Positions 1 to 64,000 of a stretch of DNA of 64,000 bases are shown piece after piece. The translations under genes and the position numbers were made by a program. The notes below the pieces were generated by a model. The model did no database searches, was not told where the DNA came from, and was given only the letters and a program-made list of their open reading frames with translations. Source of the stretch: a virus; the IMG/VR virus record IMGVR_UViG_3300026521_000003, positions 186,001 to 250,000 of that record, one strand, 5' to 3'. Each line of letters opens with the position of its first letter. The first letter of the stretch is position 1.

Positions 1-662
1 AAGATTTATCTGATGATGAACAGTTTCAAGTTTTACGAATATATGATGTTCACTTTAGAATTGGTGCACCGATGATCACAGATGCAGAATATGATTTATA
101 TGATTCTATATATAAACAAGAAACAAATGATACTACTCCAATTATGTTTGAACCTAGTGTACAAGCTTGGGAGAAGGAAAAACATACTATTGTTATGGGT
201 TCATTGAGTAAATGCAATACTTTAGAAGAAGTAGAGAAATGGAATAATAAGCCTAATATTATTGCTAGTCATAAAGTTATATCTGAAAAACTAGATGGGA
301 TTTCTTTAGAATTGATATACGAGAAAGGTGTATTTAAAAAAGCTATTACTAGAGGAGATGGTAAAGTCGGTGAGAATATAACTGAAAATGCTATTTATTT
401 TGATGGTGTTGTAAAAGAATTAGGAGAAAAGCTAGATTGTGCTGTAAGAGGCGAGGTTATGATTTTAAAGGATAACCTTAATAGTATTAATACTATTCTT
501 TTAAGAGAAGGAAAGGATGCATTAAAGAATACTAGAAATGGTGTTGCCGGTCAAGCAACTAAATTTAAAGATAGAAATGAGGAAATATTATCTCTTATAA
601 CCTTTATTGCATATGAAATTCAAATTTTTAATATTTCTCATACAGGTGAAAATGTTCTTTAA
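1..662 (+). CDS. ligA: NAD-dependent DNA ligase, N-terminal fragment (runs in from before the window)
   Basis: The frame is open from base 3, so the true start lies upstream of the window. The visible part matches the start of the LigA adenylation domain: ITDAEYD near the start, the nucleotide-binding motif K-L-D-G-I, T-R-G-D-G-x-x-G-E, the R-G-E-V motif, and N-T-R-N-G-V-A-G. These belong to the domain that transfers AMP from NAD to the active-site lysine before nick sealing. The frame stops just after the FIAYE segment, so the D-G-V-V-x-K motif, the last adenylation motif, the OB fold, zinc finger, HhH and BRCT regions are all missing. The stop overlaps that of the convergent baseplate gene. 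It may be one half of a split ligase or a broken gene; a single frameshift does not restore the frame. Confidence 0.85.
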   Translation, partial: DLSDDEQFQVLRIYDVHFRIGAPMITDAEYDLYDSIYKQETNDTTPIMFEPSVQAWEKEKHTIVMGSLSKCNTLEEVEKWNNKPNIIASHKVISEKLDGISLELIYEKGVFKKAITRGDGKVGENITENAIYFDGVVKELGEKLDCAVRGEVMILKDNLNSINTILLREGKDALKNTRNGVAGQATKFKDRNEEILSLITFIAYEIQIFNISHTGENVL

Positions 663-1102
663 GTTCTTTTAAATATACTTTCTTTCGGGTCATAACCTAC
701 GGTGGAATCATTAATCCATTGTTGGTCTGTAGCTAATCTTAATTCTAAAATTTCTGTGGTTTCAAATTCTAGATATAATAATTCCATTACAATTATAACT
801 TCTTGTTCTAGATTACCATGTGGATATGCTTCAATTCTAAGAACTTGTACTCTAGGTTCATATTTTTCAATAACTGTCTGAATTTCAGTTTTAGCTATAT
901 TACGAATTCTATTAATATTTTGTTCATGAATTAATCTATGAAGATTGGTACCATATTCTGGATCATAAACTCTTGAACCTTTTTCTGTTTTTAAAATATT
1001 TAAAATGGATCGTTTTATTAATTCTCTATCATGATCTACAAATCCATCAATACTAGATCCCTCAATAGGGAATAGTCTAAACATGCCTGTATATGTGCTC
1101 AT
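659..1102 (-). CDS. Baseplate wedge protein, T4 gp25-like
   Basis: A 147-aa protein with the gp25/phage lysozyme-like wedge pattern: a short N-terminal extension, then I-x-x-S-I-x-N-I-L-x-T-x-x-G-x-R and D-P-E-Y-G-T-N-L, followed by an alternating helix and strand region. In T4 the gp25 protein sits in the inner baseplate next to gp6 and gp53 and helps tie the wedge to the sheath. The next gene upstream on the same strand is a gp53-like protein one base away, which fits. The length is close to gp25 (about 130 aa). Its stop codon overlaps the stop of the ligase fragment on the other strand. Confidence 0.8.
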   Translation of the reverse strand: MSTYTGMFRLFPIEGSSIDGFVDHDRELIKRSILNILKTEKGSRVYDPEYGTNLHRLIHEQNINRIRNIAKTEIQTVIEKYEPRVQVLRIEAYPHGNLEQEVIIVMELLYLEFETTEILELRLATDQQWINDSTVGYDPKESIFKRT

Positions 1103-1103
1103 T

Positions 1104-1475
1104 TTAATATCCTAATGCTTTTCTTACTGAATTCATAGAAGGTATTTTTAATTTTCTACCAAAGTAGAATCCTGTAAACGGATCTGTTATTCCATTTCGT
1201 TCGGCAATAATCCACCAAAATTTTGAATTACCATAGAATTTATATGATATTGCATCAGGTCTATTAGTGTATTTTGCATGGTCAATAGTCCATACATCAT
1301 CATCTAATTCTGCAATACTTAAATCGACTCTATGTTCCCATGTTTTACTTTTTGTTCCTGGTAACATATATGAAAATCTATTAACATCTCTTTTTGATGT
1401 ATCTTGAACTTTGAACCATTCTTGTTCTTGTTGAGGTACACTAGATCTGCTATCGTCGTATGGTCTTATAGGCAT
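1104..1475 (-). CDS. Baseplate wedge protein, T4 gp53-like
   Basis: The core reads A-I-S-Y-K-F-Y-G-N-S-K-F-W-W-I-I-A-E, then D-P-F-T-G-F and L-K-I-P. This is the pattern of gp53 and related LysM-like baseplate proteins (D-x-I-A-Y-x-x-Y-G-x-x-x-x-W-W-V-I). I place the start at 1475 rather than the in-frame ATG at 1487, because the first ATG carries the ribosome-binding sequence GGAG and the second follows it by six bases. This also puts the start 25 bases from the late-promoter-like box at 1501-1508. It overlaps no other gene and is transcribed with the gp25-like gene. The family assignment rests on a short motif. Confidence 0.6.
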   Translation of the reverse strand: MPIRPYDDSRSSVPQQEQEWFKVQDTSKRDVNRFSYMLPGTKSKTWEHRVDLSIAELDDDVWTIDHAKYTNRPDAISYKFYGNSKFWWIIAERNGITDPFTGFYFGRKLKIPSMNSVRKALGY

Positions 1476-1500
1476 ATCAAACTCCATTTAGTTATTTACT

Positions 1501-1508
1501 TATTTATT
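1501..1508 (-). promoter_or_regulatory. T4-type late promoter candidate
   Basis: On the minus strand this reads AATAAATA, one base from the T4 late -10 consensus TATAAATA. It lies 25 bases upstream of the gp53-like start at 1475. It should drive the two baseplate genes late in infection. Confidence 0.5.
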
Positions 1509-1547
1509 CAGTAAAATGTAAAATATTTGTATAAAGGGGAAAATCAT

Positions 1548-1979
1548 ATGCAAGACTATTTAAAAAATGTTTATAGAATACATATTGTTGATAGTCATTC
1601 ATTACCGATCAATTTAATATTAGAGGAAGTTTATCATTTATACGATACAACTGAAAGTGGTTATGATGGATGGTCAAGTAATGACAAGTCAAAAAAATCA
1701 TTAATTATTAGTCATCGTAATTGGGCTAATATAGCATTAATATCAAATCCAAAAAATAGATCTATATCTGAATTAATAGGGTATGGTGCTGAATTGGTTG
1801 AAAAATCTTTAGTTTATGACACGATAACAGATGCAACAATACAGATGGCTTTTATAGCTACAAAATTTGATGTAGGTGCAGATAAAATATATGATGTTAC
1901 TAATAATATTTTAAGTGCATCGGCTTATAAACAATTACTAAAAATATTTTATAATGATTTTCCTGAAAAAATTATTTAA
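1548..1979 (+). CDS. Unrecognised 143-aa protein with PE tail
   Basis: No family recognised. The ATG at 1548 is chosen over an in-frame TTG at 1527, because an AAAGGGGA ribosome-binding site lies between them. The N-terminal half has a mixed composition with YDGWSS and SHRNWANIA segments. The C-terminal half is helical and ends DFPEKII directly before the stop, which is the first of the 24 PE tails in the window. It is followed nine bases later by the P-loop gene in the same direction. Confidence 0.75.
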   Translation: MQDYLKNVYRIHIVDSHSLPINLILEEVYHLYDTTESGYDGWSSNDKSKKSLIISHRNWANIALISNPKNRSISELIGYGAELVEKSLVYDTITDATIQMAFIATKFDVGADKIYDVTNNILSASAYKQLLKIFYNDFPEKII

Positions 1980-1988
1980 GGATGAAAA

Positions 1989-2564
1989 ATGATAAGAATT
2001 GCGTTATTGGGTGCACCTGGATGTGGGAAATCGACATTAGCAGCATATGTTTTTGCTATGTTAAAAGATGAAGGATTAGATGGAGATCTCGTTCAAGAAT
2101 ATATTAGAGAACATATTAATAAGCATAAAAAAGTACCATCGATTACATTTCAATCAATAGTTTATGAGCGTCAATTAGAAAAAGAAAAGATACTGCCAAA
2201 AAACTTAGATTTCTTTGTAACAGATAGTCCTCATATTTTATCGTATGTTTATGCTGCAATGTATATAGATTATAATGATATTGATCAGGTAGAATTATTA
2301 GCGGATTTATATTTTAAATTTTTAAAAGAGAGTAGAACCGCTTATGATTTAGTTTATGTCTTGGAGCATAATCATAAACCTAATATGGAAGATGGAGTAC
2401 GATACCAATCTAAACAAGAGATGAAAATTCTTAAAAAAGGTATTCCACATTTTTTAGATATGCATAAAGTTAATTATAAAGTGTTAGATAAAGAATTGTC
2501 TACAAAAGATAGAGCTAAAAAAATAGTTAAAGATGTTAAAAAAATGCTAAAAAGTAATAAATAA
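1989..2564 (+). CDS. P-loop NTPase, NadR/AAA_28-like nucleoside kinase fold
   Basis: A 191-aa protein with a perfect Walker A motif, G-A-P-G-C-G-K-S-T, at residues 8-16. Next come E-Y-I-R-E-H-I and T-D-S-P-H-I-L-S-Y-V-Y, the latter in the position of the Walker B/DxS region of small-molecule kinases such as NadR and the AAA_28 family, and D-G-V-R-Y-Q-S near residue 133. The C-terminal 30 residues are lysine-rich. In phages such proteins often phosphorylate ribosylnicotinamide or nucleosides, but the substrate cannot be read here. The start is the ATG at 1989 with a GGATG sequence just upstream. It has no PE tail, unlike its upstream neighbour. Confidence 0.7.
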   Translation: MIRIALLGAPGCGKSTLAAYVFAMLKDEGLDGDLVQEYIREHINKHKKVPSITFQSIVYERQLEKEKILPKNLDFFVTDSPHILSYVYAAMYIDYNDIDQVELLADLYFKFLKESRTAYDLVYVLEHNHKPNMEDGVRYQSKQEMKILKKGIPHFLDMHKVNYKVLDKELSTKDRAKKIVKDVKKMLKSNK

Positions 2565-2592
2565 TACTAAAATAGTAAAGGAACATAAAAGT

Positions 2593-3237
2593 ATGAAATT
2601 AGAGCAATATATGTTTACGGAAGAAGAATATACGCAATTAGTTACAATTTTTGAAATGCAAGAAATTTTAAGAAGACCAGAATTATTAGACGAAGGATTT
2701 ATTTTAGAAGAAGGAATAACCGATACTTTTAAAAATATGATGGATACAGTTTATAAGCATTCTAATACAATTAAAAAACATGCTCATGGTGGTTTAATTT
2801 CACAAATTAAAAAAGCGACTACAAATGGATGGAAATTTTTAAAAGCTGTAGTTCAATTTTATAATAAAAAGATTACAGAAGATGAATTTAAAGCTGTATG
2901 GGAGGAATTAAAACCATCACAAAAAGAAATAATGGATTTTCTTATTAATTTAGATATGGTAACACTTCATTTAATTACCGGACCTTTACATATGATTGGA
3001 GCAATAACAGGAATTCATTTAGATCATATAGTAGCTGAAAGATTAAAAAAATCTGGAATAGAAACAGATTCTGAAGTTGGTTTGATAACAAATATTTATA
3101 ATATTGCTAAACAATTAAAAGATCGCGTTACTACAATTCTAGATGGTGAAGCAAAAGAGAAAGCTGTGGCTGCTGTAACTAATTTAGCTGCAGCACTACC
3201 AGGACCAACTCCGGAGGAATTTGGAGTTGCTTCATAA
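2593..3237 (+). CDS. Unrecognised helical protein, possible processed head protein
   Basis: A 214-aa protein of mainly helical character with no family recognised. The first 45 residues are acidic and contain L-L-D-E-G and L-E-E-G, which fit the [L/I]-x-E then A/G/S rule for T4-type prohead protease sites. The middle is more basic (residues 50-110), and the last third has a glycine- and alanine-rich hydrophobic stretch (TGPLHMIGAITGIHLDH, then AAVTNLAAALPGP). It could be an internal or structural protein. The head-protein idea is inference only. Confidence 0.7.
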   Translation: MKLEQYMFTEEEYTQLVTIFEMQEILRRPELLDEGFILEEGITDTFKNMMDTVYKHSNTIKKHAHGGLISQIKKATTNGWKFLKAVVQFYNKKITEDEFKAVWEELKPSQKEIMDFLINLDMVTLHLITGPLHMIGAITGIHLDHIVAERLKKSGIETDSEVGLITNIYNIAKQLKDRVTTILDGEAKEKAVAAVTNLAAALPGPTPEEFGVAS

Positions 3238-3247
3238 TTTATATTTT

Positions 3248-3256
3248 TTGTATAAT
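3248..3256 (+). promoter_or_regulatory. Sigma-70-like -10 box TTGTATAAT
   Basis: TTGTATAAT ends 26 bases before the ATG of the gene at 3283. The same nonamer or ATGTATAAT stands at similar distances before several other genes in the window. No clear -35 box is seen. Confidence 0.4.
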
Positions 3257-3282
3257 TATATAAAACCAATGAAGGAATATTA

Positions 3283-3669
3283 ATGTCTAAAAATTTTGAA
3301 ATAAATTTAACACCGCAGCATGAAGAATGGATTAAGCTAATCCCAAATGCATCAAAAAATATGGATATTGTATTTAATAAACTTATTGAATATTCAATAA
3401 ACGATAATATTTTATTAGAGATTATTTCGCAAACTTTAACGGTTGCGGATTTACAAAAATTCAAAAATAGTTATTCAAAAATGCAATCAAAAAGAGCTTC
3501 GTTTATAGATGATTTAGAAATTACTAAAAAGTCTATGAAGCATATCGAAATAGTAGATGAACCAAAAATTATTGAAGATTTAGAACCTATAAAAAAAGAA
3601 ACTAAAATATCACAAAAACCAAAACAGTCTAAAAAAGTTTCTCATGGTTTTGATGAAGATACATTTTAA
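3283..3669 (+). CDS. Unrecognised 128-aa protein with lysine- and acid-rich tail
   Basis: No family recognised. Residues 1-75 look like a small helical domain containing T-P-Q-H-E-E-W-I-K-L-I. Residues 80-128 are a charged, probably disordered tail with alternating lysine and glutamate, ending D-E-D-T-F. The start is the ATG at 3283 preceded by GAAGGAATATTA. It is followed nine bases later by the next gene and preceded by a -10-like box. Confidence 0.7.
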   Translation: MSKNFEINLTPQHEEWIKLIPNASKNMDIVFNKLIEYSINDNILLEIISQTLTVADLQKFKNSYSKMQSKRASFIDDLEITKKSMKHIEIVDEPKIIEDLEPIKKETKISQKPKQSKKVSHGFDEDTF

Positions 3670-3678
3670 AGGAAAAAT

Positions 3679-3969
3679 ATGAAATTGTTATTAACTGATA
3701 AATTAACAAATGAAGAATTAATTGAACTAAAAAAAAGAGTATCCATTATGATGGGAGAAATGTTTATGGAGGGTATCACTACTGGTAGAGAGTTATATAC
3801 TGATGATCTCCATCCAGATACAGAACGTTTGATAAAAAATAGAATTGATGATATTTCTAAATATATTTTGGATGATGTTATATGGACAAGAAAACCAAAT
3901 GAAGATAATCCAGATTTAGATGAAATTGAAAAGTCTGGACCAGATCAACAAAATATTAAAGAGGTTTAA
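3679..3969 (+). CDS. Unrecognised 96-aa acidic protein
   Basis: No family recognised. It has an amphipathic helical first half (LTNEELIELKKR) and an acidic, proline-containing C-terminus. The start follows AAAGGAAAAAT. The gene ends inside the hairpin at 3957-3978, and its stop overlaps that of the convergent gene by four bases. Confidence 0.65.
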   Translation: MKLLLTDKLTNEELIELKKRVSIMMGEMFMEGITTGRELYTDDLHPDTERLIKNRIDDISKYILDDVIWTRKPNEDNPDLDEIEKSGPDQQNIKEV

Positions 3970-3978
3970 GCCTCTTTA
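3957..3978. terminator. Hairpin between convergent genes, bidirectional terminator candidate
   Basis: Perfect 8-bp arms TAAAGAGG and CCTCTTTA flank a six-base loop (TTTAAG). The hairpin spans the overlapping stops of the genes ending at 3969 (+) and 3966 (-). No strong T-run follows, so termination strength is uncertain. Confidence 0.55.
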
Positions 3979-4322
3979 ACTTTGTCCATGTATTTAAATA
4001 TTAAATCTGCACGAGATTTTTCTAATTCTTTATATCGCTCTTGAAAATTAATTTTTTCAATATCTTCAAAATCAACATTTTCCATATTTTCTTTTAACTC
4101 TTGTGTAGTAATAAGATAAGCAACAGCAAATTTTGTAGCATCTTCTATATTTTTTGATACTGCCCACGAAGCTATAGTTAATGAGGATTCACCAGAAAAT
4201 TCTAAATATGTTTTTTCTTCATTAAAGTATCGCTCAAAAGTTCTTTTAATAATTAATATTTCATTTTTTGAATTCCACCTACCATTATCAAGGATATAAA
4301 TATCATCACCATGCTTAAACAT
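3966..4322 (-). CDS. Unrecognised 118-aa protein
   Basis: No family recognised. It begins with a short beta-like segment (HGDDIYILDNGRW) and continues as helical, charged sequence ending KVKEA. I take the ATG at 4322, placed just after GGGGAT, instead of an in-frame TTG at 4334. With this start the gene overlaps the stop of the upstream gene (4315) by eight bases, typical of translational coupling in this genome. Confidence 0.65.
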   Translation of the reverse strand: MFKHGDDIYILDNGRWNSKNEILIIKRTFERYFNEEKTYLEFSGESSLTIASWAVSKNIEDATKFAVAYLITTQELKENMENVDFEDIEKINFQERYKELEKSRADLIFKYMDKVKEA

Positions 4323-4701
4323 TATTATCCCCAATTACGGTAACTACAACACCATCTTTTACAGTAACTTTATGATTGTTTATAGAAAATGTGCCGTTTC
4401 CAATCAATTTAATTTCATCTAACTTATTTGATGGAATAATCTTATTCTGTAATTCATTTAGATCAATTCCTAGTACTCGTTCTATATAACGTAACATAGC
4501 ATGTTCACTAATTACTATATTTGATGGAGTCTTCTTTTTAAGTTTTTCTATTGCGCTTTGTAAATAGTCGATTTTTTTCTTCATAGCAGCAGATTCTTTT
4601 TGTTTCTCAGCAATTTCGATGTTTAATGTTTTTCTTTCTGCTTGAAGTTTATTTCGTCTAGTTTCAAGACCTTTCAGTTCGGCTGAATTTTTTATTGACA
4701 T
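4315..4701 (-). CDS. Coiled-coil phage protein with HAMLRYIERV motif
   Basis: A 128-aa protein. Residues 8-58 are a lysine- and glutamate-rich coiled coil. Residues 60-85 carry I-S-E-H-A-M-L-R-Y-I-E-R-V-L-G-I-D, a motif I associate with uncharacterised phage proteins and loosely with small RNase toxin folds in which a His-Arg helix is catalytic. The C-terminal 40 residues form short strands. Function is unknown. It overlaps both neighbours by about ten bases, so it is the middle gene of a three-gene minus-strand operon headed by the phosphoesterase. Confidence 0.65.
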   Translation of the reverse strand: MSIKNSAELKGLETRRNKLQAERKTLNIEIAEKQKESAAMKKKIDYLQSAIEKLKKKTPSNIVISEHAMLRYIERVLGIDLNELQNKIIPSNKLDEIKLIGNGTFSINNHKVTVKDGVVVTVIGDNNV

Positions 4702-5462
4702 GTTTTAACATCTCCTAATAATGATGAAATTTTTATTGGTGAAAGGCTAGTACAATGTTCTAACGATACATTAATACTATTTGAAAAAATACTATTTTTT
4801 GTATGTGTATGTCCATGTATATTGATTTCGCCCGATACATCTGTAAAAATTTCTTCTAATAAATCTGTTATCTTCCCATATTTTTTCACATCCCACTCAT
4901 TATTATTAAAAATAGGATAATGTGAAAATAATACTGTTTTGTTATCAATTTCAATAAATAAACCGTTCCAATATCTATCGATTTTTGGAGTTAGATCAAA
5001 GGTATTATTACCTATAACTATTTTTATATTTTCAATAACATCTTTCCAACCAGCTTCAATATATGTTCTTGCATTTTTTAAATCGTGATTTCCTCTTATA
5101 AGTATTTTATTACCGTTTAATCTTTTAGTTATTTCATCAATTCCTCTAAATGCAAAATCCCCAAGATGTAATACGGTGTCATTTACACCTATATTATTAT
5201 TCCATTTTTCAACTAACATTTCATCATGATAAGGTATTAAAAATTTTGCTAGTTTAGTCATACGTTCATTATTTCTTTGTTCATCGATAGGTATTGAGTT
5301 GATAAGAGATAAGAGTTCAGTACTTTCTGAAATAATATCGGTATTATAGTCTAATAGATATTCTAAACGTATAGGTTCAAATATAAGTACTCTCCAATGA
5401 CCGAAATGAGTATCGGATATAATCCAATTATCGTCATTGATTGTTGTAGATAAATCAATCAT
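4692..5462 (-). CDS. Calcineurin-like metallophosphoesterase
   Basis: A 256-aa protein with the metallophosphoesterase signature in order: S-D-T-H-F-G-H near residue 17, G-D-F-A-F near residue 101, G-N-H-D near residue 124, S-H-Y-P near residue 179 and H-G-H-T-H near residue 214. These supply the two-metal site of the family. Phage relatives act on phosphodiesters or on phosphoprotein or nucleotide substrates; the substrate cannot be told here. The segment between the first and second motifs carries an unusually long helical insertion (residues 30-80). It heads the minus-strand operon 5462 to 3966, with AAAGGAAAATT before the ATG. Confidence 0.85.
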   Translation of the reverse strand: MIDLSTTINDDNWIISDTHFGHWRVLIFEPIRLEYLLDYNTDIISESTELLSLINSIPIDEQRNNERMTKLAKFLIPYHDEMLVEKWNNNIGVNDTVLHLGDFAFRGIDEITKRLNGNKILIRGNHDLKNARTYIEAGWKDVIENIKIVIGNNTFDLTPKIDRYWNGLFIEIDNKTVLFSHYPIFNNNEWDVKKYGKITDLLEEIFTDVSGEINIHGHTHTKNSIFSNSINVSLEHCTSLSPIKISSLLGDVKTCQ

Positions 5463-5525
5463 AATTTTCCTTTAAATATTTGGAATATAATACCAAATAC
5501 AAACTTAAATTATGATTAATTATAA

Positions 5526-5798
5526 TTAAATGAGATTTTCTAAATAATCTAAAGCTTCGTCTTTTGATAAAATGATATGTTCGGCAGCAAAGATCATATT
5601 TCCAACGTCGTCTTTTGTTGCTCTATACAAGTCTGCCATTTCATCATTATTAGGTATTCTTATTGCTGCTAATGCTGCAAAATAAAAATCATCTATTTCA
5701 TCATCATCACTAGGAATATATAGTAGAATTATATATGGCGCAATAGAATCATATTCTTCAATGGCATCTATTAACATCTCTATTTGTGCTTCAAACAT
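5526..5798 (-). CDS. Unrecognised small acidic protein
   Basis: A 90-aa protein with strong negative charge (D-D-D-E-I-D-D near residue 30) and hydrophobic segments IAPYIILLYI and FAALAAIRI. It could be a DNA mimic or an inhibitor, but nothing proves it. It ends L-E-N-L-I without the PE pattern. It is monocistronic, with a -10-like box upstream at 5821-5829 and AAGGAGCAAGT before the ATG. Confidence 0.65.
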   Translation of the reverse strand: MFEAQIEMLIDAIEEYDSIAPYIILLYIPSDDDEIDDFYFAALAAIRIPNNDEMADLYRATKDDVGNMIFAAEHIILSKDEALDYLENLI

Positions 5799-5820
5799 AT
5801 ACTTGCTCCTTATTATCTTA

Positions 5821-5829
5821 ATTATACAA
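5821..5829 (-). promoter_or_regulatory. Sigma-70-like -10 box TTGTATAAT (minus strand)
   Basis: ATTATACAA on the plus strand gives TTGTATAAT on the minus strand, 22 bases upstream of the start at 5798. It is the same nonamer as at 3248, 12235, 29358 and 31874. Confidence 0.4.
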
Positions 5830-5906
5830 AAATTAGATTATACTTTTTTTAATCTTTATCTAAGATTATTTATTATATAATTAATGAAAAAAAGGATTTT
5901 CTAATA

Positions 5907-6272
5907 TTGTTTAAGATAAGTAATGAAGAACTTATTATTGGTGATGGTATATGGGTCTTTAAACTAGATTTATTGGCTACATCAGTTTTAGAAATAACTC
6001 ACCCTAAATACTATATTTATAAAGGCAAATATTCGGATGATATGACAGAGTATATTTTACTTACTAATAATGGTTATGAGCTAAAAATACCGGTCACTAT
6101 ATATTTTACTCATTTAGAAACAGGCAATTATATTTTAAGATCGTCAAGACAGGATATTATCTATATTCTCAAAAATATATTAAAAAATACAACTTGTGAT
6201 ATGAGTTGTAGATTCTTAACTAGAGAATATTTGAAAACAATAGAAAAGGATTTTCCAGAATGGCTGGTTTAA
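5907..6272 (+). CDS. Unrecognised 121-aa beta-rich protein with PE tail
   Basis: The first 75 residues alternate in a way that suggests a small beta-barrel (DGIWVFKL, KYYIYKGKY, EYILLTNNGYELKIPV). The last 45 form helices ending KDFPEWLV-stop. The start codon appears to be TTG, with AAAAAGGA ten bases upstream; no ATG is available nearby. The next gene starts inside the tail codons, since CCAGAATGG encodes both P-E-W and the ATG of the gene at 6260. No family recognised. Confidence 0.7.
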   Translation: MFKISNEELIIGDGIWVFKLDLLATSVLEITHPKYYIYKGKYSDDMTEYILLTNNGYELKIPVTIYFTHLETGNYILRSSRQDIIYILKNILKNTTCDMSCRFLTREYLKTIEKDFPEWLV

Positions 6273-6778
6273 TTGTTGAAGAATCTGGTTTAACTCCAGA
6301 TAATCTACCATATTATATTATTGTTGATGAAACTTTAGGTACACGTAATGGTTATGTTGGTGTTTTTAAAAATCATCCATATTATAAAAAGCACTATACT
6401 CATGGATTGTTAGAAATTGAAGATTACGAACAATCGATCGAATATAACATATCTGTTCATGGTGGAATAACATATAGTGGATTTTTACAGACTGAAATAA
6501 TCGGTGCGGATAATCCTTATTATTTTGGATTTGATTGTGGTCATTTAGGAGATGGAAAGATTTCTCCGGATGATATGGATTTAATTATTGCTGATACAAA
6601 ACTAGATGATAAAACCAAACAAAGATTGAAGAATAGCTATAGATCTACACATTCGCTATTTGCTAAGTATGGTGTTCTGAATTTTAATAGTCCAAATGAA
6701 AAAGTTCGTAGTAAAGAATATGTCCGAGAAGAATGTTTTAAATTGAGTTCTCAGTTAATAAAATTGGAGGATATATAA
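6260..6778 (+). CDS. Unrecognised 172-aa protein
   Basis: No family recognised, although the middle (VHGGITYSGFLQ and YYFGFDCGHLGDG) resembles a group of uncharacterised phage proteins with an H-G-G-x-T-Y signature. It also has a C-terminal helical region (residues 110-172). It starts inside the PE-tail codons of the previous gene, 13 bases before that gene ends, so the two are translationally coupled. It carries no PE tail itself. The next gene begins at its last base (TAATG). Confidence 0.7.
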   Translation: MAGLIVEESGLTPDNLPYYIIVDETLGTRNGYVGVFKNHPYYKKHYTHGLLEIEDYEQSIEYNISVHGGITYSGFLQTEIIGADNPYYFGFDCGHLGDGKISPDDMDLIIADTKLDDKTKQRLKNSYRSTHSLFAKYGVLNFNSPNEKVRSKEYVREECFKLSSQLIKLEDI

Positions 6779-7353
6779 TGTTATTTGATTTTGAAAGGCC
6801 TTTATATACAAGACAAGATTTAACTGAATATAATATTGATAGAAATAAGTTTTATTATATCGGATTTAAAAGTGGAAATCAGATTAAATCAAGACCGATA
6901 AAAATATTAGATATATATACTGTTCGATCAACTTCCACCGGCTCTAAATATTTACGTACAGACGTAAAGTGGAAATATATTTTTGAGGTTGAATCTAAAT
7001 TTAATAGGAAAATTAGAAAATTGGATTTTTGGAAGAAAATATTTGGATCTAAAAAAATATTAGATAAACCTATTACGGAAAAATATGAAATTATTTTTCA
7101 AGAAGATTATGATATGATTAACTTTTATTTGCTTGCTGAAACTCCGGAAGAAGCGGAAGTAAAATGTTTGTTGCAATTAGAGAGAAATAATAAATTATAT
7201 AATATATCTAAAAAAATAGTTATGGAATATAAGGAATTATATCCTAATATTTTTTTAAAGGTATTAGATCAAAAATATGATAAATTATGTAATGATACCA
7301 ATTATTACAGCTTTTTCAATATTTTAGATGATACAAGGAATAAACATGGCTAG
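6778..7353 (+). CDS. Unrecognised 191-aa protein
   Basis: It has a good start (GGAGGATATATA-ATG). The N-terminal half has strand-like segments (KFYYIGFKSGNQIK, KYIFEVESKF) and a basic patch around residues 75-95. The C-terminal half is helical and contains E-L-Y-P-N-I-F-L-K-V about 35 residues from the end, which looks like a displaced or decayed PE-tail motif. No family recognised. It overlaps the next gene by eight bases. Confidence 0.65.
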   Translation: MLFDFERPLYTRQDLTEYNIDRNKFYYIGFKSGNQIKSRPIKILDIYTVRSTSTGSKYLRTDVKWKYIFEVESKFNRKIRKLDFWKKIFGSKKILDKPITEKYEIIFQEDYDMINFYLLAETPEEAEVKCLLQLERNNKLYNISKKIVMEYKELYPNIFLKVLDQKYDKLCNDTNYYSFFNILDDTRNKHG

Positions 7354-7774
7354 TTTTTTTTCAAAGTCTAACCCTAATATTTTTACATCAAAAAATACTT
7401 TTGTACATACATTAGTTTCAGAGGTCAGAGCAAACGGTAGTATTGATTTTTGGGTATTAAATAAACAACATTTAGAAATTTATAAATTTAGAGTTATACA
7501 AATATCAGATTTTGATATAACCATTGATTTGATTAATGATTTAGCTAATGAATTTATAATGAATACAACATTTGTAATTCATATGAAAAATAAAATTGTA
7601 GAGTTGATGGATGAAATACCGGGAAAAGTATATTTAAAACGATTAGATTGTTATCGAGATTTATATAGTGGTTTGAATGAAAAACTCAAAAGAGTAAAAA
7701 GTGATGATTTACGAATAGAATTAGAAGAAAAAGTAGATTACATTGAATCTACTTTTCCAGAATTATTAATTTGA
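7346..7774 (+). CDS. Unrecognised 142-aa protein with PE tail
   Basis: The start at 7346 is chosen because AAGGA lies five bases upstream; an in-frame ATG at 7328 lies inside the previous gene and lacks such a site. The N-terminus is serine- and phenylalanine-rich (ASFFSKS), the centre is mixed, and a long charged helix (NEKLKRVKSDDLRIELEEK) precedes the terminal TFPELLI. The stop directly abuts the stop of the convergent gene at 7775. No family recognised. Confidence 0.7.
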   Translation: MASFFSKSNPNIFTSKNTFVHTLVSEVRANGSIDFWVLNKQHLEIYKFRVIQISDFDITIDLINDLANEFIMNTTFVIHMKNKIVELMDEIPGKVYLKRLDCYRDLYSGLNEKLKRVKSDDLRIELEEKVDYIESTFPELLI

Positions 7775-8548
7775 TTAACGTCTTTTTTTCTTTTTAATAC
7801 AACTCATAGTTTTAAAAGAGAATGTTTTGCCTTTACCAGCACATCTTTTAATTTTTGTTGCATATTTTTTTCTTTTTTTAGCCATTATTTTTCTAGATTT
7901 TTTACCTGCCACACTTCGTGCATATTTCTTAGCAGCCATACGTTTTTTCATGGATGATTTTTTAAGCATTAATCCTTCAGTTAGTCCTTCATCTTCTATA
8001 TAATCTAGCAACATTTGCCCTTTATCTGATTTTTTAAATGCTTCTGGATTTTCCATATAATCATCCCATAACATTTCAACTTCATCATCAATATATGTTG
8101 ATCCATAACATGATTTAAAATCGTCAAATGTTATAGCTTCTGCGATTAGGTTTTCATTGATAACTTTGCTTGATCCCCATCCATCGTGAGTAAAACCATA
8201 TTCATTGCTTAGTTTATCAGCGATAAAATCATCAATATCATCTTCAGACATGCCCTCTAATTCAACATCATCAATTTTTAATGTGACTGTTGTCGGAAGA
8301 TCGGCTATATCTTCTTCATCATCAGCATCCCACTTAACACCACTAATAATAATTTTAGCTTCAGCTAAATTTTCATCATCTAAAATTGAATTAAAAATAT
8401 ATTCTATATCTTCTGACAAAATATCTAATTCATTATAAGTTATAGCATTATTCTCAACCATTTCAATAATGCTTTCTATCGCCATGACATAATTTTCTGA
8501 CGTATTATTATCAGAAGTATTATTTAACATTTCTGATAATAATGCCAT
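7775..8548 (-). CDS. Acidic protein with protamine-like basic C-terminus, likely processed head protein
   Basis: A 257-aa protein. Residues 1-190 are acidic and residues 192-257 are very rich in lysine and arginine (KKRMAAKKYARS, then ending IKKKKRR). The junction reads G-L-T-E-G, and other [L/I]-x-E sites occur at L-A-E-A (61-64) and I-A-E-A (135-138). These match the cleavage rule of T4-type prohead proteases, so a basic peptide of about 66 residues could be released inside the head to bind DNA. The start at 8548 (TAATG with GGAGAGAAG upstream) replaces an in-frame ATG at 8575. It is paralogous to the upstream gene through a shared segment around I-E-S-I-I-E-M-V-E-N-N-A. The head role is inferred. 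Confidence 0.75.
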   Translation of the reverse strand: MALLSEMLNNTSDNNTSENYVMAIESIIEMVENNAITYNELDILSEDIEYIFNSILDDENLAEAKIIISGVKWDADDEEDIADLPTTVTLKIDDVELEGMSEDDIDDFIADKLSNEYGFTHDGWGSSKVINENLIAEAITFDDFKSCYGSTYIDDEVEMLWDDYMENPEAFKKSDKGQMLLDYIEDEGLTEGLMLKKSSMKKRMAAKKYARSVAGKKSRKIMAKKRKKYATKIKRCAGKGKTFSFKTMSCIKKKKRR

Positions 8549-9060
8549 TATCTTCTCTCCATTGGTCTTGCACAACCACCTTTTCTTTTAGAATAAACCA
8601 TACCTTTTTTCTTACAAGCTTCTTTTTTCTTTTTAAGTTTTTTATCTTTAAGTTTTCTTTTCTTAGCAGCCATTTTAAGTTTAGCTTTATTTTTCATTCT
8701 GTATTTTCTAGCAGCCATTTTTGCTTTAGCTGACATTTTTTTAAGTTTCTTAGCTTCAGTTAAATCTTCTTCATCCATATCAAAATCTTCAGATAAAAAA
8801 TCGATAGTAGAATCTAAAACTTCTAATTCATCTTCATTAAGTGCATTTTCTTCAATCATTTCAATTAATGTATGTAATGCTTCAACTAATTCTTCATTAG
8901 AATCAATATCTTCCATCATTACTGTTTTTGAACAACCACATTCAGGACATCTATCACCTTCTTCACCTTCAAATTCATGACCACACTTAGTGCATTTAAT
9001 CATACTCATTTCTTCCATTAATTCACTTTCGTAGTCTACCATATCATTTAATCTAGCCAT
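8548..9060 (-). CDS. Zinc-ribbon protein with protamine-like basic C-terminus, likely processed head protein
   Basis: A 170-aa protein in three parts: a zinc ribbon with C-T-K-C-G-H and C-P-E-C-G-C (residues 23-43), an acidic helical stretch (50-100), and a basic region (103-170) in which 33 of 68 residues are lysine or arginine. The basic part begins directly after D-L-T-E then A, a T4-type prohead protease site; L-V-E-A also occurs at 58-61. The acidic part is similar to that of the downstream gene. A late promoter box lies at 9088-9095. Neighbouring terminase genes fit a head or DNA-packaging role, which remains inference. Confidence 0.75.
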   Translation of the reverse strand: MARLNDMVDYESELMEEMSMIKCTKCGHEFEGEEGDRCPECGCSKTVMMEDIDSNEELVEALHTLIEMIEENALNEDELEVLDSTIDFLSEDFDMDEEDLTEAKKLKKMSAKAKMAARKYRMKNKAKLKMAAKKRKLKDKKLKKKKEACKKKGMVYSKRKGGCARPMERR

Positions 9061-9087
9061 TTCTAACTCCTAATTATTATTTTAATT

Positions 9088-9095
9088 TATTTATA
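9088..9095 (-). promoter_or_regulatory. T4-type late promoter TATAAATA
   Basis: The minus strand reads TATAAATA exactly, 27 bases before the ATG at 9060. It should drive the two basic-tail genes. Confidence 0.65.
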
Positions 9096-9143
9096 CTGCT
9101 AAACTTAAAATATGTAAAATAAAGATTGAAAATAGAAAAAAAG

Positions 9144-9151
9144 AATAAATA
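9144..9151 (+). promoter_or_regulatory. T4-type late promoter candidate
   Basis: AATAAATA lies 24 bases before the ATG at 9176, back to back with the minus-strand late box at 9088-9095. Confidence 0.45.
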
Positions 9152-9175
9152 AAAGAAAAACTCTTAGGTAGATAA

Positions 9176-9826
9176 ATGCGATTAAATGATATTATTAATA
9201 AAGAACAGATTGATGAAAGTATGATGGGAATGATTGGGAGTATTTTTTTTATAAATGATAAAAAGAATATAATCCAAAATAACAAAACAATAGATAAAAC
9301 TAAAGAAGAAGTAGCATCAAAACCCTTTGGAGGTGTTTGCAAATATAAAAATAGTGTGTTAATACCAGAAACGCCCGAATACCGTATGAATGACGAAAAA
9401 CTTATTCGAGCTGCAGCTCAAATGTTTAGAGGTAATTGGGTTAATAATAAAGATGCTCAATCATGTTTAAAAAATGTATTGTCACATTTATTGAGCCGTT
9501 TTATATCTAAAATGGAAAATGATGTTAATGATATTGACTTAGGGGTTATAGCCGATTCATTGGCTTCAGATAAACTGGAATATGACAAAACAAATTCTGA
9601 TTTTAGAACAGTAAATAAAGTTTTTACAAGAATAAAATATCATAAAGAAAGAATTTTTGATAAGATGATTTCAGAACCTGGAAATTTTAAAGATAAGTGG
9701 GTTGATGCTAAAGAAGAATTATCAAAAGTTATTGAAAATATTTTAAAGAATGGTGGTGAAACTACAATGGCTTTGGGTCAATTAGCAGCAGAACGTTCAG
9801 ATAATATGAAAGAAAAAATAAAATAA
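9176..9826 (+). CDS. Unrecognised 216-aa protein with possible cleavable head-targeting leader
   Basis: It begins MRLNDIINKEQIDES. The I-D-E-S site at residues 12-15 fits a T4-type prohead protease cut and the leader resembles the length and charge pattern of T4 capsid-targeting sequences (MKTYQEFI-E-A). A hydrophobic patch follows (MMGMIGSIFFI). The remainder is mostly helical with R-A-A-A-Q-M-F-R-G-N-W near residue 83 and no family recognised. It has a late-promoter-like box upstream. An internal head protein is a reasonable guess, not shown. Confidence 0.7.
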   Translation: MRLNDIINKEQIDESMMGMIGSIFFINDKKNIIQNNKTIDKTKEEVASKPFGGVCKYKNSVLIPETPEYRMNDEKLIRAAAQMFRGNWVNNKDAQSCLKNVLSHLLSRFISKMENDVNDIDLGVIADSLASDKLEYDKTNSDFRTVNKVFTRIKYHKERIFDKMISEPGNFKDKWVDAKEELSKVIENILKNGGETTMALGQLAAERSDNMKEKIK

Positions 9827-9829
9827 AAA

Positions 9830-10063
9830 ATGACTATTTTAGATATGGAATTGGAGCCTCTTAGTATGCATGAATTAAGTACGTTAAAATATGAATTTAC
9901 TCAAGATTTTGATAAAATGACTACAAAAGATGCATTATCATTATTACGATTGGTAGTACCAACTATTAAAAATGATAATTATGATGATGAGAAAGTAATT
10001 TTATTATTGCGTAGACTTAATATGATACTGGATTTTAAAAATAACCCAGAATTATTAATTTAA
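9830..10063 (+). CDS. Unrecognised 77-aa helical protein with PE tail
   Basis: A short, wholly helical protein ending NNPELLI-stop. The ATG lies three bases after the previous stop with no clear ribosome-binding site, so it probably depends on coupling. It overlaps the convergent gene at 10055 by nine bases. No family recognised. It is one of the shortest proteins carrying the PE tail, so it is close to a helical stem plus the tail. Confidence 0.65.
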   Translation: MTILDMELEPLSMHELSTLKYEFTQDFDKMTTKDALSLLRLVVPTIKNDNYDDEKVILLLRRLNMILDFKNNPELLI

Positions 10064-10315
10064 TCGTTCAATCGTTACACTATTCATAAATTCATTACCT
10101 AATAGGTTATTTAATCTATTAGCAGTATTTTCTATATTAATATCTTTGTTATTTAAACTACTTAATTGAAAATCAGATATTGATGGTTCTGGTATTTGGT
10201 CTTTAATTTCGGGTTGATTATTTTTAATCATTTCATCACCCCATGCTTTTTCTACCTCTCTGTAATTGGGGTCATTTAACCCTGCTAACTCTTTAATTAA
10301 ATCTAACTCATTCAT
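10055..10315 (-). CDS. Unrecognised 86-aa protein downstream of the terminase gene
   Basis: No family recognised. The N-terminus (ELDLIKELAGL) is an amphipathic helix, the middle is rich in asparagine and proline, and the end is helical. It lies 11 bases downstream of the terminase fragment in the same operon, with AAGGAGTTT before the ATG. It overlaps the stop region of the convergent gene. Confidence 0.65.
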   Translation of the reverse strand: MNELDLIKELAGLNDPNYREVEKAWGDEMIKNNQPEIKDQIPEPSISDFQLSSLNNKDINIENTANRLNNLLGNEFMNSVTIERLN

Positions 10316-10326
10316 TTTTAAACTCC

Positions 10327-11640
10327 TTAAAATACACTAGGTAAAATATCATATTCATCAAGATCTAGATTATCATCATCTTCATCTTCAATTATCGAAG
10401 AGCCCATAGCAGCTTGTTTGGCATACATTTCTCTTTCTAATTTTTTAGCTTCTTCAATAATTTTTAATTCTTCGGCTTTTTTTTCTTCTTCTGACTTCTC
10501 TTTCTCTAAGGCTTCAGCTGCCATTCGTTTTCTATGTTGTTCAGCAGGATCTAACTCCTCTTTATCAATATTTACTATTTTCTCTTCTGGTTTAACCAAC
10601 ATCATATTATCAACTGAGAAATCTCCCTGAGCAAAATCGGCAAAAACATTCATAAGATAATAAACTATCTGAAATGCGCACATGACTCTATCATCATGGT
10701 ATCCACTTTTACCGGAATAAGTACCATTACCAGTTCTAATAAAACCATATAATTCGTCAATAAATTTCTCATCATTGATAATTAGTTTGTTATACTCTAA
10801 TAAATTTTTAAATTGTAGTGCCAATTTACTTTTCATAGTTGGATTTAAGTGTAATCCAGCTCCTTTACCATCATAAAAAATAGGTATTTCTAAATTTTCA
10901 ATTGCCTTTTCTGTCTGTGTTAGAATTTGAGCTAATCCCTCACCGATACCATTTCTTTCAAAAATCAATAATGATTCATCAGGCAAATAGTTCCACCTTT
11001 GTTGCATAAATTGTTGTAACCATAAAATCTTTTCAAATATTAGTGATGCATCCATATCTGGATCTACAATAGATCCAACTTGAAATACTTGTTTGGGGGC
11101 TATTTCCCATAAGTGTAAAACTGATGAATCTTCGCCTCCTGCACTAGGGTCAATAGTTATAATTAGAAGAGAGTCTACATGGTCTAGTTTATCTTTATAA
11201 ATCTCAAAGCCCATAATCTCTTCAATTACACCAGGAGTTTGATAAAAATCAAGAATATCAGTTTCAATTAGTGTTTTTTCAAAAGTGAGGAATTGACAAT
11301 TATGTGATTTAATTTTATTTGAAAGTAAAAAATTATTATCTGTACTTTCAACTTCGATAATATCTATCATCTGTGATTCGGAAAAGATTTCATTGATGTT
11401 GGAGATTTCTAGAATTGTATTTTCAGTTTTTAATTTCTGTCCAACCGCTAAATTATATCCTTTAATAAGTTCATTATCATCTGTCCAAAAAATATGATTT
11501 TTACTACATTTAATATTAATATCATTTTCAAATGTTATGCTTAAATATGATTTATGTTTTGATTCAGCAAGGCCTGCAAATGATTTATAGCCCTCGGTTG
11601 TTTTAATTAAGAATCGATTATTTTTTATTAAGTTGTCCAT
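10327..11640 (-). CDS. Terminase large subunit, nuclease half fused to an atypical split-intein C-part
   Basis: Residues 1-114 are an intein lacking only its first part. L-I-K-T-T-E-G-Y-K-S-F fits the late half of block A, C-S-K-N-H-I-F-W (C45 to W52) fits block B, and the segment ends K-S-H-N followed by C115, the C-terminal splice junction. No Cys1 and no upstream in-frame extension exist, because a TAA lies 11 codons before the ATG. This matches the architecture of the published atypically split TerL intein AceL-TerL (25-aa IntN, about 104-aa IntC). Residues 115-437 are the terminase nuclease domain: ITIDPSAGGEDSS with D164, FERNGIG with E228, and YHDDRVM with D316/D317, the three acidic sites of gp17-type nucleases. 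The ATPase half with its Walker motifs is absent from the window. A charged tail (350-420) follows. Trans-splicing with a distant IntN gene is inferred. Confidence 0.9.
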   Translation of the reverse strand: MDNLIKNNRFLIKTTEGYKSFAGLAESKHKSYLSITFENDINIKCSKNHIFWTDDNELIKGYNLAVGQKLKTENTILEISNINEIFSESQMIDIIEVESTDNNFLLSNKIKSHNCQFLTFEKTLIETDILDFYQTPGVIEEIMGFEIYKDKLDHVDSLLIITIDPSAGGEDSSVLHLWEIAPKQVFQVGSIVDPDMDASLIFEKILWLQQFMQQRWNYLPDESLLIFERNGIGEGLAQILTQTEKAIENLEIPIFYDGKGAGLHLNPTMKSKLALQFKNLLEYNKLIINDEKFIDELYGFIRTGNGTYSGKSGYHDDRVMCAFQIVYYLMNVFADFAQGDFSVDNMMLVKPEEKIVNIDKEELDPAEQHRKRMAAEALEKEKSEEEKKAEELKIIEEAKKLEREMYAKQAAMGSSIIEDEDDDNLDLDEYDILPSVF

Positions 11641-11679
11641 AAATCTATTTATTATAGAATATCTTAATTTTTAATAAAT

Positions 11680-11687
11680 TATTTATA
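11680..11687 (-). promoter_or_regulatory. T4-type late promoter TATAAATA
   Basis: The minus strand reads TATAAATA exactly, 39 bases upstream of the terminase start at 11640 and just downstream of a terminator hairpin. A second near-match (AATAAATA) at 11646-11653 is too close to the ATG to serve it. Confidence 0.6.
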
Positions 11688-11697
11688 AAAGAGGATT

Positions 11698-11724
11698 AAT
11701 TTAAAGGGTATATCCCTTTAAATT
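11698..11724 (-). terminator. Hairpin terminator after the gene at 11723
   Basis: Perfect 11-bp arms AATTTAAAGGG and CCCTTTAAATT flank a five-base loop (TATAT). On the minus strand it follows the stop of the gene at 11723-12202 and is trailed by a T-containing run. It separates that gene from the terminase promoter. Confidence 0.6.
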
Positions 11725-12202
11725 ATAAAAGTTTAGAAAGTAAAAATGTTTTATGGGTTCTGTTAGTGAATGATAGCATAACTTCATTTGATTTATTACT
11801 TTTATATAATGTAAATTCAGAATATACTTCAAATAATCTATTAATAGTATCAAAAATCTCTGCTATATTTACGTATAATTTTTCTTCATAACAATATTTT
11901 TGAAATTCTGTAAACATACTTCTATCAAAAGTTTTAAGTTTATCAAAGTTTGATAAAGATATAGCATCTCCAGGATTCGTATCAAGTGATTGTTCAACAG
12001 GTATCAGTTTATTTCTTGCTAGTTTAAATGTGCCTTCAAAATCAATTTCCTTTGCATTTGCATATACTATCATAGATTTATCATTAATTGATGTTAAATA
12101 ATTTCCATCAGACGATGTATATAAAATATTTTTATTTTTTTGTAAGGTTTTAAATCCTCTTAAAACGTCTTTATTAACCGTTTCTATTATTTCATCTGTC
12201 AT
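11723..12202 (-). CDS. Unrecognised 159-aa protein
   Basis: The N-terminal half (VLRGFKTLQKNKNILY and GNYLTSINDKSMIVYANAKEIDF) has a strand pattern loosely like the first domain of T4-type sliding clamps, but the length and remaining sequence do not support that call. The second half is helical and ends LLSKLL. It has its own -10-like box at 12235-12243 and a terminator hairpin, so it forms a single-gene unit. It does not supply the missing terminase ATPase half because no Walker motif is present. Confidence 0.65.
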   Translation of the reverse strand: MTDEIIETVNKDVLRGFKTLQKNKNILYTSSDGNYLTSINDKSMIVYANAKEIDFEGTFKLARNKLIPVEQSLDTNPGDAISLSNFDKLKTFDRSMFTEFQKYCYEEKLYVNIAEIFDTINRLFEVYSEFTLYKSNKSNEVMLSFTNRTHKTFLLSKLL

Positions 12203-12234
12203 TTTCAGTTTCCTTTTAATTAAAATTATATATT

Positions 12235-12243
12235 ATTATACAA
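12235..12243 (-). promoter_or_regulatory. Sigma-70-like -10 box TTGTATAAT (minus strand)
   Basis: TTGTATAAT on the minus strand, 32 bases upstream of the ATG at 12202. It is the same nonamer used at 3248, 5821, 29358 and 31874. Confidence 0.4.
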
Positions 12244-12250
12244 AAATGTC

Positions 12251-12258
12251 AATAAATA
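12251..12258 (+). promoter_or_regulatory. T4-type late promoter candidate
   Basis: AATAAATA lies 19 bases before the ATG of the 52-aa gene at 12278. The leader is short and the ribosome-binding site weak. Confidence 0.35.
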
Positions 12259-12277
12259 AAAATAAAATGGTGTTGAA

Positions 12278-12436
12278 ATGTTAGAATATGTAAGAGAAAA
12301 GTGGTATAAGTTTTTAGAATTATTTCTTAAAGAAGAAAACGAAATTAAAGTAATAGAATCTGTGATAGATGATGATTTAGAATTGGATGATTGGTATTTA
12401 GATGTTGGAGCTAGAGCGGGGTTTAAGAAGAATTAA
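12278..12436 (+). CDS. Small 52-aa acidic protein
   Basis: A 52-codon frame read directly from the sequence: it starts MLEYVREKWYKFLELF, has an acidic centre (IESVIDDDLELDD) and ends ARAGFKKN. Composition, a possible promoter box upstream and the palindrome right at its end suggest a real gene, but the ribosome-binding site is poor. It is alone on the plus strand between two minus-strand genes. No family recognised. Confidence 0.5.
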   Translation: MLEYVREKWYKFLELFLKEENEIKVIESVIDDDLELDDWYLDVGARAGFKKN

Positions 12437-12448
12437 TTCTTCTTAAAC
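12421..12448. terminator. Perfect 28-base palindrome, bidirectional terminator candidate
   Basis: GTTTAAGAAGAATT is followed immediately by its exact reverse complement. It covers the last codons and stop of the 52-aa gene and ends one base before the stop of the minus-strand gene at 12449. It can fold into a long hairpin in transcripts from either direction. Confidence 0.6.
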
Positions 12449-13294
12449 TTAAAGGTATTCTTTAGGAAGTTTAACAGCTATTTCTAAGCTATCTAAATAA
12501 TCAATCTTATCAATATGATCTAATTGAATATCTCCTTCCCCTGACCTATCTGTTATTAGATGTGCCATATAACCAACTTGATAAATGTTTTTACCTAAGT
12601 CTTCTCTATAATATAATGCAGCTGCAGTTTCTATTGTATTTTTATTAAAATATGGAGTACTAATATTTTTTCCATTTAAGTGAATAAATGATGGAATTAT
12701 ATTTACGAAGTATATTTCACCGTTATTAGGATTGTTAATAATATTATCCCATCTATTTTCCAGTCTAAGTGGTGTACTATGTTTCATAGTAAAATAATCA
12801 AATTGTTCATTGTATGACCATGTCATAGCACCAAAATTAATTTGATCAAAATACTCACATTCGTTTCTTGCTATTTCTAATTCTTCAGCAGTAATTAATG
12901 AATATTTTTCAAAAAGTTCATTCCATAATAGCATACGCTCATCTTTATTAAATACCATTAGTAGGTTTAACGCTCGAATATAATAAATATCCACTAGTGT
13001 CTCCCCACTTATAGCTGTAATAGTAGTTTCAAATGTACCATCATATAAAATCGTATTTAATTTATCTAGTAATTGTAAATATGCTTTTGAAGCAATCATC
13101 CATCTAGATTTTTTAAGGCCGGCTTTTTTCTGTACCTGTATCATACCAGTATAAAACATATATCTATTTAAATAGTCAACTTGGTATTGATTAAGCCCAT
13201 CTATTACTTTTTGTCCATCTGGATATATAATATCCTTAGCAGTTTTGCTAAGGAAATCTCTATTCATTTTTTTATTAATTATAAATTTCTTCAT
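12449..13294 (-). CDS. Tail or baseplate cassette protein B, third copy
   Basis: A 281-aa protein and last gene of the long structural operon. Its C-terminus G-D-I-Q-L-D-H-I-D-K-I-D-Y-L-D-S is shared with the proteins at 15959 and 17389. It also shares the N-terminal I-I-N-K-K-M-N with the copy at 17389. I call this family B; its partner A3 lies two bases upstream. No named family is recognised. The position in a late operon of fibre-like proteins suggests a structural or receptor-binding role, which is inference. Confidence 0.75.
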   Translation of the reverse strand: MKKFIINKKMNRDFLSKTAKDIIYPDGQKVIDGLNQYQVDYLNRYMFYTGMIQVQKKAGLKKSRWMIASKAYLQLLDKLNTILYDGTFETTITAISGETLVDIYYIRALNLLMVFNKDERMLLWNELFEKYSLITAEELEIARNECEYFDQINFGAMTWSYNEQFDYFTMKHSTPLRLENRWDNIINNPNNGEIYFVNIIPSFIHLNGKNISTPYFNKNTIETAAALYYREDLGKNIYQVGYMAHLITDRSGEGDIQLDHIDKIDYLDSLEIAVKLPKEYL

Positions 13295-13295
13295 T

Positions 13296-15950
13296 CTATG
13301 CTCCTATAATAGATACTGCAATATCTTTAACTGTATTGATCACACCATCATTTACAGTTAATGTAATAGTATCTGAACCAATAGTATCGGTCGCAGTATA
13401 TGTTATGATTTTATTAGTTTCATCAAATGTAACAGTACCTACTCCTGCAGTAATATTGTATGCTAGTGTATCTCCATCTATATCATTAATAGTTACATTA
13501 ATATCTGTTGTTGAATTAACTACAACTTCTATACTATCAACAGTATCAATAATTGGTGCATCATTAACAGCTAATACTGTTATTGTTAATGTTTCTGAAA
13601 CACTTCCACCTTCAAAGTCACTCGCTGTTATCACAACTGTATCGGTACCATTGAAATCATTATTCGGTGTATATATAATAGTGCTATTATCTTGATCCCA
13701 TTCAACCGAACCATTATCTGCAATACCAGTAACTTCAAACTCTCTATCATCTGTTGCTGTAATCGCAATAGTGATTGGAGTATCTTCATTCGTTTCATAT
13801 GTTAGAGGATCTATTACTAGCGTTGGAATTTGATCATTTACTGGTGTAACAGTAACATTGATAGTTTTAATTGTTTGTCCACCATCAACATCATCAACTA
13901 TAATAGTAATTGTATCTTCACCGCTAAAATCCGTATTAGGTGTATAATCTATAACTGGTGCATCTGAGTTAGAAACATTATATAATGCCGTACCATTTAA
14001 TGCTGAAATAGTGATATTACTAATGTCACTATCAATATCAGATATAGAAATAGGTATTGCAATCGAATTATCTTCTATAACGGTAGCATTATCAACTACT
14101 ACAATAGGATTATCATTTACTGGTGTAATTGTAATATCGATTGAAGTAGAATCAGTAAGACCATCAGCATCTGTTATGGTAATAGTTAAAGTATCAATTC
14201 CATTAAAGTCTGCGTTTGGTGTATAGATTAGATTAGTACCATCCCAAACTGATGTACCATTATTTGATACTCCCTCAACGGTAAATGTGCTATCAATATC
14301 ATTAAATGTAAATGGTATAGTTGTCGGTGTATCTTCATCTATTGTAATATTTGTTGCTCCAGTAATCGTAGGAGCATCATTAATTGGATTGACATTAACA
14401 TTTATAACTTTTGTAGATTCTGCTCCAAGACTATCAGTTGCTGTAATAGTAATTGTATCACTTCCATTAAAATTTGTATTTGGAGTATAACTTAATTTAT
14501 TTAAATTACTGTCAAAGGATACAGTACCATTTAAAGCACTAACTACAACAGAGGATACAGTTTCATCAGCATCAACAACTGTCATATCAACAGAAATTGT
14601 ATTATCTTCATCAACAAATAATGTGTCACTAACTGTTATAACAGGACCAACGTTTGTACCTGCTACAGTTATTGTTTGTTCTGCTGTTGCTAAGTTTCCA
14701 GCAATATCTCTAACTTCCACTTTAACTATATAATCAACACCATCTTCAAGAGCCGATATATCATCAATAGTTAAACTCCAAGTATTTGCATTTACTGTGG
14801 TAGAATATTCCTGACCATTTAAAGTAACTAATACAGGTTGATTATCTTCAATATCAATAGTTGTTCCAGAAATAACTAATGGTTCTAATTTTTCTGTATG
14901 GGTGATAAATCCATCTGAAATAGGATATATATTTACAACGCCCGGACTATTATCTGGTTCATAAGTTACAACTGGTAACGCTTCAATTTCAATATTTGAT
15001 GCATCTCTCATAGCAATTGTAAAATCTTTGAAAATATTAGGAGCTCCTTGATTTCCACTTAGAACTTCAAAATAACTGATAACATTATCATCTTCCCAAA
15101 CACCTACAGAATCAGTAAAAATAAATGATTCTTCATTAGATAATTTAGTGTAAAATTTCCCAGAGACAGCTCTTACTCTTATACTAGTAAGACCTTCTTT
15201 CATAATGAATTGAATTTTAATATATCTTGTAGAAATATCTGATAAATCAGTAATAAGTCTATCTCGTCCATATATATTTTTTTCTATAAATACAGGCTTA
15301 TTTATTATATTATAATTTATTCCATCATCAGAATATGAAATTAAGGCATAATCAATTGCATTATAATTATTAGAATCACTTTGATTTAATGTTAAAATAT
15401 ATTTTTCCAAGGATATATTTTCTTGAAGGTCGTATTTTAATATTGTTTCATTCCCTACAGCAGTTTCCAGACTAGATAAAATCATAACTGATTCATGCGG
15501 TTCATTATCGGTAATTGTGGTGATTGAAGGATATACAATATATCCTTCATAAGTAAAAATTGGAATATCTGTTGGGTATAATTCCGACTCTCTATTGTGT
15601 AGTTGAACAGCTACCCAACCAATAGTTCCATCTATTGCAAAATTAAAATCTAAAGCATCTGGCGCATGTCTTAAAATTTTTTCTTTTTTAAGTTTATCAT
15701 AGTCTGCATAAAACATTCTATTATCAAATCTAGCAATAATATTATCGCCGAAAGCACTTTCAAAAGCATGTTTATCCATAATTTCATATATTACGTCTGT
15801 TGATGGTATTGGGCCATTCATAACGTAAACTGTTGAATTCGGATAATATCTTCTAAAAGCATATATAGCTGGTGATAGAGTATTATATTTATTTTCTACT
15901 TCGGTATTAAAATCCCAAGCTATACCTAAATAATTTTTTAAAATCATCAT
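13296..15950 (-). CDS. Cassette protein A3, expanded with discoidin-like and cadherin-like domains
   Basis: An 884-aa protein. Residues 1-125 and 275-320 together match the short A proteins (IPSTDVIYEI, DALD, IDGTIGWVAVQL, then FTDSVGVWEDD and IFKDFTIAMRD). Between them, at about 130-275, lies an insert resembling a discoidin or F5/8C carbohydrate-binding domain (ISYSDDGINYN, RYIKIQF). Residues 340-430 are a Bap-type Ig domain (VLVTLNGQEYS, VKVEVRDIAGN). Residues 430-884 are five cadherin or tandem-95 repeats with D-E-D-T, Y-T-P-N-x-x-F-N-G-x-D-T-[I/V] and V-N-D-A-P. It should be a long adhesive fibre-like virion protein binding a host surface glycan or protein; the target cannot be inferred. 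Confidence 0.85.
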   Translation of the reverse strand: MMILKNYLGIAWDFNTEVENKYNTLSPAIYAFRRYYPNSTVYVMNGPIPSTDVIYEIMDKHAFESAFGDNIIARFDNRMFYADYDKLKKEKILRHAPDALDFNFAIDGTIGWVAVQLHNRESELYPTDIPIFTYEGYIVYPSITTITDNEPHESVMILSSLETAVGNETILKYDLQENISLEKYILTLNQSDSNNYNAIDYALISYSDDGINYNIINKPVFIEKNIYGRDRLITDLSDISTRYIKIQFIMKEGLTSIRVRAVSGKFYTKLSNEESFIFTDSVGVWEDDNVISYFEVLSGNQGAPNIFKDFTIAMRDASNIEIEALPVVTYEPDNSPGVVNIYPISDGFITHTEKLEPLVISGTTIDIEDNQPVLVTLNGQEYSTTVNANTWSLTIDDISALEDGVDYIVKVEVRDIAGNLATAEQTITVAGTNVGPVITVSDTLFVDEDNTISVDMTVVDADETVSSVVVSALNGTVSFDSNLNKLSYTPNTNFNGSDTITITATDSLGAESTKVINVNVNPINDAPTITGATNITIDEDTPTTIPFTFNDIDSTFTVEGVSNNGTSVWDGTNLIYTPNADFNGIDTLTITITDADGLTDSTSIDITITPVNDNPIVVVDNATVIEDNSIAIPISISDIDSDISNITISALNGTALYNVSNSDAPVIDYTPNTDFSGEDTITIIVDDVDGGQTIKTINVTVTPVNDQIPTLVIDPLTYETNEDTPITIAITATDDREFEVTGIADNGSVEWDQDNSTIIYTPNNDFNGTDTVVITASDFEGGSVSETLTITVLAVNDAPIIDTVDSIEVVVNSTTDINVTINDIDGDTLAYNITAGVGTVTFDETNKIITYTATDTIGSDTITLTVNDGVINTVKDIAVSIIGA

Positions 15951-15958
15951 TAATCTCC

Positions 15959-16789
15959 TTATATACTTGGTGGAGTTTTAAGTGTAAACTCAAAACTATC
16001 TATGTAATCTATAAAATCTATGTGATCGAATTTAATATCTCCATCACCATTTAAATCTGTAACTTTTAAAGCAATGTAAGATAAAAGCTGCTGCTTTCTA
16101 TCCAAGACTTTATTATATGAAGCACCGTATTGTGTACCGTCTGAATTTCTATATGGTATTACTATATAAAGATCTGTATTTCCACCTGCATCATATTCAG
16201 ATTTTATAAATCGTTCTTCTAATTTCATCGGCTTTAAAGCTTTAAAATTAACAGTATTATTTGGTACATCAATATTAATTTCAATATCATTTAAATTGAT
16301 GGTAAAACCTTGAAAAACTACATTTTCTTTTCCAGGAATCCATTTTCTAATAAATGATTGGAATCTTAAACCTTTTGTTGCACCAAATCCTTTCCAGAAG
16401 AAAGATATTTGTCGCTCAGTTTTATATTCAGAAGTAGCAATAATTCCAGGATAAGCATTGTCCATAATTATTTCAAAATCATTAGTATTGGCGTTAAATA
16501 TTAATTTATTTAAGTTATCTAATTCATCAAGACCTTCTTTAGATGTTAAGTAACATTGAAGGGGCAAAATATCCGATGGACGAAAGTTATTAATAGGCAA
16601 TAAATTATCGTACTTCAGATCTGCATAAAGTAATCCGTCATATTCAAAATGATTTCCAGACGAACCATTAAAGTATGAAGTATATTTTTTCGTCGTTCCT
16701 AGATTAAAATAATATAAGTTTTCAAAGAAATATACTATTGGATTTGGAACTCTATCTGACCATGTTTTATTAAATTGTATTTGTTGCAT
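15959..16789 (-). CDS. Tail or baseplate cassette protein B, second copy
   Basis: A 276-aa protein with the family B C-terminus G-D-I-K-F-D-H-I-D-F-I-D-Y-I-D-S-F. The N-terminal region is different from the other two copies (aromatic-rich YFFENLYYFNLG), which could mean a divergent attachment or receptor-binding part. A V-T-D-L-N-G-D-G-D-I segment just before the signature resembles a calcium-binding loop (DxNxDGD, as in dockerin and RTX proteins). It is two bases from A2 upstream and nine from A3 downstream. Confidence 0.75.
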   Translation of the reverse strand: MQQIQFNKTWSDRVPNPIVYFFENLYYFNLGTTKKYTSYFNGSSGNHFEYDGLLYADLKYDNLLPINNFRPSDILPLQCYLTSKEGLDELDNLNKLIFNANTNDFEIIMDNAYPGIIATSEYKTERQISFFWKGFGATKGLRFQSFIRKWIPGKENVVFQGFTINLNDIEINIDVPNNTVNFKALKPMKLEERFIKSEYDAGGNTDLYIVIPYRNSDGTQYGASYNKVLDRKQQLLSYIALKVTDLNGDGDIKFDHIDFIDYIDSFEFTLKTPPSI

Positions 16790-16791
16790 TT

Positions 16792-17376
16792 TTATACCCC
16801 CTCATACTTTGATTTATCTCTAATCATAAAAGAGAAGTCTTTAAATGAAACTGTTTCACCAGTAACACATCCAATTTTTTTCTCAAGAGTAATTACCATA
16901 TCTTCATCATTCCAAATACCTATAAAATCTGTAAACATAATATTATCTTTAGTTTCATCAATAGGTAATTCACCTTCAACTCTTTGGTGTGTCATTACAA
17001 CAGCAGCCCAAACAATATCACCATCTAGTTCAACAGTCATATCTAAAGCATCATAAGGTTTTCTTATTGATCTTTCTCTTGATGTTTCATCATAAGCCCA
17101 AATAACATCAATATTTTCTTTTCTAGTTATTAATCTATCAGCATAAGTAGCTAAAAGAGTAGCTTCATCCTCTATTGCAAAAAGTTCAGCCTCACTAGGT
17201 TTTACACCACTAAAGAAATAAAAATTATTTCCAGTAGTTGTAAATGTATGGTTATTATAAGCCACTGCAGGATATAACGCATAATCTGAACCAGGTTTTG
17301 CATCAAATCTAAATCCTCTAATTGCACTAACTGGCATAGTAGAAAGGGCATGACCATAAATATCACTAAATAACAT
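16792..17376 (-). CDS. Tail or baseplate cassette protein A, second copy
   Basis: A 194-aa protein of the short A form: P-S-E-A-E-L near residue 60, Y-D-E-T-S-R-E-R-S-I, D-A-L-D near residue 119, W-A-A-V-V, F-T-D-F-I-G-I-W and F-K-D-F-S-F-M-I-R-D-K close to the end. It finishes Y-E-G-V like A1 (N-E-G-V). The role is unknown. The pairing with a B gene in every copy suggests the two products form a complex. Confidence 0.75.
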   Translation of the reverse strand: MLFSDIYGHALSTMPVSAIRGFRFDAKPGSDYALYPAVAYNNHTFTTTGNNFYFFSGVKPSEAELFAIEDEATLLATYADRLITRKENIDVIWAYDETSRERSIRKPYDALDMTVELDGDIVWAAVVMTHQRVEGELPIDETKDNIMFTDFIGIWNDEDMVITLEKKIGCVTGETVSFKDFSFMIRDKSKYEGV

Positions 17377-17388
17377 AATGATACCTCC

Positions 17389-18171
17389 TTAGTTTAGAAC
17401 TTTTGGTAATCTAAATCTAAATCTAAAACTATCTATATAATCAATTTTATCAACATGATCGTATTTAATGTCCGCTGTTACGTCATTAATATCACCTAAT
17501 GCTACTGCTAAATACGTAGATTGTTCAACAGATACACCATTAGTATTTTTATACATATGAGTTGCAACGTAATCGCCATAAGTTCCAGATGTACCACCAT
17601 AAACTTTGTTTACTAATGGAAGAACAACTAAATATAATGCTTCACCATTTGAGTTATTAGCTTGATCGTAATAAGTTCCTAATTCAATAGGTGTATCATA
17701 TGAATATTCAATAACATCCGTTAATAGTTCATTACCTGGAATAGTAGTATCAACATAATTCATATTTAAAGCTGCAATATCAAAGTTTTTAAAATCTGTT
17801 GTTAGTGCTTTCGCTCCCGCAACTTCTAAATCAGTTACAATACCTTGAGCTACTAAATAATCTATAGCACTATTTCTTTCTAAAGCATTTTTTGAATAAA
17901 GAGTATTCATTAAAACCGTAAATTTAACAGTTCCACCAAGATTTAAATTTTCATTAAAGTTTAGTTCATTTAACTTATTAATAAGAGTTAAGTAGCTTTC
18001 CGGTACAAATAATAAAAATGGATAATCTCCATTAGTACTCATATTTTCAGTATTTGCTAAATCTGTATAAACTGTAAAACCGATATATGCATCAGGATTA
18101 GGTGCCATTATAGATGTTAGATAACTTTCTAAATAACCTTCATTCATTTTTTTATTTACTACTAAATTCAT
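17389..18171 (-). CDS. Tail or baseplate cassette protein B, first copy
   Basis: A 260-aa protein with the family B ending A-D-I-K-Y-D-H-V-D-K-I-D-Y-I-D-S-F and a basic C-terminal strand (RFRFRLPK). The N-terminus V-V-N-K-K-M-N matches the third copy. The centre is rich in asparagine and threonine, like many tail proteins. It is separated by two bases from A1. No named family. Confidence 0.75.
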   Translation of the reverse strand: MNLVVNKKMNEGYLESYLTSIMAPNPDAYIGFTVYTDLANTENMSTNGDYPFLLFVPESYLTLINKLNELNFNENLNLGGTVKFTVLMNTLYSKNALERNSAIDYLVAQGIVTDLEVAGAKALTTDFKNFDIAALNMNYVDTTIPGNELLTDVIEYSYDTPIELGTYYDQANNSNGEALYLVVLPLVNKVYGGTSGTYGDYVATHMYKNTNGVSVEQSTYLAVALGDINDVTADIKYDHVDKIDYIDSFRFRFRLPKVLN

Positions 18172-18173
18172 TA

Positions 18174-18704
18174 TTAAACTCCCTCATTTGTTGAAATATC
18201 TCTTAAAATTAAAGAGAAATCTTTAAAAATATTTTTATCACCAGTTACACCAGTATATTTATCTATAATTATTGGTGAAGTTTGATCTCCCCAAGTACCG
18301 ATAGTATCTGTAAAAAGAATAATCTTTTCTGGATTAGCCATATCATCACCATCGTTTAAAATTATTGCTGCCCATCCAATAGTTGCATCAATTTCATAAA
18401 CAGTATCTAAAGCATCAACAGGTATTTTTTTAATTGTTTTTTCTTTAGTTAGTTCATCATAACTATATACGAATTGAAGATCTGCAACTTCAAAAACTTT
18501 TTTAGTTCCAAATGCATTTAATAATGTTTCCTCTGTAACTATATTGTATAAATCTTCTGTTGCTGGAATTCCACCATCAAAAAAGATAATTTTATTTCCA
18601 TCAACAGTAACATTTTTTGTTAAAGATGTACTTACATTATTAGAAACTACATTTCCAACGGGCATAAAGTGGTAACTAAGACCATAAAAATTTAAAACTT
18701 TCAT
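18174..18704 (-). CDS. Tail or baseplate cassette protein A, first copy
   Basis: A 176-aa protein, the shortest A form and the best template for the family: I-P-A-T-E-D-L-Y, F-G-T-K-K, Y-D-E-L-T-K-E-K-T-I, D-A-L-D-T, I-G-W-A-A-I-I, L-F-T-D-T-I-G-T-W-G-D and I-F-K-D-F-S-L-I-L-R-D. It has its own late promoter at 18731-18738, so the cassette array can be transcribed separately from the upstream giant genes. Confidence 0.75.
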   Translation of the reverse strand: MKVLNFYGLSYHFMPVGNVVSNNVSTSLTKNVTVDGNKIIFFDGGIPATEDLYNIVTEETLLNAFGTKKVFEVADLQFVYSYDELTKEKTIKKIPVDALDTVYEIDATIGWAAIILNDGDDMANPEKIILFTDTIGTWGDQTSPIIIDKYTGVTGDKNIFKDFSLILRDISTNEGV

Positions 18705-18730
18705 TTGTTCTCCTTTTGTTTACTTAATAG

Positions 18731-18738
18731 TATTTATA
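18731..18738 (-). promoter_or_regulatory. T4-type late promoter TATAAATA
   Basis: The minus strand reads TATAAATA exactly, 26 bases before the ATG of A1 at 18704. A GGAGAACAAATG-like ribosome-binding site follows. Confidence 0.65.
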
Positions 18739-18761
18739 TTAAAATATAACTTTTTTTTCTA

Positions 18762-20483
18762 TTAAGGTGTTTTAATTTGATTCTCAGAATCACCCAAAAA
18801 TGCATTCTTAGTATATGTTTCAATACTTGCATTTTCAAAGCTATCCTCACTTTCTTTTATTACTTTAAATTCATAAGTATCACCTATTAGATTATGGATA
18901 TTAAATTCCTCTTTAATATAAGGATATTTATATTCAACCGATATAGCCTCTGTACTAATATCTTCTATAGACTCTAACTTATGGTTTGTTATTTTGTAAG
19001 TATTTTTTGCTTGTTTTTTTATACATGGGTTATTAACTATTATATCGACATTATTGAAATCAACACTCATATTTGCTCCGATTTCGGGGTGGGATATATC
19101 TATATTATCAAATACGTCTCTTGATAAGTTACATCCAATCGTTAAGTTAATATATTCTTCATAAGGAATGGTAATCGAAATATCTTTATAAACTGAATGA
19201 AATATTGATGTGACAATCTTTTCTACATGCCACCCATATGAGGCCGAACATCGATAACTATTATAATAAAGCCGACTATCGGTATTTGTATTTTTGGTCC
19301 AATCAAAACCGTATAAATCATCTATATTCGATATATAATTATAGGTGTAAAAAATTCCTCTACACTTGCCTCCTGTGGATTTAATTATGGGATAATTTCC
19401 ACCTTGATACAATCTAATAATTTCTTTTCCATTTGCTAAAATATAAAAATAATCCGACTCTTTATTCCATACACCATTACTATAAACCCGCATTTTTATA
19501 GTGATACTTCCAGCATTATATTCATTTAATTTTAATTCTAAATTAGTATAATCGTGATTTAATAATCTATGAGTAATTTTATCTTCCTGAGTTGATAATT
19601 TATTTGTGTTAGTCCACTTATTTATATCTATATTATCTAATTCATGATATATACTATTTAACCTATTACTTATATTGAGAGGGCTTACTATGTATGTGTA
19701 TTTCTCATTTTCCAGTAACCTATCCACTATTATAAAAGCCATATTATGTTGATTTAAAATTTTATACCCTATCTCTAATTTTTCAATAGCTTTAAAATGC
19801 GTACTGTCTACATACTCAAAACCTTCTATGTCTGTTACTTTAGAAGTTGTAGTTAATTTATAACTCATCCAAGTAGTATTTGTTGTATTTTCAAAAGTTT
19901 TACTTGACACCATCTCTTTATTAGTAACCAATTTAATATTTTCTTCAAGTATATGATTTTTATCAGCATATATACGTTCTATTAAATTTCTTTTACATCC
20001 ATGATATGTATGAGATAATGCATTTAAATTTAGATTTAAGTTATGCACATATATAATTATACCATCTACTGATGATTTTGTAATATAATTATAAAGAATA
20101 TAATCTATTATTAAATAATCAATATCTGTTGTAGAACTAAAACTATTTCCATCTATAACTACAAGATTATCTAAATTAAGTAGAGACTCATATTTTTTAA
20201 TTTGGTAATCAGTAAATGAAAAATCTGAAATAATTTTTTTTGATTCTGTAGTGTCTAAAATAGTTTTATTTTCTACTTTGTTTAAAATTTTTAGAAAGTC
20301 AATGTTAATTGATGATATATTATCATCATAATCAAAATCCAATGTTTCTAGTAAAATATCTGAATGTTCATTTTCATAAGCCAATAAATTATTTGAGTAG
20401 TATTTTGGAGTTAGACTTTTTGTGATATTTGAATTTTCTTCAATATTGATTTTTGGTATTATTTTTATTTCATTTGGAATCAT
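18762..20483 (-). CDS. Unrecognised 573-aa structural-operon protein
   Basis: No family recognised. The first 250 residues are a mixed fold with many isoleucines. The central part (about 300-430) has tyrosine-rich, strand-like segments with two cysteines (GGKCRGIFYTYNY, YRCSASYGWHVEK). The C-terminus is strand-rich and ends NQIKTP. It lies in the late operon between the 181-aa gene and the A-B cassettes, so it is presumably a tail or baseplate component. A mucus- or surface-binding role would be guesswork. Confidence 0.7.
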   Translation of the reverse strand: MIPNEIKIIPKINIEENSNITKSLTPKYYSNNLLAYENEHSDILLETLDFDYDDNISSINIDFLKILNKVENKTILDTTESKKIISDFSFTDYQIKKYESLLNLDNLVVIDGNSFSSTTDIDYLIIDYILYNYITKSSVDGIIIYVHNLNLNLNALSHTYHGCKRNLIERIYADKNHILEENIKLVTNKEMVSSKTFENTTNTTWMSYKLTTTSKVTDIEGFEYVDSTHFKAIEKLEIGYKILNQHNMAFIIVDRLLENEKYTYIVSPLNISNRLNSIYHELDNIDINKWTNTNKLSTQEDKITHRLLNHDYTNLELKLNEYNAGSITIKMRVYSNGVWNKESDYFYILANGKEIIRLYQGGNYPIIKSTGGKCRGIFYTYNYISNIDDLYGFDWTKNTNTDSRLYYNSYRCSASYGWHVEKIVTSIFHSVYKDISITIPYEEYINLTIGCNLSRDVFDNIDISHPEIGANMSVDFNNVDIIVNNPCIKKQAKNTYKITNHKLESIEDISTEAISVEYKYPYIKEEFNIHNLIGDTYEFKVIKESEDSFENASIETYTKNAFLGDSENQIKTP

Positions 20484-20485
20484 TT

Positions 20486-21031
20486 TTATTTTACCTCTAT
20501 TAGTTTAAGATTTACTGAAATTGAATCTATATCGGAAGTTTGGAATGTTAATTTTGTACATTCTATTTCAATCAATTCATTTTCGTTAAATGATAGTAAT
20601 TCTTCTATTGTACCATCTAAATTTTTATACGAAATAGTAATAGTTTTAGTGTCTAAACCAGTCGTATTAAATTGAAATCCTCTGATAATATCTTCAACAT
20701 CATTAGTAACGATTATACTAGAAAATCCATTCTCATCAGGGATTAACTCGATACTTTCAGATATATAGTAATCAGAAAGAATAACTTCAGCACCAAAAAT
20801 ATTGTCGGTAGTTAAAGTATATGTATTTGTATTTGCAACATCACGGATCAAAGAGGCTATTCTTATTATATCATTATCTCCTAAAACATAATCGCCAATT
20901 TCAAAGATATAATCTGATTGAAATTCTGTATCAGAAATAGGATTAAATGATAAATTCGGTAAAGTTACTTCAGCAGTAACTTTATAATCGAACCATGGTT
21001 TTTTAGTATTGTTGTTTAAAGATTTTAACAT
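20486..21031 (-). CDS. Unrecognised 181-aa beta-rich structural-operon protein
   Basis: Strand-dominated sequence with repeated turn residues (VTAEVTLPNLSFNPISD, TKTITISYKNLDGTI), suggesting a beta-sandwich. It ends with KLIEVK. It is spaced nine bases from the 1502-aa gene upstream and two from the 573-aa gene downstream. Probably a tail accessory or fibre-attachment protein, by position only. Confidence 0.7.
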   Translation of the reverse strand: MLKSLNNNTKKPWFDYKVTAEVTLPNLSFNPISDTEFQSDYIFEIGDYVLGDNDIIRIASLIRDVANTNTYTLTTDNIFGAEVILSDYYISESIELIPDENGFSSIIVTNDVEDIIRGFQFNTTGLDTKTITISYKNLDGTIEELLSFNENELIEIECTKLTFQTSDIDSISVNLKLIEVK

Positions 21032-21040
21032 TCATTACTC

Positions 21041-24000
21041 CTAGTTAATAGTTACAGATTCTATAATTTCTGTACTATCTTCATATATATTTATTTCCAA
21101 TTCAGAATCTTTTTCTATCGATAATTCTAAAGTAGTCGATGCTTCAGAATTTAGTTCTATATATGTACTTTCGATAGTAGGTTCATCCGCTGTAATTGAT
21201 GTTCCAGATATTTTAATCGTAGTGTCAGGATAGTATATAGTAGGTAAACCAACTCTTACTAATTCATTTAGATCTGCGACTTTAATTTCCTTAGTTGTAC
21301 TTACTCTAGTTCTTGTAGAAAGTATATTTATATCTTGACCTATTATAGAAATATTTTTATTTTCTTGAGATCTAACATTTGTACCATTTTTGTTTGTACC
21401 ATATGAATAAGATTCATTTACCTCAATTCTAGGAATTTTTAAGTTATTTTGACTTGGAATATTTGATCCACTTATATTTCTTCCAGTATTGATTTTAAAG
21501 TTACCATGTACTATTGGTATTTTTATATCTTTTTGTAATTGAATTCTTAATTCTTCATTCTCTTTAGTTTCAAATACTACTAAACCACCAATAAATTCAG
21601 CACTTGCTTCAAAATCTATTTCAACTATTTCATCTCTATTTTTTTGTTCAATAATATCAGTATCAAAGTAAATGGTTTCAACAGATGTAAAATCTATTTC
21701 AACTATTTCATCTCTATTTTTTTGTTCAATAATATCAGTATCAAAGTAAATGGTTTCAACAGATGTAAAATTTATTTCAACTATTTCATCTCTATTTTTC
21801 TGTTCAATAATATCAGTATCAAAGTAAATATCGGTTAATGATGTAAAATCAACAGTAACTTCATCAATATAATCTAATGCTTTTGTCCCATCTTGGTAAA
21901 CTGTAAAATCTAATTCTCTACCTGAATTTATATTAACAAATTCATCAATTTCAATAATTTGAACTTCAACTTGAGCTATAACAGTTGGATGATATGCATC
22001 CATGAATAACAATAATGTATCTAGTTCTATCACTTCCGCATCGATATAAGAAATATTATTTAGAGTATTATTACCATCATTATTAATAGCTTCACCTAAA
22101 TCGATAATATTTGTACTATTCTGAGTAATTATATTGGTAGTATTTGTATATAGTGTAACAAATTCATTTAAATCTATAATATCGAGAACATCATCAGTTG
22201 ATATAATATCAGCTATATTAGATTTTAAGCTATAATTAGATATAGGTTCAATAATTTCACTATATATATTAGATATAATATTTTCATGTGAAACGATATT
22301 TAATTTATAATTATTATCTATGGTTAGAGGATTGTCTTCAACTAATGATATATTATAAATAAAATTTGTTCTTTCAAATTCAATATTAGGCATTTCAAGA
22401 GCAATTTCCATAACCTCTAAATCTGTATTAGAAACCATATAAGGTCTTTCTTCAACTGCTAAAGAAACAAATTCATTTATGTTTAAAATATTATCTTCTG
22501 TATCACTAATTATATTTATTTCATCTGAAGATGTATTTATAAATTCTGATAATTCTATTACACCAATATTATCTAATGAAATTATCGCTATAAATTTAGA
22601 ATCTAAATTAATATATTCATTGATGTCTATTATTTCCTCAGTATCTTTAGATATATTATATGGAATTTCTATATTTGTTGAAATATATTCATTTAAATTG
22701 ATAATATCATTTATCGAATTTGATATTATTGACTTATGAATAGTTGATAGTTTCACAAAGTCATTAGGAATATCTATACTGCTTGTTTTTTCTTCCCAAG
22801 GTTCAGTAGTGATCATTGCAGGGTCAAAAATACTCTGGAATTTTATCTCTTCTAAAAATATTTCTGCCGCATCAAAACCTGTTACAGCACCAGTATTAAA
22901 AATAACAATTCTATCAGTTGGTATTATAGGTGTTATTGCACCTAATGGAGCATTTGCTGTTGTTGCATATTGAGTATAATCATCTGGAACAATAACTATC
23001 TGTCCTAGATCAGATTTTATAATATCTTCATTATATTCAATAAAAGTATTAGCTCTAGTATTCATAATATAATTATCAATAGACCCATTGATATTGAATA
23101 CGGTTGATGTATCCGTCATTATTTTGAAAGTAGCCATTGAATTAGTACTAGGTTGATCAACTCTTAGTTTATAGCTAAATGATTTAATTTTATATGGGAA
23201 CTCCAAAAATAAATATGATGGTGATTCAGAAGATGTATCGTCACTTGGATAATATTTTGGTCTAATACCATTATTGATAACACCGTCTAAAATAGTATTG
23301 TCATCACTTATATATCTACCAATTGAATCGGCTAAATTTCTAATACTTGTATTTGGTATGGTGGTCCATATTTCATCATTTCCATTTTGGTCTTTATTAA
23401 ATTCACAAATAACATTTATAGATGTATCATCTAATACTGATGGGAATATTCTAAATTCGCCAGATTCAGCATATGGGTCTAATCTCTTAATATCATAACA
23501 ACTCATTGGTTTTTCAACAGGTATCTTAGGTTGTTCTTCAACAACAATATAGTCAAAATATACGATTGGTTCTAAACTAACCTTTGCAGTTACAGTTTCA
23601 GTTCCATCGCCTTCATTATAGATTATAACACCAGAGTTATCATAAATATCAGTAACGGCAATTCTATGATTTAAGTCTGTTATAAGAGGAGTTTGAGCAT
23701 TACTAAAATCGATAGTTAAGTCGGAAATAATTTCTGTTTCAAAAATATTATCTTCAACCCAATATGAGGTAACATCATATACTTTTCCGATGTTATTTAA
23801 AATAAAACCATCTCTAATATCAATTCTTAATGTTGAGGTTGTATTTTTTAAAGTGAGTAACCAATCTAAACCTGCATTAGAATCACCCACAATCTCATCT
23901 GGTGGAGAAACTTTATATTTAATTCTTCTGATTCTATTATGTCCATACTTTGCACCTTCTACCCATAGATTACCAACTAAGTCTCCAGCTTTTAATTTTG

Positions 24001-25549
24001 TATCAGTATATACTGCTGTAGATGATAGATTTCCAGCTAAATTATCAATAGAATCATCTGGAAGAATTGCTATCCAATCTAGTAAAACTTTATCTGATTT
24101 CAAAACATTAAATGATATATCAACATAACTAGTTTCATCAATAGCTCTAACATTAACGGTACCTATTTCGGTAGGATAAAAGTATATATAACCCTCAGAT
24201 GTTGATACATCGCCATTATAAGGATTTATATCATATTTAATTTCGGACCTAACAAAATTTCCAGAAGGAGCCATTCCAATTATTGATAATGTTCCTTTTG
24301 CATTTGAAAATCGTATTTTTGCAGGTATATCTAATTGTATTACTTCTGGAGTTTCTACTATTAATTCTAAATCTTTATTAAATTTAACATGTGATATTAC
24401 CAATCTTGGTGATCTATCTATAACATTATCAACTATTTCTAATGGTTCTATATTAGATACTGCACTAGGTGTTATATATAACTCAGCTGAAAAGTTTGAT
24501 CTATCATATTCAAAACGACTTGTAAATGAAGGTAAATTATTAGTTGCATTTATAGTTAAATCTCCAATAACATTCCCTAGAGATATTTTAAATTCGGCTC
24601 CAACGTTTCCGAAAACATAATCTTTATTTTTAACGTATAAATCTTCCGGAGTTATATAAATATTACAAAATGTTACTTTTGTTGTTCCTGCAACGTTCGA
24701 TGATAAATCTAAACGATACCCCTCAATTAGTGGAGCTTTTACTTTGATCCATAATAAATTACCTTCAATATAGTAATCAAACCATTCAGTATTTAATGGT
24801 GAATCACATAAAATTTCCTCAGTAGTACCACTAATAAGAAACGGTTCATACTTAGTTGAAAGTTCATTTAATTTTATGTCGTATCCACCAGTTATAGACC
24901 TAATAGTACCAGCAAGTTGTCTGTTAAATTCATCATATGGATATAAATCATTAGCTAGTGATGATGGTAAAATACCAAGTCGCTCTCCATCAATAATCAT
25001 TACCTTTTTATAAATACTAACGACACTATTATCTGCTGCAGTAATTGTAAACTGTACATCGGTTATTGAATAATCTGATAACATATTTAAAGAAACTATA
25101 CCGCTGTTTATACTATGTGTAAAGTTTTCTGACGTATTGGTATATGATAAGGAAATGTCAAAGGGACTAGAAACCTTATCATCAGCTGTTAAATATCGAT
25201 TATAAAGATGAGACCACCTCTGCTCAACAATTTTTATATCTTGGGTATTATTAGTACTATTATAATATAGAATAATATCATCTATATCACTAAGTATTTT
25301 TCCATATACTTCTATACTGTATGAATAGTCTATAGCATCAACTTCAACTGGAATATCTAAAACTTCTCCAAGTAGTGTTTCTATATGTATTAAAGTAAAA
25401 CCTAATTGATTAGTTGTTTTAACTGTCAGTTCATCACCCGAAAGAAAATAATCTACTAAATCTTCATTATCAGCCCATATTGTATTAATAGCTACTTCAC
25501 CACCATTGGGTGAAACGATTTTAACTGTGTATGTATTATTAACAACCAT
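21041..25549 (-). CDS. Giant 1502-aa tail or fibre protein with several repeat types
   Basis: The first 700 residues read as successive beta-sandwich or Ig-like domains (VKIVSPNGGEVAINT at the start, SYTNTSENF, LVISHVKF). Residues of about 700-920 include a C-Y-D-I-K-R-L-D-P-Y-A-E-S-G segment like fibrinogen-type or surface-binding domains. The region around 930-1210 is a degenerate array of about 30-residue units with I-I-[D/N]-[I/L]-N-E-[F/Y]-[I/V]. Then come three near-perfect 26-residue units, and a C-terminal strand-rich part. It is one base from the 1175-aa gene upstream (shared junction). A receptor-contacting fibre or tape-like structural role is likely but not proven. Confidence 0.75.
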   Translation of the reverse strand: MVVNNTYTVKIVSPNGGEVAINTIWADNEDLVDYFLSGDELTVKTTNQLGFTLIHIETLLGEVLDIPVEVDAIDYSYSIEVYGKILSDIDDIILYYNSTNNTQDIKIVEQRWSHLYNRYLTADDKVSSPFDISLSYTNTSENFTHSINSGIVSLNMLSDYSITDVQFTITAADNSVVSIYKKVMIIDGERLGILPSSLANDLYPYDEFNRQLAGTIRSITGGYDIKLNELSTKYEPFLISGTTEEILCDSPLNTEWFDYYIEGNLLWIKVKAPLIEGYRLDLSSNVAGTTKVTFCNIYITPEDLYVKNKDYVFGNVGAEFKISLGNVIGDLTINATNNLPSFTSRFEYDRSNFSAELYITPSAVSNIEPLEIVDNVIDRSPRLVISHVKFNKDLELIVETPEVIQLDIPAKIRFSNAKGTLSIIGMAPSGNFVRSEIKYDINPYNGDVSTSEGYIYFYPTEIGTVNVRAIDETSYVDISFNVLKSDKVLLDWIAILPDDSIDNLAGNLSSTAVYTDTKLKAGDLVGNLWVEGAKYGHNRIRRIKYKVSPPDEIVGDSNAGLDWLLTLKNTTSTLRIDIRDGFILNNIGKVYDVTSYWVEDNIFETEIISDLTIDFSNAQTPLITDLNHRIAVTDIYDNSGVIIYNEGDGTETVTAKVSLEPIVYFDYIVVEEQPKIPVEKPMSCYDIKRLDPYAESGEFRIFPSVLDDTSINVICEFNKDQNGNDEIWTTIPNTSIRNLADSIGRYISDDNTILDGVINNGIRPKYYPSDDTSSESPSYLFLEFPYKIKSFSYKLRVDQPSTNSMATFKIMTDTSTVFNINGSIDNYIMNTRANTFIEYNEDIIKSDLGQIVIVPDDYTQYATTANAPLGAITPIIPTDRIVIFNTGAVTGFDAAEIFLEEIKFQSIFDPAMITTEPWEEKTSSIDIPNDFVKLSTIHKSIISNSINDIINLNEYISTNIEIPYNISKDTEEIIDINEYINLDSKFIAIISLDNIGVIELSEFINTSSDEINIISDTEDNILNINEFVSLAVEERPYMVSNTDLEVMEIALEMPNIEFERTNFIYNISLVEDNPLTIDNNYKLNIVSHENIISNIYSEIIEPISNYSLKSNIADIISTDDVLDIIDLNEFVTLYTNTTNIITQNSTNIIDLGEAINNDGNNTLNNISYIDAEVIELDTLLLFMDAYHPTVIAQVEVQIIEIDEFVNINSGRELDFTVYQDGTKALDYIDEVTVDFTSLTDIYFDTDIIEQKNRDEIVEINFTSVETIYFDTDIIEQKNRDEIVEIDFTSVETIYFDTDIIEQKNRDEIVEIDFEASAEFIGGLVVFETKENEELRIQLQKDIKIPIVHGNFKINTGRNISGSNIPSQNNLKIPRIEVNESYSYGTNKNGTNVRSQENKNISIIGQDINILSTRTRVSTTKEIKVADLNELVRVGLPTIYYPDTTIKISGTSITADEPTIESTYIELNSEASTTLELSIEKDSELEINIYEDSTEIIESVTIN
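21611..21844 (-). repeat. Three tandem 78-bp in-frame repeats
   Basis: Copies begin at 21611, 21689 and 21767. The first two units are almost identical, the third differs at its edges. Each encodes 26 residues of the 1502-aa protein (core I-Y-F-D-T-D-I-I-E-Q-K-N-R-D-E-I-V-E-I). The high DNA identity marks recent expansion. Confidence 0.85.
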
Positions 25550-28500
25550 TATATTGTCTCCTCATTTAATTCAATTTCAAAAAATACTTCTGATGTATCA
25601 ATTTCTAAATAAAATAGATTTTCAGCTAAACTTTTACTATTAAACCACAATGATGCATCTATTGACTGTACAGTAAATGAATTACTAACATTGCCTGTGG
25701 AAATAATATCATTAAAATTGATTACTGTTGATCCAGGAATATCTGAAAGTAATCGGAATTCTATACTATTATTATTTACTATGCGTACTTCAACAAGTGT
25801 TGAATCATAATTATCAATTATTTCAAGAGTACCCTGTACATTTAAAATATCGACCGTATGCCAGTCTATATCAGTATTTATCAACTTATAAAGTTTATAT
25901 GACGGTAATAATAATTCATTATAATTGCAATTTATATTGATTTTTAATGATTTATGATAATCGGATATAAAAATATTTGTTGTACCTATATGATTAAAAG
26001 TTAATTCTAATTCTTGAGTTTCTTTATTAATATTAAAATCTGCTATACTATCATCATCACTCCATACCAATAAGTTGTCCCAATCATTATTATATGGGTG
26101 TAATAGTTGTATTGTTGCCTGACTTCCAATTATAACTGGAAAAAGAGTATGAGTTCTAGAAGAGTTATTGTATGGTAAATTTATATCTATATATTGTACA
26201 ACTTCAACATTAATATTTATTTCAGATTCAGAATCTGAAAAATTTATTATAGATGATCCTATATCTGTATATTGAGTATCAGTAACAAATGTAAACATTT
26301 TAGGTCTAGGCCCACCATTACGACAATCAAAATACTTATCTTCACCATTATATATACTTGCATATTTCAATCCTAAAATATTTGGATTTTCGATATTTAT
26401 ATTTAGTCCTTCTGCCTGATACTCAATTTTTAAATCTCGATAAGCAGTATTTGTGCCTTCATTATAGATAAATTCTGTTTTGGAATTCATAAATCGATAT
26501 TTGTCTATTATAAAGTTTTGTGCTTCTTGACCATTAACTGTTAGGTATTTATTAACAGTATAATATGCAGTAACTATATGTACCATAGATGGTTCAATTA
26601 ACCCATCTCTAACATTTATTTCATTGAAGTATGGATCTATGATATACATCATTCGTTCATTTAATTGTTGCTGGTATGGATTTATAACTAATTTATTTTG
26701 TGTGCAATATGTATTTATTCCTGGTTGATAACAAGGGCCTGTTGATATATCCAAAATAGCTCTATTAGAATGGCTTCTTCCATACTGTTGTAAATATGAT
26801 CTAAAACCACCAGCAGTAAGAGAAGTAGGTACAATATTATCAATATTAAATAAATCAATTTGTACTTCACCATCATCCACTATTAATTCACCTAGATTTA
26901 TCTCTTTCTCTCTATTTTCTAAACCCTTTATTCTCATATGTTTAGTGATGTATAATTTATATAAGATTTCACTTGATCCATTTACTATTTTAAATTCCTC
27001 TAAATACCATCCTTCAGTAATTTCATCAGCTGATATATTTGGCTTGATTTTTATTAATCCATTTTTATTCTCACCAGGCTCAATAGTTACAACCACTTTA
27101 TCTGAAGCTCCAATAATTGAAATTGTGTCAGCATAATAATAATTTAGAAGAGCTCCTGGTTCATCATACTCAAATGCTTTAATTACTGTATTATTATCTT
27201 TTTCAAATAAAGGGTTTGTAAAAGGAGCATTAATACTAATTGGTTCTAAAACTGAAAGAGTTGGCTCTTTAATATCTAAACTAAATGAATATGTATTTAT
27301 CCCATCAGATAAAGTTATTTCTGCTACACCTGATGTCATACCTTCTGGTAAATTTATAGTATCAAAAATTATTTTAATATTTTCTCTTTGTTCAAACTCC
27401 CCTGGAATAGGTTTACCATCAATATCTAAAACTGGAACTTCAATAATTTCTCGTTCAATTTTATAGGATAACGCACCTAATGAATCAACGATTTCTAAGT
27501 TATTTAAATCTAAGTTCATTTCTGTAATAATTATTTCTGGTTGATATGTATTATCACTATCATATACTGGAGGCAGTTTAACACAATTTTCAACATTTAC
27601 AATTATCTGTTCTCCTGTTGATGGGTTTTCAAGTAGAACTTCACAAGGATTGCCTAGTGTATCTAAATTCTCTACTAATGTCCAACCATCTGATATTAAA
27701 CCGTCTATATATGCCTGTTGTAACTCTGATGGTGATTGGGCAGGAAAAACTAAATTTTTATATTCTGCTGCAGTTATAGTGATTTTTTCACCTGTTGCAG
27801 GATTTAAAACTGTAATCATAGGGTTTGAAGAATCTATAATTTCATCTAAATTAGATAATAATGATTCTTGAGTATCGGTATTTTCCGGTAAGAAAACTGG
27901 ATCTGGATCAGTAGTACAAATAATATTTCGATCTCTTAAATAATCTTCAACATTTTGCTCAATTTTATTTAAATTTATATCATAATCAATTACTTTAGTT
28001 AAAGGGTTACGCTCTTTAGCTTCACATAAAGTTTCTATACATTGCGTGTATTCAGAACCGGAGAATTGACTACACCCATCAATTTGACATATATAATTAT
28101 TATTAACTAAAAATGAAGAAATTGTTTCTTCTTTATATTCATTGTTTAAATCTTTTGTTAATATAATTGATCTTGGATCTTTATCACATAATGATGATAG
28201 GTATTCTAAATAATCTGGATCATTAGGGTCTTTATATTCAATCAAATCAGGAAACTCACAATAAATTGAAGTTAATTGACCGGTATATGGATTCATAACT
28301 AAATGAATTCCATCTTCAGTTAAGCCATTTAAAAATAATTCCATACATGGATCATCGGGTCTAATATTTTGAGTTGCTTTAAATGGTCTAGCAGGTCGCA
28401 TACCATCAATTTCCATACTAAATGCTTTGTAGAAAACTAAAGTCTCAACTTTTGTTTGAACATCATCTTTGTTTTTAACAGCAAAAATAGATATTGAATA

Positions 28501-29076
28501 TGGGATTCTTCCTTCTGGAGAACCAGCTATAAGTTCTATACTGTCAATAACTTGCATTTGTTTAGGAGTTAATCTTATATAAAAAACGCTTTCTTTATCA
28601 TAATTATCTGGACCTAGATTAAAAATAGTTGATGAAATTTCACCATCACCAGTAGTCTGATAAAGGTCATTACCATTAAATAGGTTTTCACCTTCAAAAT
28701 TATCAGTTTCTAACCAGTTTAAATCATTAGATAGATTTAAATCTTCAAAATTACTTAAATTATATGATAGGTTGTTTCCTAAAATATCCTTGAATCTTAT
28801 TTCAGTAATAGTTGCACCTTTATCTATTCCGTATGCACCATTAACAACAAATTTTAATAATTCTGCATCTCGCAATAATAATTCATCTTCAGGATTTTTT
28901 ATTGTTGGGTTTAATTTACTATTATCGGTACAGTAAATTCTTTCAAAATCGGTATCTGACCAGAAATTGGTTGTTTGCTTTCTTTTAATAAAACCACACC
29001 CGTCATGATAAACAAAACTGTTTATTGGTATATATGATATATCTTGATCTTTACTATCAATTACATATGCTCTCAT
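25549..29076 (-). CDS. Giant 1175-aa tail or baseplate protein
   Basis: The N-terminus contains HDGCGFIKRKQTTNFW and several cysteines. Residues of about 255-490 carry a loose repeat N-P-x-T-G-[E/Q]-x-[I/L], seen three times (NPYTGQ, NPATGE, NPSTGE), and a cysteine-rich knot (NNYICQIDGC, QCIETLCEAK). The rest is a chain of beta-sandwich-like domains. No family is recognised. It is the second gene of the minus-strand operon and abuts the 1502-aa gene, suggesting that the two giants are partner proteins in one fibre or baseplate arm. Confidence 0.75.
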   Translation of the reverse strand: MRAYVIDSKDQDISYIPINSFVYHDGCGFIKRKQTTNFWSDTDFERIYCTDNSKLNPTIKNPEDELLLRDAELLKFVVNGAYGIDKGATITEIRFKDILGNNLSYNLSNFEDLNLSNDLNWLETDNFEGENLFNGNDLYQTTGDGEISSTIFNLGPDNYDKESVFYIRLTPKQMQVIDSIELIAGSPEGRIPYSISIFAVKNKDDVQTKVETLVFYKAFSMEIDGMRPARPFKATQNIRPDDPCMELFLNGLTEDGIHLVMNPYTGQLTSIYCEFPDLIEYKDPNDPDYLEYLSSLCDKDPRSIILTKDLNNEYKEETISSFLVNNNYICQIDGCSQFSGSEYTQCIETLCEAKERNPLTKVIDYDINLNKIEQNVEDYLRDRNIICTTDPDPVFLPENTDTQESLLSNLDEIIDSSNPMITVLNPATGEKITITAAEYKNLVFPAQSPSELQQAYIDGLISDGWTLVENLDTLGNPCEVLLENPSTGEQIIVNVENCVKLPPVYDSDNTYQPEIIITEMNLDLNNLEIVDSLGALSYKIEREIIEVPVLDIDGKPIPGEFEQRENIKIIFDTINLPEGMTSGVAEITLSDGINTYSFSLDIKEPTLSVLEPISINAPFTNPLFEKDNNTVIKAFEYDEPGALLNYYYADTISIIGASDKVVVTIEPGENKNGLIKIKPNISADEITEGWYLEEFKIVNGSSEILYKLYITKHMRIKGLENREKEINLGELIVDDGEVQIDLFNIDNIVPTSLTAGGFRSYLQQYGRSHSNRAILDISTGPCYQPGINTYCTQNKLVINPYQQQLNERMMYIIDPYFNEINVRDGLIEPSMVHIVTAYYTVNKYLTVNGQEAQNFIIDKYRFMNSKTEFIYNEGTNTAYRDLKIEYQAEGLNINIENPNILGLKYASIYNGEDKYFDCRNGGPRPKMFTFVTDTQYTDIGSSIINFSDSESEININVEVVQYIDINLPYNNSSRTHTLFPVIIGSQATIQLLHPYNNDWDNLLVWSDDDSIADFNINKETQELELTFNHIGTTNIFISDYHKSLKININCNYNELLLPSYKLYKLINTDIDWHTVDILNVQGTLEIIDNYDSTLVEVRIVNNNSIEFRLLSDIPGSTVINFNDIISTGNVSNSFTVQSIDASLWFNSKSLAENLFYLEIDTSEVFFEIELNEETI

Positions 29077-29295
29077 TTAGTTCTCCTGTAAAAACGCTAT
29101 TACGTTATCTGTATCTTCTTTAGTAAAATGAAGTTGATTGAATTGTTTTTTAATATTTGATAAAAAACTAGAATCATTGACTTTGTTTAAGAGTTGTGTT
29201 TTTTCGCTAGAACTCATAATTTTACTAAGCTTTATTTTTTTAACAAGTGATAAAATAAAAGGTCTATTAATTATATCTTTGTGTAAATATGGCAT
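29077..29295 (-). CDS. Unrecognised 72-aa protein heading the structural operon
   Basis: A small basic helical protein (LVKKIKLSKIMSS, NIKKQFNQLHF) with no family recognised. It is the first gene of the operon running from 29295 to 12449, with AAAAGGGGAAGCA before its ATG and a late-type box at 29321-29328. Its stop is one base from the start of the 1175-aa gene. Confidence 0.65.
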   Translation of the reverse strand: MPYLHKDIINRPFILSLVKKIKLSKIMSSSEKTQLLNKVNDSSFLSNIKKQFNQLHFTKEDTDNVIAFLQEN

Positions 29296-29320
29296 TGCTT
29301 CCCCTTTTAATCTTTGTAAT

Positions 29321-29328
29321 TATTTATT
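29321..29328 (-). promoter_or_regulatory. T4-type late promoter candidate for the structural operon
   Basis: The minus strand reads AATAAATA, 25 bases before the ATG at 29295. It shares the divergent 94-base region with the box for threonyl-tRNA synthetase. Confidence 0.5.
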
Positions 29329-29357
29329 CCTACATATACTTTTTTAAATAATGAGTT

Positions 29358-29366
29358 TTGTATAAT
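29358..29366 (+). promoter_or_regulatory. Sigma-70-like -10 box TTGTATAAT
   Basis: TTGTATAAT lies 23 bases before the TTG start of the ThrRS gene, on the strand opposite to the late box at 29321-29328. The divergent region thus holds two promoter classes. Confidence 0.45.
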
Positions 29367-29389
29367 ATAATATAAAAAAGGAAATAGTA

Positions 29390-30622
29390 TTGGATGAAAA
29401 TAATCAAAAATTAGATAATATGGATCATAGAAGTCTAGGTAATAAACTTAAACTATTTATGTTTAGTGATTCTACTCCTGGAATGCCATTTTGGCTTCCA
29501 AATGGTGCTCAACTTAGAAAAAGATTGGATGACGTAGTTTATAAAGCTCATAAATTAAGAGGATACAAACCAGTATTATCACCTGCTATGATGGAGGATA
29601 CAATGTGGAAAGTGTCCGGACATTATGAAAATTATAGAGAAAATATGTTTCCTTCGGAAGTAGAAAAAAGAGATTATTTACTTAAACCTATGAATTGTCC
29701 AGGACATGTTATTATGTATCAACATGATGTAGTATCATATAAAGATTTACCAATGAGATACTTTGAATTTGGTCAAGTGCATAGAAATGAGAATGCAGGT
29801 TCACTTCATGGTCTTTTTAGAGTAAGGGAATTTACACAAGATGATGCACATATTTTCTGTCGGGAAGATCAAGTTGAAAACGAAATTAGAAAAGTTATGA
29901 ATTTTATTGATGATTTCCTTAATACATTTGATTTTAAATATAAAATTGAATTTTCAACTAAACCAGAAAAAGCTGTAGGTGATACAGAAATTTGGGATAA
30001 AGCTGAAAATTCAATAAAAAATGCATTAGAGTCTATGGATTTAGATTATCGTATAAATGATGGAGACGGTGCATTTTACGGTCCTAAAATTGATATTAAA
30101 ATTCTTGATAATCATAAAAGAGAGTGGCAATTAGGTACTGTACAAATTGATTTTAATTTGCCTCAGCGTTTTAACTTGGAATATACTGGGTCTGATGGAC
30201 AGTTTCACCAACCAGTTATGATTCATAGAGCTATTATGGGTAGTTTCGAGAGATTTATAGGTATTCTTCTTGAACATAAAAAAGGGTTATTGCCTGTTTG
30301 GATGAGTCCAAATCAAGTAGCAATAGTACCTATTAGTGGTTCGGACGAAAAAATTATGAATTATGTATCTGAGATAAAAGAAATTTTAGAAACTAGATTA
30401 GGAGCAGATATTGTTATTTATGATGATAACAACACGCTTAATAGACGTATAAAAACAGCCGAACAAATGAAAAATCCTATTATTATGATTATTGGTGAAC
30501 AGGAAGTAGATAATAGAAGTGTTAATTTAAGACATAAGATTAAACAAAAGAGATATGAAGAATCACTACAAGATTTTATATATCATTTAGAAGATGAAAT
30601 GAAAATAACTATTGGAGATTAA
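29390..30622 (+). CDS. thrS: Threonyl-tRNA synthetase, catalytic plus anticodon-binding domains
   Basis: A 410-aa class II synthetase core that charges tRNA-Thr. It shows PFWLPNG (34-39), M-N-C-P-G-H (101-106), the motif 2 loop MRYFEFGQVHRNENAG (122-137), D-D-A-H-I-F (151-156) and M-I-H-R-A-I-M-G-S-F-E-R (277-288). The zinc ligands C103, H154 and H279 are all present, so catalysis and threonine recognition look intact. The C-terminal 110 residues form the anticodon-binding domain. The TGS and editing domains of the usual 640-aa bacterial enzyme are missing, so mischarged Ser-tRNA-Thr could not be cleared by this protein. The start codon is TTG, after AAAAAAGGAAAT; an out-of-frame ATG follows four bases later. 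Confidence 0.93.
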   Translation: MDENNQKLDNMDHRSLGNKLKLFMFSDSTPGMPFWLPNGAQLRKRLDDVVYKAHKLRGYKPVLSPAMMEDTMWKVSGHYENYRENMFPSEVEKRDYLLKPMNCPGHVIMYQHDVVSYKDLPMRYFEFGQVHRNENAGSLHGLFRVREFTQDDAHIFCREDQVENEIRKVMNFIDDFLNTFDFKYKIEFSTKPEKAVGDTEIWDKAENSIKNALESMDLDYRINDGDGAFYGPKIDIKILDNHKREWQLGTVQIDFNLPQRFNLEYTGSDGQFHQPVMIHRAIMGSFERFIGILLEHKKGLLPVWMSPNQVAIVPISGSDEKIMNYVSEIKEILETRLGADIVIYDDNNTLNRRIKTAEQMKNPIIMIIGEQEVDNRSVNLRHKIKQKRYEESLQDFIYHLEDEMKITIGD

Positions 30623-30623
30623 T

Positions 30624-30917
30624 ATGAAAGATATAATTATAGGATTTGGTGCAATAATACTTTTAATAACTGGTTTTGTACTATTATTTGCTCTTATAGG
30701 AGCATTAGTTTACGGATTTGGATATATTTTAGGTTGGGCTATTAATTTAATTGTTGGTCCAAAAATATTATTTGGTATTACATTTCCTCAATTTTTTGGG
30801 GTAGTATTTTTAACAGGTGGTACTATTGCAGGTATAATTAGTAGTAACATTCAAGAAAAAAATAATAAAGCTATAGTAGAAATAACTAATAAATTAAAAG
30901 CGTATCGAGGTTATTAA
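30624..30917 (+). CDS. Small membrane protein
   Basis: A 97-aa protein with two strongly hydrophobic segments (about residues 4-32 and 34-70, including GAIILLITGFVLLFALIG and FFGVVFLTGGTIAG), then a charged cytoplasmic-like tail. The ATG at 30624 has GGAG upstream; an in-frame codon at 30612 lies in the ThrRS gene. It overlaps nothing and follows ThrRS by one base. It could be a spanin, holin or superinfection factor, but there is no decisive motif. Confidence 0.7.
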   Translation: MKDIIIGFGAIILLITGFVLLFALIGALVYGFGYILGWAINLIVGPKILFGITFPQFFGVVFLTGGTIAGIISSNIQEKNNKAIVEITNKLKAYRGY

Positions 30918-30937
30918 TCCTAAACCCTTATTTTTTA

Positions 30938-30945
30938 TATAAATA
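30938..30945 (+). promoter_or_regulatory. T4-type late promoter TATAAATA
   Basis: An exact TATAAATA ends 21 bases before the ATG of the small-terminase-like gene at 30967, with AAAAAAGGAAT between. Confidence 0.65.
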
Positions 30946-30966
30946 AAAGAAAAAAGGAATTTTTTA

Positions 30967-31518
30967 ATGGCTGATATTGTTTCGCAAAAGCTTGCAGAAG
31001 TATTAAATGTCGAAGATGAGATTAATGGTACTTCTAATGAATCTGAAGATAGTGTTAATCCATTGACGGAACAACCGGTTTATAGTTCATCGTTGGTTAC
31101 TCAAGCTGATATTGATGCATTTAATGATGTTGAAGCGGGAATAGGGTTGGAAAATTTTAGTAAAGTCGTCCTTATGAAATGTGCTCAAAAAGCTATGAAT
31201 GACCATGATGAATTAATAGATACAATGGCTAAAGTAGATGATTCAAAAGCTGCTAGACTTGCAGAAGTAGCAGTTTCTGCTCTCTCTAATGCATCGGATG
31301 CTGCAAAAGCATTAATGAATTTTACAATGTCTAAAGAAAAACTACAAATTGAAAAATCTAAATTAGAAATTAAATCTGTTACCATTAATAATTTAGGTGA
31401 TAATACTGGTGGAGCTATGTTAGGTGGTACCCAAAAAGAGGTTTTACAACAAATTAAAGATATGATGAATGATGATAGTGATGCTACCGATGATCCTCCA
31501 CCATTAGTAGAAGTTTAA
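30967..31518 (+). CDS. Terminase small subunit, T4 gp16-like
   Basis: A 183-aa protein with an acidic N-terminal tail, a central helical hairpin (R-L-A-E-V-A-V-S-A-L-S-N-A then K-A-L-M-N-F-T-M-S-K-E-K), then T-I-N-N-L-G-D-N-T-G-G-A-M-L-G-G-T-Q-K-E-V-L. It ends in an acidic tail. This order matches gp16-type small terminases, in which the helical hairpin forms the ring and the segment before the C-terminus carries (M/I)-x-I-x-N followed by a G-[S/T]-x-x-[E/D]-[L/V]-[L/M] motif. The gene is driven by a late promoter. DNA recognition and regulation of the large subunit are the expected roles. The call rests on pattern and length, not on an invariant residue. Confidence 0.55.
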   Translation: MADIVSQKLAEVLNVEDEINGTSNESEDSVNPLTEQPVYSSSLVTQADIDAFNDVEAGIGLENFSKVVLMKCAQKAMNDHDELIDTMAKVDDSKAARLAEVAVSALSNASDAAKALMNFTMSKEKLQIEKSKLEIKSVTINNLGDNTGGAMLGGTQKEVLQQIKDMMNDDSDATDDPPPLVEV

Positions 31519-31533
31519 AATTATGTTAAAATA

Positions 31534-31542
31534 ATGTATAAT
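31534..31542 (+). promoter_or_regulatory. Sigma-70-like -10 box ATGTATAAT
   Basis: ATGTATAAT, preceded by TTAAA three bases earlier, 56 bases upstream of the gene at 31599. A late-type box lies between, so this gene may be expressed in two phases. Confidence 0.35.
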
Positions 31543-31556
31543 TTTGTTTTAAGTGA

Positions 31557-31564
31557 TATAAATA
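31557..31564 (+). promoter_or_regulatory. T4-type late promoter TATAAATA
   Basis: An exact TATAAATA 34 bases before the ATG at 31599. Confidence 0.5.
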
Positions 31565-31598
31565 TAATCGAAAAAAAAACTTAGAAGGAAATCTATAC

Positions 31599-31841
31599 AT
31601 GAATTATAAACAAATTCAACAAAAATTAAATGAAATCTCTAATAATTCTTTTCATATGCTTGGATTAGATGCATTAGAAGATATTTTAACAGATCTTGAA
31701 GAATTAAGTGAAACTGCGGATACATTAAATGAAACCGATGAAGGTGATGGAGAATACTCTGAAATTATGGAACAGATTGAAGATTTAATGTACACTATTG
31801 ATCAAGAAATAGATGCTCTAGAAGACCCAGATTTTTATTAA
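31599..31841 (+). CDS. Unrecognised 80-aa acidic helical protein
   Basis: A highly acidic, all-helical 80-aa protein (DILTDLEELSETADTL, EIMEQIEDLMYTIDQEIDALED) with coiled-coil character. It is preceded by AGAAGGAAATC. It has two promoter-like boxes upstream. No family recognised; a DNA-mimic or scaffold-like role is possible but unsupported. Confidence 0.7.
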   Translation: MNYKQIQQKLNEISNNSFHMLGLDALEDILTDLEELSETADTLNETDEGDGEYSEIMEQIEDLMYTIDQEIDALEDPDFY

Positions 31842-31873
31842 AACCATATTTAACCGAACTTTAAGTAATATAT

Positions 31874-31882
31874 TTGTATAAT
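31874..31882 (+). promoter_or_regulatory. Sigma-70-like -10 box TTGTATAAT
   Basis: TTGTATAAT 27 bases before the ATG at 31910. It would open the long run of genes from the RNase Z-like gene onwards. Confidence 0.4.
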
Positions 31883-31909
31883 AATAATAAACGTTTAAAG
31901 GTTTGTTAT

Positions 31910-32800
31910 ATGAAAATTACTTTTTTAGGTTCGGGTTCAGCATTTGTACCAATGTCTGAAAATTATCAATCAAATATTTTATTTGAAAAAACATTAACAG
32001 AAACTACATTTTCAACCCCTGAATCATCACCATTACCAATGGTCGGTGGTGTATATCCCATTGGCGAAGAAACCAAAACTTATAAACTTTTAATGGATGC
32101 AGGAACTCATATCCAAGAATCATTACTCTCTCAAAATATAGACGCAATAGATTTAGATGCAATTTTTATTTCTCATTTGCATGGAGATCATTGTCATGGT
32201 CTGGAATACATTGGATTCAAACGCTACTTTATTCCTGAATTTGGTACTAATAAACCTAAACTTCTTTTAAACAATGAAATATCAGATAAATTATGGAATG
32301 CTGTTTTAAAAGGTACAATGGGTAGTATAAATGGAAGTAGAACTGAACTAGATACTTATTTTAATGTAGTACGTATTAAACCTAGAGATGGTTTTCAATT
32401 TGCAAATATAGAATTTTCATTGATTCAGGTTCCACATGTAATCGATGATTACGAAGAAGTTCCAGCATTCGGTTTAAAATTTAAAGATGATGATATTAAA
32501 GTTTTTATTACTGGTGATACTCAATTTGATTTTTGGAGGATGATTGGACAATATGAAGACGCTGATATTATCTTTCATGATTGTGAAATGTTAGAATATC
32601 CAAATTCTGTACATGCGCAATTTCATCAGCTAAAAGAGCTACCTGCACAGTATAAACAAAAAATGTGGTTATATCATTATATGTTATATAATAAAACCTT
32701 TGAAGAATTAGAGAAAGAAGTATTGGATGCAGGTTTCGCAGGCTTAGTTAAGCGAGGTCAAGTTTTCGATACTAAATTAATAAAGGAAGAAGGAAAATGA
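31910..32800 (+). CDS. Metallo-beta-lactamase fold protein, RNase Z-like
   Basis: A 296-aa protein with the start M-K-I-T-F-L-G-S-G-S-A typical of RNase Z/ElaC, the metal-binding motif H89-x-H91-x-D93-H94 (SHLHGDHCHG), F-I-T-G-D-T near residue 200 and a terminal L-Y-H-Y motif around residue 257. Between 25 and 60 lies an unusual insertion. RNase Z enzymes cut the 3' trailer of tRNA precursors; other members of this fold hydrolyse cyclic nucleotides or lactones, so tRNA processing is only the leading possibility. Nearby ThrRS, KptA and CYTH genes fit RNA metabolism. The ATG at 31910 follows AAAGG; an in-frame codon at 31874 overlaps the promoter and is rejected. Confidence 0.8.
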   Translation: MKITFLGSGSAFVPMSENYQSNILFEKTLTETTFSTPESSPLPMVGGVYPIGEETKTYKLLMDAGTHIQESLLSQNIDAIDLDAIFISHLHGDHCHGLEYIGFKRYFIPEFGTNKPKLLLNNEISDKLWNAVLKGTMGSINGSRTELDTYFNVVRIKPRDGFQFANIEFSLIQVPHVIDDYEEVPAFGLKFKDDDIKVFITGDTQFDFWRMIGQYEDADIIFHDCEMLEYPNSVHAQFHQLKELPAQYKQKMWLYHYMLYNKTFEELEKEVLDAGFAGLVKRGQVFDTKLIKEEGK

Positions 32801-33057
32801 GTTTAAGTTATAATAAGTTAAAAGAAATAAATGCCGGCGATATATTATATGATTGCGAAGCTGGGATTAATATCGAATTTAAAGTTTTAGAAGTTCCTAT
32901 GGAAGAATACAACGAATCATTAAAAAGTAATCAGCTTTCATGGAAAGGTATAACTCCAGAAGGGGAAGAAATTAAGTTTTTAATAATTGAAAAATTTTCA
33001 CATTATGGACCGAGAATTTATACTTATAAAGCATACGCACATATAATAGGAGATTAA
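32797..33057 (+). CDS. Unrecognised 86-aa protein
   Basis: A short beta-rich protein (GDILYDCEAGINIEFKVLEV, GRIYTYKAYAHI-like end) that resembles a small SH3-like or barrel domain. Its ATG overlaps the stop of the RNase Z-like gene (AAAATGA). The context suggests co-expression with it. No family recognised. Confidence 0.65.
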   Translation: MSLSYNKLKEINAGDILYDCEAGINIEFKVLEVPMEEYNESLKSNQLSWKGITPEGEEIKFLIIEKFSHYGPRIYTYKAYAHIIGD

Positions 33058-33061
33058 TATT

Positions 33062-33370
33062 ATGGGTAAAAAAAATACTGAAATGGAAATTAAAGACTTT
33101 GAATACTATTTAGTAGTTATGGATAGCAGGCAAGATTATATAATTAGTTATGGGTATGAAGAATTTCCATTAATTTTGGATATAAAATATGCCTTTGAAC
33201 AAATACCTAAAGAACCAGATCTTATAGCTGCAATTCCTGATTGGCAAAAAGTTTTTGATTATGCATCAATCGAAATTATGCCACATAAAAAATTTATTAA
33301 GTACATGCTAAAACAGGAAGAAAAAGCGTTAAAACAAGATAAAAAGAAAAAAAAGAAGAAAGGTAAATAA
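33062..33370 (+). CDS. Unrecognised 102-aa protein with polylysine end
   Basis: The first 75 residues form a mixed domain (FEYYLVVMDSRQDYIISYG), and the last 25 are almost all lysine with some glutamate and glutamine, ending KKKKKKGK. A nucleic-acid-binding tail is plausible. No family recognised. The next gene begins at the final base of its stop (TAATG). Confidence 0.65.
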   Translation: MGKKNTEMEIKDFEYYLVVMDSRQDYIISYGYEEFPLILDIKYAFEQIPKEPDLIAAIPDWQKVFDYASIEIMPHKKFIKYMLKQEEKALKQDKKKKKKKGK

Positions 33371-33708
33371 TGTATTATCATCATATGCATTATAATTACT
33401 TTTCAAATGATAATAATAATTATGAAATAAAATTTTATATTTGGACGGATTACGATGATCGTATTAGGAAATATGCTATTATTGGTGAAATTGAAACAAA
33501 ATATATAGCCTATAATGAATTTACTAAGAGTAAGTTTGCAATCGATAAAAAAGATACATATCGTAATAAAGATGATTTAAAATATGAAAAATTTAAAAAA
33601 TATACACTAAAGAAGCCTTTAAAAAGTCGAATAAAATATCTTAAAACTACAAAACAGATAGAATTTCGAGATAAATTTATGAAAGAATTTCCGGAGAAAA
33701 TATTATGA
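33370..33708 (+). CDS. Unrecognised 112-aa protein with PE tail
   Basis: It begins MYYHHMHYNYFS, unusually rich in tyrosine and histidine. A strand-like segment (YEIKFYIWTDYDDRI) precedes a basic region rich in K and Y (residues 50-100), and the protein ends EFPEKIL-stop. No family recognised. It overlaps the next start by four bases. Confidence 0.65.
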   Translation: MYYHHMHYNYFSNDNNNYEIKFYIWTDYDDRIRKYAIIGEIETKYIAYNEFTKSKFAIDKKDTYRNKDDLKYEKFKKYTLKKPLKSRIKYLKTTKQIEFRDKFMKEFPEKIL

Positions 33709-33956
33709 AAGAAATCAATGTTACGACTGAAACTATTACTAAAGAAGAAATTATAAGTTTAACATGTAATAAATGTGGTAAAACAGTAGAAGGCGATCAT
33801 GTTGCTTATGCATCGGATATTGAAACATGGACTCATGAATTTGGATATGGTAGTAGATTCGATACAGATAAATTAGAATTTGAACTATGTGATGACTGTG
33901 TTGAATCGTTTCTTAACTCATTTAAAATTCCAATAAAATTCATAAGCTCTTATTAA
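33705..33956 (+). CDS. Small zinc-finger protein
   Basis: An 83-aa protein with two cysteine pairs, C-N-K-C-G-K (residues 22-27) and C-D-D-C (residues 65-68), forming a probable zinc ribbon with about 40 residues between them. The N-terminus repeats threonines (NVTTETITKEE). The start overlaps the previous stop. Function unknown; similar small ribbons in phages act as adaptors or regulators. Confidence 0.7.
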   Translation: MKEINVTTETITKEEIISLTCNKCGKTVEGDHVAYASDIETWTHEFGYGSRFDTDKLEFELCDDCVESFLNSFKIPIKFISSY

Positions 33957-33992
33957 GGTGATATTTTATATAATTTAAAAAAGGATTATATA

Positions 33993-34553
33993 ATGACAAA
34001 CGCACAAAAGCATATATCAAAATTTATTAGTTTGATTCTTAGACATAACCCTAAAAAATTTAATTTTAATATTGAATATAATGGGGCTTGGGCAAATACT
34101 CAAGATTTAATCGATCTTATGAAAAACAACGGTAAAAATGTATCAATGCAAGATTTAGAAATTGTAGTTTTAGAAGATTCAAAAGGTCGTTATTCATTTA
34201 ATGATGATAAAACTAAAATTCGAGCAAATCAAGGACATTCTATTGATGTTGATCTAGGTTTTAAACCGTTAGAAAAGAATGAACTCCCAACATGGCTTTA
34301 CCATGGTACAAATAGTCGATTTGTGGATAGTATTTTAGAAATTGGATTAAAACCTATGAGTCGACAATATGTACACTTATCGGATAATATAGAAACTGCT
34401 TTACAGGTAGGAGATAGAAGGAAGAAAGATAATACTGAAACTCATATTTTTAAAATTTCAACTATTGAGGCCATAAATCAAGGGATAGAATTTTATAAAT
34501 CGGAAAATGGTGTATATCTAGCTAATTTTATTCCATCAAAGTTATTACGGTAA
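33993..34553 (+). CDS. kptA: RNA 2'-phosphotransferase, KptA/Tpt1 family
   Basis: A 186-aa protein covering the whole KptA fold. The catalytic residues are visible: R17 and H18 in L-I-L-R-H, R77 in I-R-A-N-Q-G-H-S, and an arginine in D-R-R near residue 142, matching the Arg-His-Arg-Arg set of yeast Tpt1. Also typical are L-Y-H-G-T (102-106) and G-L-K-P-M-S-R-Q-Y-V-H-L-S (118-130). These enzymes move a 2'-phosphate from an RNA splice junction to NAD, giving ADP-ribose 1'',2''-cyclic phosphate. In a phage it could finish RNA repair after ligation that leaves a 2'-phosphate, or modify RNA or DNA ends by ADP-ribosylation. Neighbouring tRNA genes of function fit the first idea. Confidence 0.92.
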   Translation: MTNAQKHISKFISLILRHNPKKFNFNIEYNGAWANTQDLIDLMKNNGKNVSMQDLEIVVLEDSKGRYSFNDDKTKIRANQGHSIDVDLGFKPLEKNELPTWLYHGTNSRFVDSILEIGLKPMSRQYVHLSDNIETALQVGDRRKKDNTETHIFKISTIEAINQGIEFYKSENGVYLANFIPSKLLR

Positions 34554-34559
34554 ACTAAT

Positions 34560-35057
34560 ATGAACACATTTAACTCGGATTATGAATTTACTGATGAAGA
34601 GATAAAATATTTTAAGCAAGTGAGTTTCCAACATTCAAAGCTCAAAAGAGAAAATAAAAGACAGGAAATGATTGACGGCTATGAAGAGCCAATAGATATG
34701 AATTTTAGGAAGCTTAAGCAGGGATTAAAAGTTTTTGTTACGAATCCAAGAGGGTTAATTATCCTAGGATTTATTCGTATGGCAAAATTAAGAGATTCGT
34801 ATATTGTTGAAAATGAGGACGGTATTCCTATAACACATGAAATGTTGAATCCGAGTGCAAAAATAACAAATAATAAACCTATTGTTTTTGATATTGCGAA
34901 ACCAAATCATAGGATGATATTTTTAAGTTTTAAGGAAGCAGAATTACATTTTTTACAACCCTTGTTTGATTGGCAAGAAAGATATAATGTACCTATTCCT
35001 GAAATCTTAAATAGTGCAAAGATATTAATTTCTAAGTATCCGGAAGAATTTATATAA
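34560..35057 (+). CDS. Unrecognised 165-aa protein with PE tail
   Basis: The N-terminal third is helical and charged. The middle has a strand-rich stretch (LKVFVTNPRGLIILGFIRMAKLRDSYIVENEDG) that looks like an SH3 or KOW-like barrel, and the last 60 residues are helical, ending SKYPEEFI-stop. The same order (barrel then helix then PE tail) recurs at 36560 and 5907. It lies seven bases after kptA. No family recognised. Confidence 0.7.
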   Translation: MNTFNSDYEFTDEEIKYFKQVSFQHSKLKRENKRQEMIDGYEEPIDMNFRKLKQGLKVFVTNPRGLIILGFIRMAKLRDSYIVENEDGIPITHEMLNPSAKITNNKPIVFDIAKPNHRMIFLSFKEAELHFLQPLFDWQERYNVPIPEILNSAKILISKYPEEFI

Positions 35058-35067
35058 GGAGTTTATA

Positions 35068-35565
35068 ATGAAAAGAGCAATTTATGCAGGAAGTTTTGAT
35101 ATTATTCATAATGGTCATATATCAATAATAGAAAGAGCAATCAATTTATTCCCAACAAGAAAAATTACAATTATAGTTGCTAATAATCGTAATAAAAATC
35201 ATATGTTTAGTGCTGAAAAGAGAATGGCAATAGTAAAAGCTTCACTCGACCATTTATCTGATAAAGTTGAAATTATTATGTATGATGGTATTGTGAGTGA
35301 TTGGACTAATAAACACTCTGCTGATATTATGATTCGAGGATTGAGAGATGGTAATGACCTAACTTATGAATTTTCGTTAGAGCAATTTACAAGAGGTACA
35401 TCGAATATGGAAACTATTTATTTATCACCATATACTCAGCACCTAAATACCTCATCATCGTTGTTACGAATGTTTATTCAAACAAATAATTTGGATAAAG
35501 TTAAAAATTATATTTCAGAAGAAGGATTTAATACATTGTATAAAATTTTAAAGGATCGGGTATGA
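35068..35565 (+). CDS. coaD: Phosphopantetheine adenylyltransferase
   Basis: A 165-aa nucleotidyltransferase. The H-x-G-H motif is in G-S-F-D-I-I-H-N-G-H (8-17), I-R-G-L-R-D-G-N-D-L-x-Y-E (about 89-102) matches the CoaD R-G-L-R-x-x-x-D-x-x-Y-E signature, and T-S-S-S-L-L-R is the equivalent of the S-S-T-x-V-R motif near the C-terminus. It should convert 4'-phosphopantetheine and ATP to dephospho-CoA and pyrophosphate. The length matches bacterial CoaD. It has a good ribosome-binding site (AAGGAGTTTATA). It may raise CoA supply during infection. It is the only coenzyme gene seen here apart from the possible NadR-like protein. Confidence 0.92.
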   Translation: MKRAIYAGSFDIIHNGHISIIERAINLFPTRKITIIVANNRNKNHMFSAEKRMAIVKASLDHLSDKVEIIMYDGIVSDWTNKHSADIMIRGLRDGNDLTYEFSLEQFTRGTSNMETIYLSPYTQHLNTSSSLLRMFIQTNNLDKVKNYISEEGFNTLYKILKDRV

Positions 35566-35840
35566 TATATCAATCATGCAACGTATCTCGAGGAGATAAG
35601 GATGAATATTATACATCAATAGATCTTAGTATTCAAGATAATAAATTGGAAACTTTGTATGCGCAAAAAGTTTTTGCATTAGATACAGAAATCACAATAG
35701 TACCCAAGTCAATTTTAAATGTGCTAAAACGTTACAATAAAGATTTAATTGAGCTAATTTCAACAAAGTATCCAGAAGATGAATTACGAGGTGATTTAAT
35801 TGAATTTTCTAAGTTGATGGATGTTATAAAAGATGACTAA
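35562..35840 (+). CDS. Unrecognised 92-aa protein with internal YPE motif
   Basis: No family recognised. It is linked to coaD by an ATGA overlap and to the next gene by an eight-base overlap. K-Y-P-E-D-E-L occurs about 25 residues before the end, so the motif is present but followed by extra sequence (GDLIEFSKLMDVIKDD). This looks like a PE tail that has acquired a C-terminal extension. Confidence 0.6.
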   Translation: MIYQSCNVSRGDKDEYYTSIDLSIQDNKLETLYAQKVFALDTEITIVPKSILNVLKRYNKDLIELISTKYPEDELRGDLIEFSKLMDVIKDD

Positions 35841-36219
35841 AAAATATATACTTGTAAAAGATTTAATACCAAATAATGAATATTTGTATCTTTTTAGTAC
35901 ATCTGGTTCTTATAGAATTATAAAAGTTAAGTATGTAATTGATAAAAAATTTGAAGTTATTATAGAAAATGAGGAAGAATCGTTATTTTATAATGAAATA
36001 CCACTTAATTTGGAATATAATGAATTTAGTATAGATTCTGAAGAAGATGGAATTGAAAATTTATATAATCTTGATGAAGAAGAAGACATCGAAATAATGT
36101 GGGTGTTAAATACTATTAAAGATTTTAAAATAGCAACAAATATAGAATTCTCAAAGTTTTTAACATTAGTTGAAAAATTAAAAAGGGATTATCCTGAATT
36201 AATAGTTAAAGGTATCTAA
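35833..36219 (+). CDS. Unrecognised 128-aa protein with extended PE-like end
   Basis: A beta-rich first half (EYLYLFSTSGSYRIIKVKYVIDKKFEVII), an acidic middle and a helical end: KRDYPELIVKGI-stop, which is the PE tail followed by three extra residues. It may represent a mutated stop. It shares a base with the next ATG (TAATG). No family recognised. Confidence 0.65.
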   Translation: MTKKYILVKDLIPNNEYLYLFSTSGSYRIIKVKYVIDKKFEVIIENEEESLFYNEIPLNLEYNEFSIDSEEDGIENLYNLDEEEDIEIMWVLNTIKDFKIATNIEFSKFLTLVEKLKRDYPELIVKGI

Positions 36220-36560
36220 TGAAAAAGATTTATTTTATACATGAAAATACTTCACCAATTAAGGTTGCCGGTGTATTTGTGCAGATCCCAACAGACTACG
36301 TGGTAACAGTAGGATTTATTAAAACAGAAGAAGAGATAGCACTTTCAATGGGTGATGAACCAAAAAATACAGTTTATATGTATAATGATAATATGGCTAG
36401 AGTTGAATTACATAATTTTTTACCGGGTATTGTTTTTGATAGCTATGAAGAAGGGTGTCGAGTTTTAGTTAAAATATTAAGTACTCGTATTAAATATGAT
36501 AAAGAAATTAATAAAACTTATCTTACATTATTGGATGAATTTCCAGAAGGAGTTTTATAA
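36219..36560 (+). CDS. Unrecognised 113-aa protein with PE tail
   Basis: The first 60 residues contain strand segments (GVFVQIPTDYVVTVGFI, NTVYMYNDNMARVELHNF) and the rest are helices ending LDEFPEGVL-stop. No family recognised. Joined to the flanking genes by single-base TAATG overlaps, so the block 35562-37152 is one tightly coupled operon. Confidence 0.65.
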   Translation: MKKIYFIHENTSPIKVAGVFVQIPTDYVVTVGFIKTEEEIALSMGDEPKNTVYMYNDNMARVELHNFLPGIVFDSYEEGCRVLVKILSTRIKYDKEINKTYLTLLDEFPEGVL

Positions 36561-36883
36561 TGTATAAAATAGGTGATAAAGTGTGGTTTTATACTTATGA
36601 TTCTGGATTACGAAAAGTCTCGATTATTAAGATAGAAGAAAATAATGTTATTTTAGAAAATGAAGATATTCTGCCTCCTGATTTACCTTTACGAGTTCCT
36701 AAAAAAGATATTTCTTTTTCTAAAGAACGTATAGAATTGTTAGCTTTCGCTGTTAATTATAAGAAAGGTTGGCTGAAGCGAGATATAGATAGAAGTATAG
36801 AAGATAATGATATTGAACAAATAAAATATCATAGGAAAATGATGGATTTATCTATTAAGGAGTTCCCAGAATTATGGGTTTGA
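36560..36883 (+). CDS. Unrecognised SH3-like 107-aa protein with PE tail
   Basis: The opening K-I-G-D-K-V-W-F-Y-T-Y followed by R-K-V-S-I-I-K-I-E-E-N-N-V-I-L looks like an SH3 or Tudor-type barrel, then come helices and EFPELWV-stop. Its tail codons contain the next gene's start: CCAGAATTATGGGTTTGA encodes P-E-L-W-V-stop in one frame and M-G-L in the other, with GGAG upstream acting as ribosome-binding site. No family recognised. Confidence 0.7.
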   Translation: MYKIGDKVWFYTYDSGLRKVSIIKIEENNVILENEDILPPDLPLRVPKKDISFSKERIELLAFAVNYKKGWLKRDIDRSIEDNDIEQIKYHRKMMDLSIKEFPELWV

Positions 36884-37152
36884 AATCAAGTAAAAGCTTA
36901 GAACCATGTAATTGTAAAATATGTGTAAGAACAAGAAAATTTAAAGCTGTTTTAAAACGTGTAACAAATGATGAAGATAAGAAATTTTTAGAAACACTTT
37001 TTGACAGTTTAAATGATCTTGAGGATGAAATGGATTATCTTGAAATATATTTAGAAAATTTAAGAACTTTATACCCAAAAGTATATAGGGAAATCCATAC
37101 AGTTGAAAAGTTAAAAAATGGTGATGAGAATTTTCCAGAATTAAACGTATAA
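36874..37152 (+). CDS. Small zinc-binding protein with PE tail
   Basis: A 92-aa protein with C-N-C-K-I-C in the first 25 residues, possibly with a nearby partner ligand, then a charged two-helix region ending GDENFPELNV-stop. It starts ten bases before the end of the previous gene. No family recognised. The cysteine cluster is too short to name a fold. Confidence 0.6.
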   Translation: MGLKSSKSLEPCNCKICVRTRKFKAVLKRVTNDEDKKFLETLFDSLNDLEDEMDYLEIYLENLRTLYPKVYREIHTVEKLKNGDENFPELNV

Positions 37153-37169
37153 AGTGGAGGTGTTTTAAA

Positions 37170-37514
37170 ATGGGTGTAGTATTAGATGGTGATAGTATAA
37201 ATGAACTTGAAGAAATGATGGATGAGTTAGATATTCCTCATTTTCCATTATTTTTATTTAATGAGCGAGATAGGACTGTCAAGGAACTTACAAAATCATA
37301 TATAGAAGATGAACTAGGTTTAGATGCATCAACTATATCATCTATATGGGAAAGCTTTGCAGAATACTTAGGACACCCAGAATTTATTATCTTTGAGGAT
37401 TCGTTATCGATGGTGAGGACATTTAAAGAACGTTTAGTAGAATTGGATCGTCTTAAACAGCAAGAAGATATTTTAAAAAGTGTATTAAAAATCTATCCAG
37501 AACATATTATTTAG
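37170..37514 (+). CDS. Unrecognised 114-aa acidic protein with PE tail
   Basis: An acidic N-terminus (GDSINELEEMMDELDI), a middle segment rich in phenylalanine, and a long helix (KERLVELDRLKQQEDILKSV) before IYPEHII-stop. The ribosome-binding site GTGGAGGTG is among the strongest in the window. No family recognised. Confidence 0.7.
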   Translation: MGVVLDGDSINELEEMMDELDIPHFPLFLFNERDRTVKELTKSYIEDELGLDASTISSIWESFAEYLGHPEFIIFEDSLSMVRTFKERLVELDRLKQQEDILKSVLKIYPEHII

Positions 37515-37522
37515 GAGTAGAT

Positions 37523-38101
37523 ATGAATGATAAAAGATTAAGAAAGCCAAATTTTCCAGATACAGACTTTGGAAAAATAATGCAAAAAGCTGATGAAATA
37601 AAATATACAAAAATTTATAATTATGAGTATTCGTATTTTAAAAAAACGCCTAATGGATTTCGAGAAGACGAATATTTGAATCATACTTATGGGGATGATA
37701 GAGATGGGTATGAGAAATGGAAATCATCGGATGATGCTATAAATTTAACAGTAGGATACTCTGGGGTTATCTCGGCTAGGGAAATCTTAAATAGTGATGA
37801 TAAATTAGTAGGGTATGTATTTGAACGTAAATTACCCGATGAACCTTGGTTAAATGATTTAAATCAAGAATTTGATAAAGCCTGGAATTTATTCTGTAAT
37901 CTTTTAGATGTTAAAGATAAAGAAACTGTTAAATATTATCTATTTAAAGATATTTATGCTTCAGTTCGAGATCGTGGTCAAGAGACAATCGAAAAATTAA
38001 ATACTATGAATAAAATTTTAGAAAAATTTGATGAATATGAACAATATAAAGATGAAGATGATAAGCAATTCATAGATTTTTTTAATAAATTAAAGGGGTA
38101 G
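37523..38101 (+). CDS. Unrecognised 192-aa protein
   Basis: Charged protein with a basic N-terminus (NDKRLRKPNFPDTDF), an aromatic- and acid-rich centre (YGDDRDGYEKWKSSDD) and a helical end without the PE pattern (FFNKLKG). TTAGGAGTAGAT gives a good start. No family recognised. It breaks a run of PE-tail genes. Confidence 0.65.
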   Translation: MNDKRLRKPNFPDTDFGKIMQKADEIKYTKIYNYEYSYFKKTPNGFREDEYLNHTYGDDRDGYEKWKSSDDAINLTVGYSGVISAREILNSDDKLVGYVFERKLPDEPWLNDLNQEFDKAWNLFCNLLDVKDKETVKYYLFKDIYASVRDRGQETIEKLNTMNKILEKFDEYEQYKDEDDKQFIDFFNKLKG

Positions 38102-38103
38102 AT

Positions 38104-38448
38104 ATGGCGGATATTTTATCACAAGATGAGATTGATAGATTGTTGGGATTAGATTATGAACTTAGTGATTTTCCAATTTATATTATTTCTAGCAAAGGTA
38201 TTATGGAAGTTACGTTTGATTCTTTAGGTGTAGAAAGTGATTCAATTGATGAATTTGATTTAAAAAATATTCTTTCTAAAAGATTCGATATTTCAAGAGA
38301 AAATATAGAAGTTTTTAGAAGTAAATTAAATGCAATTAATGCAATTCAAAGAGAATACGAAAATACAGAAAGACTTGCGAAAAAATATAATACGGCGTTA
38401 AAAAGTTTGGAAAAATATTTTGAAGAACACCCTGAATATAAAATTTAA
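38104..38448 (+). CDS. Unrecognised 114-aa protein with PE tail
   Basis: It starts M-A-D-I-L-S-Q-D-E-I-D-R-L-L, an acidic helix of the kind found at the N-terminus of FliM/FliN-type flagellar switch proteins (where it binds CheY); the rest does not resemble FliM. The rest is a helical hairpin ending EEHPEYKI-stop. The similarity is short and could be chance. AAGGGGTAGAT precedes the start. Confidence 0.65.
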   Translation: MADILSQDEIDRLLGLDYELSDFPIYIISSKGIMEVTFDSLGVESDSIDEFDLKNILSKRFDISRENIEVFRSKLNAINAIQREYENTERLAKKYNTALKSLEKYFEEHPEYKI

Positions 38449-38459
38449 AAAGGAATCAT

Positions 38460-38993
38460 ATGGGATTTAGAACATATATAGGTAAAATATCAAAAGAGGA
38501 ATTTAATAAGATAAAGGATAAATCATTTGAAGAAATGCCTATTTATAATGAAGATTTTGATGAAGATGAAATGCCAGGACCTTATGATTTAGTAGAAATG
38601 GTTTACGAGTTAGGAAAATATGTTAATATTGAAAAAGAAACGTACTGTCTGTTTTCAGATGATCATCTAAATGACTATTATAATCAAGACTATACTTTTA
38701 TAGGATTGACTCAAGAAGGGTTTAGATTAATAATTAATGATTATGTGGAAAATACACATAAGTATTATCAGGGTCTTTTTGATTCTATAGGTATTATTGG
38801 TGTCGATGACCAAAAAATAAAACAGCACTTTGCTTCAATGGTTATGGAGTGGAAAAATAATCCAGTAAATTTAAATTTAGATGTGGATTATATAACCGAT
38901 TCATGGAAATATGAATATGCTATTTTTGAGTTAGTTAGGTTATTTAAAGTGTTTGATTGGGATAATGATATAGCTGTTATATATGGATATTAA
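38460..38993 (+). CDS. Unrecognised 177-aa phage protein
   Basis: The beginning GFRTYIGKISKEEFNKIKD resembles uncharacterised proteins common in large myoviruses. The sequence is acidic, with mixed helix and strand content and no PE tail. Preceded by AAAAAGGAATC. No functional motif is visible. Confidence 0.65.
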   Translation: MGFRTYIGKISKEEFNKIKDKSFEEMPIYNEDFDEDEMPGPYDLVEMVYELGKYVNIEKETYCLFSDDHLNDYYNQDYTFIGLTQEGFRLIINDYVENTHKYYQGLFDSIGIIGVDDQKIKQHFASMVMEWKNNPVNLNLDVDYITDSWKYEYAIFELVRLFKVFDWDNDIAVIYGY

Positions 38994-39002
38994 GGAAATA
39001 AT

Positions 39003-39473
39003 ATGGGAATAGAAATAGAACGAAAATTTTTAATTGATTTTAAAAAGATAGACTTGTATGATAAAAAAATAGAAATTAAGCAGGGATATATTCTGAATAG
39101 TCCTGAAAAGGTAGTACGTATTAGAGTTGCCGATAAAGATGCATTTTTAACAATTAAAGGTAAAAATGAAGGCGCTTCAAGACCAGAATTTGAGTACGAA
39201 ATACCATATGATAATGCTATCGAATTATTAAAATTTACTGATGATAGAATTATAGAAAAAACTAGATATATTTTGAAAATAAATAATGATATTTGGGAAA
39301 TTGATAAATTTCATGGCAAAAACGAAGGTCTTGTAGTCGCTGAGATAGAAATACCATCTGAGGATTATGATATAGAGTTGCCTGAATGGATACTTAAAGA
39401 AGTAACATCAGATACAAAATATTATAATAATAATCTTATAATTCATCCATATTCTACATGGGATAATGTATAA
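39003..39473 (+). CDS. CYTH-domain triphosphate tunnel enzyme
   Basis: A 156-aa protein with the E-I-E-R-K-F-L signature at residues 3-9 and further basic and acidic positions in alternating strands: R-I-R, L-T-I-K-G-K, E-x-E-Y-E-I, E-K-T-R-Y, E-I-D-K-F and A-E-I-E-I. This is the eight-stranded triphosphate tunnel of class IV adenylate cyclases, inorganic triphosphatases and RNA 5'-triphosphatases. The compact size is closest to the ygiF/CyaB-type single-domain enzymes. It hydrolyses a triphosphate with metal ions; whether the substrate is tripolyphosphate, ATP or RNA cannot be read. Neighbouring RNA genes make an RNA substrate possible. Confidence 0.88.
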   Translation: MGIEIERKFLIDFKKIDLYDKKIEIKQGYILNSPEKVVRIRVADKDAFLTIKGKNEGASRPEFEYEIPYDNAIELLKFTDDRIIEKTRYILKINNDIWEIDKFHGKNEGLVVAEIEIPSEDYDIELPEWILKEVTSDTKYYNNNLIIHPYSTWDNV

Positions 39474-39494
39474 TGTTGATATATAGGAGAAATA

Positions 39495-40100
39495 ATGATT
39501 CTGGATGAGATTGTAAACATTGAAAAGATCGGTATTGAAAAAACTATTGATATTGAAGTGGATGGAGACCACCTATTTTATTGTAATGGTATTTTAACTC
39601 ATAATTCAGCAGCAGGTGATGTTGCTGATGTCTCAGAAGAAAATATCCAAGGGGGTATTTCTAAAATTCAAGCAGCCGATAATGTTATTGGTTTTATACC
39701 AAATGCACAATCAAGAGAAATGGGTATAATGCGAGCTAAATTCTTAAAAACAAGAGATAGTAGTGGTGTTGGTAGTACTGTTGATTTTAAAGTCGATTGG
39801 AGTACCTTAACATTTGAACCTTGGGATACAACTGGAGAGAATAATCCATCAGTTTTGAATTATGCAGCACAAGCGCAAAATGCAGCACAATCATTAAATG
39901 CAGATCAACCCTTGCAAAAAACTACAAAAGGTAAGAAAAAACCATCTGCTAGTGATTTAAAAGGTAATTCGGGTGCAGTAGTAAAATCGGATGATGAAGA
40001 TGATGATTCTAGCACATCGGGTAAAAAAACCAAAGGTATTATTAAGGGACTTGGTGGTAAAAAGAAAAAAGGACTTAACAGAGAAGTTAAGATGTTATAA
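39495..40100 (+). CDS. Replicative helicase C-terminal part fused to a 37-aa split-intein C-part (gp41-1 type)
   Basis: Residues 1-37 are an IntC. The consensus segments D-I-E-V-D-G-D-H-L-F-Y and G-I-L-T-H-N are present, with Ser38 as first extein residue. Length and sequence match the published gp41-1 IntC (37 aa, ending DILTHN followed by S). Residues 38-110 continue as the last part of a DnaB/gp41-type helicase: S-E-E-N-I-Q-G-G-I-S-K-I-Q-A-A-D-N-V-I-G, then K-F-L-K-T-R-D-S-S-G-V-G. Residues 111-201 are a disordered, K/S/D-rich tail. The first, larger part of the helicase with its Walker A motif is not in the window. The product should be joined to it by protein trans-splicing at H36-N37/S38. 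The start has GGAGAAATA upstream. Confidence 0.9.
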   Translation: MILDEIVNIEKIGIEKTIDIEVDGDHLFYCNGILTHNSAAGDVADVSEENIQGGISKIQAADNVIGFIPNAQSREMGIMRAKFLKTRDSSGVGSTVDFKVDWSTLTFEPWDTTGENNPSVLNYAAQAQNAAQSLNADQPLQKTTKGKKKPSASDLKGNSGAVVKSDDEDDDSSTSGKKTKGIIKGLGGKKKKGLNREVKML

Positions 40101-40102
40101 AA

Positions 40103-40480
40103 ATGCGAATAATATTCTATAATTATTTTGTACCTTACAGAAATTTACTTAAAAAAAATAATATTGAGCGATTTAATACTTTTAAAGAATTTCATAATAA
40201 TTGGATAAGGGATGAAGAATGTATTATAATACTCCCTGTGCAAGTATTTGATTTAGTTGGATTAGATATTCGATTCATATTACGAAATTATGGAAGAGAT
40301 GATTCTAAGAGATTTTTATTTATTGGTGATAGAAAACAAATTGAATTTGCATTAAGTCAGAATGATAAATTTTTACAAAATATTATAGATGAGGTACATT
40401 TACCAATATTATCTAATACTCTAGAAGTAACAATATTAGAAAAAATTAAATTATTGGAAAAAAAAGGTAAGAAGGTTTAA
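40103..40480 (+). CDS. Unrecognised 125-aa protein
   Basis: Alternating hydrophobic strands and helices (MRIIFYNYFVPYRN, CIIILPVQVFDL, KRFLFIGDRKQIEFAL) give a receiver-like or Rossmann-like impression, but no phosphoacceptor motif is found. A basic C-terminal helix (KIKLLEKKGKKV) closes the protein. It lies two bases after the helicase fragment, so it may work in replication. No family recognised. Confidence 0.6.
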   Translation: MRIIFYNYFVPYRNLLKKNNIERFNTFKEFHNNWIRDEECIIILPVQVFDLVGLDIRFILRNYGRDDSKRFLFIGDRKQIEFALSQNDKFLQNIIDEVHLPILSNTLEVTILEKIKLLEKKGKKV

Positions 40481-40481
40481 G

Positions 40482-41645
40482 ATGTATGGTGCAAATACAA
40501 TAGTTAGAGTTTATATTGGGCCTAATGATAAATACACTTATGAACATTTGAGAAAATTTTATCATTTAGCCAAAAGACGTTGGAAAGTTGCTGATGTATG
40601 GGGAGCCGATGAAGTTATGGTTTTAGAAAATAATAGACGACATGCAAATAAATATCAGCGCTCTCTTTCTATTTTAGGTTGGATTACATCTAATAAAAAA
40701 TATTTAAAAATTGAGAAGTATTATCAGGGCTTAGTAGGTGATCCATACTATGAATATTTTGCTAAATTCTCTAAATATGTTTTGACTTGGTGGGGCTTAG
40801 GTTCTAGATTCGTAAAAAAATCATCAAAAAAAGATAGAAATATAAAATCGATACCTAATACACCAATGTTCGACCCATCAATTCATTTTGATAAGAATTC
40901 CATTATGGAAAAAATCTATATGCAGGGTATGAGTTATGATGATGCTATGAAAACCACCTTTAAAGGTAAAGCTCAACTTGCAGATATTATTAATGGTTTA
41001 ACAGATTATAATAAAAAAATTGGTATGTCTGATGAAGAAGCTTATGCTGATGCATTAAGAGTTTCGGAGATTGTGAGTAGAAACTTGGCATTAGATAAAA
41101 ATGCTCCTATGGATAATCAGTATTCGTTTTTAATAAATTATTATAATAAATTCATTGATACAACTAGACGAATTATGATGCCCTTAGATATGAATTTATT
41201 TTTTATTAAAGAAGCTCTAAAATACAATCCTAATCTTTCATTATATGTTTTAAGTCCTGACAATAATATGCATAGAATCCAGGGTATTGTTGGGGAACGT
41301 TGTGAAAATATAATGATTGCTATTTCAGCTTTTAAAGATACAAAAAAATATGATTATGAGTTTGTTTATTCGTATGGGTCTCACACCTTATTTAATCATG
41401 CTGAAAATGGTTTTATTAAAGCTAAAGATTTAAAAAAGCTCACTACAAAAACCAATAATCTTATGTATGGTTCCAAAAAATGTAAGATTGAACATAGATA
41501 TGATTCAGAATATATGTTTGACCTTATTTTAGAAGGAACACCCGCGGGAAATTATTTTCCTTGGGTCGATGCATTTCATAATGTTCAGTTATCCCCAGAT
41601 TATTCAAAAATAATAAATCTTGAAGGGAAAGATATTATAGTATAA
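40482..41645 (+). CDS. Unrecognised 387-aa protein with a Hint-like C-terminal segment
   Basis: The first 290 residues are unassigned, with aromatic-rich (YYQGLVGDPYYEYFAKF) and helical parts. Around residues 305-372 the pattern looks like the later half of a Hint/intein domain: S-H-T-L-F-N-H-A-E-N-G-F-I-K-A-K-D-L (block B and following), then Y-M-F-D-L-I-L-E-G-T and finally A-F-H-N-V. No Cys1 block is seen, so this is not a complete intein, and the resemblance may be partial. It follows the helicase fragment closely. No function can be assigned. Confidence 0.65.
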   Translation: MYGANTIVRVYIGPNDKYTYEHLRKFYHLAKRRWKVADVWGADEVMVLENNRRHANKYQRSLSILGWITSNKKYLKIEKYYQGLVGDPYYEYFAKFSKYVLTWWGLGSRFVKKSSKKDRNIKSIPNTPMFDPSIHFDKNSIMEKIYMQGMSYDDAMKTTFKGKAQLADIINGLTDYNKKIGMSDEEAYADALRVSEIVSRNLALDKNAPMDNQYSFLINYYNKFIDTTRRIMMPLDMNLFFIKEALKYNPNLSLYVLSPDNNMHRIQGIVGERCENIMIAISAFKDTKKYDYEFVYSYGSHTLFNHAENGFIKAKDLKKLTTKTNNLMYGSKKCKIEHRYDSEYMFDLILEGTPAGNYFPWVDAFHNVQLSPDYSKIINLEGKDIIV

Positions 41646-41648
41646 ATA
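41641..41648 (+). promoter_or_regulatory. T4-type late promoter TATAAATA
   Basis: An exact TATAAATA overlapping the stop of the previous gene, 19 bases before the ATG at 41668; AAGGAAAAAAGGA follows. Confidence 0.55.
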
Positions 41649-41667
41649 AAGGAAAAAAGGATTCTGT

Positions 41668-42069
41668 ATGTTACTTAAAAATTTAAAAACCCTTATTGAA
41701 GTTGATGAAAATGTAGATACTAAACAACCGGAAAATAATAATGTTCCTGTTAAAACAGATAAACAACGAAAATTGGATAAAGAAACTACTGATGGTATTG
41801 CTAATGAAGAACAAAATACAGCAATTAAAGTAGCAGAATTTTTAGAACCTATTCTTTCTCAATCATATGGTGCAAAAGATATTAAAGCTGAAAAATCTAT
41901 GGTTATTATTAAAGGTGTAAAAGATAAAGCGACAAACTCAGATTTTATCAATTCTGTTCAACAAGCTACTATTGCAGCTATTGGTATGGATGGTAATAAA
42001 AAATTCGATATAACTGGTCCATTTCCATTTGGTGATGGAGTAGCTATGACTTTCACTAAAAAAGGTTAA
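41668..42069 (+). CDS. Unrecognised 133-aa late protein
   Basis: The N-terminus (MLLKNLKTLIEVDENVD) contains L-I-E-V, which is only a weak prohead-protease-like site. A disordered stretch follows and then a mixed domain (residues 45-133) ending VAMTFTKKG. The late promoter suggests a virion or assembly role. No family recognised. Confidence 0.6.
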   Translation: MLLKNLKTLIEVDENVDTKQPENNNVPVKTDKQRKLDKETTDGIANEEQNTAIKVAEFLEPILSQSYGAKDIKAEKSMVIIKGVKDKATNSDFINSVQQATIAAIGMDGNKKFDITGPFPFGDGVAMTFTKKG

Positions 42070-42083
42070 TTTAAGTTATTAAA

Positions 42084-42092
42084 ATGTATAAT
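42084..42092 (+). promoter_or_regulatory. Sigma-70-like -10 box ATGTATAAT
   Basis: ATGTATAAT, preceded directly by TTAAA, 24 bases before the ATG at 42117. Confidence 0.45.
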
Positions 42093-42116
42093 TCACTCTA
42101 AATATGGAGTTTAATT

Positions 42117-42668
42117 ATGCAGCGTTTATCATCAGAACACAGATCTTTATTACAAACTAATCCACTATTTTCAAAAATGATTTTTGAATTTCATGATGGG
42201 TGGTTTGAATTAATTTACGACTTGGGTATGAAAATCCTAGGTTATTGTAATGCTAAAAAAATTGAACTTCCTCAAATCCGCCAAATTAAAGAAAAATTTG
42301 GAACTCTCCGTTTTTATTATATTGATAAAACCAATGATGCACAGATTAGAGAGTGGGTTAGAGATGCTGAATCTCGATCAGAATTTATATGTGAAGAATG
42401 TGGTGAACGTGGCGAATTGAGAGTTGATAACGGCAGATGGGGAGTAGTTTGTAGTATTCATAGTTCCCCTACTTCATTATCTCTATCAGAATATCAAGAA
42501 ATGAGAACAAAAGCAGAGCATGAAGCAAGAAAATGTTCTAAATGTGGTATTGGTGGAGCAGAGATTTACTGGGATGGAGCTCAAACTATAAATTTATGTA
42601 ATCAGCATAAAGAAAATTATTCTTTATTATCTCAATATTTATCAGAACAAAAGGTTGCGGATCTATGA
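42117..42668 (+). CDS. Zinc-finger protein with KFGTLRFYY motif
   Basis: A 183-aa protein. Q-I-K-E-K-F-G-T-L-R-F-Y-Y near residue 60 is a signature of an uncharacterised family found in phages and bacteria. It is followed by two cysteine/histidine clusters: C-E-E-C-G with C-S-I-H (about 94-122), and C-S-K-C-G with C-N-Q-H (about 141-166). Two zinc knuckles are likely. Function unknown; nucleic-acid or protein binding is expected. It has its own promoter box and GGAG ribosome-binding site. Confidence 0.75.
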   Translation: MQRLSSEHRSLLQTNPLFSKMIFEFHDGWFELIYDLGMKILGYCNAKKIELPQIRQIKEKFGTLRFYYIDKTNDAQIREWVRDAESRSEFICEECGERGELRVDNGRWGVVCSIHSSPTSLSLSEYQEMRTKAEHEARKCSKCGIGGAEIYWDGAQTINLCNQHKENYSLLSQYLSEQKVADL

Positions 42669-42988
42669 CTGAGGCAGAAAGAAAGTTTTTATATAGTTTT
42701 AGTAATAGCATACGGGAAGCTATGTTGGAAGAACATTATATGTTGCATTTTGATGAAGAGAAAGAAGAATTTATATTTGTTTTAAGAACTGCAACAAATT
42801 GTAATACTCGGCATGCACTAACAAAAAAAGAAGTTTTAAGATGGTATTACTCGGAATTAAATAATGATGATTCTAACCTACTTAGGAATTTTTCAAATTA
42901 TTATGATTTAGAATATGATTATTTTTTATTTAAACTTAAAGAAATTATAAAAAAATATTTAAGAATATATCCGGAATATTTTGTTTAG
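42665..42988 (+). CDS. Unrecognised 107-aa protein with PE tail
   Basis: A charged, helical protein (TEAERKFLYSFSNSIREAML, HALTKKEVLRWYYSEL) ending LRIYPEYFV-stop. The start overlaps the previous stop (ATGA). No family recognised. Confidence 0.65.
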   Translation: MTEAERKFLYSFSNSIREAMLEEHYMLHFDEEKEEFIFVLRTATNCNTRHALTKKEVLRWYYSELNNDDSNLLRNFSNYYDLEYDYFLFKLKEIIKKYLRIYPEYFV

Positions 42989-42994
42989 GAGTAA

Positions 42995-43333
42995 ATGGTG
43001 GAAGAACGGGTTACAGGAACTTTTAAAAATATGGAACAAACATATGGTTCGATTGTTACGGAACGAACTATCAATAATGAAGTCTTATGGTCTGATACTG
43101 ATTCCATGAGAGAGTTAAGAGATCGATTAGCTACGATTCATAGTAACCAAATTGATCTTAATTTACTTGAAGAATTAAAAAGAGTATTGGCAGAACCAAT
43201 TCAAAAAACAAAAGAAGAGAGAGTTATTGATATTGTTTGTGGTGGTTTTGAAAAACATTTTAATATGTCATTAGACGAATTCAATGATATTTATAAAAAA
43301 ATTTTAGAAAATAATCCAGAAAAATTGATATGA
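42995..43333 (+). CDS. Unrecognised 112-aa protein with PE tail
   Basis: A mixed domain containing SDTDSMRELRDRLATIHS, then helices ending ENNPEKLI-stop. The ribosome-binding site AGGAG is only three to four bases from the ATG, while a GTG one codon later would have better spacing. It overlaps the next small membrane gene by four bases (ATGA). No family recognised. Confidence 0.65.
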   Translation: MVEERVTGTFKNMEQTYGSIVTERTINNEVLWSDTDSMRELRDRLATIHSNQIDLNLLEELKRVLAEPIQKTKEERVIDIVCGGFEKHFNMSLDEFNDIYKKILENNPEKLI

Positions 43334-43479
43334 ATAGTTTAATAATACCCTTTGCTTTAATATATTTTATTTTTATAGTTTTAATTTATATTTCTGTTTT
43401 ATTGAGTATTTTCGTAATTAACAGTTTGACTTATCTAATTTATTACTTTAAGGCACTATTAAGAAAATTAAAACTATAA
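43330..43479 (+). CDS. Small 49-aa membrane protein
   Basis: A 49-codon frame read directly from the sequence, starting MNSLIIPFALIYFIFIVLIY and ending in a basic stretch (KALLRKLKL). Almost all of it is hydrophobic, so it should be a single- or double-pass membrane peptide. Its ATG overlaps the stop of the preceding gene and a membrane gene follows, which supports it. Function unknown; holin-like or regulatory peptides look like this. Confidence 0.6.
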   Translation: MNSLIIPFALIYFIFIVLIYISVLLSIFVINSLTYLIYYFKALLRKLKL

Positions 43480-43498
43480 TATAATAAAAAGGTTTTTT

Positions 43499-43912
43499 AT
43501 GGCTAAATTTAAACGATTTATGTATTCACCATTTATTTTATTTTCTGTATCAATCAGTTTATTCATTATAGGATATTTGACTCATCAAATCAATGCTGTA
43601 ATTCTGTATATGTTAGAATTTACAGTTATTTTTGAACTTGTACGAGGATTTACACATTATTTAAAAGATGGTCAGCTTAAAGTTCGATATGGTATTGATG
43701 CAGCTATTTTTTATTCTATGAAAGAATTATATATAGGATTTGTTGAATTCAAAATTGATAGTGACCCTACACTTATTATGGTAAGTTTAGTCGTCTTTGT
43801 TGTTTTAATATTCGGACGATTTATTAATTCAAAAATGATAGAAGAGAAACGTAAATATTGTAAGTATAATGATGGTACTGGTAATTGTTCTAAAGATACG
43901 TTTAAGGTATAA
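43499..43912 (+). CDS. PsiE-like membrane protein
   Basis: A 137-aa protein with about four membrane segments (residues 10-27, 33-52, 65-83, 90-110). F-E-L-V-R-G-F-T-H-Y followed by R-Y-G-I-D-A-A-I-F-Y matches the PsiE (phosphate-starvation-inducible) family, which has unknown biochemical function. A short hydrophilic C-terminus with two cysteines follows. The 49-aa membrane gene is immediately upstream. The family call is by eye. Confidence 0.55.
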   Translation: MAKFKRFMYSPFILFSVSISLFIIGYLTHQINAVILYMLEFTVIFELVRGFTHYLKDGQLKVRYGIDAAIFYSMKELYIGFVEFKIDSDPTLIMVSLVVFVVLIFGRFINSKMIEEKRKYCKYNDGTGNCSKDTFKV

Positions 43913-43914
43913 TT

Positions 43915-44508
43915 ATGATTAGAGTTGATATTCAAATGGATAAAGAAGATGCCATCAGAGCTATGCTTGATGGCTATCATATAATTGAATCTACATTACA
44001 AAGTAAAAGCGAATATAATGGTGAATATTGTACTTATATAAAAGGTACTTTTAAGCGTATTTCACCAAAAGGTATATCATTATTAAATCCGAATGATATG
44101 GTTAAAAAATATTGGACAATAGCTAAACCGGTCAAAACAATGTTTCCCAGAAAAATATATAAGACCAATTTAACTACTGGAGAAATTTTAGAATTAAATT
44201 TTGTTGATGTCTATGATAATAGATTAAATGATAAAACTATTGAGAGTATTCTAATTTATAAAACATCTAATAATATTAATCCCGAGATTACTATTTGTGC
44301 AACAGTAGGAGATTATTTTCAAAATGGAAATAGATTAGTACATTTTAAAACTAAAGGTATTTATTATACTAGGACTAATGCTGTTTTTGAACTAAAATGT
44401 CATATTGATGATATTTTAAGATTGAAGAAACTTAATAAAAAGGTTCCAAAAGCCAAACTATTATTAGTTGAGAATCTTCTAGAACATTCACCAGAATTGT
44501 TTATTTAA
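43915..44508 (+). CDS. Unrecognised 197-aa protein with PE tail
   Basis: It has a strand-rich N-terminal two-thirds (VDIQMDKEDAIRAMLDGYHI, YTKIYKTNLTTGEILELNFVDVYD-like segments) and a basic helical end (LRLKKLNKKVPKAKLLLVENLL) that finishes EHSPELFI-stop. It is one of the longest PE-tail proteins. No family recognised. Confidence 0.65.
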   Translation: MIRVDIQMDKEDAIRAMLDGYHIIESTLQSKSEYNGEYCTYIKGTFKRISPKGISLLNPNDMVKKYWTIAKPVKTMFPRKIYKTNLTTGEILELNFVDVYDNRLNDKTIESILIYKTSNNINPEITICATVGDYFQNGNRLVHFKTKGIYYTRTNAVFELKCHIDDILRLKKLNKKVPKAKLLLVENLLEHSPELFI

Positions 44509-44510
44509 AA

Positions 44511-44519
44511 ATGTATAAT
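44511..44519 (+). promoter_or_regulatory. Sigma-70-like -10 box ATGTATAAT
   Basis: ATGTATAAT right after TTAAAA, 19 bases before the ATG at 44539. Confidence 0.4.
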
Positions 44520-44538
44520 TTAAATAAAAAGGGCTTTT

Positions 44539-44826
44539 ATGTATAATATATATGATATAGAAATGGAATTAAATAACCAAACATTATATTCCGTTCCTCA
44601 ATTAGATGGTTCTAAAGTTGAGGCAATTATTAGGATTCTTACTGAAGAGATACGAAATCTTCAGACGTTAAATTCGACTGTCGAAACATTACAAATGGAA
44701 TTAAATGCTCTAAAATTTGAACACAAAGAATTAACAAATATTGTAGAAAATATTGGATATGATTACCCTGAAATAATTTTAAAATATCCCCAATTTTTCA
44801 CACAAAAGGAAAGTATATGCGAATAG
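44539..44826 (+). CDS. Unrecognised 95-aa coiled-coil protein
   Basis: A short N-terminal domain and a coiled coil (EEIRNLQTLNSTVETLQMELNALKFEH region) with Y-D-Y-P-E-I-I-L-K-Y-P-Q-F-F near the end. The PE motif is present but followed by 17 extra residues. It overlaps the next start by ten bases. No family recognised. Confidence 0.65.
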   Translation: MYNIYDIEMELNNQTLYSVPQLDGSKVEAIIRILTEEIRNLQTLNSTVETLQMELNALKFEHKELTNIVENIGYDYPEIILKYPQFFTQKESICE

Positions 44827-45041
44827 AAAGTAAGATACCATTAGTTGTACAAGGCATACAATGTGATAATCCCCAATGCACTTTTAAGGAGGAAAATATT
44901 CCATTTGAAGATTATGCAGAGTGGCTAGAACGTCCATGTCCAGAATGTGGTGAAATTTTATTAACAGAAGAAGATTTTAATACTCTTAAACTTCTAATGT
45001 CGATTTCTGCAATAGCAAATAATATCGATAAAAAAGAATAA
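44817..45041 (+). CDS. Small zinc-ribbon protein
   Basis: A 74-aa protein with C-D-N-P-Q-C (16-21) and C-P-E-C-G (41-45), a pattern seen in many uncharacterised phage zinc ribbons (C-x-N-P-x-C and W-x-x-x-P-C-P-x-C-G). A helical tail follows. AAAGGAAAG precedes the ATG. Confidence 0.7.
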   Translation: MRIESKIPLVVQGIQCDNPQCTFKEENIPFEDYAEWLERPCPECGEILLTEEDFNTLKLLMSISAIANNIDKKE

Positions 45042-45047
45042 TATGCT

Positions 45048-45500
45048 ATGAAAATTTATACTTCGTATTATGCTAATATTAGACATATACCCGATGATTA
45101 TTTTATAGTCGCTACAAGTGGAGCAATTTCTGATGAAATAGCCTCGGTAGTTGATAGTTGGGACAGAAAGTTAGCACCATCAAAAGACATCTATTTTGAA
45201 TATAAAGATAATCCTGATTGGGAAAAATATACCAGAAGATTCAAAGAAGAAAGACTTAAAAAAATCGATTGGTTAGAGTTGTTAGAAAAATGGGAAGAAA
45301 TAGCAAATCAGAAGAATAAACCGTTAGAAAATATTGTATTGTGTTGTTATGAAAAACCGACCGAATTTTGCCATAGACACATTTTGAGCGAAGATCTCGA
45401 GAAATTATTTAAAACGGAGGTTAAAGAATTTGGATTGGATCGTCATGAGAGAGTAGACTATAAAATGCAACCAATGGCATCCACAGATTTTTTATTTTAA
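45048..45500 (+). CDS. DUF488-family protein
   Basis: A 150-aa protein. I-Y-T-S-Y-Y-A-N-I-R at the start and V-L-C-C-Y-E-K-P-x-x-F-C-H-R-H-I-L at about 103-119 are the two conserved blocks of DUF488, a family often encoded near phage DNA- or nucleotide-processing genes; its function is not established. It ends FLF, without a PE tail. No strong ribosome-binding site, so coupling to the previous gene is likely. Confidence 0.75.
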   Translation: MKIYTSYYANIRHIPDDYFIVATSGAISDEIASVVDSWDRKLAPSKDIYFEYKDNPDWEKYTRRFKEERLKKIDWLELLEKWEEIANQKNKPLENIVLCCYEKPTEFCHRHILSEDLEKLFKTEVKEFGLDRHERVDYKMQPMASTDFLF

Positions 45501-45501
45501 T

Positions 45502-45741
45502 ATGAGTATTTTAGAAAAATCATTAGAAGAATTTATTTTTCCTTTTAGTAAATTGCGATTTGAGTTATTAACTTCACCATCAAAAAATAATATAATTCAA
45601 GCAGTAGAAACGGTTAAAAGATATTTTTATTCTAATGATTATCCACACGACAAAGATTTATATTTGGATGATTTAATTGCAATAAAAAATTATATTGAAA
45701 TTAATTATCCTATTAGTAAATTTCCAGAGTATTACATATGA
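45502..45741 (+). CDS. Unrecognised 79-aa protein with PE tail
   Basis: A helical protein ending N-Y-P-I-S-K-F-P-E-Y-Y-I-stop. The segment before the tail resembles that of the protein ending at 46584 (L-Y-P-V-D-Q-Y-P-E-L-W-I), so these two are probably recent paralogues. It overlaps the next gene by an ATGA. Confidence 0.65.
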   Translation: MSILEKSLEEFIFPFSKLRFELLTSPSKNNIIQAVETVKRYFYSNDYPHDKDLYLDDLIAIKNYIEINYPISKFPEYYI

Positions 45742-46106
45742 AATATTTATGGGTGCAAAAAGGTGGTGGTGATTTTAAAATAGGTAAAGATATAACTGAA
45801 TGCAATCTGAAATTTAATCCTATAAAAATTAATGTGTCGATTGATGAAGATTTTCATAGTAATATAGAATTGCTAAAGTATTTACCTGCAGGTACTGATA
45901 CGGGATCAGGTAACTTTATTATAATGTATGTTGATACTATTGAAAAAGTACGAGTAAAATGGTATAAGTTAATTATATCTCATTATAATCATTTATTATG
46001 TTTAGGAGATTTGATTAATTTATCATCTGACTGGAGTAGTAAGATAAAAGCTATAGAAGAAGAAATAATAAATCATAGAAAGGGGTATCCAGAATTATGG
46101 GTATAA
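45738..46106 (+). CDS. Unrecognised 122-aa beta-rich protein with PE tail
   Basis: It begins KYLWVQKGGGDFKIG with strand-like sequence to about residue 85, then a helical end finishing KGYPELWV-stop. The next gene starts inside the tail codons (ATG ten bases before its end), with AAAGGGG serving as ribosome-binding site. No family recognised. Confidence 0.65.
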   Translation: MKYLWVQKGGGDFKIGKDITECNLKFNPIKINVSIDEDFHSNIELLKYLPAGTDTGSGNFIIMYVDTIEKVRVKWYKLIISHYNHLLCLGDLINLSSDWSSKIKAIEEEIINHRKGYPELWV

Positions 46107-46342
46107 TATATGATAGATGTAACCTTTTAGCCATGATCGATAGGGTTAAAAATAAAAAATCTATAAGTGAAATAGTTGATAGATATGGTTTTTTTAATGT
46201 ACGCAAAGAGCTATTACTTATGGATGAACTCCGAAAACTACCTAGTTTTAAGGAAGATAGAACATCAAAGCGTAGAAAAGCCCGTCTTAGTGAACTTACA
46301 TCTTATTTTTCTAAAGAGGAGTATCCAGAATTATGGGTCTAA
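46097..46342 (+). CDS. Unrecognised 81-aa protein with PE tail
   Basis: A basic, helical protein (RTSKRRKARLSELTS) ending EEYPELWV-stop. It starts within the previous tail and contains the next start within its own tail, so it is the middle of three consecutively interlocked genes. No family recognised. Confidence 0.65.
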   Translation: MGIIYDRCNLLAMIDRVKNKKSISEIVDRYGFFNVRKELLLMDELRKLPSFKEDRTSKRRKARLSELTSYFSKEEYPELWV

Positions 46343-46584
46343 ATGATGATTTAGCGAAAGAATTTAAGAATATTAGTTTTATAAATCAACTATGTATGGA
46401 ATGTATATCACCTAAAAGTATTATCGATGAATTTGAGTTGATGTTTGTTCTTCAATTTGTACGTCGTACTCTAGAATATAAAAATTTTCAATTAAGTGAT
46501 AATCTTATAAAAAATTCAGAAATTGTTTATACTTATATAGTTCATTTATATCCTGTTGACCAATATCCAGAATTATGGATTTGA
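46333..46584 (+). CDS. Unrecognised 83-aa protein with PE tail
   Basis: A helical protein (GLNDDLAKEFKNISF) ending DQYPELWI-stop. Its start overlaps the tail of the previous gene, with AAAGAGGAG as the ribosome-binding site. It is related to the protein ending at 45741 in its last 15 residues. A late promoter box begins at its last base. Confidence 0.65.
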   Translation: MGLNDDLAKEFKNISFINQLCMECISPKSIIDEFELMFVLQFVRRTLEYKNFQLSDNLIKNSEIVYTYIVHLYPVDQYPELWI

Positions 46585-46592
46585 TATAAATA
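46585..46592 (+). promoter_or_regulatory. T4-type late promoter TATAAATA
   Basis: An exact TATAAATA immediately after the stop of the previous gene, 26 bases before the ATG at 46619. Confidence 0.55.
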
Positions 46593-46618
46593 ATTATAAC
46601 CCAACTAAGGTGATAATT

Positions 46619-46858
46619 ATGGAAGAATTTTACGCTAGAATATCTCAGATTCATAGTACTTTCCAACCTGATTTAAATTCTATTGCTAAGAGAGAATTAT
46701 TTTTATCAACTATTCAATGTTGCTTAATTACAAAATTTCCACTAATAGCTCATTATGATGGATTGACTATAAATTATTATGGTGATGATATTGAAATTTT
46801 AATCGATGAAGAATTAGAACAAGAGTTAAAGACTAAATACCCAGAATCATTTAAATAA
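46619..46858 (+). CDS. Unrecognised 79-aa protein, PE-like end
   Basis: The start at 46619 is chosen because AAGGTGATAATT precedes it and a late promoter lies just upstream; an in-frame ATG at 46556 falls inside the previous gene. Mostly helical, ending K-T-K-Y-P-E-S-F-K, a variant of the PE tail with a basic last residue. No family recognised. Confidence 0.65.
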   Translation: MEEFYARISQIHSTFQPDLNSIAKRELFLSTIQCCLITKFPLIAHYDGLTINYYGDDIEILIDEELEQELKTKYPESFK

Positions 46859-46866
46859 TGTATAAT
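46858..46866 (+). promoter_or_regulatory. Sigma-70-like -10 box ATGTATAAT
   Basis: ATGTATAAT, preceded by TTTAAATA, 29 bases before the start of the 667-aa gene. Confidence 0.45.
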
Positions 46867-46895
46867 TTTATATAAACTACTCATAAAGGTTATAT

Positions 46896-48899
46896 ATGAA
46901 AACATTAATATCATCGAATGTTATAAACAAATTTAAAGCTACAATTTCTGAAGATGAATATTTAGAAAAATATGAAATACTCAAAAATTATCAATCATCT
47001 AAAAATCAGATTCTAAAAATGAAAGAGACAGAATTTCAAAGTGAATTTTTATCAAGTATTTTTGGTGATGTATTGGGATATATTCCTAGAAATAAATCTA
47101 TTTCAAATCCAAATTTAATAGTTGAAAAGAAAATCGAGGAAGGGCAAAAGTATATTGACGGAGCTATAATTGATAAAAATGGACGTTCGAGAATTGTTAT
47201 TGAACTCAAAAGTACACATCACAAAGATTTATTAGTACAAAAAAATAGTAAAGGTGGATCTGGTTTGCATGGGTTAGCACCTATTCAACAAGCATCAATA
47301 TATTTGTTTTCTGAACCTCTTGCAGCATTAGCAGTAGTTTCTAATTTTGATTCATTAATAATTTTTGATAAAAAAGAATACTTTCGTCAAGAGTTTTCAT
47401 TGTTTGAAATGGATTATGAAGAATTTAAAGAATTTTATTTAATTTTGTCATCAAATAGTTTTTGGTCTGGACTAACAAAACTCATGATTGATCAAACTTC
47501 TGAATCTGATAAAAAAATTGATGATGAGTTTTTTATTAAAACGACTGCATTATACAGAATGCTTATGAATCAAATGGATAAAAAATATGCTGAAGACCTT
47601 TTTAATAAATTTTTAGCCTTAGCAATACTAGAAGATAATGGTTCATTACCTACAAATTTAATTAATAGTGTTTATGATAAAAAAGTAGATTTTACTACAA
47701 AAGGTAGCTTTTGGGATTTATGGTCTAATTTTTTAAGAGCCATGAAAAATGATACTACATGGCAAAAATCCCAAGGTATTAATGAAAATATTGTAAAAAT
47801 GGATGTGTGGCAAGATATATCATATTTTGGGAAAGTTAAAGTAAGTAAAGCTACTTTAGATTTACTATTAGAAATATCCAAATACGATTTATGGTCTATA
47901 CCGTTGGATAGATTATTTTTTGAAATATCTAAAGATATTTTTAATCCTTACAATCTAGTTGGTGGTGAAAATTCATTTGATTTATATAAAGATATAATGA
48001 ATGAAAGTAATCATGTTGCTGGTTTCCAAACACTTTCATTTGTTTGTAAACAAATTATGCCAAATGATTTTTCACTAATTAAGTTGTTTAACGAAATTTC
48101 ATCAGAAAAAATAGTTGTTATTGATTCATCTGAGAGCAAAATTATTATGGATCGAGTTTCATCATTACCAAATTATTTTTTAGTAGTTGATTTAGATACA
48201 CTTGAAGATATAGACTTTTTAAATAGTATTAAAAATGATGTTTTCACAATATCTATAACTGAAGAATATGATGAAATATTAGTTTTTATCCAAATGTCAA
48301 TTAAACCCGGTAATGATATATGTGTTCGCAGTATAGACAATAATGGAAATATCGATTATGAATATGAAATTAAAAGAGAAGAATTGGATAAATTTAAAGT
48401 TATGTCAATTAATGATAAAAAATGGTTAGATAAGTATAATGAAACTTCAACGTATAAGTTAAAAAATTTATTAGATGTATCATCAGAAGATAAAGCTACA
48501 ATTAGATTTAATTTTGACACCCAAATAGTTACATTATTTGACGCTGAATTAGGACTATGGGAACAATCTCTAGATGATTTTATTGATTCAGATAATTATA
48601 TTTACTTTACACCTAAAGTTGATCATGCTCATTTAATTTTAAAATCATCGGATTTTAAAAAATATCTTAAATTGACGTATGTTGATAAAACAAATATATT
48701 AGATATTCTAATCTCTGAAAAATTAATAAGTTCTGAGTTTTTAGAACGTGCTATAAAGCAAGAAGAATTAAGAAAACGAATTGATTTATTTGAATTAAAA
48801 TTAGATAAAATAAAACAAACCGATGATGAACTTAAAATTGTCGAATGCGAGTCTCAACTTGATAGATTGTATGAACTTGAAAATGAATACCGTGAATAG
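46896..48899 (+). CDS. Nuclease-like protein, PD-(D/E)XK restriction-type N-terminus
   Basis: A 667-aa protein. Residues 40-110 hold a PD-(D/E)XK-like arrangement: E-x-x-F-Q-S-E-F, Y-I-D-G-A-I-I (D88), then I-V-I-E-L-K-S-T (E103-x-K105). This resembles the nuclease domain of type IIG and related restriction enzymes. After it comes a helical domain with F-L-A-L-A-I-L-E-D-N-G-S-L-P near residue 240, a pattern typical of type IIG proteins just before the methylase. The SAM-binding D-P-A-C-G-S-G and N-P-P-Y motifs expected next are absent. It could be a nuclease with a decayed methylase or a stand-alone nuclease acting on host DNA or RNA. It lies at the end of a run of small genes. Confidence 0.55.
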   Translation: MKTLISSNVINKFKATISEDEYLEKYEILKNYQSSKNQILKMKETEFQSEFLSSIFGDVLGYIPRNKSISNPNLIVEKKIEEGQKYIDGAIIDKNGRSRIVIELKSTHHKDLLVQKNSKGGSGLHGLAPIQQASIYLFSEPLAALAVVSNFDSLIIFDKKEYFRQEFSLFEMDYEEFKEFYLILSSNSFWSGLTKLMIDQTSESDKKIDDEFFIKTTALYRMLMNQMDKKYAEDLFNKFLALAILEDNGSLPTNLINSVYDKKVDFTTKGSFWDLWSNFLRAMKNDTTWQKSQGINENIVKMDVWQDISYFGKVKVSKATLDLLLEISKYDLWSIPLDRLFFEISKDIFNPYNLVGGENSFDLYKDIMNESNHVAGFQTLSFVCKQIMPNDFSLIKLFNEISSEKIVVIDSSESKIIMDRVSSLPNYFLVVDLDTLEDIDFLNSIKNDVFTISITEEYDEILVFIQMSIKPGNDICVRSIDNNGNIDYEYEIKREELDKFKVMSINDKKWLDKYNETSTYKLKNLLDVSSEDKATIRFNFDTQIVTLFDAELGLWEQSLDDFIDSDNYIYFTPKVDHAHLILKSSDFKKYLKLTYVDKTNILDILISEKLISSEFLERAIKQEELRKRIDLFELKLDKIKQTDDELKIVECESQLDRLYELENEYRE

Positions 48900-49149
48900 T
48901 AATGGAAGAATATATTCCGAAGAAGTTATAGGAGATGCTATAACTTCTATGATTATACGTAAGAAAATAGGTGAAGGTACTATAACTGTTGATAAACTCT
49001 ATGAGGAATATTCATTTTTAGATATTGATTCAATAGTTGTTGATTTATTTAAAAAGGGTATTCAGGAAAATTATTCTGAGCAAACCAAAAAATTATTAGA
49101 AGAAATAAAAAATGATATTATTGAGCGGAGACCAGAAATTTGGATTTAG
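48883..49149 (+). CDS. Unrecognised 88-aa protein with PE tail
   Basis: The most likely start is the ATG at 48883, overlapping the end of the nuclease-like gene by 17 bases; an in-frame ATG further upstream lies deep in that gene. N-S-N-G-R-I-Y-S near the start is followed by helices and the terminal E-R-R-P-E-I-W-I-stop. The TTG start of the RNase HII gene is inside its tail codons. No family recognised. Confidence 0.6.
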   Translation: MNTVNSNGRIYSEEVIGDAITSMIIRKKIGEGTITVDKLYEEYSFLDIDSIVVDLFKKGIQENYSEQTKKLLEEIKNDIIERRPEIWI

Positions 49150-49739
49150 AAGAACAATTTAAAGATTATATTTATATTGATGAAGCAGGTAGAGGTTGTG
49201 CTGCAGGTGAATTAGTTTTTACAGGGGTTAAAGTGATTGGTGATGTATCATTTGCTAATGATTCTAAAAAGACATCGTTTAAAGAAAGAGAAGAAATGCT
49301 TCAAAAAATACTTAATAATGTTGAACATTGTACAGTTATAACTACTGCTGAAGAAATCGATAAGATAGGCTTGTCATCTGCTATTAAAAAATCTTTAGAA
49401 ACGATAATTTTATATTTTCCGAATAGTAATTATCTTTATGATGGTGATAAAACATTCGGTGTTGATGAACCTAATTTAAAAACCTTAGTTAAAGCTGATG
49501 CAAAAATTAAAGGTGTTGGTGCGGCTTCAATTATTGCTAAGTCAACTAAAGATAAGTTGATGTTGGAACATCATGAAGAATATCCTCAATATAGTTGGAA
49601 TACTAATTTTGGATATATTACTAAAAAGCATGTAGAAGCAATATTAGAATATGGATATACTTTGTATCATAGACAATCTTATAAAATAAAAGAGATAGAA
49701 TCTGTAAGAAATAAAGAGACTACTAATATTTTATTTTAG
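49140..49739 (+). CDS. rnhB: Ribonuclease HII
   Basis: A 199-aa protein with all RNase HII motifs. D14 and E15 lie in I-D-E-A-G-R-G-C-A-A-G, and D-S-K-K-T-S is at 41-46. D101 lies in Y-D-G-D and D120 in V-K-A-D-A-K-I-K, which is followed by S-I-I-A-K-S. The end reads Y-H-R-Q-S-Y. It removes ribonucleotides and RNA primers from RNA-DNA hybrids, which would serve phage replication. The start codon is TTG and lies inside the tail codons (PEIWI) of the previous gene, so translation is coupled to it. The stop overlaps that of the convergent gene. Confidence 0.93.
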   Translation: MDLEEQFKDYIYIDEAGRGCAAGELVFTGVKVIGDVSFANDSKKTSFKEREEMLQKILNNVEHCTVITTAEEIDKIGLSSAIKKSLETIILYFPNSNYLYDGDKTFGVDEPNLKTLVKADAKIKGVGAASIIAKSTKDKLMLEHHEEYPQYSWNTNFGYITKKHVEAILEYGYTLYHRQSYKIKEIESVRNKETTNILF

Positions 49740-50710
49740 TTTGTTTGATAGATATAATAATCAAAATCTTTTCCATTAAATTTAAATGATATTTCCCATT
49801 CTTGTCCATCGTAAGAAGCTAATTCATCGCCTCTGTTAGTGTAGCCGTGATCAAACACCCATTTCGCAATTTTATCATTATATAGTAAATTATGTCTTTT
49901 AACTATATCAGAAAGAGCTTCATCACCAAAGTGCTCTCTATACCATTCTATCGCAGAATCATATTGATTATTTAAAATTTCAATATAATCATCTTTATTT
50001 TGTTCACATTCTTGTAATGTTTCTTCGTATAATTGCATCATTTCTGATTGCCATTCACTCCACTCATCACTATCTTCATCTTCTGGTTCTTCAGGCCATT
50101 CTGGTTCATCCATTAAATTATTTTCAATTAATTCTTCATGTAGTCTATTGATTGGTTCATTAAATTGAGGTTGTTCATTTACAGCTTCATTTTCAATCTC
50201 TTGTACATAATCATAATTATTATCTTGCATTATTGGTTCAAACCATGATCTATCAATTAGTGAATCTTCTGCTAAAATGCTTTCAACCATATTATCTGGA
50301 AATGCCTCAAATATACCAATATCATCTAATAAACTTTCAATGTGTTCTAATACTTTGGTATCAGCTTCTTCATCGGTTAAAACTAAAAATGTACCTTCTC
50401 CTTCATAATCGAATTCATCAATAGAATTATAAATTGAAGATAGATTATTAACATCTACTTCAGAATTTAGGTTGTCTTTAACATGCATTATTACAGCGAA
50501 TGCTCTGCTACTATTCCAATATTCATCATCAGCTAAAGCCATATATAGTTCAGACATTAATTCATCTGTTAAATCTTCTTCTTTGATAGTAGTTTCAGAA
50601 CTAAAAAACATTAGTGCAGCATCAATATGATTTTTAATAAGTTTTCCAATTTCTCCACCAATCTCAATATCGTTCATATTGATAGTGCCTAAGGGTGTCT
50701 TGACAATCAT
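49736..50710 (-). CDS. Acidic 324-aa protein of unknown function
   Basis: A strongly acidic protein, with E-x-P-E-W-P-E-E-P-E-D-E-D-S near residue 210 and S-L-I-D-R-S-W-F-E near residue 155. The sequence around that point (NYDYVQEIENEAVNEQ) recalls uncharacterised large-phage proteins with DNA-mimic-like charge, but no family can be named. The C-terminal 60 residues form an alpha/beta unit (YDGQEWEISFKFNG). It is the only minus-strand gene between 29 and 64 kb and has a late-type box upstream. It may be a late or structural product. Confidence 0.65.
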   Translation of the reverse strand: MIVKTPLGTINMNDIEIGGEIGKLIKNHIDAALMFFSSETTIKEEDLTDELMSELYMALADDEYWNSSRAFAVIMHVKDNLNSEVDVNNLSSIYNSIDEFDYEGEGTFLVLTDEEADTKVLEHIESLLDDIGIFEAFPDNMVESILAEDSLIDRSWFEPIMQDNNYDYVQEIENEAVNEQPQFNEPINRLHEELIENNLMDEPEWPEEPEDEDSDEWSEWQSEMMQLYEETLQECEQNKDDYIEILNNQYDSAIEWYREHFGDEALSDIVKRHNLLYNDKIAKWVFDHGYTNRGDELASYDGQEWEISFKFNGKDFDYYIYQTN

Positions 50711-50730
50711 ATTATTTCCTTTTTTTCTTT

Positions 50731-50738
50731 TATTTATT
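50731..50738 (-). promoter_or_regulatory. T4-type late promoter candidate
   Basis: The minus strand reads AATAAATA, 20 bases before the ATG at 50710. Its leader includes a GGAAATA ribosome-binding site. Confidence 0.45.
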
Positions 50739-50767
50739 CTTAAACTTTCTTTTGATATAATAAATCT

Positions 50768-51085
50768 ATGAAAAGAAAATGTGATATTTGTAATACTGAT
50801 TATTATGTTAAAAAATCTGATTTAGCTAGAGGATGGGGATTAACATGTAGTAAATCTTGTGCAGCTAAAAAAAGAGAAAGATCTAGGAATAACTATGATG
50901 AAACAACAGTTAAAATCAATAACCTTAAAAGAAAATTATGGTTTAACAAATATAGAAGTATTGAATTAGAACTCAGAAAGAAAAATAAAAATATGACCGA
51001 TATTGAAATTTGGGTTGAAATGTATAAGATTACAAATGATGAGATATTTTTATTTGATGAAATAAAAGATATTTTCATTTTTTAA
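50768..51085 (+). CDS. Zinc-finger protein with IFIF tail
   Basis: A 105-aa protein. C-D-I-C at residues 5-8 and C-S-K-S-C at 28-32 make a treble-clef-like zinc site of the kind found in small phage HNH-related or ribosomal-type proteins; no catalytic H-N-H is seen. The last 22 residues, Y-K-I-T-N-D-E-I-F-L-F-D-E-I-K-D-I-F-I-F, form the first instance of the IFIF tail. A TATAAT box ends only seven bases before the ATG and no ribosome-binding site is visible, so the mRNA may be leaderless. Confidence 0.7.
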   Translation: MKRKCDICNTDYYVKKSDLARGWGLTCSKSCAAKKRERSRNNYDETTVKINNLKRKLWFNKYRSIELELRKKNKNMTDIEIWVEMYKITNDEIFLFDEIKDIFIF

Positions 51086-51094
51086 AGGATATTG

Positions 51095-51673
51095 ATGCAT
51101 ATAATATTAACAGATCATGTAAAAAATAGAAGAAAGAAAGGTAAGATCCCACCGCAAAGATTAATAGACTTTGCAACATATCTTATAAAAGAACACGATT
51201 TAAAAAATAAAGAAGATGGCCGATATAAGTTCCGTAGGAAATCAACATCAGCGATTATTTCTAAGAAAAAAGAAAAATTCACATTTATCACCTTTTTTGG
51301 TGGTACAGGATGGTTGATTGATTCTGATGATTTTTCCGGATTTAATTGCAAAAAACAAACGGCTGAACGAGTTAAACTTTCCATAAAAAGAAGTAAAGAG
51401 AAGAATAAAAATAAAATTATAAAAGAGATTAAACCATTACAAAACCTTAATGCTGAAATAAAAGATAAACTGAAAAGAGACACTTTCAAAATTGATAAGT
51501 TGCGGGGCACTACAAAAGTAATTCTTAAAGCTATGTTTGGTAATAATCCTGAATTTTTATTTTTATCTAAATTCAAATCATACAATTTAGTTTCAATTTT
51601 AAGAAGAGATGGTGGAATTATAAAAACGATTCACAAAAATAAACTTATAGAAATAGGAGTACTAGATGGATAG
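51095..51673 (+). CDS. Unrecognised basic 192-aa protein
   Basis: It starts MHIILTDHVKNRRKKGK with an N-terminal H-V-x-x-R pattern loosely like DUF4258 proteins, followed by a strand-rich stretch (FTFITFFGGTGWLID) and a long basic region (about 85-150). N-N-P-E-F-L-F-L-S-K occurs near residue 155, not at the end. The ATG at 51095, after AAAGGATATTG, is preferred to the TTG one codon upstream. It overlaps the next gene by eight bases. No family can be named. Confidence 0.65.
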   Translation: MHIILTDHVKNRRKKGKIPPQRLIDFATYLIKEHDLKNKEDGRYKFRRKSTSAIISKKKEKFTFITFFGGTGWLIDSDDFSGFNCKKQTAERVKLSIKRSKEKNKNKIIKEIKPLQNLNAEIKDKLKRDTFKIDKLRGTTKVILKAMFGNNPEFLFLSKFKSYNLVSILRRDGGIIKTIHKNKLIEIGVLDG

Positions 51674-52175
51674 TAATGGTTTTATAAAGATGATAGGTAA
51701 AATGCAAAATATGTGGCAACCTACATATATAGATGAAGAATATGTCAAGGTTTATAAAGATATTTGGTTTGTTGATTCTAGTTATCCTTTTGAAATAACC
51801 AGAGATTATGAAATGGTTTTAAAAAATGAAGATGAAATTTTATCTCAAATTGGTTTATTACCAAATGCTCAAAAAATGGTACAAATGATGATGAATTCAA
51901 CGTACGGTAGTTACGGAGTACCATCGTCAAGATTATATGGAAACCCTTCTCATTATTATGCTCGAACGATGTCTACCAATAATTTTTTTAAAGAGTACAA
52001 ATATGAAGAAGCAGCTAAAGTAGCACAAAATGAAAAATTGATTGCTCACTATAATCATAAAATTAAAAAAGCACCAAAGAAGAAAGAACAAGTTGAACGT
52101 CTTACAAAAATTATTGAAATGCTCGAACAAGAAAACGAAGATTTTATCACAGAATATCCAGAAAGGTTTATTTAA
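51666..52175 (+). CDS. Unrecognised 169-aa protein with PE tail (SYPFEI group)
   Basis: It contains W-F-V-D-S-S-Y-P-F-E-I-T-R-D-Y-E-M near residue 40, a segment echoed by the proteins at 52175 and 53355. The middle includes NSTYGSYGVPSSRLYGN, and a long basic coiled coil (KKAPKKKEQVERLTKII) precedes E-Y-P-E-R-F-I-stop. The next gene begins at its last base. No family recognised. Confidence 0.65.
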   Translation: MDSNGFIKMIGKMQNMWQPTYIDEEYVKVYKDIWFVDSSYPFEITRDYEMVLKNEDEILSQIGLLPNAQKMVQMMMNSTYGSYGVPSSRLYGNPSHYYARTMSTNNFFKEYKYEEAAKVAQNEKLIAHYNHKIKKAPKKKEQVERLTKIIEMLEQENEDFITEYPERFI

Positions 52176-52642
52176 TGAATACATCAACAAATCATGTACA
52201 TACGATTAATACGATACCACTTTATCAAGCCCAACATCATCTAACACAAAAACACCAAAGTACTGGAAGAATCAAGCGTTCTTTTAATCTTGGTTCCTCT
52301 TTCCAAACCGGATATAAATATCGGGTATTAACACGATTTCCATTTAGTGTTTCTAGACATGAGGAACTTGATGAAGTAACAGTTTTTGATTTTTTTGACC
52401 GTATTACTTATCATCTTTGTGAAACGAGATTGGAAGCTGAAAAAATAAGATTGGAAGCTTTAGAAGAACATTATGATGAACAATATAAAAAATATTTAGC
52501 AGATACTTCTAAATTTAAGCGCAAATCGTATAAATTTAATGGGTATGTTTCAGTTGATGGTTTAAAGGCCAAAAGGTTACTTAATAGATACAAAACTGAA
52601 TTGAATAATTTGGAAAAGGATCATCCAGAATGGCTAATTTGA
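52175..52642 (+). CDS. Unrecognised 155-aa protein with PE tail (RFPFSV group)
   Basis: It has a histidine-, threonine- and glutamine-rich start (NHVHTINTIPLYQAQHHLTQKH), then Y-R-V-L-T-R-F-P-F-S-V-S-R-H-E-E-L and a basic coiled coil ending K-D-H-P-E-W-L-I-stop. The next gene's ATG lies inside the tail codons (CCAGAATGGCTAATTTGA). It is related to the genes at 51666 and 53355. No family recognised. Confidence 0.65.
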   Translation: MNTSTNHVHTINTIPLYQAQHHLTQKHQSTGRIKRSFNLGSSFQTGYKYRVLTRFPFSVSRHEELDEVTVFDFFDRITYHLCETRLEAEKIRLEALEEHYDEQYKKYLADTSKFKRKSYKFNGYVSVDGLKAKRLLNRYKTELNNLEKDHPEWLI

Positions 52643-52980
52643 ATCATATCTTATTGCCGGAACACCGAGGTAGAACATGGCTTAATAAATGGTGGAAAAC
52701 TACTTCTTCCATTAATGAAGAAGCGTTCGATATTATACTTGAGCGAGTTAATATTTTAATAGAACGTTTTGAAATTCCTGTACAAAATCCATCAATGCTA
52801 ACCTCTATAATGGATCGAATAATTAGGAACTACAATGCTATTGTTTATGAAGAAAATGGAGAAATTATGATAGTTGATTTATTTAATTATCAAACGGAGG
52901 ATACCTATGCTTTTGGCCTTGGTAACACACCAATATTCAATAAGTATATTTTCGATAATTACCCAGAGTTATTAGTATGA
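52630..52980 (+). CDS. Unrecognised 116-aa protein with PE tail
   Basis: It begins within the tail of the previous gene (MANLNHILLPEHRGRTW). The middle is helical, with a strand-like Y-E-E-N-G-E-I-M-I-V-D-L, and it ends D-N-Y-P-E-L-L-V-stop. Its stop overlaps the next start. No family recognised. Confidence 0.65.
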   Translation: MANLNHILLPEHRGRTWLNKWWKTTSSINEEAFDIILERVNILIERFEIPVQNPSMLTSIMDRIIRNYNAIVYEENGEIMIVDLFNYQTEDTYAFGLGNTPIFNKYIFDNYPELLV

Positions 52981-53342
52981 TTGATGTAGAAGATATAAAA
53001 CCAGGTACAGTTATTGAAATTCCATTAAACTTTAAATCGCATAATTTTAGTAATTTAGTTCCTGGTTCACTAGTACTTATTTACTATGTGAATAAATTTT
53101 TGTGTTCTGGGATTGATATGAAACGTTCAAAGATGATGGGAATGGATATATCATGGGATGATTTAAAGCAGGGAGTAATTGTAGATTTTATCCCTGAACC
53201 AGAACCACTTTTTTATCATTGGGTTGGAGAAGGAAGAACTACTTCGAGTACTGATGCAGTAGAAATTATTTTAAAAAAACAAGAATATCGAAAAAAATTA
53301 GGTTTATTAATAGCCGAATTTTATCCAGAATATACTTTATAA
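52977..53342 (+). CDS. Unrecognised barrel-like 121-aa protein with PE tail
   Basis: The first 75 residues are strand-rich (DIKPGTVIEIPLNFKSH, PGSLVLIYYVNKFLCSG), similar in layout to other barrel-plus-tail genes here. The end is helical: A-E-F-Y-P-E-Y-T-L-stop. It is linked to the upstream gene by an ATGA overlap. No family recognised. Confidence 0.65.
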   Translation: MIDVEDIKPGTVIEIPLNFKSHNFSNLVPGSLVLIYYVNKFLCSGIDMKRSKMMGMDISWDDLKQGVIVDFIPEPEPLFYHWVGEGRTTSSTDAVEIILKKQEYRKKLGLLIAEFYPEYTL

Positions 53343-53354
53343 TAAGGTTTAAAT

Positions 53355-53813
53355 ATGAGTTTAAATTCACTTAATTCTAAAATCGTATCTAGTCTAGGAG
53401 TCCCACTTTCAAAGATTAGACCTTTGAATACAACAATCACATCAGCACCACCTACGGCATCATCGATGGTGATGGGAGTAGATGTAGCATCTATGTATCC
53501 AAGTAGTACTAGTTCTTATAATTCTGGTGGAAATTTAAATTTTGGCTCTTTAATAGATGTACCATATTTAGTTTCTAAAGATTTTCCATTTAAAATAAAA
53601 GTTATTTCAAAATCGGATATTAAAACTATTCAAAATAGTTTTAGTGATATGATTGATCTTATGAGTAAGTATGATGGATATGGCTCAAGATTAGAAGCTG
53701 AGAAACAGCGTATTAAAAAACTTATAGATGCCACCGTAGATATTAGTATAGTAAAAGAATTAGAAAAATCATTAGAAAACATTGAAGTAGATCATCCAGA
53801 GTGGCTAATTTAA
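53355..53813 (+). CDS. Unrecognised 152-aa protein with PE tail (DFPFKI group)
   Basis: A serine-, threonine- and glycine-rich start (SLNSLNSKIVSSLGVPL, MYPSSTSSYNSGGN), then Y-L-V-S-K-D-F-P-F-K-I-K-V-I-S-K-S-D-I as in the two paralogues at 51666 and 52175, and a coiled coil ending E-V-D-H-P-E-W-L-I-stop. No family recognised. It is the last PE-tail gene; everything after it belongs to the IFIF-tail cluster. Confidence 0.65.
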   Translation: MSLNSLNSKIVSSLGVPLSKIRPLNTTITSAPPTASSMVMGVDVASMYPSSTSSYNSGGNLNFGSLIDVPYLVSKDFPFKIKVISKSDIKTIQNSFSDMIDLMSKYDGYGSRLEAEKQRIKKLIDATVDISIVKELEKSLENIEVDHPEWLI

Positions 53814-53836
53814 ATTAATTCATAAGTGATTTAAAG

Positions 53837-53844
53837 TATAAATA
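53837..53844 (+). promoter_or_regulatory. T4-type late promoter TATAAATA for the IFIF cluster
   Basis: An exact TATAAATA 37 bases before the ATG at 53882. A small palindrome (CACTAT-T-ATAGTG, 53855-53867) lies in the leader. The arrangement suggests late expression of the cluster. Confidence 0.55.
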
Positions 53845-53881
53845 AGTTAAAATTCACTATTATAGTGTATTAGGAATTTTA

Positions 53882-54703
53882 ATGATTGATTTAGATTATA
53901 TTTTTGATGATGTTAAAAATAAGACAATAACAAAAAAAGAAGCGTATGAGTTAGTAAAAAATATTGGTGATAGTATGACATTTACTACGTCTAAACATAC
54001 TAGTACTGATGTGTATGTTGAAATAGCAAAAAAAATCCCTGATGATGATTTGATTGAGACTATGATAAATTCTCAAATAGAAAATTATCGTAGTAGTCAA
54101 GGGATATATAGATTGTTAGATTTAGCTTCAAAAACTTTTTTTGAAAAAAAGTGGGATGAAGCTATCAATCAACCCGGTGGTTATTATTTAAACTATTATA
54201 AGTCAAAGCATACTGATGGAGAAAAACTGTATTATTTATGGACTCATATTTTAAAGAAAAAACCGGCAGCAAAGAATTGGAAAGAAAAACTTAAACAGGG
54301 TATTTTAAGTCATCCTAATTGTCCACCAAAGATTACAAATAGACAATTAAGGAATTTAGATAATATACATATTATAGCTTTAAATAAAAATTTAGCATCT
54401 AATCCAAAGGCTCTAAAAGCTGTAGGTGATTATGCAGCAGTATTTAGACATGATGGTATATTTGAAAATCTTACAAGAAACAAATATGTTCCTTGGGAGA
54501 AAATTTCAGAAGTTGTTGATATGAAAAATCAAGTAAAAGCCATGATGACACCTTCTGTACCTGTAACGTTTAGAAGAAAAGCTGCAATATTAGAATTTTT
54601 TAGAAGAGAAGATACTCCTGATAAAGCGAGAGAGGTAATGTATAAAATTACTGGTGATGATGAATTTTTACCTAAAGAGGTACGAGACCTCTTTATTTTT
54701 TAA
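53882..54703 (+). CDS. IFIF-tail helical protein 1 (273 aa)
   Basis: A helical protein with no recognised family. It contains L-R-N-L-D-N-I-H-I-I-A-L-N-K-N-L-A-S-N-P and short helical repeats resembling HEAT-like modules. The last 22 residues are Y-K-I-T-G-D-D-E-F-L-P-K-E-V-R-D-L-F-I-F. It is the first gene after the late promoter. A G-G-Y-Y-L-N-Y-Y motif near residue 99 is distinctive. Confidence 0.7.
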   Translation: MIDLDYIFDDVKNKTITKKEAYELVKNIGDSMTFTTSKHTSTDVYVEIAKKIPDDDLIETMINSQIENYRSSQGIYRLLDLASKTFFEKKWDEAINQPGGYYLNYYKSKHTDGEKLYYLWTHILKKKPAAKNWKEKLKQGILSHPNCPPKITNRQLRNLDNIHIIALNKNLASNPKALKAVGDYAAVFRHDGIFENLTRNKYVPWEKISEVVDMKNQVKAMMTPSVPVTFRRKAAILEFFRREDTPDKAREVMYKITGDDEFLPKEVRDLFIF

Positions 54704-54712
54704 GGATATATT

Positions 54713-56254
54713 ATGAGAAAAAATGCAATTCAAACTAAAGAAAATATACGAGAATGGGTAAAGAATCATTTAGATTCATTCCCTTTTAAAATGAGTATTG
54801 AAGAATATGATAATTTAACGGATGGATTAAAATCATTAATTGAAAATAAATTGATTTCTATTCATAATAAGCAATACCCTAATAAAACAAAAGATTCATG
54901 GAGACATGACTATAAATTTACTAAAACAGAATTAAATAAACTTAAAATTCCAGACCCGTTTTTACCTCCAAGTAGTTTAAAACGTATTGAAAGTGGGTTG
55001 ATTAAAGCTAGACAAATAGCTGAAGATAATAAACCTATTAAGTGGGTTGATATTAATGAACGTTTAAAAAAGAATTTTAAAAAATGGGTAGATGAATACG
55101 CTGAAACATTTGATGAAGACTTTCTTGGAAGATATTTTGATGATTTACCTGAAGATATAAAATTAGAATGGATTACACTAATGGGTAAAAAGTTTGGTTT
55201 AAAAACTCCAGGAGCATTAAAAAAAGGTTTTATTTCAGCAAAAGATATGATTGACCAAGTCCAACATATGAGAATTCCTAATAATATTCATAATGCTATA
55301 TTAGATGTATTGCCGGAATCAGCATTTTTACAAACTACTAATAAATCTGATATGAAAAACTGGGATGCAAAAGAACAAGTTGCTTTTACGAAATCATTAT
55401 CTCAAGAAGAATTAAAAGCAGCACGAGAAAATAGAAAAATTGATAAAAAGCGAGTAAAACTACTAGCTAAAGCTAGAACTATTAAAAGTTTAGAATCTTA
55501 TCAAGAACTTCTTTCAGATCCTCTATTTGATAGAGATATGCTTGAAACGATTATTAAACGTATGGAGCGAAAAACAGCTTTTGATAATGGTTGGGGAGAT
55601 CAAAATAAAAAAGAAATTCTGAAATTGATTGTTACTCATCCTTTCTTATCATATGAAGATTTAAAAAGAATAGAAAAAGTAAAAGCCCCAAATTATTATG
55701 CAGGTTCACAAAAAGAGTATGTTTCAAAAGAATTAAATACTGCTCTAGCATCTAAAAAAGATTTACCTGAAAGTGATCTAATGAAGATGGTAAAAAAGCA
55801 GCAATTCGATATTAAAGTAATTGCATCTAAAAGAGATTTAAAAGAAGAAAATAGAGAAATCTTGATTACATATACTATAAAGCATCACTCACATATGCCA
55901 GCTCAATTAGAAGAAGTATTTTCTAATTTAAAGATTAAAAAAGATAAGTATAAAAAGGAAATTATAGAAGCATTATATTCAAAATATATAGAGAAAAATT
56001 GGTTAGCTAACGGAATCCGATTCTTAGAGGTTGTAGATAAATATAATTGGCTGTCTGAAATTGATGAAGAATTAAAATCAAAAATAGCAAGATCATTAGT
56101 TAAGAACTATAAAGATAATAGGATTAGTCAAGATAGATTAATAAAAATGCTAAACAAAATATCTGCAGGTGCGGATTATTTAATGAAACTATATGAAGAA
56201 ACTGGCGATGACGCTTTCTTACCAACTGATGTTAAAGACATTTTTATATTTTAG
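54713..56254 (+). CDS. IFIF-tail helical protein 2 (513 aa)
   Basis: A large, basic, wholly helical protein with repeated motifs such as D-P-L-F-D-R-D-M-L-E-T-I-I-K-R and A-S-K-K-D-L-P-E-S-D-L, which look like irregular helical repeats. It ends Y-E-E-T-G-D-D-A-F-L-P-T-D-V-K-D-I-F-I-F. It is the largest protein of the group. AAGGATATATT precedes its ATG. No family recognised. Confidence 0.7.
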   Translation: MRKNAIQTKENIREWVKNHLDSFPFKMSIEEYDNLTDGLKSLIENKLISIHNKQYPNKTKDSWRHDYKFTKTELNKLKIPDPFLPPSSLKRIESGLIKARQIAEDNKPIKWVDINERLKKNFKKWVDEYAETFDEDFLGRYFDDLPEDIKLEWITLMGKKFGLKTPGALKKGFISAKDMIDQVQHMRIPNNIHNAILDVLPESAFLQTTNKSDMKNWDAKEQVAFTKSLSQEELKAARENRKIDKKRVKLLAKARTIKSLESYQELLSDPLFDRDMLETIIKRMERKTAFDNGWGDQNKKEILKLIVTHPFLSYEDLKRIEKVKAPNYYAGSQKEYVSKELNTALASKKDLPESDLMKMVKKQQFDIKVIASKRDLKEENREILITYTIKHHSHMPAQLEEVFSNLKIKKDKYKKEIIEALYSKYIEKNWLANGIRFLEVVDKYNWLSEIDEELKSKIARSLVKNYKDNRISQDRLIKMLNKISAGADYLMKLYEETGDDAFLPTDVKDIFIF

Positions 56255-56262
56255 GTGATATT

Positions 56263-56736
56263 GTGGAAAATGATTACAAAATTTTATTAAATGATATTAA
56301 ACAAAGTGCTAAGGGTAAAATGGTTTTTAATTCAAAAGAGATTGTGAGTCAAGAAATGTTAAGTCCTCAATTAGCAAGAATAGCTATTGATTTAGTTACA
56401 TCAAGAAGAGGAAATGAAATCTATGAACTTGCTCCAGCTGTAGCCGTAGAGATCAATGACCCAATGGTTAAAGATCATATTTTAGATGAAATTCTTAAAA
56501 ACTATTTAAATAGGCAATCGGCACCAACAGCAATTATTGAATTTCTTATTAAAAATGCTAATAAATTAGACATTGGTCTAATGGAAAAAATTTATGATAC
56601 ATCGGATGAAGATTTTAAACTTTTTTTAAGAAATATAGGACAAAAGTTTAGAGAAGATTTTAATATAAAAGTATATAATGAAACTGGCGACAAATCATAT
56701 TTGCCAGAAGAAGTAGCAAGTATATTTATTTTTTAA
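56263..56736 (+). CDS. IFIF-tail helical protein 3 (157 aa)
   Basis: It has a GTG start after AGGTGATATT. Short repeats like S-R-R-G-N-E-I-Y-E-L-A-P-A-V-A-V-E and I-N-D-P-M-V-K-D-H-I-L precede the tail Y-N-E-T-G-D-K-S-Y-L-P-E-E-V-A-S-I-F-I-F. Its length and repeats make it a compact member of the HEAT-like set. No family recognised. Confidence 0.7.
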   Translation: MENDYKILLNDIKQSAKGKMVFNSKEIVSQEMLSPQLARIAIDLVTSRRGNEIYELAPAVAVEINDPMVKDHILDEILKNYLNRQSAPTAIIEFLIKNANKLDIGLMEKIYDTSDEDFKLFLRNIGQKFREDFNIKVYNETGDKSYLPEEVASIFIF

Positions 56737-56746
56737 AGGATAAAAA

Positions 56747-57631
56747 ATGTTTGAAATAGATGAAATGGTATATAAATTAAGAAGTATTATTGATTATGAT
56801 ACAGCGATAAAATATTATAACGATGAAATAAAAATAAAGTTAAATCATGACTTTCAATATGCAGAATTATTACGCAAATATTTAGATAAAACAACAGCTT
56901 TAAAATATTGGCAAATTGGATTTGATATAGTATCTGATATAGATTCTGAATCACTTTGGTCTGATTTTGTATATCTATTAAATTCTAAATTAGCTTCTAA
57001 AAATAAAAATATCCCTTGGTTAGCATCAATGGTAAGTAATCTATCAAAAAAAATTAAAGTTGGGCATAATCTTGAAACATTAATTATGTTATTTATTAAT
57101 GTTAATTTGTTCCGATTTTATATAAAAGAAGTTCATCCAAAGTTAGACCAAGATGATTCCTATTGGGCAATATCTTCAGCAAGTAAAAATATGAATTTAA
57201 ATAATATCGATGAATTAGTTGAAATAGCAGATTATAAGCTTTTTGAACGTATTTTAAACAATGATAAGGTAATGCCTGAAAATAAATTAAGATTATTAGA
57301 GTTGTTTTTAAGAAAAACTCAATTTGGTGTTAAAAATTTTAGTAGTCTGGATTTTTTATTTTTGCTTGAAAATCATCGTCGATGGTTTAATAATGTAAAT
57401 GTTATGAATTCAACAACAGCAGCATATAGAAATTTATTACCTGATGAAAGTGTTGCAAAATTATTAACTGAAATTATAATGGATGGAGATTTTACAGATG
57501 AATCTAAATACTTATGGCTATCAAGTATGTATCAATATAAATTAAATGATACAATGGGAGTAGCATTGTATGGATTAACTCAAGATGTTAAATATCTAAC
57601 AGATGAAATTAAAGATATATTTGTATTTTAA
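56747..57631 (+). CDS. IFIF-tail helical protein 4 (294 aa)
   Basis: A helical protein (YKLRSIIDYDTAIKYY, LRKTQFGVKNFSSLDFLF) without a recognised family. The tail reads Y-G-L-T-Q-D-V-K-Y-L-T-D-E-I-K-D-I-F-V-F: the proline of L-P is replaced by threonine here. The start follows AAAGGATAAAAA, ten bases after the previous stop. Confidence 0.7.
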   Translation: MFEIDEMVYKLRSIIDYDTAIKYYNDEIKIKLNHDFQYAELLRKYLDKTTALKYWQIGFDIVSDIDSESLWSDFVYLLNSKLASKNKNIPWLASMVSNLSKKIKVGHNLETLIMLFINVNLFRFYIKEVHPKLDQDDSYWAISSASKNMNLNNIDELVEIADYKLFERILNNDKVMPENKLRLLELFLRKTQFGVKNFSSLDFLFLLENHRRWFNNVNVMNSTTAAYRNLLPDESVAKLLTEIIMDGDFTDESKYLWLSSMYQYKLNDTMGVALYGLTQDVKYLTDEIKDIFVF

Positions 57632-57642
57632 GGATGTAAATT

Positions 57643-58158
57643 ATGAGATATAAAATAAGTAGTAAATTATTGTCGGATATTGTATCTAGTTATCAAGAGA
57701 GTATGAGATTGAGTGTTGGTCCAGAAATTAAATTTGTAGATGCAGAAATTGAACATCTTACATGGGATGTACTTTTAGAAGAACCTATTTTTCTAATTAA
57801 TTATTATGGCTTTGATGAAGATATTTATGATTCTGATGGGTTTTTCTTTTGTCGGGATATTATTGGTTTTTCGATGGATGATGAAAGTGAAAATGAATTA
57901 GAACGTAGATTTGGTGTAGATAATGAAAAAGTTGAAAAACTATTTATTGAACTTTTTAAAGAATTTATATCAAATAATAGTTTACCAACTATGGACATTA
58001 TAGAAGAAATTTATTATTACAATTATAATTTAATTAAGATAATGAATGATATTGAATTTTTTAATAAGTTAGAAAATGAAGAAAAAGAGTACCTTTATAA
58101 AGTTACGAATGATACTTTATTTTTACCAAAAGACGTAACTGATATATTTGTATTTTAA
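57643..58158 (+). CDS. IFIF-tail helical protein 5 (171 aa)
   Basis: An acidic helical protein (EHLTWDVLLEEPIF, DESENELERRFGVDNEKVE) with an aromatic-rich loop around Y-D-S-D-G-F-F-F-C. It ends Y-K-V-T-N-D-T-L-F-L-P-K-D-V-T-D-I-F-V-F. No family recognised. AAGGATGTAAATT precedes the ATG. Confidence 0.7.
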   Translation: MRYKISSKLLSDIVSSYQESMRLSVGPEIKFVDAEIEHLTWDVLLEEPIFLINYYGFDEDIYDSDGFFFCRDIIGFSMDDESENELERRFGVDNEKVEKLFIELFKEFISNNSLPTMDIIEEIYYYNYNLIKIMNDIEFFNKLENEEKEYLYKVTNDTLFLPKDVTDIFVF

Positions 58159-58172
58159 TAAGAGGCTTAAAA

Positions 58173-58988
58173 ATGACTAGAAGAAAACCAAGAAGTTTGC
58201 GAGGTAGAGTAGCAAAGAGAGGATTTAGAGAATTATCATATGATGATAAATTAGATTATATAAATAATTCACATCAAGCAGTAAGTGAATTTAGATCATA
58301 TCCTGAAGATTTTTATAATTTTCTTGATAAGATTGATTGGCATAATGTAGATTTTTGTAAAGCTTTACGGAGACCAAAGGAATTAAAACTTCTTTTAGAT
58401 CAAAAACTTTTAGACCAAAAGGCTATCGATATAATATTTTTAAATACTCATTTCTTCCCTATCTTTAAAAATCTAATTAAATTAACTAGTGAATCTAATA
58501 GTGTTATTACTAAACGTATGCTGGAATTTTTAAAGCGAGATTTTGAAAGTCAAGAACCAAAGCATAAGTTATTTAAAAAATTAGATAAAGAGGGAATAAT
58601 AGATTGGGATGTTTTGAATATGCATAGTTATTTCCAAAGTTATATGAGTTATATTTTTGGAAACTATGAGTCTTATACAGATTTCGCCAATTATTTGCTA
58701 GATTCGGATAAAATTAGTTTAAATGGTGAAACTGAACGTAGTATTTGGCATACGTTTGATATTGATTTAATGATTAAATTATTAAAAAAAGATAGAAAAA
58801 TAGCAACTACCCCAAATGTCTTTTTAGATAATGGGAATATTGATGAATTTTTTGATAAATGGCCTAAAGATAAAGTACAGGAATTTATAAAACTAGTTAA
58901 TGATAGACCGGAACTTCAAAACTGTATTATTGAAAATGCATACATATCATTATTACCAGAAGAAGTAGCAAATATATTTGTTTTTTAA
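58173..58988 (+). CDS. IFIF-tail helical protein 6 (271 aa)
   Basis: It starts with a basic leader (TRRKPRSLRGRVAKRGF), which could bind nucleic acid. Helical repeats follow, and the end reads L-P-E-E-V-A-N-I-F-V-F without the preceding T-x-D (I-E-N-A-Y-I-S-L instead). No family recognised. Confidence 0.7.
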   Translation: MTRRKPRSLRGRVAKRGFRELSYDDKLDYINNSHQAVSEFRSYPEDFYNFLDKIDWHNVDFCKALRRPKELKLLLDQKLLDQKAIDIIFLNTHFFPIFKNLIKLTSESNSVITKRMLEFLKRDFESQEPKHKLFKKLDKEGIIDWDVLNMHSYFQSYMSYIFGNYESYTDFANYLLDSDKISLNGETERSIWHTFDIDLMIKLLKKDRKIATTPNVFLDNGNIDEFFDKWPKDKVQEFIKLVNDRPELQNCIIENAYISLLPEEVANIFVF

Positions 58989-58998
58989 AGGATAAAAA

Positions 58999-59637
58999 AT
59001 GTTTAAATGGGATAATTCAAAAGATTATGATGCAAATGTATTTGATTATATAGTCTATTCTGATCCAGAGAAATTGGTACAAACTTTTTATAAAGATTTA
59101 TCTCTAAGAGTTGAGTTTGAAACATCGGATCCAAATAGACATATGCCAATGGTTATTAGTACTAATTCAATAATTGAAACTTTATTGCAAGAATTTCATG
59201 ATGTTTTCACAGAACAAGAATTAATAAAGATGGTTAAATTATTATTTAAATTAGATTATGAAGATAAGTATTTTATTATCCGTACTTTAAATAGAAATTT
59301 TTTGCATAATGAACTAACTATTGATAATTATATGCTTTGTCGTATTATTGAAAAAGTAACACCTAGTAAAAATATATTTACATCTGATATTGTTGATTTG
59401 ATGCATAGGAGTAAGCAATTTATTATACCTTATTTAACAGCATTTAAATATCGATTGTCCAATCATGATAAACATTTTCTTTATACTGAATTTACTGAAG
59501 ATTTTTCTGGTATGTTTGATAAAAAAATAACATACTGGATTATGGATAATATTGATGGTATTAGTAAAATGGTTATAGATTCTGGAGAAGAACTCATTTA
59601 TATACCAAAAGAAGTTAGAGAAATTTTTATTTTTTAA
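58999..59637 (+). CDS. IFIF-tail helical protein 7 (212 aa)
   Basis: A helical protein (TNSIIETLLQEFHDVFT, EQELIKMVKLLFKL) ending I-D-S-G-E-E-L-I-Y-I-P-K-E-V-R-E-I-F-I-F. It starts after AAAGGATAAAAA, which is the same stop-to-start spacer as before the gene at 56747. No family recognised. Confidence 0.7.
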   Translation: MFKWDNSKDYDANVFDYIVYSDPEKLVQTFYKDLSLRVEFETSDPNRHMPMVISTNSIIETLLQEFHDVFTEQELIKMVKLLFKLDYEDKYFIIRTLNRNFLHNELTIDNYMLCRIIEKVTPSKNIFTSDIVDLMHRSKQFIIPYLTAFKYRLSNHDKHFLYTEFTEDFSGMFDKKITYWIMDNIDGISKMVIDSGEELIYIPKEVREIFIF

Positions 59638-59685
59638 GAGAAATTAAGGATATATTTAATATAATTAAAAATAAGAGGAATTAAA

Positions 59686-60393
59686 ATGAGAACGGAAATA
59701 GAAATACTTGCAGAAATTGAATCAGGTAAGATTACAATAACTGATGCATTAGAAGAAGTTCATGAAACCGGTGCATACTTACTAATACAAAAAATTGCTA
59801 ATATGGAATTGACTAAATCCGAAAGATTATTATTAATATCTCTTATACCACAAGTAGATGATGTCTTGAGTCTTAAAAATTTCTTTTTAACTTTAAAAAG
59901 TCATGATGAAATAAAATTATTTTTAGAAGAATGTAATAAATCAAATATTAGTACAAGTATATATTATGCTCTTATGATACGGAATGATATAGATAAAAAA
60001 ATCTACTTTCGTCCTATAATTGATGCCCTTGCGGGAAGAAGCCAAGAATTTGTGGGGTTGATAAAGAAACTGATAAAAAAAATAGATAATATTTTATTAT
60101 CTGATATTGAATATCTTTATAAAAATGCTGCAAGAAGGGATTTTGCTAATATTATCAACGAACATATATCAATTTTTTCAGAGGATATCATCAAGTACAT
60201 TTTTGGAATTGTAAAGGATATGGAAGATAAAAATCCTCCAGTTTCAAGACTATTACTTCATGCTTTAGATGTTCAAATTATGGACAATCCAAGAAAATAT
60301 AGTTTTGAAGATGAATTTAAAATGTATATGTATGAATTTACTGGAAATGATGAATACTTGCCAGACGATATAAAAACGATTTTTATATATTAA
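59686..60393 (+). CDS. IFIF-tail helical protein 8 (235 aa)
   Basis: A helical protein (ETEIEILAEIESGKITITDALEEV-like start; here broken as EIEILAEIESGKI and TITDALEEV). The tail is Y-E-F-T-G-N-D-E-Y-L-P-D-D-I-K-T-I-F-I-Y, with tyrosine replacing the final phenylalanine. The spacer before it (48 bases) is the longest in the cluster and holds an AT-rich TTTAATATAATT, possibly an internal promoter. No family recognised. Confidence 0.7.
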   Translation: MRTEIEILAEIESGKITITDALEEVHETGAYLLIQKIANMELTKSERLLLISLIPQVDDVLSLKNFFLTLKSHDEIKLFLEECNKSNISTSIYYALMIRNDIDKKIYFRPIIDALAGRSQEFVGLIKKLIKKIDNILLSDIEYLYKNAARRDFANIINEHISIFSEDIIKYIFGIVKDMEDKNPPVSRLLLHALDVQIMDNPRKYSFEDEFKMYMYEFTGNDEYLPDDIKTIFIY

Positions 60394-60403
60394 AGGGGGT
60401 TTA

Positions 60404-61075
60404 GTGTTATCTAATAATAAAATTAAATTTTATAATGAAAACATACGTAAACCCCTAGAACTTCTTGGTTTTAACTCTATTCCAAGAGGTGAAACTTACA
60501 ATGAATTTTCTAAAGGTCGTAATTATAAATATAATGCGTTGATGCATATTTCTGTTCAAGTAGATTTTGAAAAATTATTATTTAAATATCGTCTTAGCTT
60601 TCCGTGGTATAGTAATTTTTCAACTATTCCAATTGCATATAAAATACTACTTTTACCTAAAAGAGAAATAGTTGTAGAATTATCAAAAGAGAATTATCAA
60701 CAAGAATTAGAAAATATTTTTTCCGAAATTGTGGACCAATTAGAAAAAAATAAAAAAGAATTTGATATTATGATTCGAGAAAAATTAAATGAAGTAGATG
60801 AAAATAGTATAGCTAAATTATTTACACCTATCAATACACCAATACTACTAAATTATTTAGATTTAGAATATACAGATTATATCAAAATTATTTTTAGTTT
60901 AAGAAAAAGATTAAAGAATTATACTGAAAAAATAACTATTCTTTTTATGCATAACATGTCTAAAAAGGGATTGAGACTTTCAACTTCTGATTTAGAATTA
61001 TTAGAAACTATTGAGTATAATAGTTCTATAAAATTTTCTCAACTTGAGGAACTTAAATCTATTTTTATATATTAA
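60404..61075 (+). CDS. IFIF-tail protein 9 (223 aa)
   Basis: It has a GTG start after AAAGGGGG. The first 90 residues have more strand character than other members (KYNALMHISVQVDFEKLLFKYRL), and the rest is helical. It ends E-L-K-S-I-F-I-Y, keeping only the last half of the tail motif. It is therefore a weaker member. No family recognised. Confidence 0.65.
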   Translation: MLSNNKIKFYNENIRKPLELLGFNSIPRGETYNEFSKGRNYKYNALMHISVQVDFEKLLFKYRLSFPWYSNFSTIPIAYKILLLPKREIVVELSKENYQQELENIFSEIVDQLEKNKKEFDIMIREKLNEVDENSIAKLFTPINTPILLNYLDLEYTDYIKIIFSLRKRLKNYTEKITILFMHNMSKKGLRLSTSDLELLETIEYNSSIKFSQLEELKSIFIY

Positions 61076-61084
61076 AGGTACATT

Positions 61085-62593
61085 ATGATACTAAAATCAA
61101 TGAAAGTTTATGATAAAAAATGTTTATTAGAAAATGATCAGTTAGAATCCAGTATTGTAGATAAACTGGCTAATGATAGATCAATCACTATTCGATATTG
61201 GGCTGTTTCTCATAAAAATATTAGTAGTCAGAGTTTATCTAGAGCATTGTTATCAAAAAAGAATTTTGATAGAGAACAGATTTTATCTTCAATTTTATAT
61301 AATAAAAAATTAGATTTTGAAACAAGATTAACATTCGTAGAAAAATATCTTCATAATATTGAAGTAGTACTAGATTTTTATGATATAGTTTATAATACCT
61401 CTTTAGAGGAACGAAATCAAATAATAGAAATCTTTGTTAATCGATTATTATTAAAGCAGACTTTAAAATATGAATATTTTAAATATATTCCAAGTTATAT
61501 AAATTTAGCGTTAGATGAATATTCTAAGATTTATGAAATATTTTTAAAGCGTGCACCATCAATTTTGTTAGTTACGCAAAATGGTTTTGAAAGGGACAAT
61601 CAAACATTTTCTAAAACTCAAATTAAGCAAATTTTTAAAGCTGTCGTGGATAATAATAAAAATTATGGATGTTTAGTATATGATTTAGGACCTACATATT
61701 TAAAATCAATCCCATCACATTTTTTAAATTATGTGATAAAGACAAAAAATATAACAAAAAAAGAAATTGAACTTTTTTTAATGAATGAAAATTTTAACGA
61801 AAAAATGATAATGAAAATCATTAATACTGTTGATTATGATGTACTACTAGAAATTGCTAGATCATCTATTTTAACAGAAGATATTGAACAACGGATTTAT
61901 AATAAAATAAAAACTCATGATATTGACAGTACTTTGTTCTATGCATTATTATCGAATCCAACTCATAATTTTGAAAGGTCATATGATTTTATGGTAATGC
62001 ATCATACTTATTTTACGATATCTTCAATTATGAAGTCTATTATAAGTTCAAATTACCCTGTTACATTAATTGATAAAGTCATTAATGAAATCAAAATAGT
62101 GCATCCTTTAACAGCACTAGGTTTATATATAGTAGAAAATAATACATCAGAAATATATTTAAATAAAATTTGGGATAAGTATTGGGATGGTCAAATCATT
62201 AGTTATACACCCAGATATAGAGCTTATAATAGGTTTGATAATAGTATAAAAGATACTTCATATATTATTCAGTTGATGATTACAGAATCATCACTAAGTT
62301 ATAAATTTGCGTATAAATATTATAAAGAGACTAATGAAGTTAGATATTGTAGGAATATATCGGAGTATAATTCTGATGAAATAGATAGTATATGGTCAAG
62401 TGTTAGAGACACTAATATTTTTGAATATTCTAAGAGTTATTATAATGATGCATATTATATTGAAGATGTAAAAGTTGCGTTATTAGAATATGCAAAAGAG
62501 AATAATTTATCAAAATATATAGTTGATGAATATCAGATGTTTAATAATACAAAATATATTGCTAAGGAAGCATTAGACTTATTTGAATTTTAG
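61085..62593 (+). CDS. HEAT-like helical protein with a degenerate tail (502 aa)
   Basis: A long helical protein whose start reads V-D-K-L-A-N-D-R-S-I-T-I-R-Y-W-A-V-S-H-K-N-I, the L-A-x-D-x-x-x-x-[V/I]-R-x-x-[V/A]-A pattern of HEAT-like leucine-rich variant repeats that is also clear in the gene at 63172. The end, Y-I-A-K-E-A-L-D-L-F-E-F, is the most altered version of the tail. No enzymatic motif is seen; protein-protein binding is the likely role. Confidence 0.65.
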   Translation: MILKSMKVYDKKCLLENDQLESSIVDKLANDRSITIRYWAVSHKNISSQSLSRALLSKKNFDREQILSSILYNKKLDFETRLTFVEKYLHNIEVVLDFYDIVYNTSLEERNQIIEIFVNRLLLKQTLKYEYFKYIPSYINLALDEYSKIYEIFLKRAPSILLVTQNGFERDNQTFSKTQIKQIFKAVVDNNKNYGCLVYDLGPTYLKSIPSHFLNYVIKTKNITKKEIELFLMNENFNEKMIMKIINTVDYDVLLEIARSSILTEDIEQRIYNKIKTHDIDSTLFYALLSNPTHNFERSYDFMVMHHTYFTISSIMKSIISSNYPVTLIDKVINEIKIVHPLTALGLYIVENNTSEIYLNKIWDKYWDGQIISYTPRYRAYNRFDNSIKDTSYIIQLMITESSLSYKFAYKYYKETNEVRYCRNISEYNSDEIDSIWSSVRDTNIFEYSKSYYNDAYYIEDVKVALLEYAKENNLSKYIVDEYQMFNNTKYIAKEALDLFEF

Positions 62594-62603
62594 TGAGGAT
62601 TAA

Positions 62604-62996
62604 ATGAAACTACATGAATTAAATGAAAAGGTTAAAATTGTTAATAAAAGTGATTTAGATATGTTTAGCAATTGGGATGCTAGATTTTGGATTGATATGG
62701 ACGATTATATAGACACAGTAAAAAAAGAAGGTGTAGAAACGGCAATTACACTTGTATCAAAAACAATCAAGAAAATAGGTGAAGAAAATTATATCACCTT
62801 AAAAAATCTTGCAGATAAAGAGAAATTTGGTGTACCAGAGTTTAATAAAGCGATAGATACCAAACATTTAAAAAGTATTGATGCTTCAAAAATAGTCATT
62901 CTTATGGATTTAGTTGATCGACGTGCTAAGATACGTAAAAGTAAATTGGAATCTGAACTTAAAAAGATTCAAAAACAAATTGATATGCTGGGGTAA
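62604..62996 (+). CDS. Unrecognised 130-aa protein with short leader
   Basis: It starts M-K-L-H-E-L-N-E-K, similar to the next gene's M-K-I-K-D-L-N-E-M. An aromatic N-terminal region (SNWDARFWIDMDDY) follows, then a basic helical end (RRAKIRKSKLESELKK). It lacks both tail types. The leader resembles head-targeting sequences of T4 internal proteins only loosely. No family recognised. Confidence 0.6.
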   Translation: MKLHELNEKVKIVNKSDLDMFSNWDARFWIDMDDYIDTVKKEGVETAITLVSKTIKKIGEENYITLKNLADKEKFGVPEFNKAIDTKHLKSIDASKIVILMDLVDRRAKIRKSKLESELKKIQKQIDMLG

Positions 62997-62999
62997 AAA

Positions 63000-63191
63000 A
63001 TGAAAATAAAAGATTTAAATGAAATGTTTTTAAGTGGTAATCTAGACGCTGCTCTGGATTGGGATGAAACTCCTTCAGATGTTAAGGATATGGATGGTAA
63101 TCCAAGTAAATTACCTATTCAAATACCTAAAAAATTTAAAGTAAAATATAAGAAAAAACGAAACAAAAAAAATGACACAAAAGCAGTATGA
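63000..63191 (+). CDS. Unrecognised 63-aa protein with basic end
   Basis: It starts M-K-I-K-D-L-N-E-M-F and ends in lysine-rich sequence (KKFKVKYKKKRNKKN) after an acidic middle. It overlaps the next gene by 20 bases. The acidic then basic layout recalls the larger proteins at 7775-9060 on a small scale. No family recognised. Confidence 0.6.
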   Translation: MKIKDLNEMFLSGNLDAALDWDETPSDVKDMDGNPSKLPIQIPKKFKVKYKKKRNKKNDTKAV

Positions 63192-63840
63192 TCGAATAGT
63201 TGAACGTTCTAAAAGTTCAAGGTATTCTACAAGACAAAAAGTAGCAAAAGATCCGGATACACCTATTGAAATTGTAAACAATTTAATTCTTGATGATGAT
63301 TCTAGAGTTTCATTAGTTGCCGCATTAAATGGTAACATTGATGAGAGTACATTAGGACTTCTTTTAGAATCATACGATATATCTTCAAATATTTTTATTG
63401 AGATATATAAAAATAGAAATTTTAAAGAAAAATGGATCCCAAATTTTATCCGTATTTTGAAATCGCATAATATTTCTCCAATGTTTATAATTTATTCTAA
63501 TCGCTTTTTACAAAATATGGATGATTGGTTGAAAACTTTTGATGAAGTAATTAAAGTTCAAGAGGAAGTTGGTAGTTTAATTACTGTTTCTATCTCAAAT
63601 AAATTTTTTGTTGTATTTGTAAGAAAAGTAGGATATAATAAAAACATTTTTAAGTCTAAGGCTATATTAAAGATTTTAGATACGTTCGGCGAATTATTTC
63701 ATAATGTTTCTGGTGGTATATTTAGTGCTATATTAGAAAATATTGATGATGATGATCAGGAAGTAAGAAAAAAGATTTATGAAATTACTAATGATTCAAA
63801 ATACTTACCACAAATATTACAAGATGTATTTATATTCTAG
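63172..63840 (+). CDS. HEAT-like repeat protein with IFIF tail (222 aa)
   Basis: The first 70 residues show clear helical repeats: R-Q-K-V-A-K-D-P-D-T-P-I-E-I-V-N-N-L, then L-D-D-D-S-R-V-S-L-V-A-A-L-N-G-N-I-D. This is the D-x-x-x-V-R-x-x-[V/L]-A pattern of leucine-rich-variant/HEAT-like repeats. It ends Y-E-I-T-N-D-S-K-Y-L-P-Q-I-L-Q-D-V-F-I-F. It overlaps the previous gene by 20 bases. Protein-binding scaffold is the natural expectation. Confidence 0.7.
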   Translation: MTQKQYDRIVERSKSSRYSTRQKVAKDPDTPIEIVNNLILDDDSRVSLVAALNGNIDESTLGLLLESYDISSNIFIEIYKNRNFKEKWIPNFIRILKSHNISPMFIIYSNRFLQNMDDWLKTFDEVIKVQEEVGSLITVSISNKFFVVFVRKVGYNKNIFKSKAILKILDTFGELFHNVSGGIFSAILENIDDDDQEVRKKIYEITNDSKYLPQILQDVFIF

Positions 63841-63849
63841 GAATTAATT

Positions 63850-64000
63850 ATGAAAATAAATCAAAAAGCAAAACAAAAAGAGAGAACGAGACTATTAAAA
63901 TACATTAAAGATGATAATATTGATAGTGTAAAAGAGTTTTTATTGACCTATACTTATGATGACTTCGATAAGTTATTTAGGTATGCTTGTGAGAATGGTG
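63850..64000 (+). CDS. Unrecognised protein, N-terminal fragment (runs out of the window)
   Basis: An open frame starts at 63850 and continues to the window end, after TAGGAATTAATT. The visible 50 residues have a basic start (NQKAKQKERTRLLKYIK), followed by D-D-N-I-D-S-V-K-E-F-L-L and F-R-Y-A-C-E-N-G, an arrangement like ankyrin repeats. Whether it carries an IFIF tail cannot be seen. Confidence 0.6.
   Translation, partial: MKINQKAKQKERTRLLKYIKDDNIDSVKEFLLTYTYDDFDKLFRYACENG

What the first reader, a model, noticed from the sequence alone, without database searches (positions are those of the whole stretch)
10327..11640. Large terminase is split by an atypical intein; only the IntC-nuclease half is here
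The first 114 residues align by eye with the IntC of the published AceL-TerL split intein, including the H-N splice end and a following Cys. The split lies very near the intein N-terminus, so a short IntN of roughly 25 residues must exist attached to the ATPase half. No Cys1 or Walker motif is present in this gene, and a stop codon lies 11 codons upstream of its ATG. Packaging would depend on protein trans-splicing.
Basis: partly seen in the sequence, partly recalled or inferred. Interest (0 to 1): 0.8.

Follow-up and report, generated by a model that had tools for sequence, protein, structure and literature searches.

The report
Phage packaging motor in three pieces
A large phage encodes its essential DNA-packaging motor as three separate proteins, one of them 82 kb away on the other strand, which two built-in protein-splicing elements (split inteins) should weld into one enzyme; relatives have it in up to four pieces, a step beyond the two-piece proteins known from nature.

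Summary
Window 10327-11640 (-) encodes a 114-aa atypical IntC ending H-N|Cys, fused to the nuclease part of a T4-type large terminase (TerL). The interpretation needs one large correction: the ATPase half is itself split. In the window's 289,880-bp record, the N piece (275194-275802, +) has Walker A and a 33-aa IntN; the middle piece (279385-280170, +) is IntC1 | Walker B part | 41-aa IntN2; the C piece is the window gene, 82 kb away on the opposite strand. Joined at the predicted junctions they give a 600-aa TerL that aligns with T4 gp17 across both seams (E=9e-34).

A 306-kb relative has TerL in four pieces with three split inteins; another contig has four clustered pieces with endonuclease-like genes in two of the three breaks; cultured Salicola phage SCTP-2 has three dispersed pieces. 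Further IMG/VR contigs carry IntC-extein-IntN middle pieces. IntCs group by insertion site, not by genome.

Most likely functional TerL is made by two or three orthogonal protein trans-splicing reactions (splicing inferred, not shown). Two-piece split TerL inteins and 'fractured genes' are known; natural three- and four-piece tandem trans-splicing appears new. Verdict: new variant of a known kind.

The parts
10327..11640 (-). terL-C gene, third piece of the large terminase (437 aa + stop); record coordinates 196327-197640
   Evidence: ORF; only match of this protein in the record; orthologues in G001 and G003
11299..11640 (-). IntC2, 114-aa C-terminal fragment of an atypical split intein, ending S-H-N
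   Evidence: matches CatC 6dsl E=1.4e-6 and gp41-1 E=2.5e-4; own IntC profile; invariant H-N-C in relatives
10330..11298 (-). C-extein: TerL nuclease domain, 323 aa, begins with the Cys+1 nucleophile (CQFLTFEK)
   Evidence: 3c6a match, PHROG terminase; joined chain aligned to T4 gp17 through this part
11680..11687 (-). TATAAATA, T4-late-promoter-like motif starting 47 nt upstream of the ATG (suggestive only)
   Evidence: sequence; 42 of 263 ORF upstream regions carry it against 21 on the opposite strand

Best explanation
The window gene is the last of three pieces of the phage's only detectable large terminase. Shown from sequence: N piece (record 275194-275802, +: 169-aa extein with Walker A + 33-aa IntN1), middle piece (279385-280170, +: 112-aa IntC1 + 108-aa extein with Walker B and the catalytic Glu + 41-aa IntN2), C piece (window 10327-11640, -: 114-aa IntC2 + 323-aa nuclease extein). 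Inferred: IntN1 pairs with IntC1 and IntN2 with IntC2; each pair folds into a HINT domain and splices with Cys1 / Asn / Cys+1 chemistry, joining ...SLKIVY|CDEMAF... and ...KVEFE|CQFLTF... into a 600-aa packaging ATPase-nuclease. Walker A and Walker B lie on different polypeptides, so no piece should hydrolyse ATP before splicing. The pairs must be orthogonal: IntN2 reacting with IntC1 on the same middle piece would circularise it, and IntN1 with IntC2 would delete the Walker B part. Origin, inferred from relatives: repeated gene fracturing at three TerL intein sites with homing endonuclease genes, then scattering of the pieces by rearrangement.
For: Exactly two ATPase matches in the record, in two genes ending in IntN sequences, one of which also starts with an IntC. 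PHROG_2 coverage is contiguous: 262-368 in the N piece, 369-455 in the middle piece. The joined 600-aa chain matches T4 gp17 over both seams at E=9.1e-34 and Terminase_6N at 51 bits over 1-211/215, against 22 bits over 1-102 for the N piece alone. The middle piece passes the curated cut-off of the intein C-terminal model TIGR01443. A 306-kb relative keeps both breaks, adds a third, and keeps Cys1, Asn and the +1 nucleophile at all three junctions; joined 602 aa, ungapped against G000 over the first ~300 residues. A four-piece clustered TerL (G006) and a three-piece dispersed TerL in cultured phage SCTP-2 show the same logic. Orthologous IntCs 54-56% identical, IntC1 against IntC2 in the same genome 27%, exteins 75/75/65%. 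TerL IntCs cluster by insertion site.
Against: No experiment or proteomic peptide shows splicing. Pairing is deduced from extein continuity only. In G001 IntC1 the penultimate His is Lys (SKN|C), and the window IntC2 has Asn where block F usually has His (DNNF), so efficiency could vary. Completeness of the record is unknown, so an intact terL outside it cannot be excluded. The AlphaFold model was too poor to test the HINT fold.
Confidence: 0.9

Rival explanations
1. Genes-in-pieces without splicing: the three polypeptides assemble non-covalently into a working terminase and the intein parts are relics or docking tags, as reported for a phage ribonucleotide reductase split by a homing endonuclease.
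For: A split nucleotide reductase working as two peptides is reported (cited in PMC10448857). Intein parts diverge faster than exteins. One penultimate His is lost in G001.
Against: All five junctions of G000 and G001 keep Cys1, the terminal Asn and a Cys or Thr at +1, as do most isolates; relics would lose them. The breaks cut through Walker A (Lys|Thr) or just before Walker B, where unjoined chains would hardly make an active site.
Confidence: 0.06
2. Artefact or decay: mis-assembly, pseudogene fragments, or an intact terL in a missing part of the genome.
For: Metagenomic record of unknown completeness.
Against: Independent records (G001, G002, G003, G005, G006) and the cultured phages SCTP-2, VmeM-32 and Campylobacter NCTC12673 show the same kinds of breaks or dispersal. 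All reading frames are open, exteins are collinear without gap or overlap and keep the ATPase and nuclease motifs. The one candidate for another TerL in G001 is a split AAA ATPase.
Confidence: 0.03
3. The pieces are joined at the RNA level by group I or II introns, in cis or in trans, as for terL of ICP1 and Jug phages.
For: terL genes interrupted by group I introns are known (PMC12363816; PMC10448857).
Against: No Rfam intron near the pieces; each break carries in-frame IntN and IntC protein sequence with stop and start codons; pieces lie on opposite strands up to 82 kb apart.
Confidence: 0.01

Closest known systems
AceL-TerL and GOS-TerL natural atypical split inteins (engineered consensus Cat; VidaL)
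   Same: Short IntN on the upstream TerL part, long (~104-114 aa) IntC on the downstream part, host protein TerL, Cys+1. CatC and VidaL are among the nearest solved structures; features of AceL/GOS/Cat from PMC11766414.
   Different: Those are described as two-piece proteins with one split intein. Here TerL has two split inteins and three pieces (three and four in relatives), with middle fragments carrying IntC and IntN, scattered in the genome.
Fractured genes (Dassa et al. 2009, cited in PMC6892783; paper not held, content from memory)
   Same: Split intein with a free-standing homing endonuclease gene between the two halves: true of N-HEG-M in G000 and, by gene order, of two breaks in G006.
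   Different: Several fractures in one gene; the window piece is 82 kb away on the other strand with no endonuclease gene beside it.
Split gp17A/gp17B of Aeromonas PX29 and split TerL of Vibrio Va1, Serratia 92A1, Providencia PSTRCR_127, Yersinia TG1
   Same: TerL broken by a split intein, often with an endonuclease.
   Different: One split per gene, pieces adjacent, syntenic T4-like gene order.
Engineered three-fragment (tandem) protein trans-splicing
   Same: Middle fragment flanked by IntC and IntN, two intein pairs (PMC7210297 and PMC11271493, listed).
   Different: Those are designed; this is natural, within one essential viral enzyme.

Membership tests
Atypical TerL split inteins (AceL/GOS/Cat type) | Long IntC at the N-terminus of the downstream extein, ending in Asn, followed by a Cys/Ser/Thr | tested here: met
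   114-aa IntC, SHN|C; CatC E=1.4e-6
Atypical TerL split inteins (AceL/GOS/Cat type) | Partner with a short IntN (about 25-45 aa) starting with Cys or Ser and ending in a stop | tested here: met
   41-aa IntN2 on the middle piece, Cys1
Atypical TerL split inteins (AceL/GOS/Cat type) | Same insertion site in TerL as AceL-TerL | tested here: inconclusive
   Same E|C.FL-type site as the isolates Va1, PX29 and VP-1; AceL sequence itself not compared
Atypical TerL split inteins (AceL/GOS/Cat type) | Trans-splicing activity | not testable with these tools
   needs expression
Fractured genes | Two gene parts with a free-standing homing endonuclease gene between them | tested here: met
   For break 1 (N / middle): 711-aa homing endonuclease, phrog_3339 E=9e-139, in a 3.6-kb gap
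Fractured genes | Same, for break 2 (middle / window gene) | tested here: not met
   82 kb apart, opposite strands, no endonuclease gene beside the window gene; GIY-YIG genes do flank the C piece in G001 and, by eye, in G003
T4-type large terminase (gp17) | Walker A, Walker B with catalytic Glu, RNase H-like nuclease acidic residues, about 600 aa | tested here: met
   Only in the joined chain: 600 aa, gp17 alignment E=9e-34 with these motifs in register
Group I / II intron-split terL | Intron RNA at the break | tested here: not met
   No Rfam family over its gathering score in 42.8 kb around the pieces of G000 and G001

The most novel reading that the evidence does not exclude
A class of large environmental phages makes its packaging motor only by natural tandem protein trans-splicing of three or four separately encoded, often genome-scattered pieces, using two or three naturally orthogonal atypical split inteins. 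Motor assembly thereby becomes a post-translational AND-gate, because the ATPase site exists only after splicing.
Probability: 0.8. Interest if true: 0.85.

Novelty: new variant of a known kind. Interest (0 to 1): 0.78.

Why it matters
Natural split-intein proteins described so far have two pieces, as far as I could find. An essential enzyme in three or four pieces would show that trans-splicing runs in tandem in nature and that pairing specificity evolves inside one protein, where mispairing would delete or circularise a segment. It supplies sets of short-IntN, naturally co-evolved, presumably orthogonal split inteins, the tool sought for multi-fragment protein assembly. It also gives a series (cis intein, fractured with endonuclease gene, clustered multi-fracture, scattered) for how selfish endonucleases break genes. 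Practically, terL is a marker gene for phage classification, and pipelines will miss or mis-score it in such genomes.

Tried and rejected
A regular-expression search for a C-x-x-G-D-type IntN missed the partner, because IntN2 begins CLDEET. A single-protein relative search with the middle piece found little and the alignment of site-1/2 middle pieces only found G001 again; the alignment of site-0 middle pieces worked. AlphaFold2 on the window protein with 3 rows gave pLDDT 45 and was discarded; no fold search was run. A possible second TerL in G001 at 2.4 kb proved to be a split AAA ATPase. The N half of the helicase was not found: DnaB_C gave no match, phrog_239 only the window gene plus a weak match inside a Clp-like ATPase. 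Pfam and NCBIfam do not recognise the window protein. No defence-system match. The intron reading was rejected. Late promoters: enrichment modest, kept only as suggestive. Dassa et al. 2009 was not held.

Full report
OBSERVATION. Window 10327-11640 (-) is a 437-aa ORF. Residues 9-116 match the solved atypical intein fragment CatC (6dsl, E=1.4e-6), residues 11-114 match gp41-1, and the C-terminal part matches a TerL nuclease (3c6a). The intein part ends SHN and the next residue is Cys. No Walker motif is present. The same fusion occurs in two other viral contigs at 62% and 66% identity. The stop upstream of the ATG is as stated (open frame 447 aa for a 437-aa protein).

WHERE THE REST OF THE TERMINASE IS. 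The window is bases 186001-250000 of a 289,880-bp virus record, G000. Searching the record with terminase families gave two ATPase matches, at 275.3-275.7 kb (Terminase_6N and PHROG_2) and 279.7-280.1 kb (PHROG_2). They are separate genes. N piece, 275194-275802 (+), 202 aa: extein ...ASRQMSKTT...ARGKSLKIVY, then CVDGETKITVRNKITKEIREIDIQDLYLNDEYK and stop. Middle piece, 279385-280170 (+), 261 aa: 112-aa IntC ending TNGLISHN, then CDEMAFIPN...KFKVEFE, then CLDEETKVDVYDEITNEYKTLTLKEIKDILDKDLLSKNLLV and stop. Between them lie a 711-aa gene with a strong homing endonuclease match (phrog_3339, E=9e-139) and a 435-aa gene without a Pfam match. The window gene is the third piece, 82 kb away on the other strand. 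So an ATPase part carrying an IntN does exist, but the ATPase is itself split.

DO THE PIECES ADD UP? Removing the intein parts gives 169 + 108 + 323 = 600 aa. PHROG_2 positions run 262-368 in the N piece and 369-455 in the middle piece. The joined chain aligns to T4-type gp17 (3ezk) from residue 48 to 502 with E=9.1e-34 through both seams, with Walker A, Walker B-Glu and the nuclease acidic motifs in register. Terminase_6N rises from 22 bits over positions 1-102 for the N piece to 51 bits over 1-211 of 215 for the joined chain. Nothing is missing and nothing is doubled.

RELATIVES WITH FOUR PIECES. G001 (IMGVR_UViG_3300035665_000001, 306,333 bp) has: N 184957-185298 (-), ending ...ASRQMSK|CVKGNSIITVRNDLTGEIMEF...; M1 169358-170110 (-), IntC0 ...ILSHN|TTIGAF...SLKFVY|CLDGKTQITIRNKK...; M2 230010-230798 (+), IntC1 ...VSKN|CDEIAF...KIEFE|CMYPDTLIDVYDEK...; C about 200201-201511 (-), IntC2 ...KTHN|CAFITFE.... 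Joined they give 602 aa, aligned without gaps to G000 over the first ~300 residues. The extra break lies inside Walker A, between Lys and Thr. A GIY-YIG endonuclease gene (PF19835) lies beside its C piece, and a gene of similar look beside M1. G002 has the same M1 locus. G006 (a 57,895-bp contig) has four pieces in a row on one strand: N 23113-23481; a 394-aa gene; M1 21268-22017; a 311-aa gene; M2 19588-20328; C 18490-19587. The two intervening genes look like Vsr-type endonucleases by eye (not tested by profile). Joined they give 528 aa. This is a plausible intermediate: three fractures of one gene, still clustered.

CULTURED PHAGES. Salicola phage SCTP-2 (MF360958, 440 kb) has its N piece near 429.5 kb, a middle piece near 257 kb and the C piece near 217 kb, with a further cis intein in the C piece; joined 531 aa. 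Only its C piece lies in a gene annotated as terminase in the stretch viewed. Campylobacter NCTC12673 and Vibrio VmeM-32 have two dispersed pieces. Split TerL with adjacent pieces occurs in Va1, 92A1, PSTRCR_127, PX29 and TG1.

HOW COMMON. A scan of IMG/VR with the site-0 middle piece found 142 relatives; in about 57 of the best 80 the IntC stands at the start of the ORF by a crude rule. Apart from G001 and G002, ten ORFs (8 distinct at 90% identity) are middle pieces with both IntC and IntN, one with a truncated IntC. In the 381-kb record G005 such a middle piece (198 kb) and the C piece (38 kb) are 160 kb apart.

PAIRING AND EVOLUTION. Pairing is assigned by extein continuity, not by experiment. 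Orthologous IntCs in G000 and G001 are 54-56% identical, IntC1 and IntC2 of G000 27%; exteins are 75, 75 and 65% identical. In a tree of 21 TerL IntCs, labels by insertion site need 4 changes (minimum 3) against 11.2 for shuffled labels, and site 0 forms one side of a branch with 100/99 support. So the inteins are old, site-specific lineages, not recent copies of one another. Sites: 0 = inside Walker A (K|T), 1 = at Walker B (Y|CDE here, YIDE|C in T4-like isolates), 2 = the E|C site of the window gene. Cis inteins at sites 0 or 1 occur in VAP7, Serratia 3M, VP-1, SRB7757 and VmeM-32. The series cis intein, fractured with endonuclease gene, scattered is an inference from these.

MECHANISM. Inferred: two trans-splicing reactions weld the pieces. 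Because Walker A and Walker B are on different chains (and in G001 even the Walker A Lys and Thr are), ATPase activity should appear only after splicing. The middle piece has the topology used for engineered backbone circularisation (established knowledge), so IntN2 must not react with IntC1. A TATAAATA late-promoter-like motif precedes the window gene and two pieces of G001, in line with late expression but weak evidence.

LITERATURE. AceL-TerL (25-aa IntN), GOS-TerL (37-aa IntN, Ser1) and Cat are known (PMC11766414). Phage MIJ3 has a split PolB (PMC6892783). Jug phages have terL in 2-3 fragments through group I introns (PMC12363816). Nothing found in the held library describes a natural protein made of three or more trans-spliced pieces. 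Subscription papers and Dassa et al. 2009 could not be read, so novelty is likely but not certain.

OTHER SPLIT GENES. The same genome has dispersed split-intein genes for DNA polymerase B, topoisomerase II large subunit and a replicative helicase, so scattering is a habit of this phage and not a peculiarity of terL.

Noticed in passing
window 39495-40100 (+): Gene starts with a short canonical IntC (gp41-1-like, CNGILTHN|SAAGDV; TIGR01443 above cut-off) fused to the C-terminal part of a replicative helicase. Its N half was not found in the record.
   Followed up: partly
L002:4449-5252 (+) and L003:5979-7133 (+) (record 4449-5252 and 25479-26633): DNA polymerase B split by an intein at motif C: N half ends SDTD|S (Ser1 intein, TIGR01445 above cut-off), C half starts IntC ...LVHN|SCYFRIME; 20 kb apart.
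   Followed up: partly
L011:1290-2921 (+) and L005:744-1976 (-) (record 176790-178421 and about 59244-60476): Topoisomerase II large subunit (GyrB-like) split in the Toprim EGD|SA motif by a canonical split intein; halves about 116 kb apart on opposite strands. The C half also holds an unexplained ~165-aa insertion.
   Followed up: partly
L033:232-3596 (-) (G001): An AAA ATPase of the relative is split inside Walker A (GIGK|CLRGNQ ... IHHN|TAHMM): another atypical split intein in a different host gene.
   Followed up: no
L049:4989-7073 and L054:1192-2085 (Salicola phage SCTP-2): The site-1 intein seems to have a ~95-aa IntN and a ~112-aa IntC that both contain a block-B-like stretch, so the two fragments overlap; the IntC ends SQ|C instead of HN|C. 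Unexplained.
   Followed up: no
L161:2391-2819 (G012): Middle-type TerL ORF whose IntC is cut to ~22 residues; possibly a frameshift or a degraded intein.
   Followed up: no
window 29390-30622 (+): Threonyl-tRNA synthetase-like gene (by eye; also in L016:2757-3980), although the window has no tRNA gene.
   Followed up: no
window 40482-41645 (+): 387-aa ORF of unknown family whose C-terminal part looks intein/HINT-like by eye (...DAFHN|VQL); no Pfam or PHROG match.
   Followed up: no
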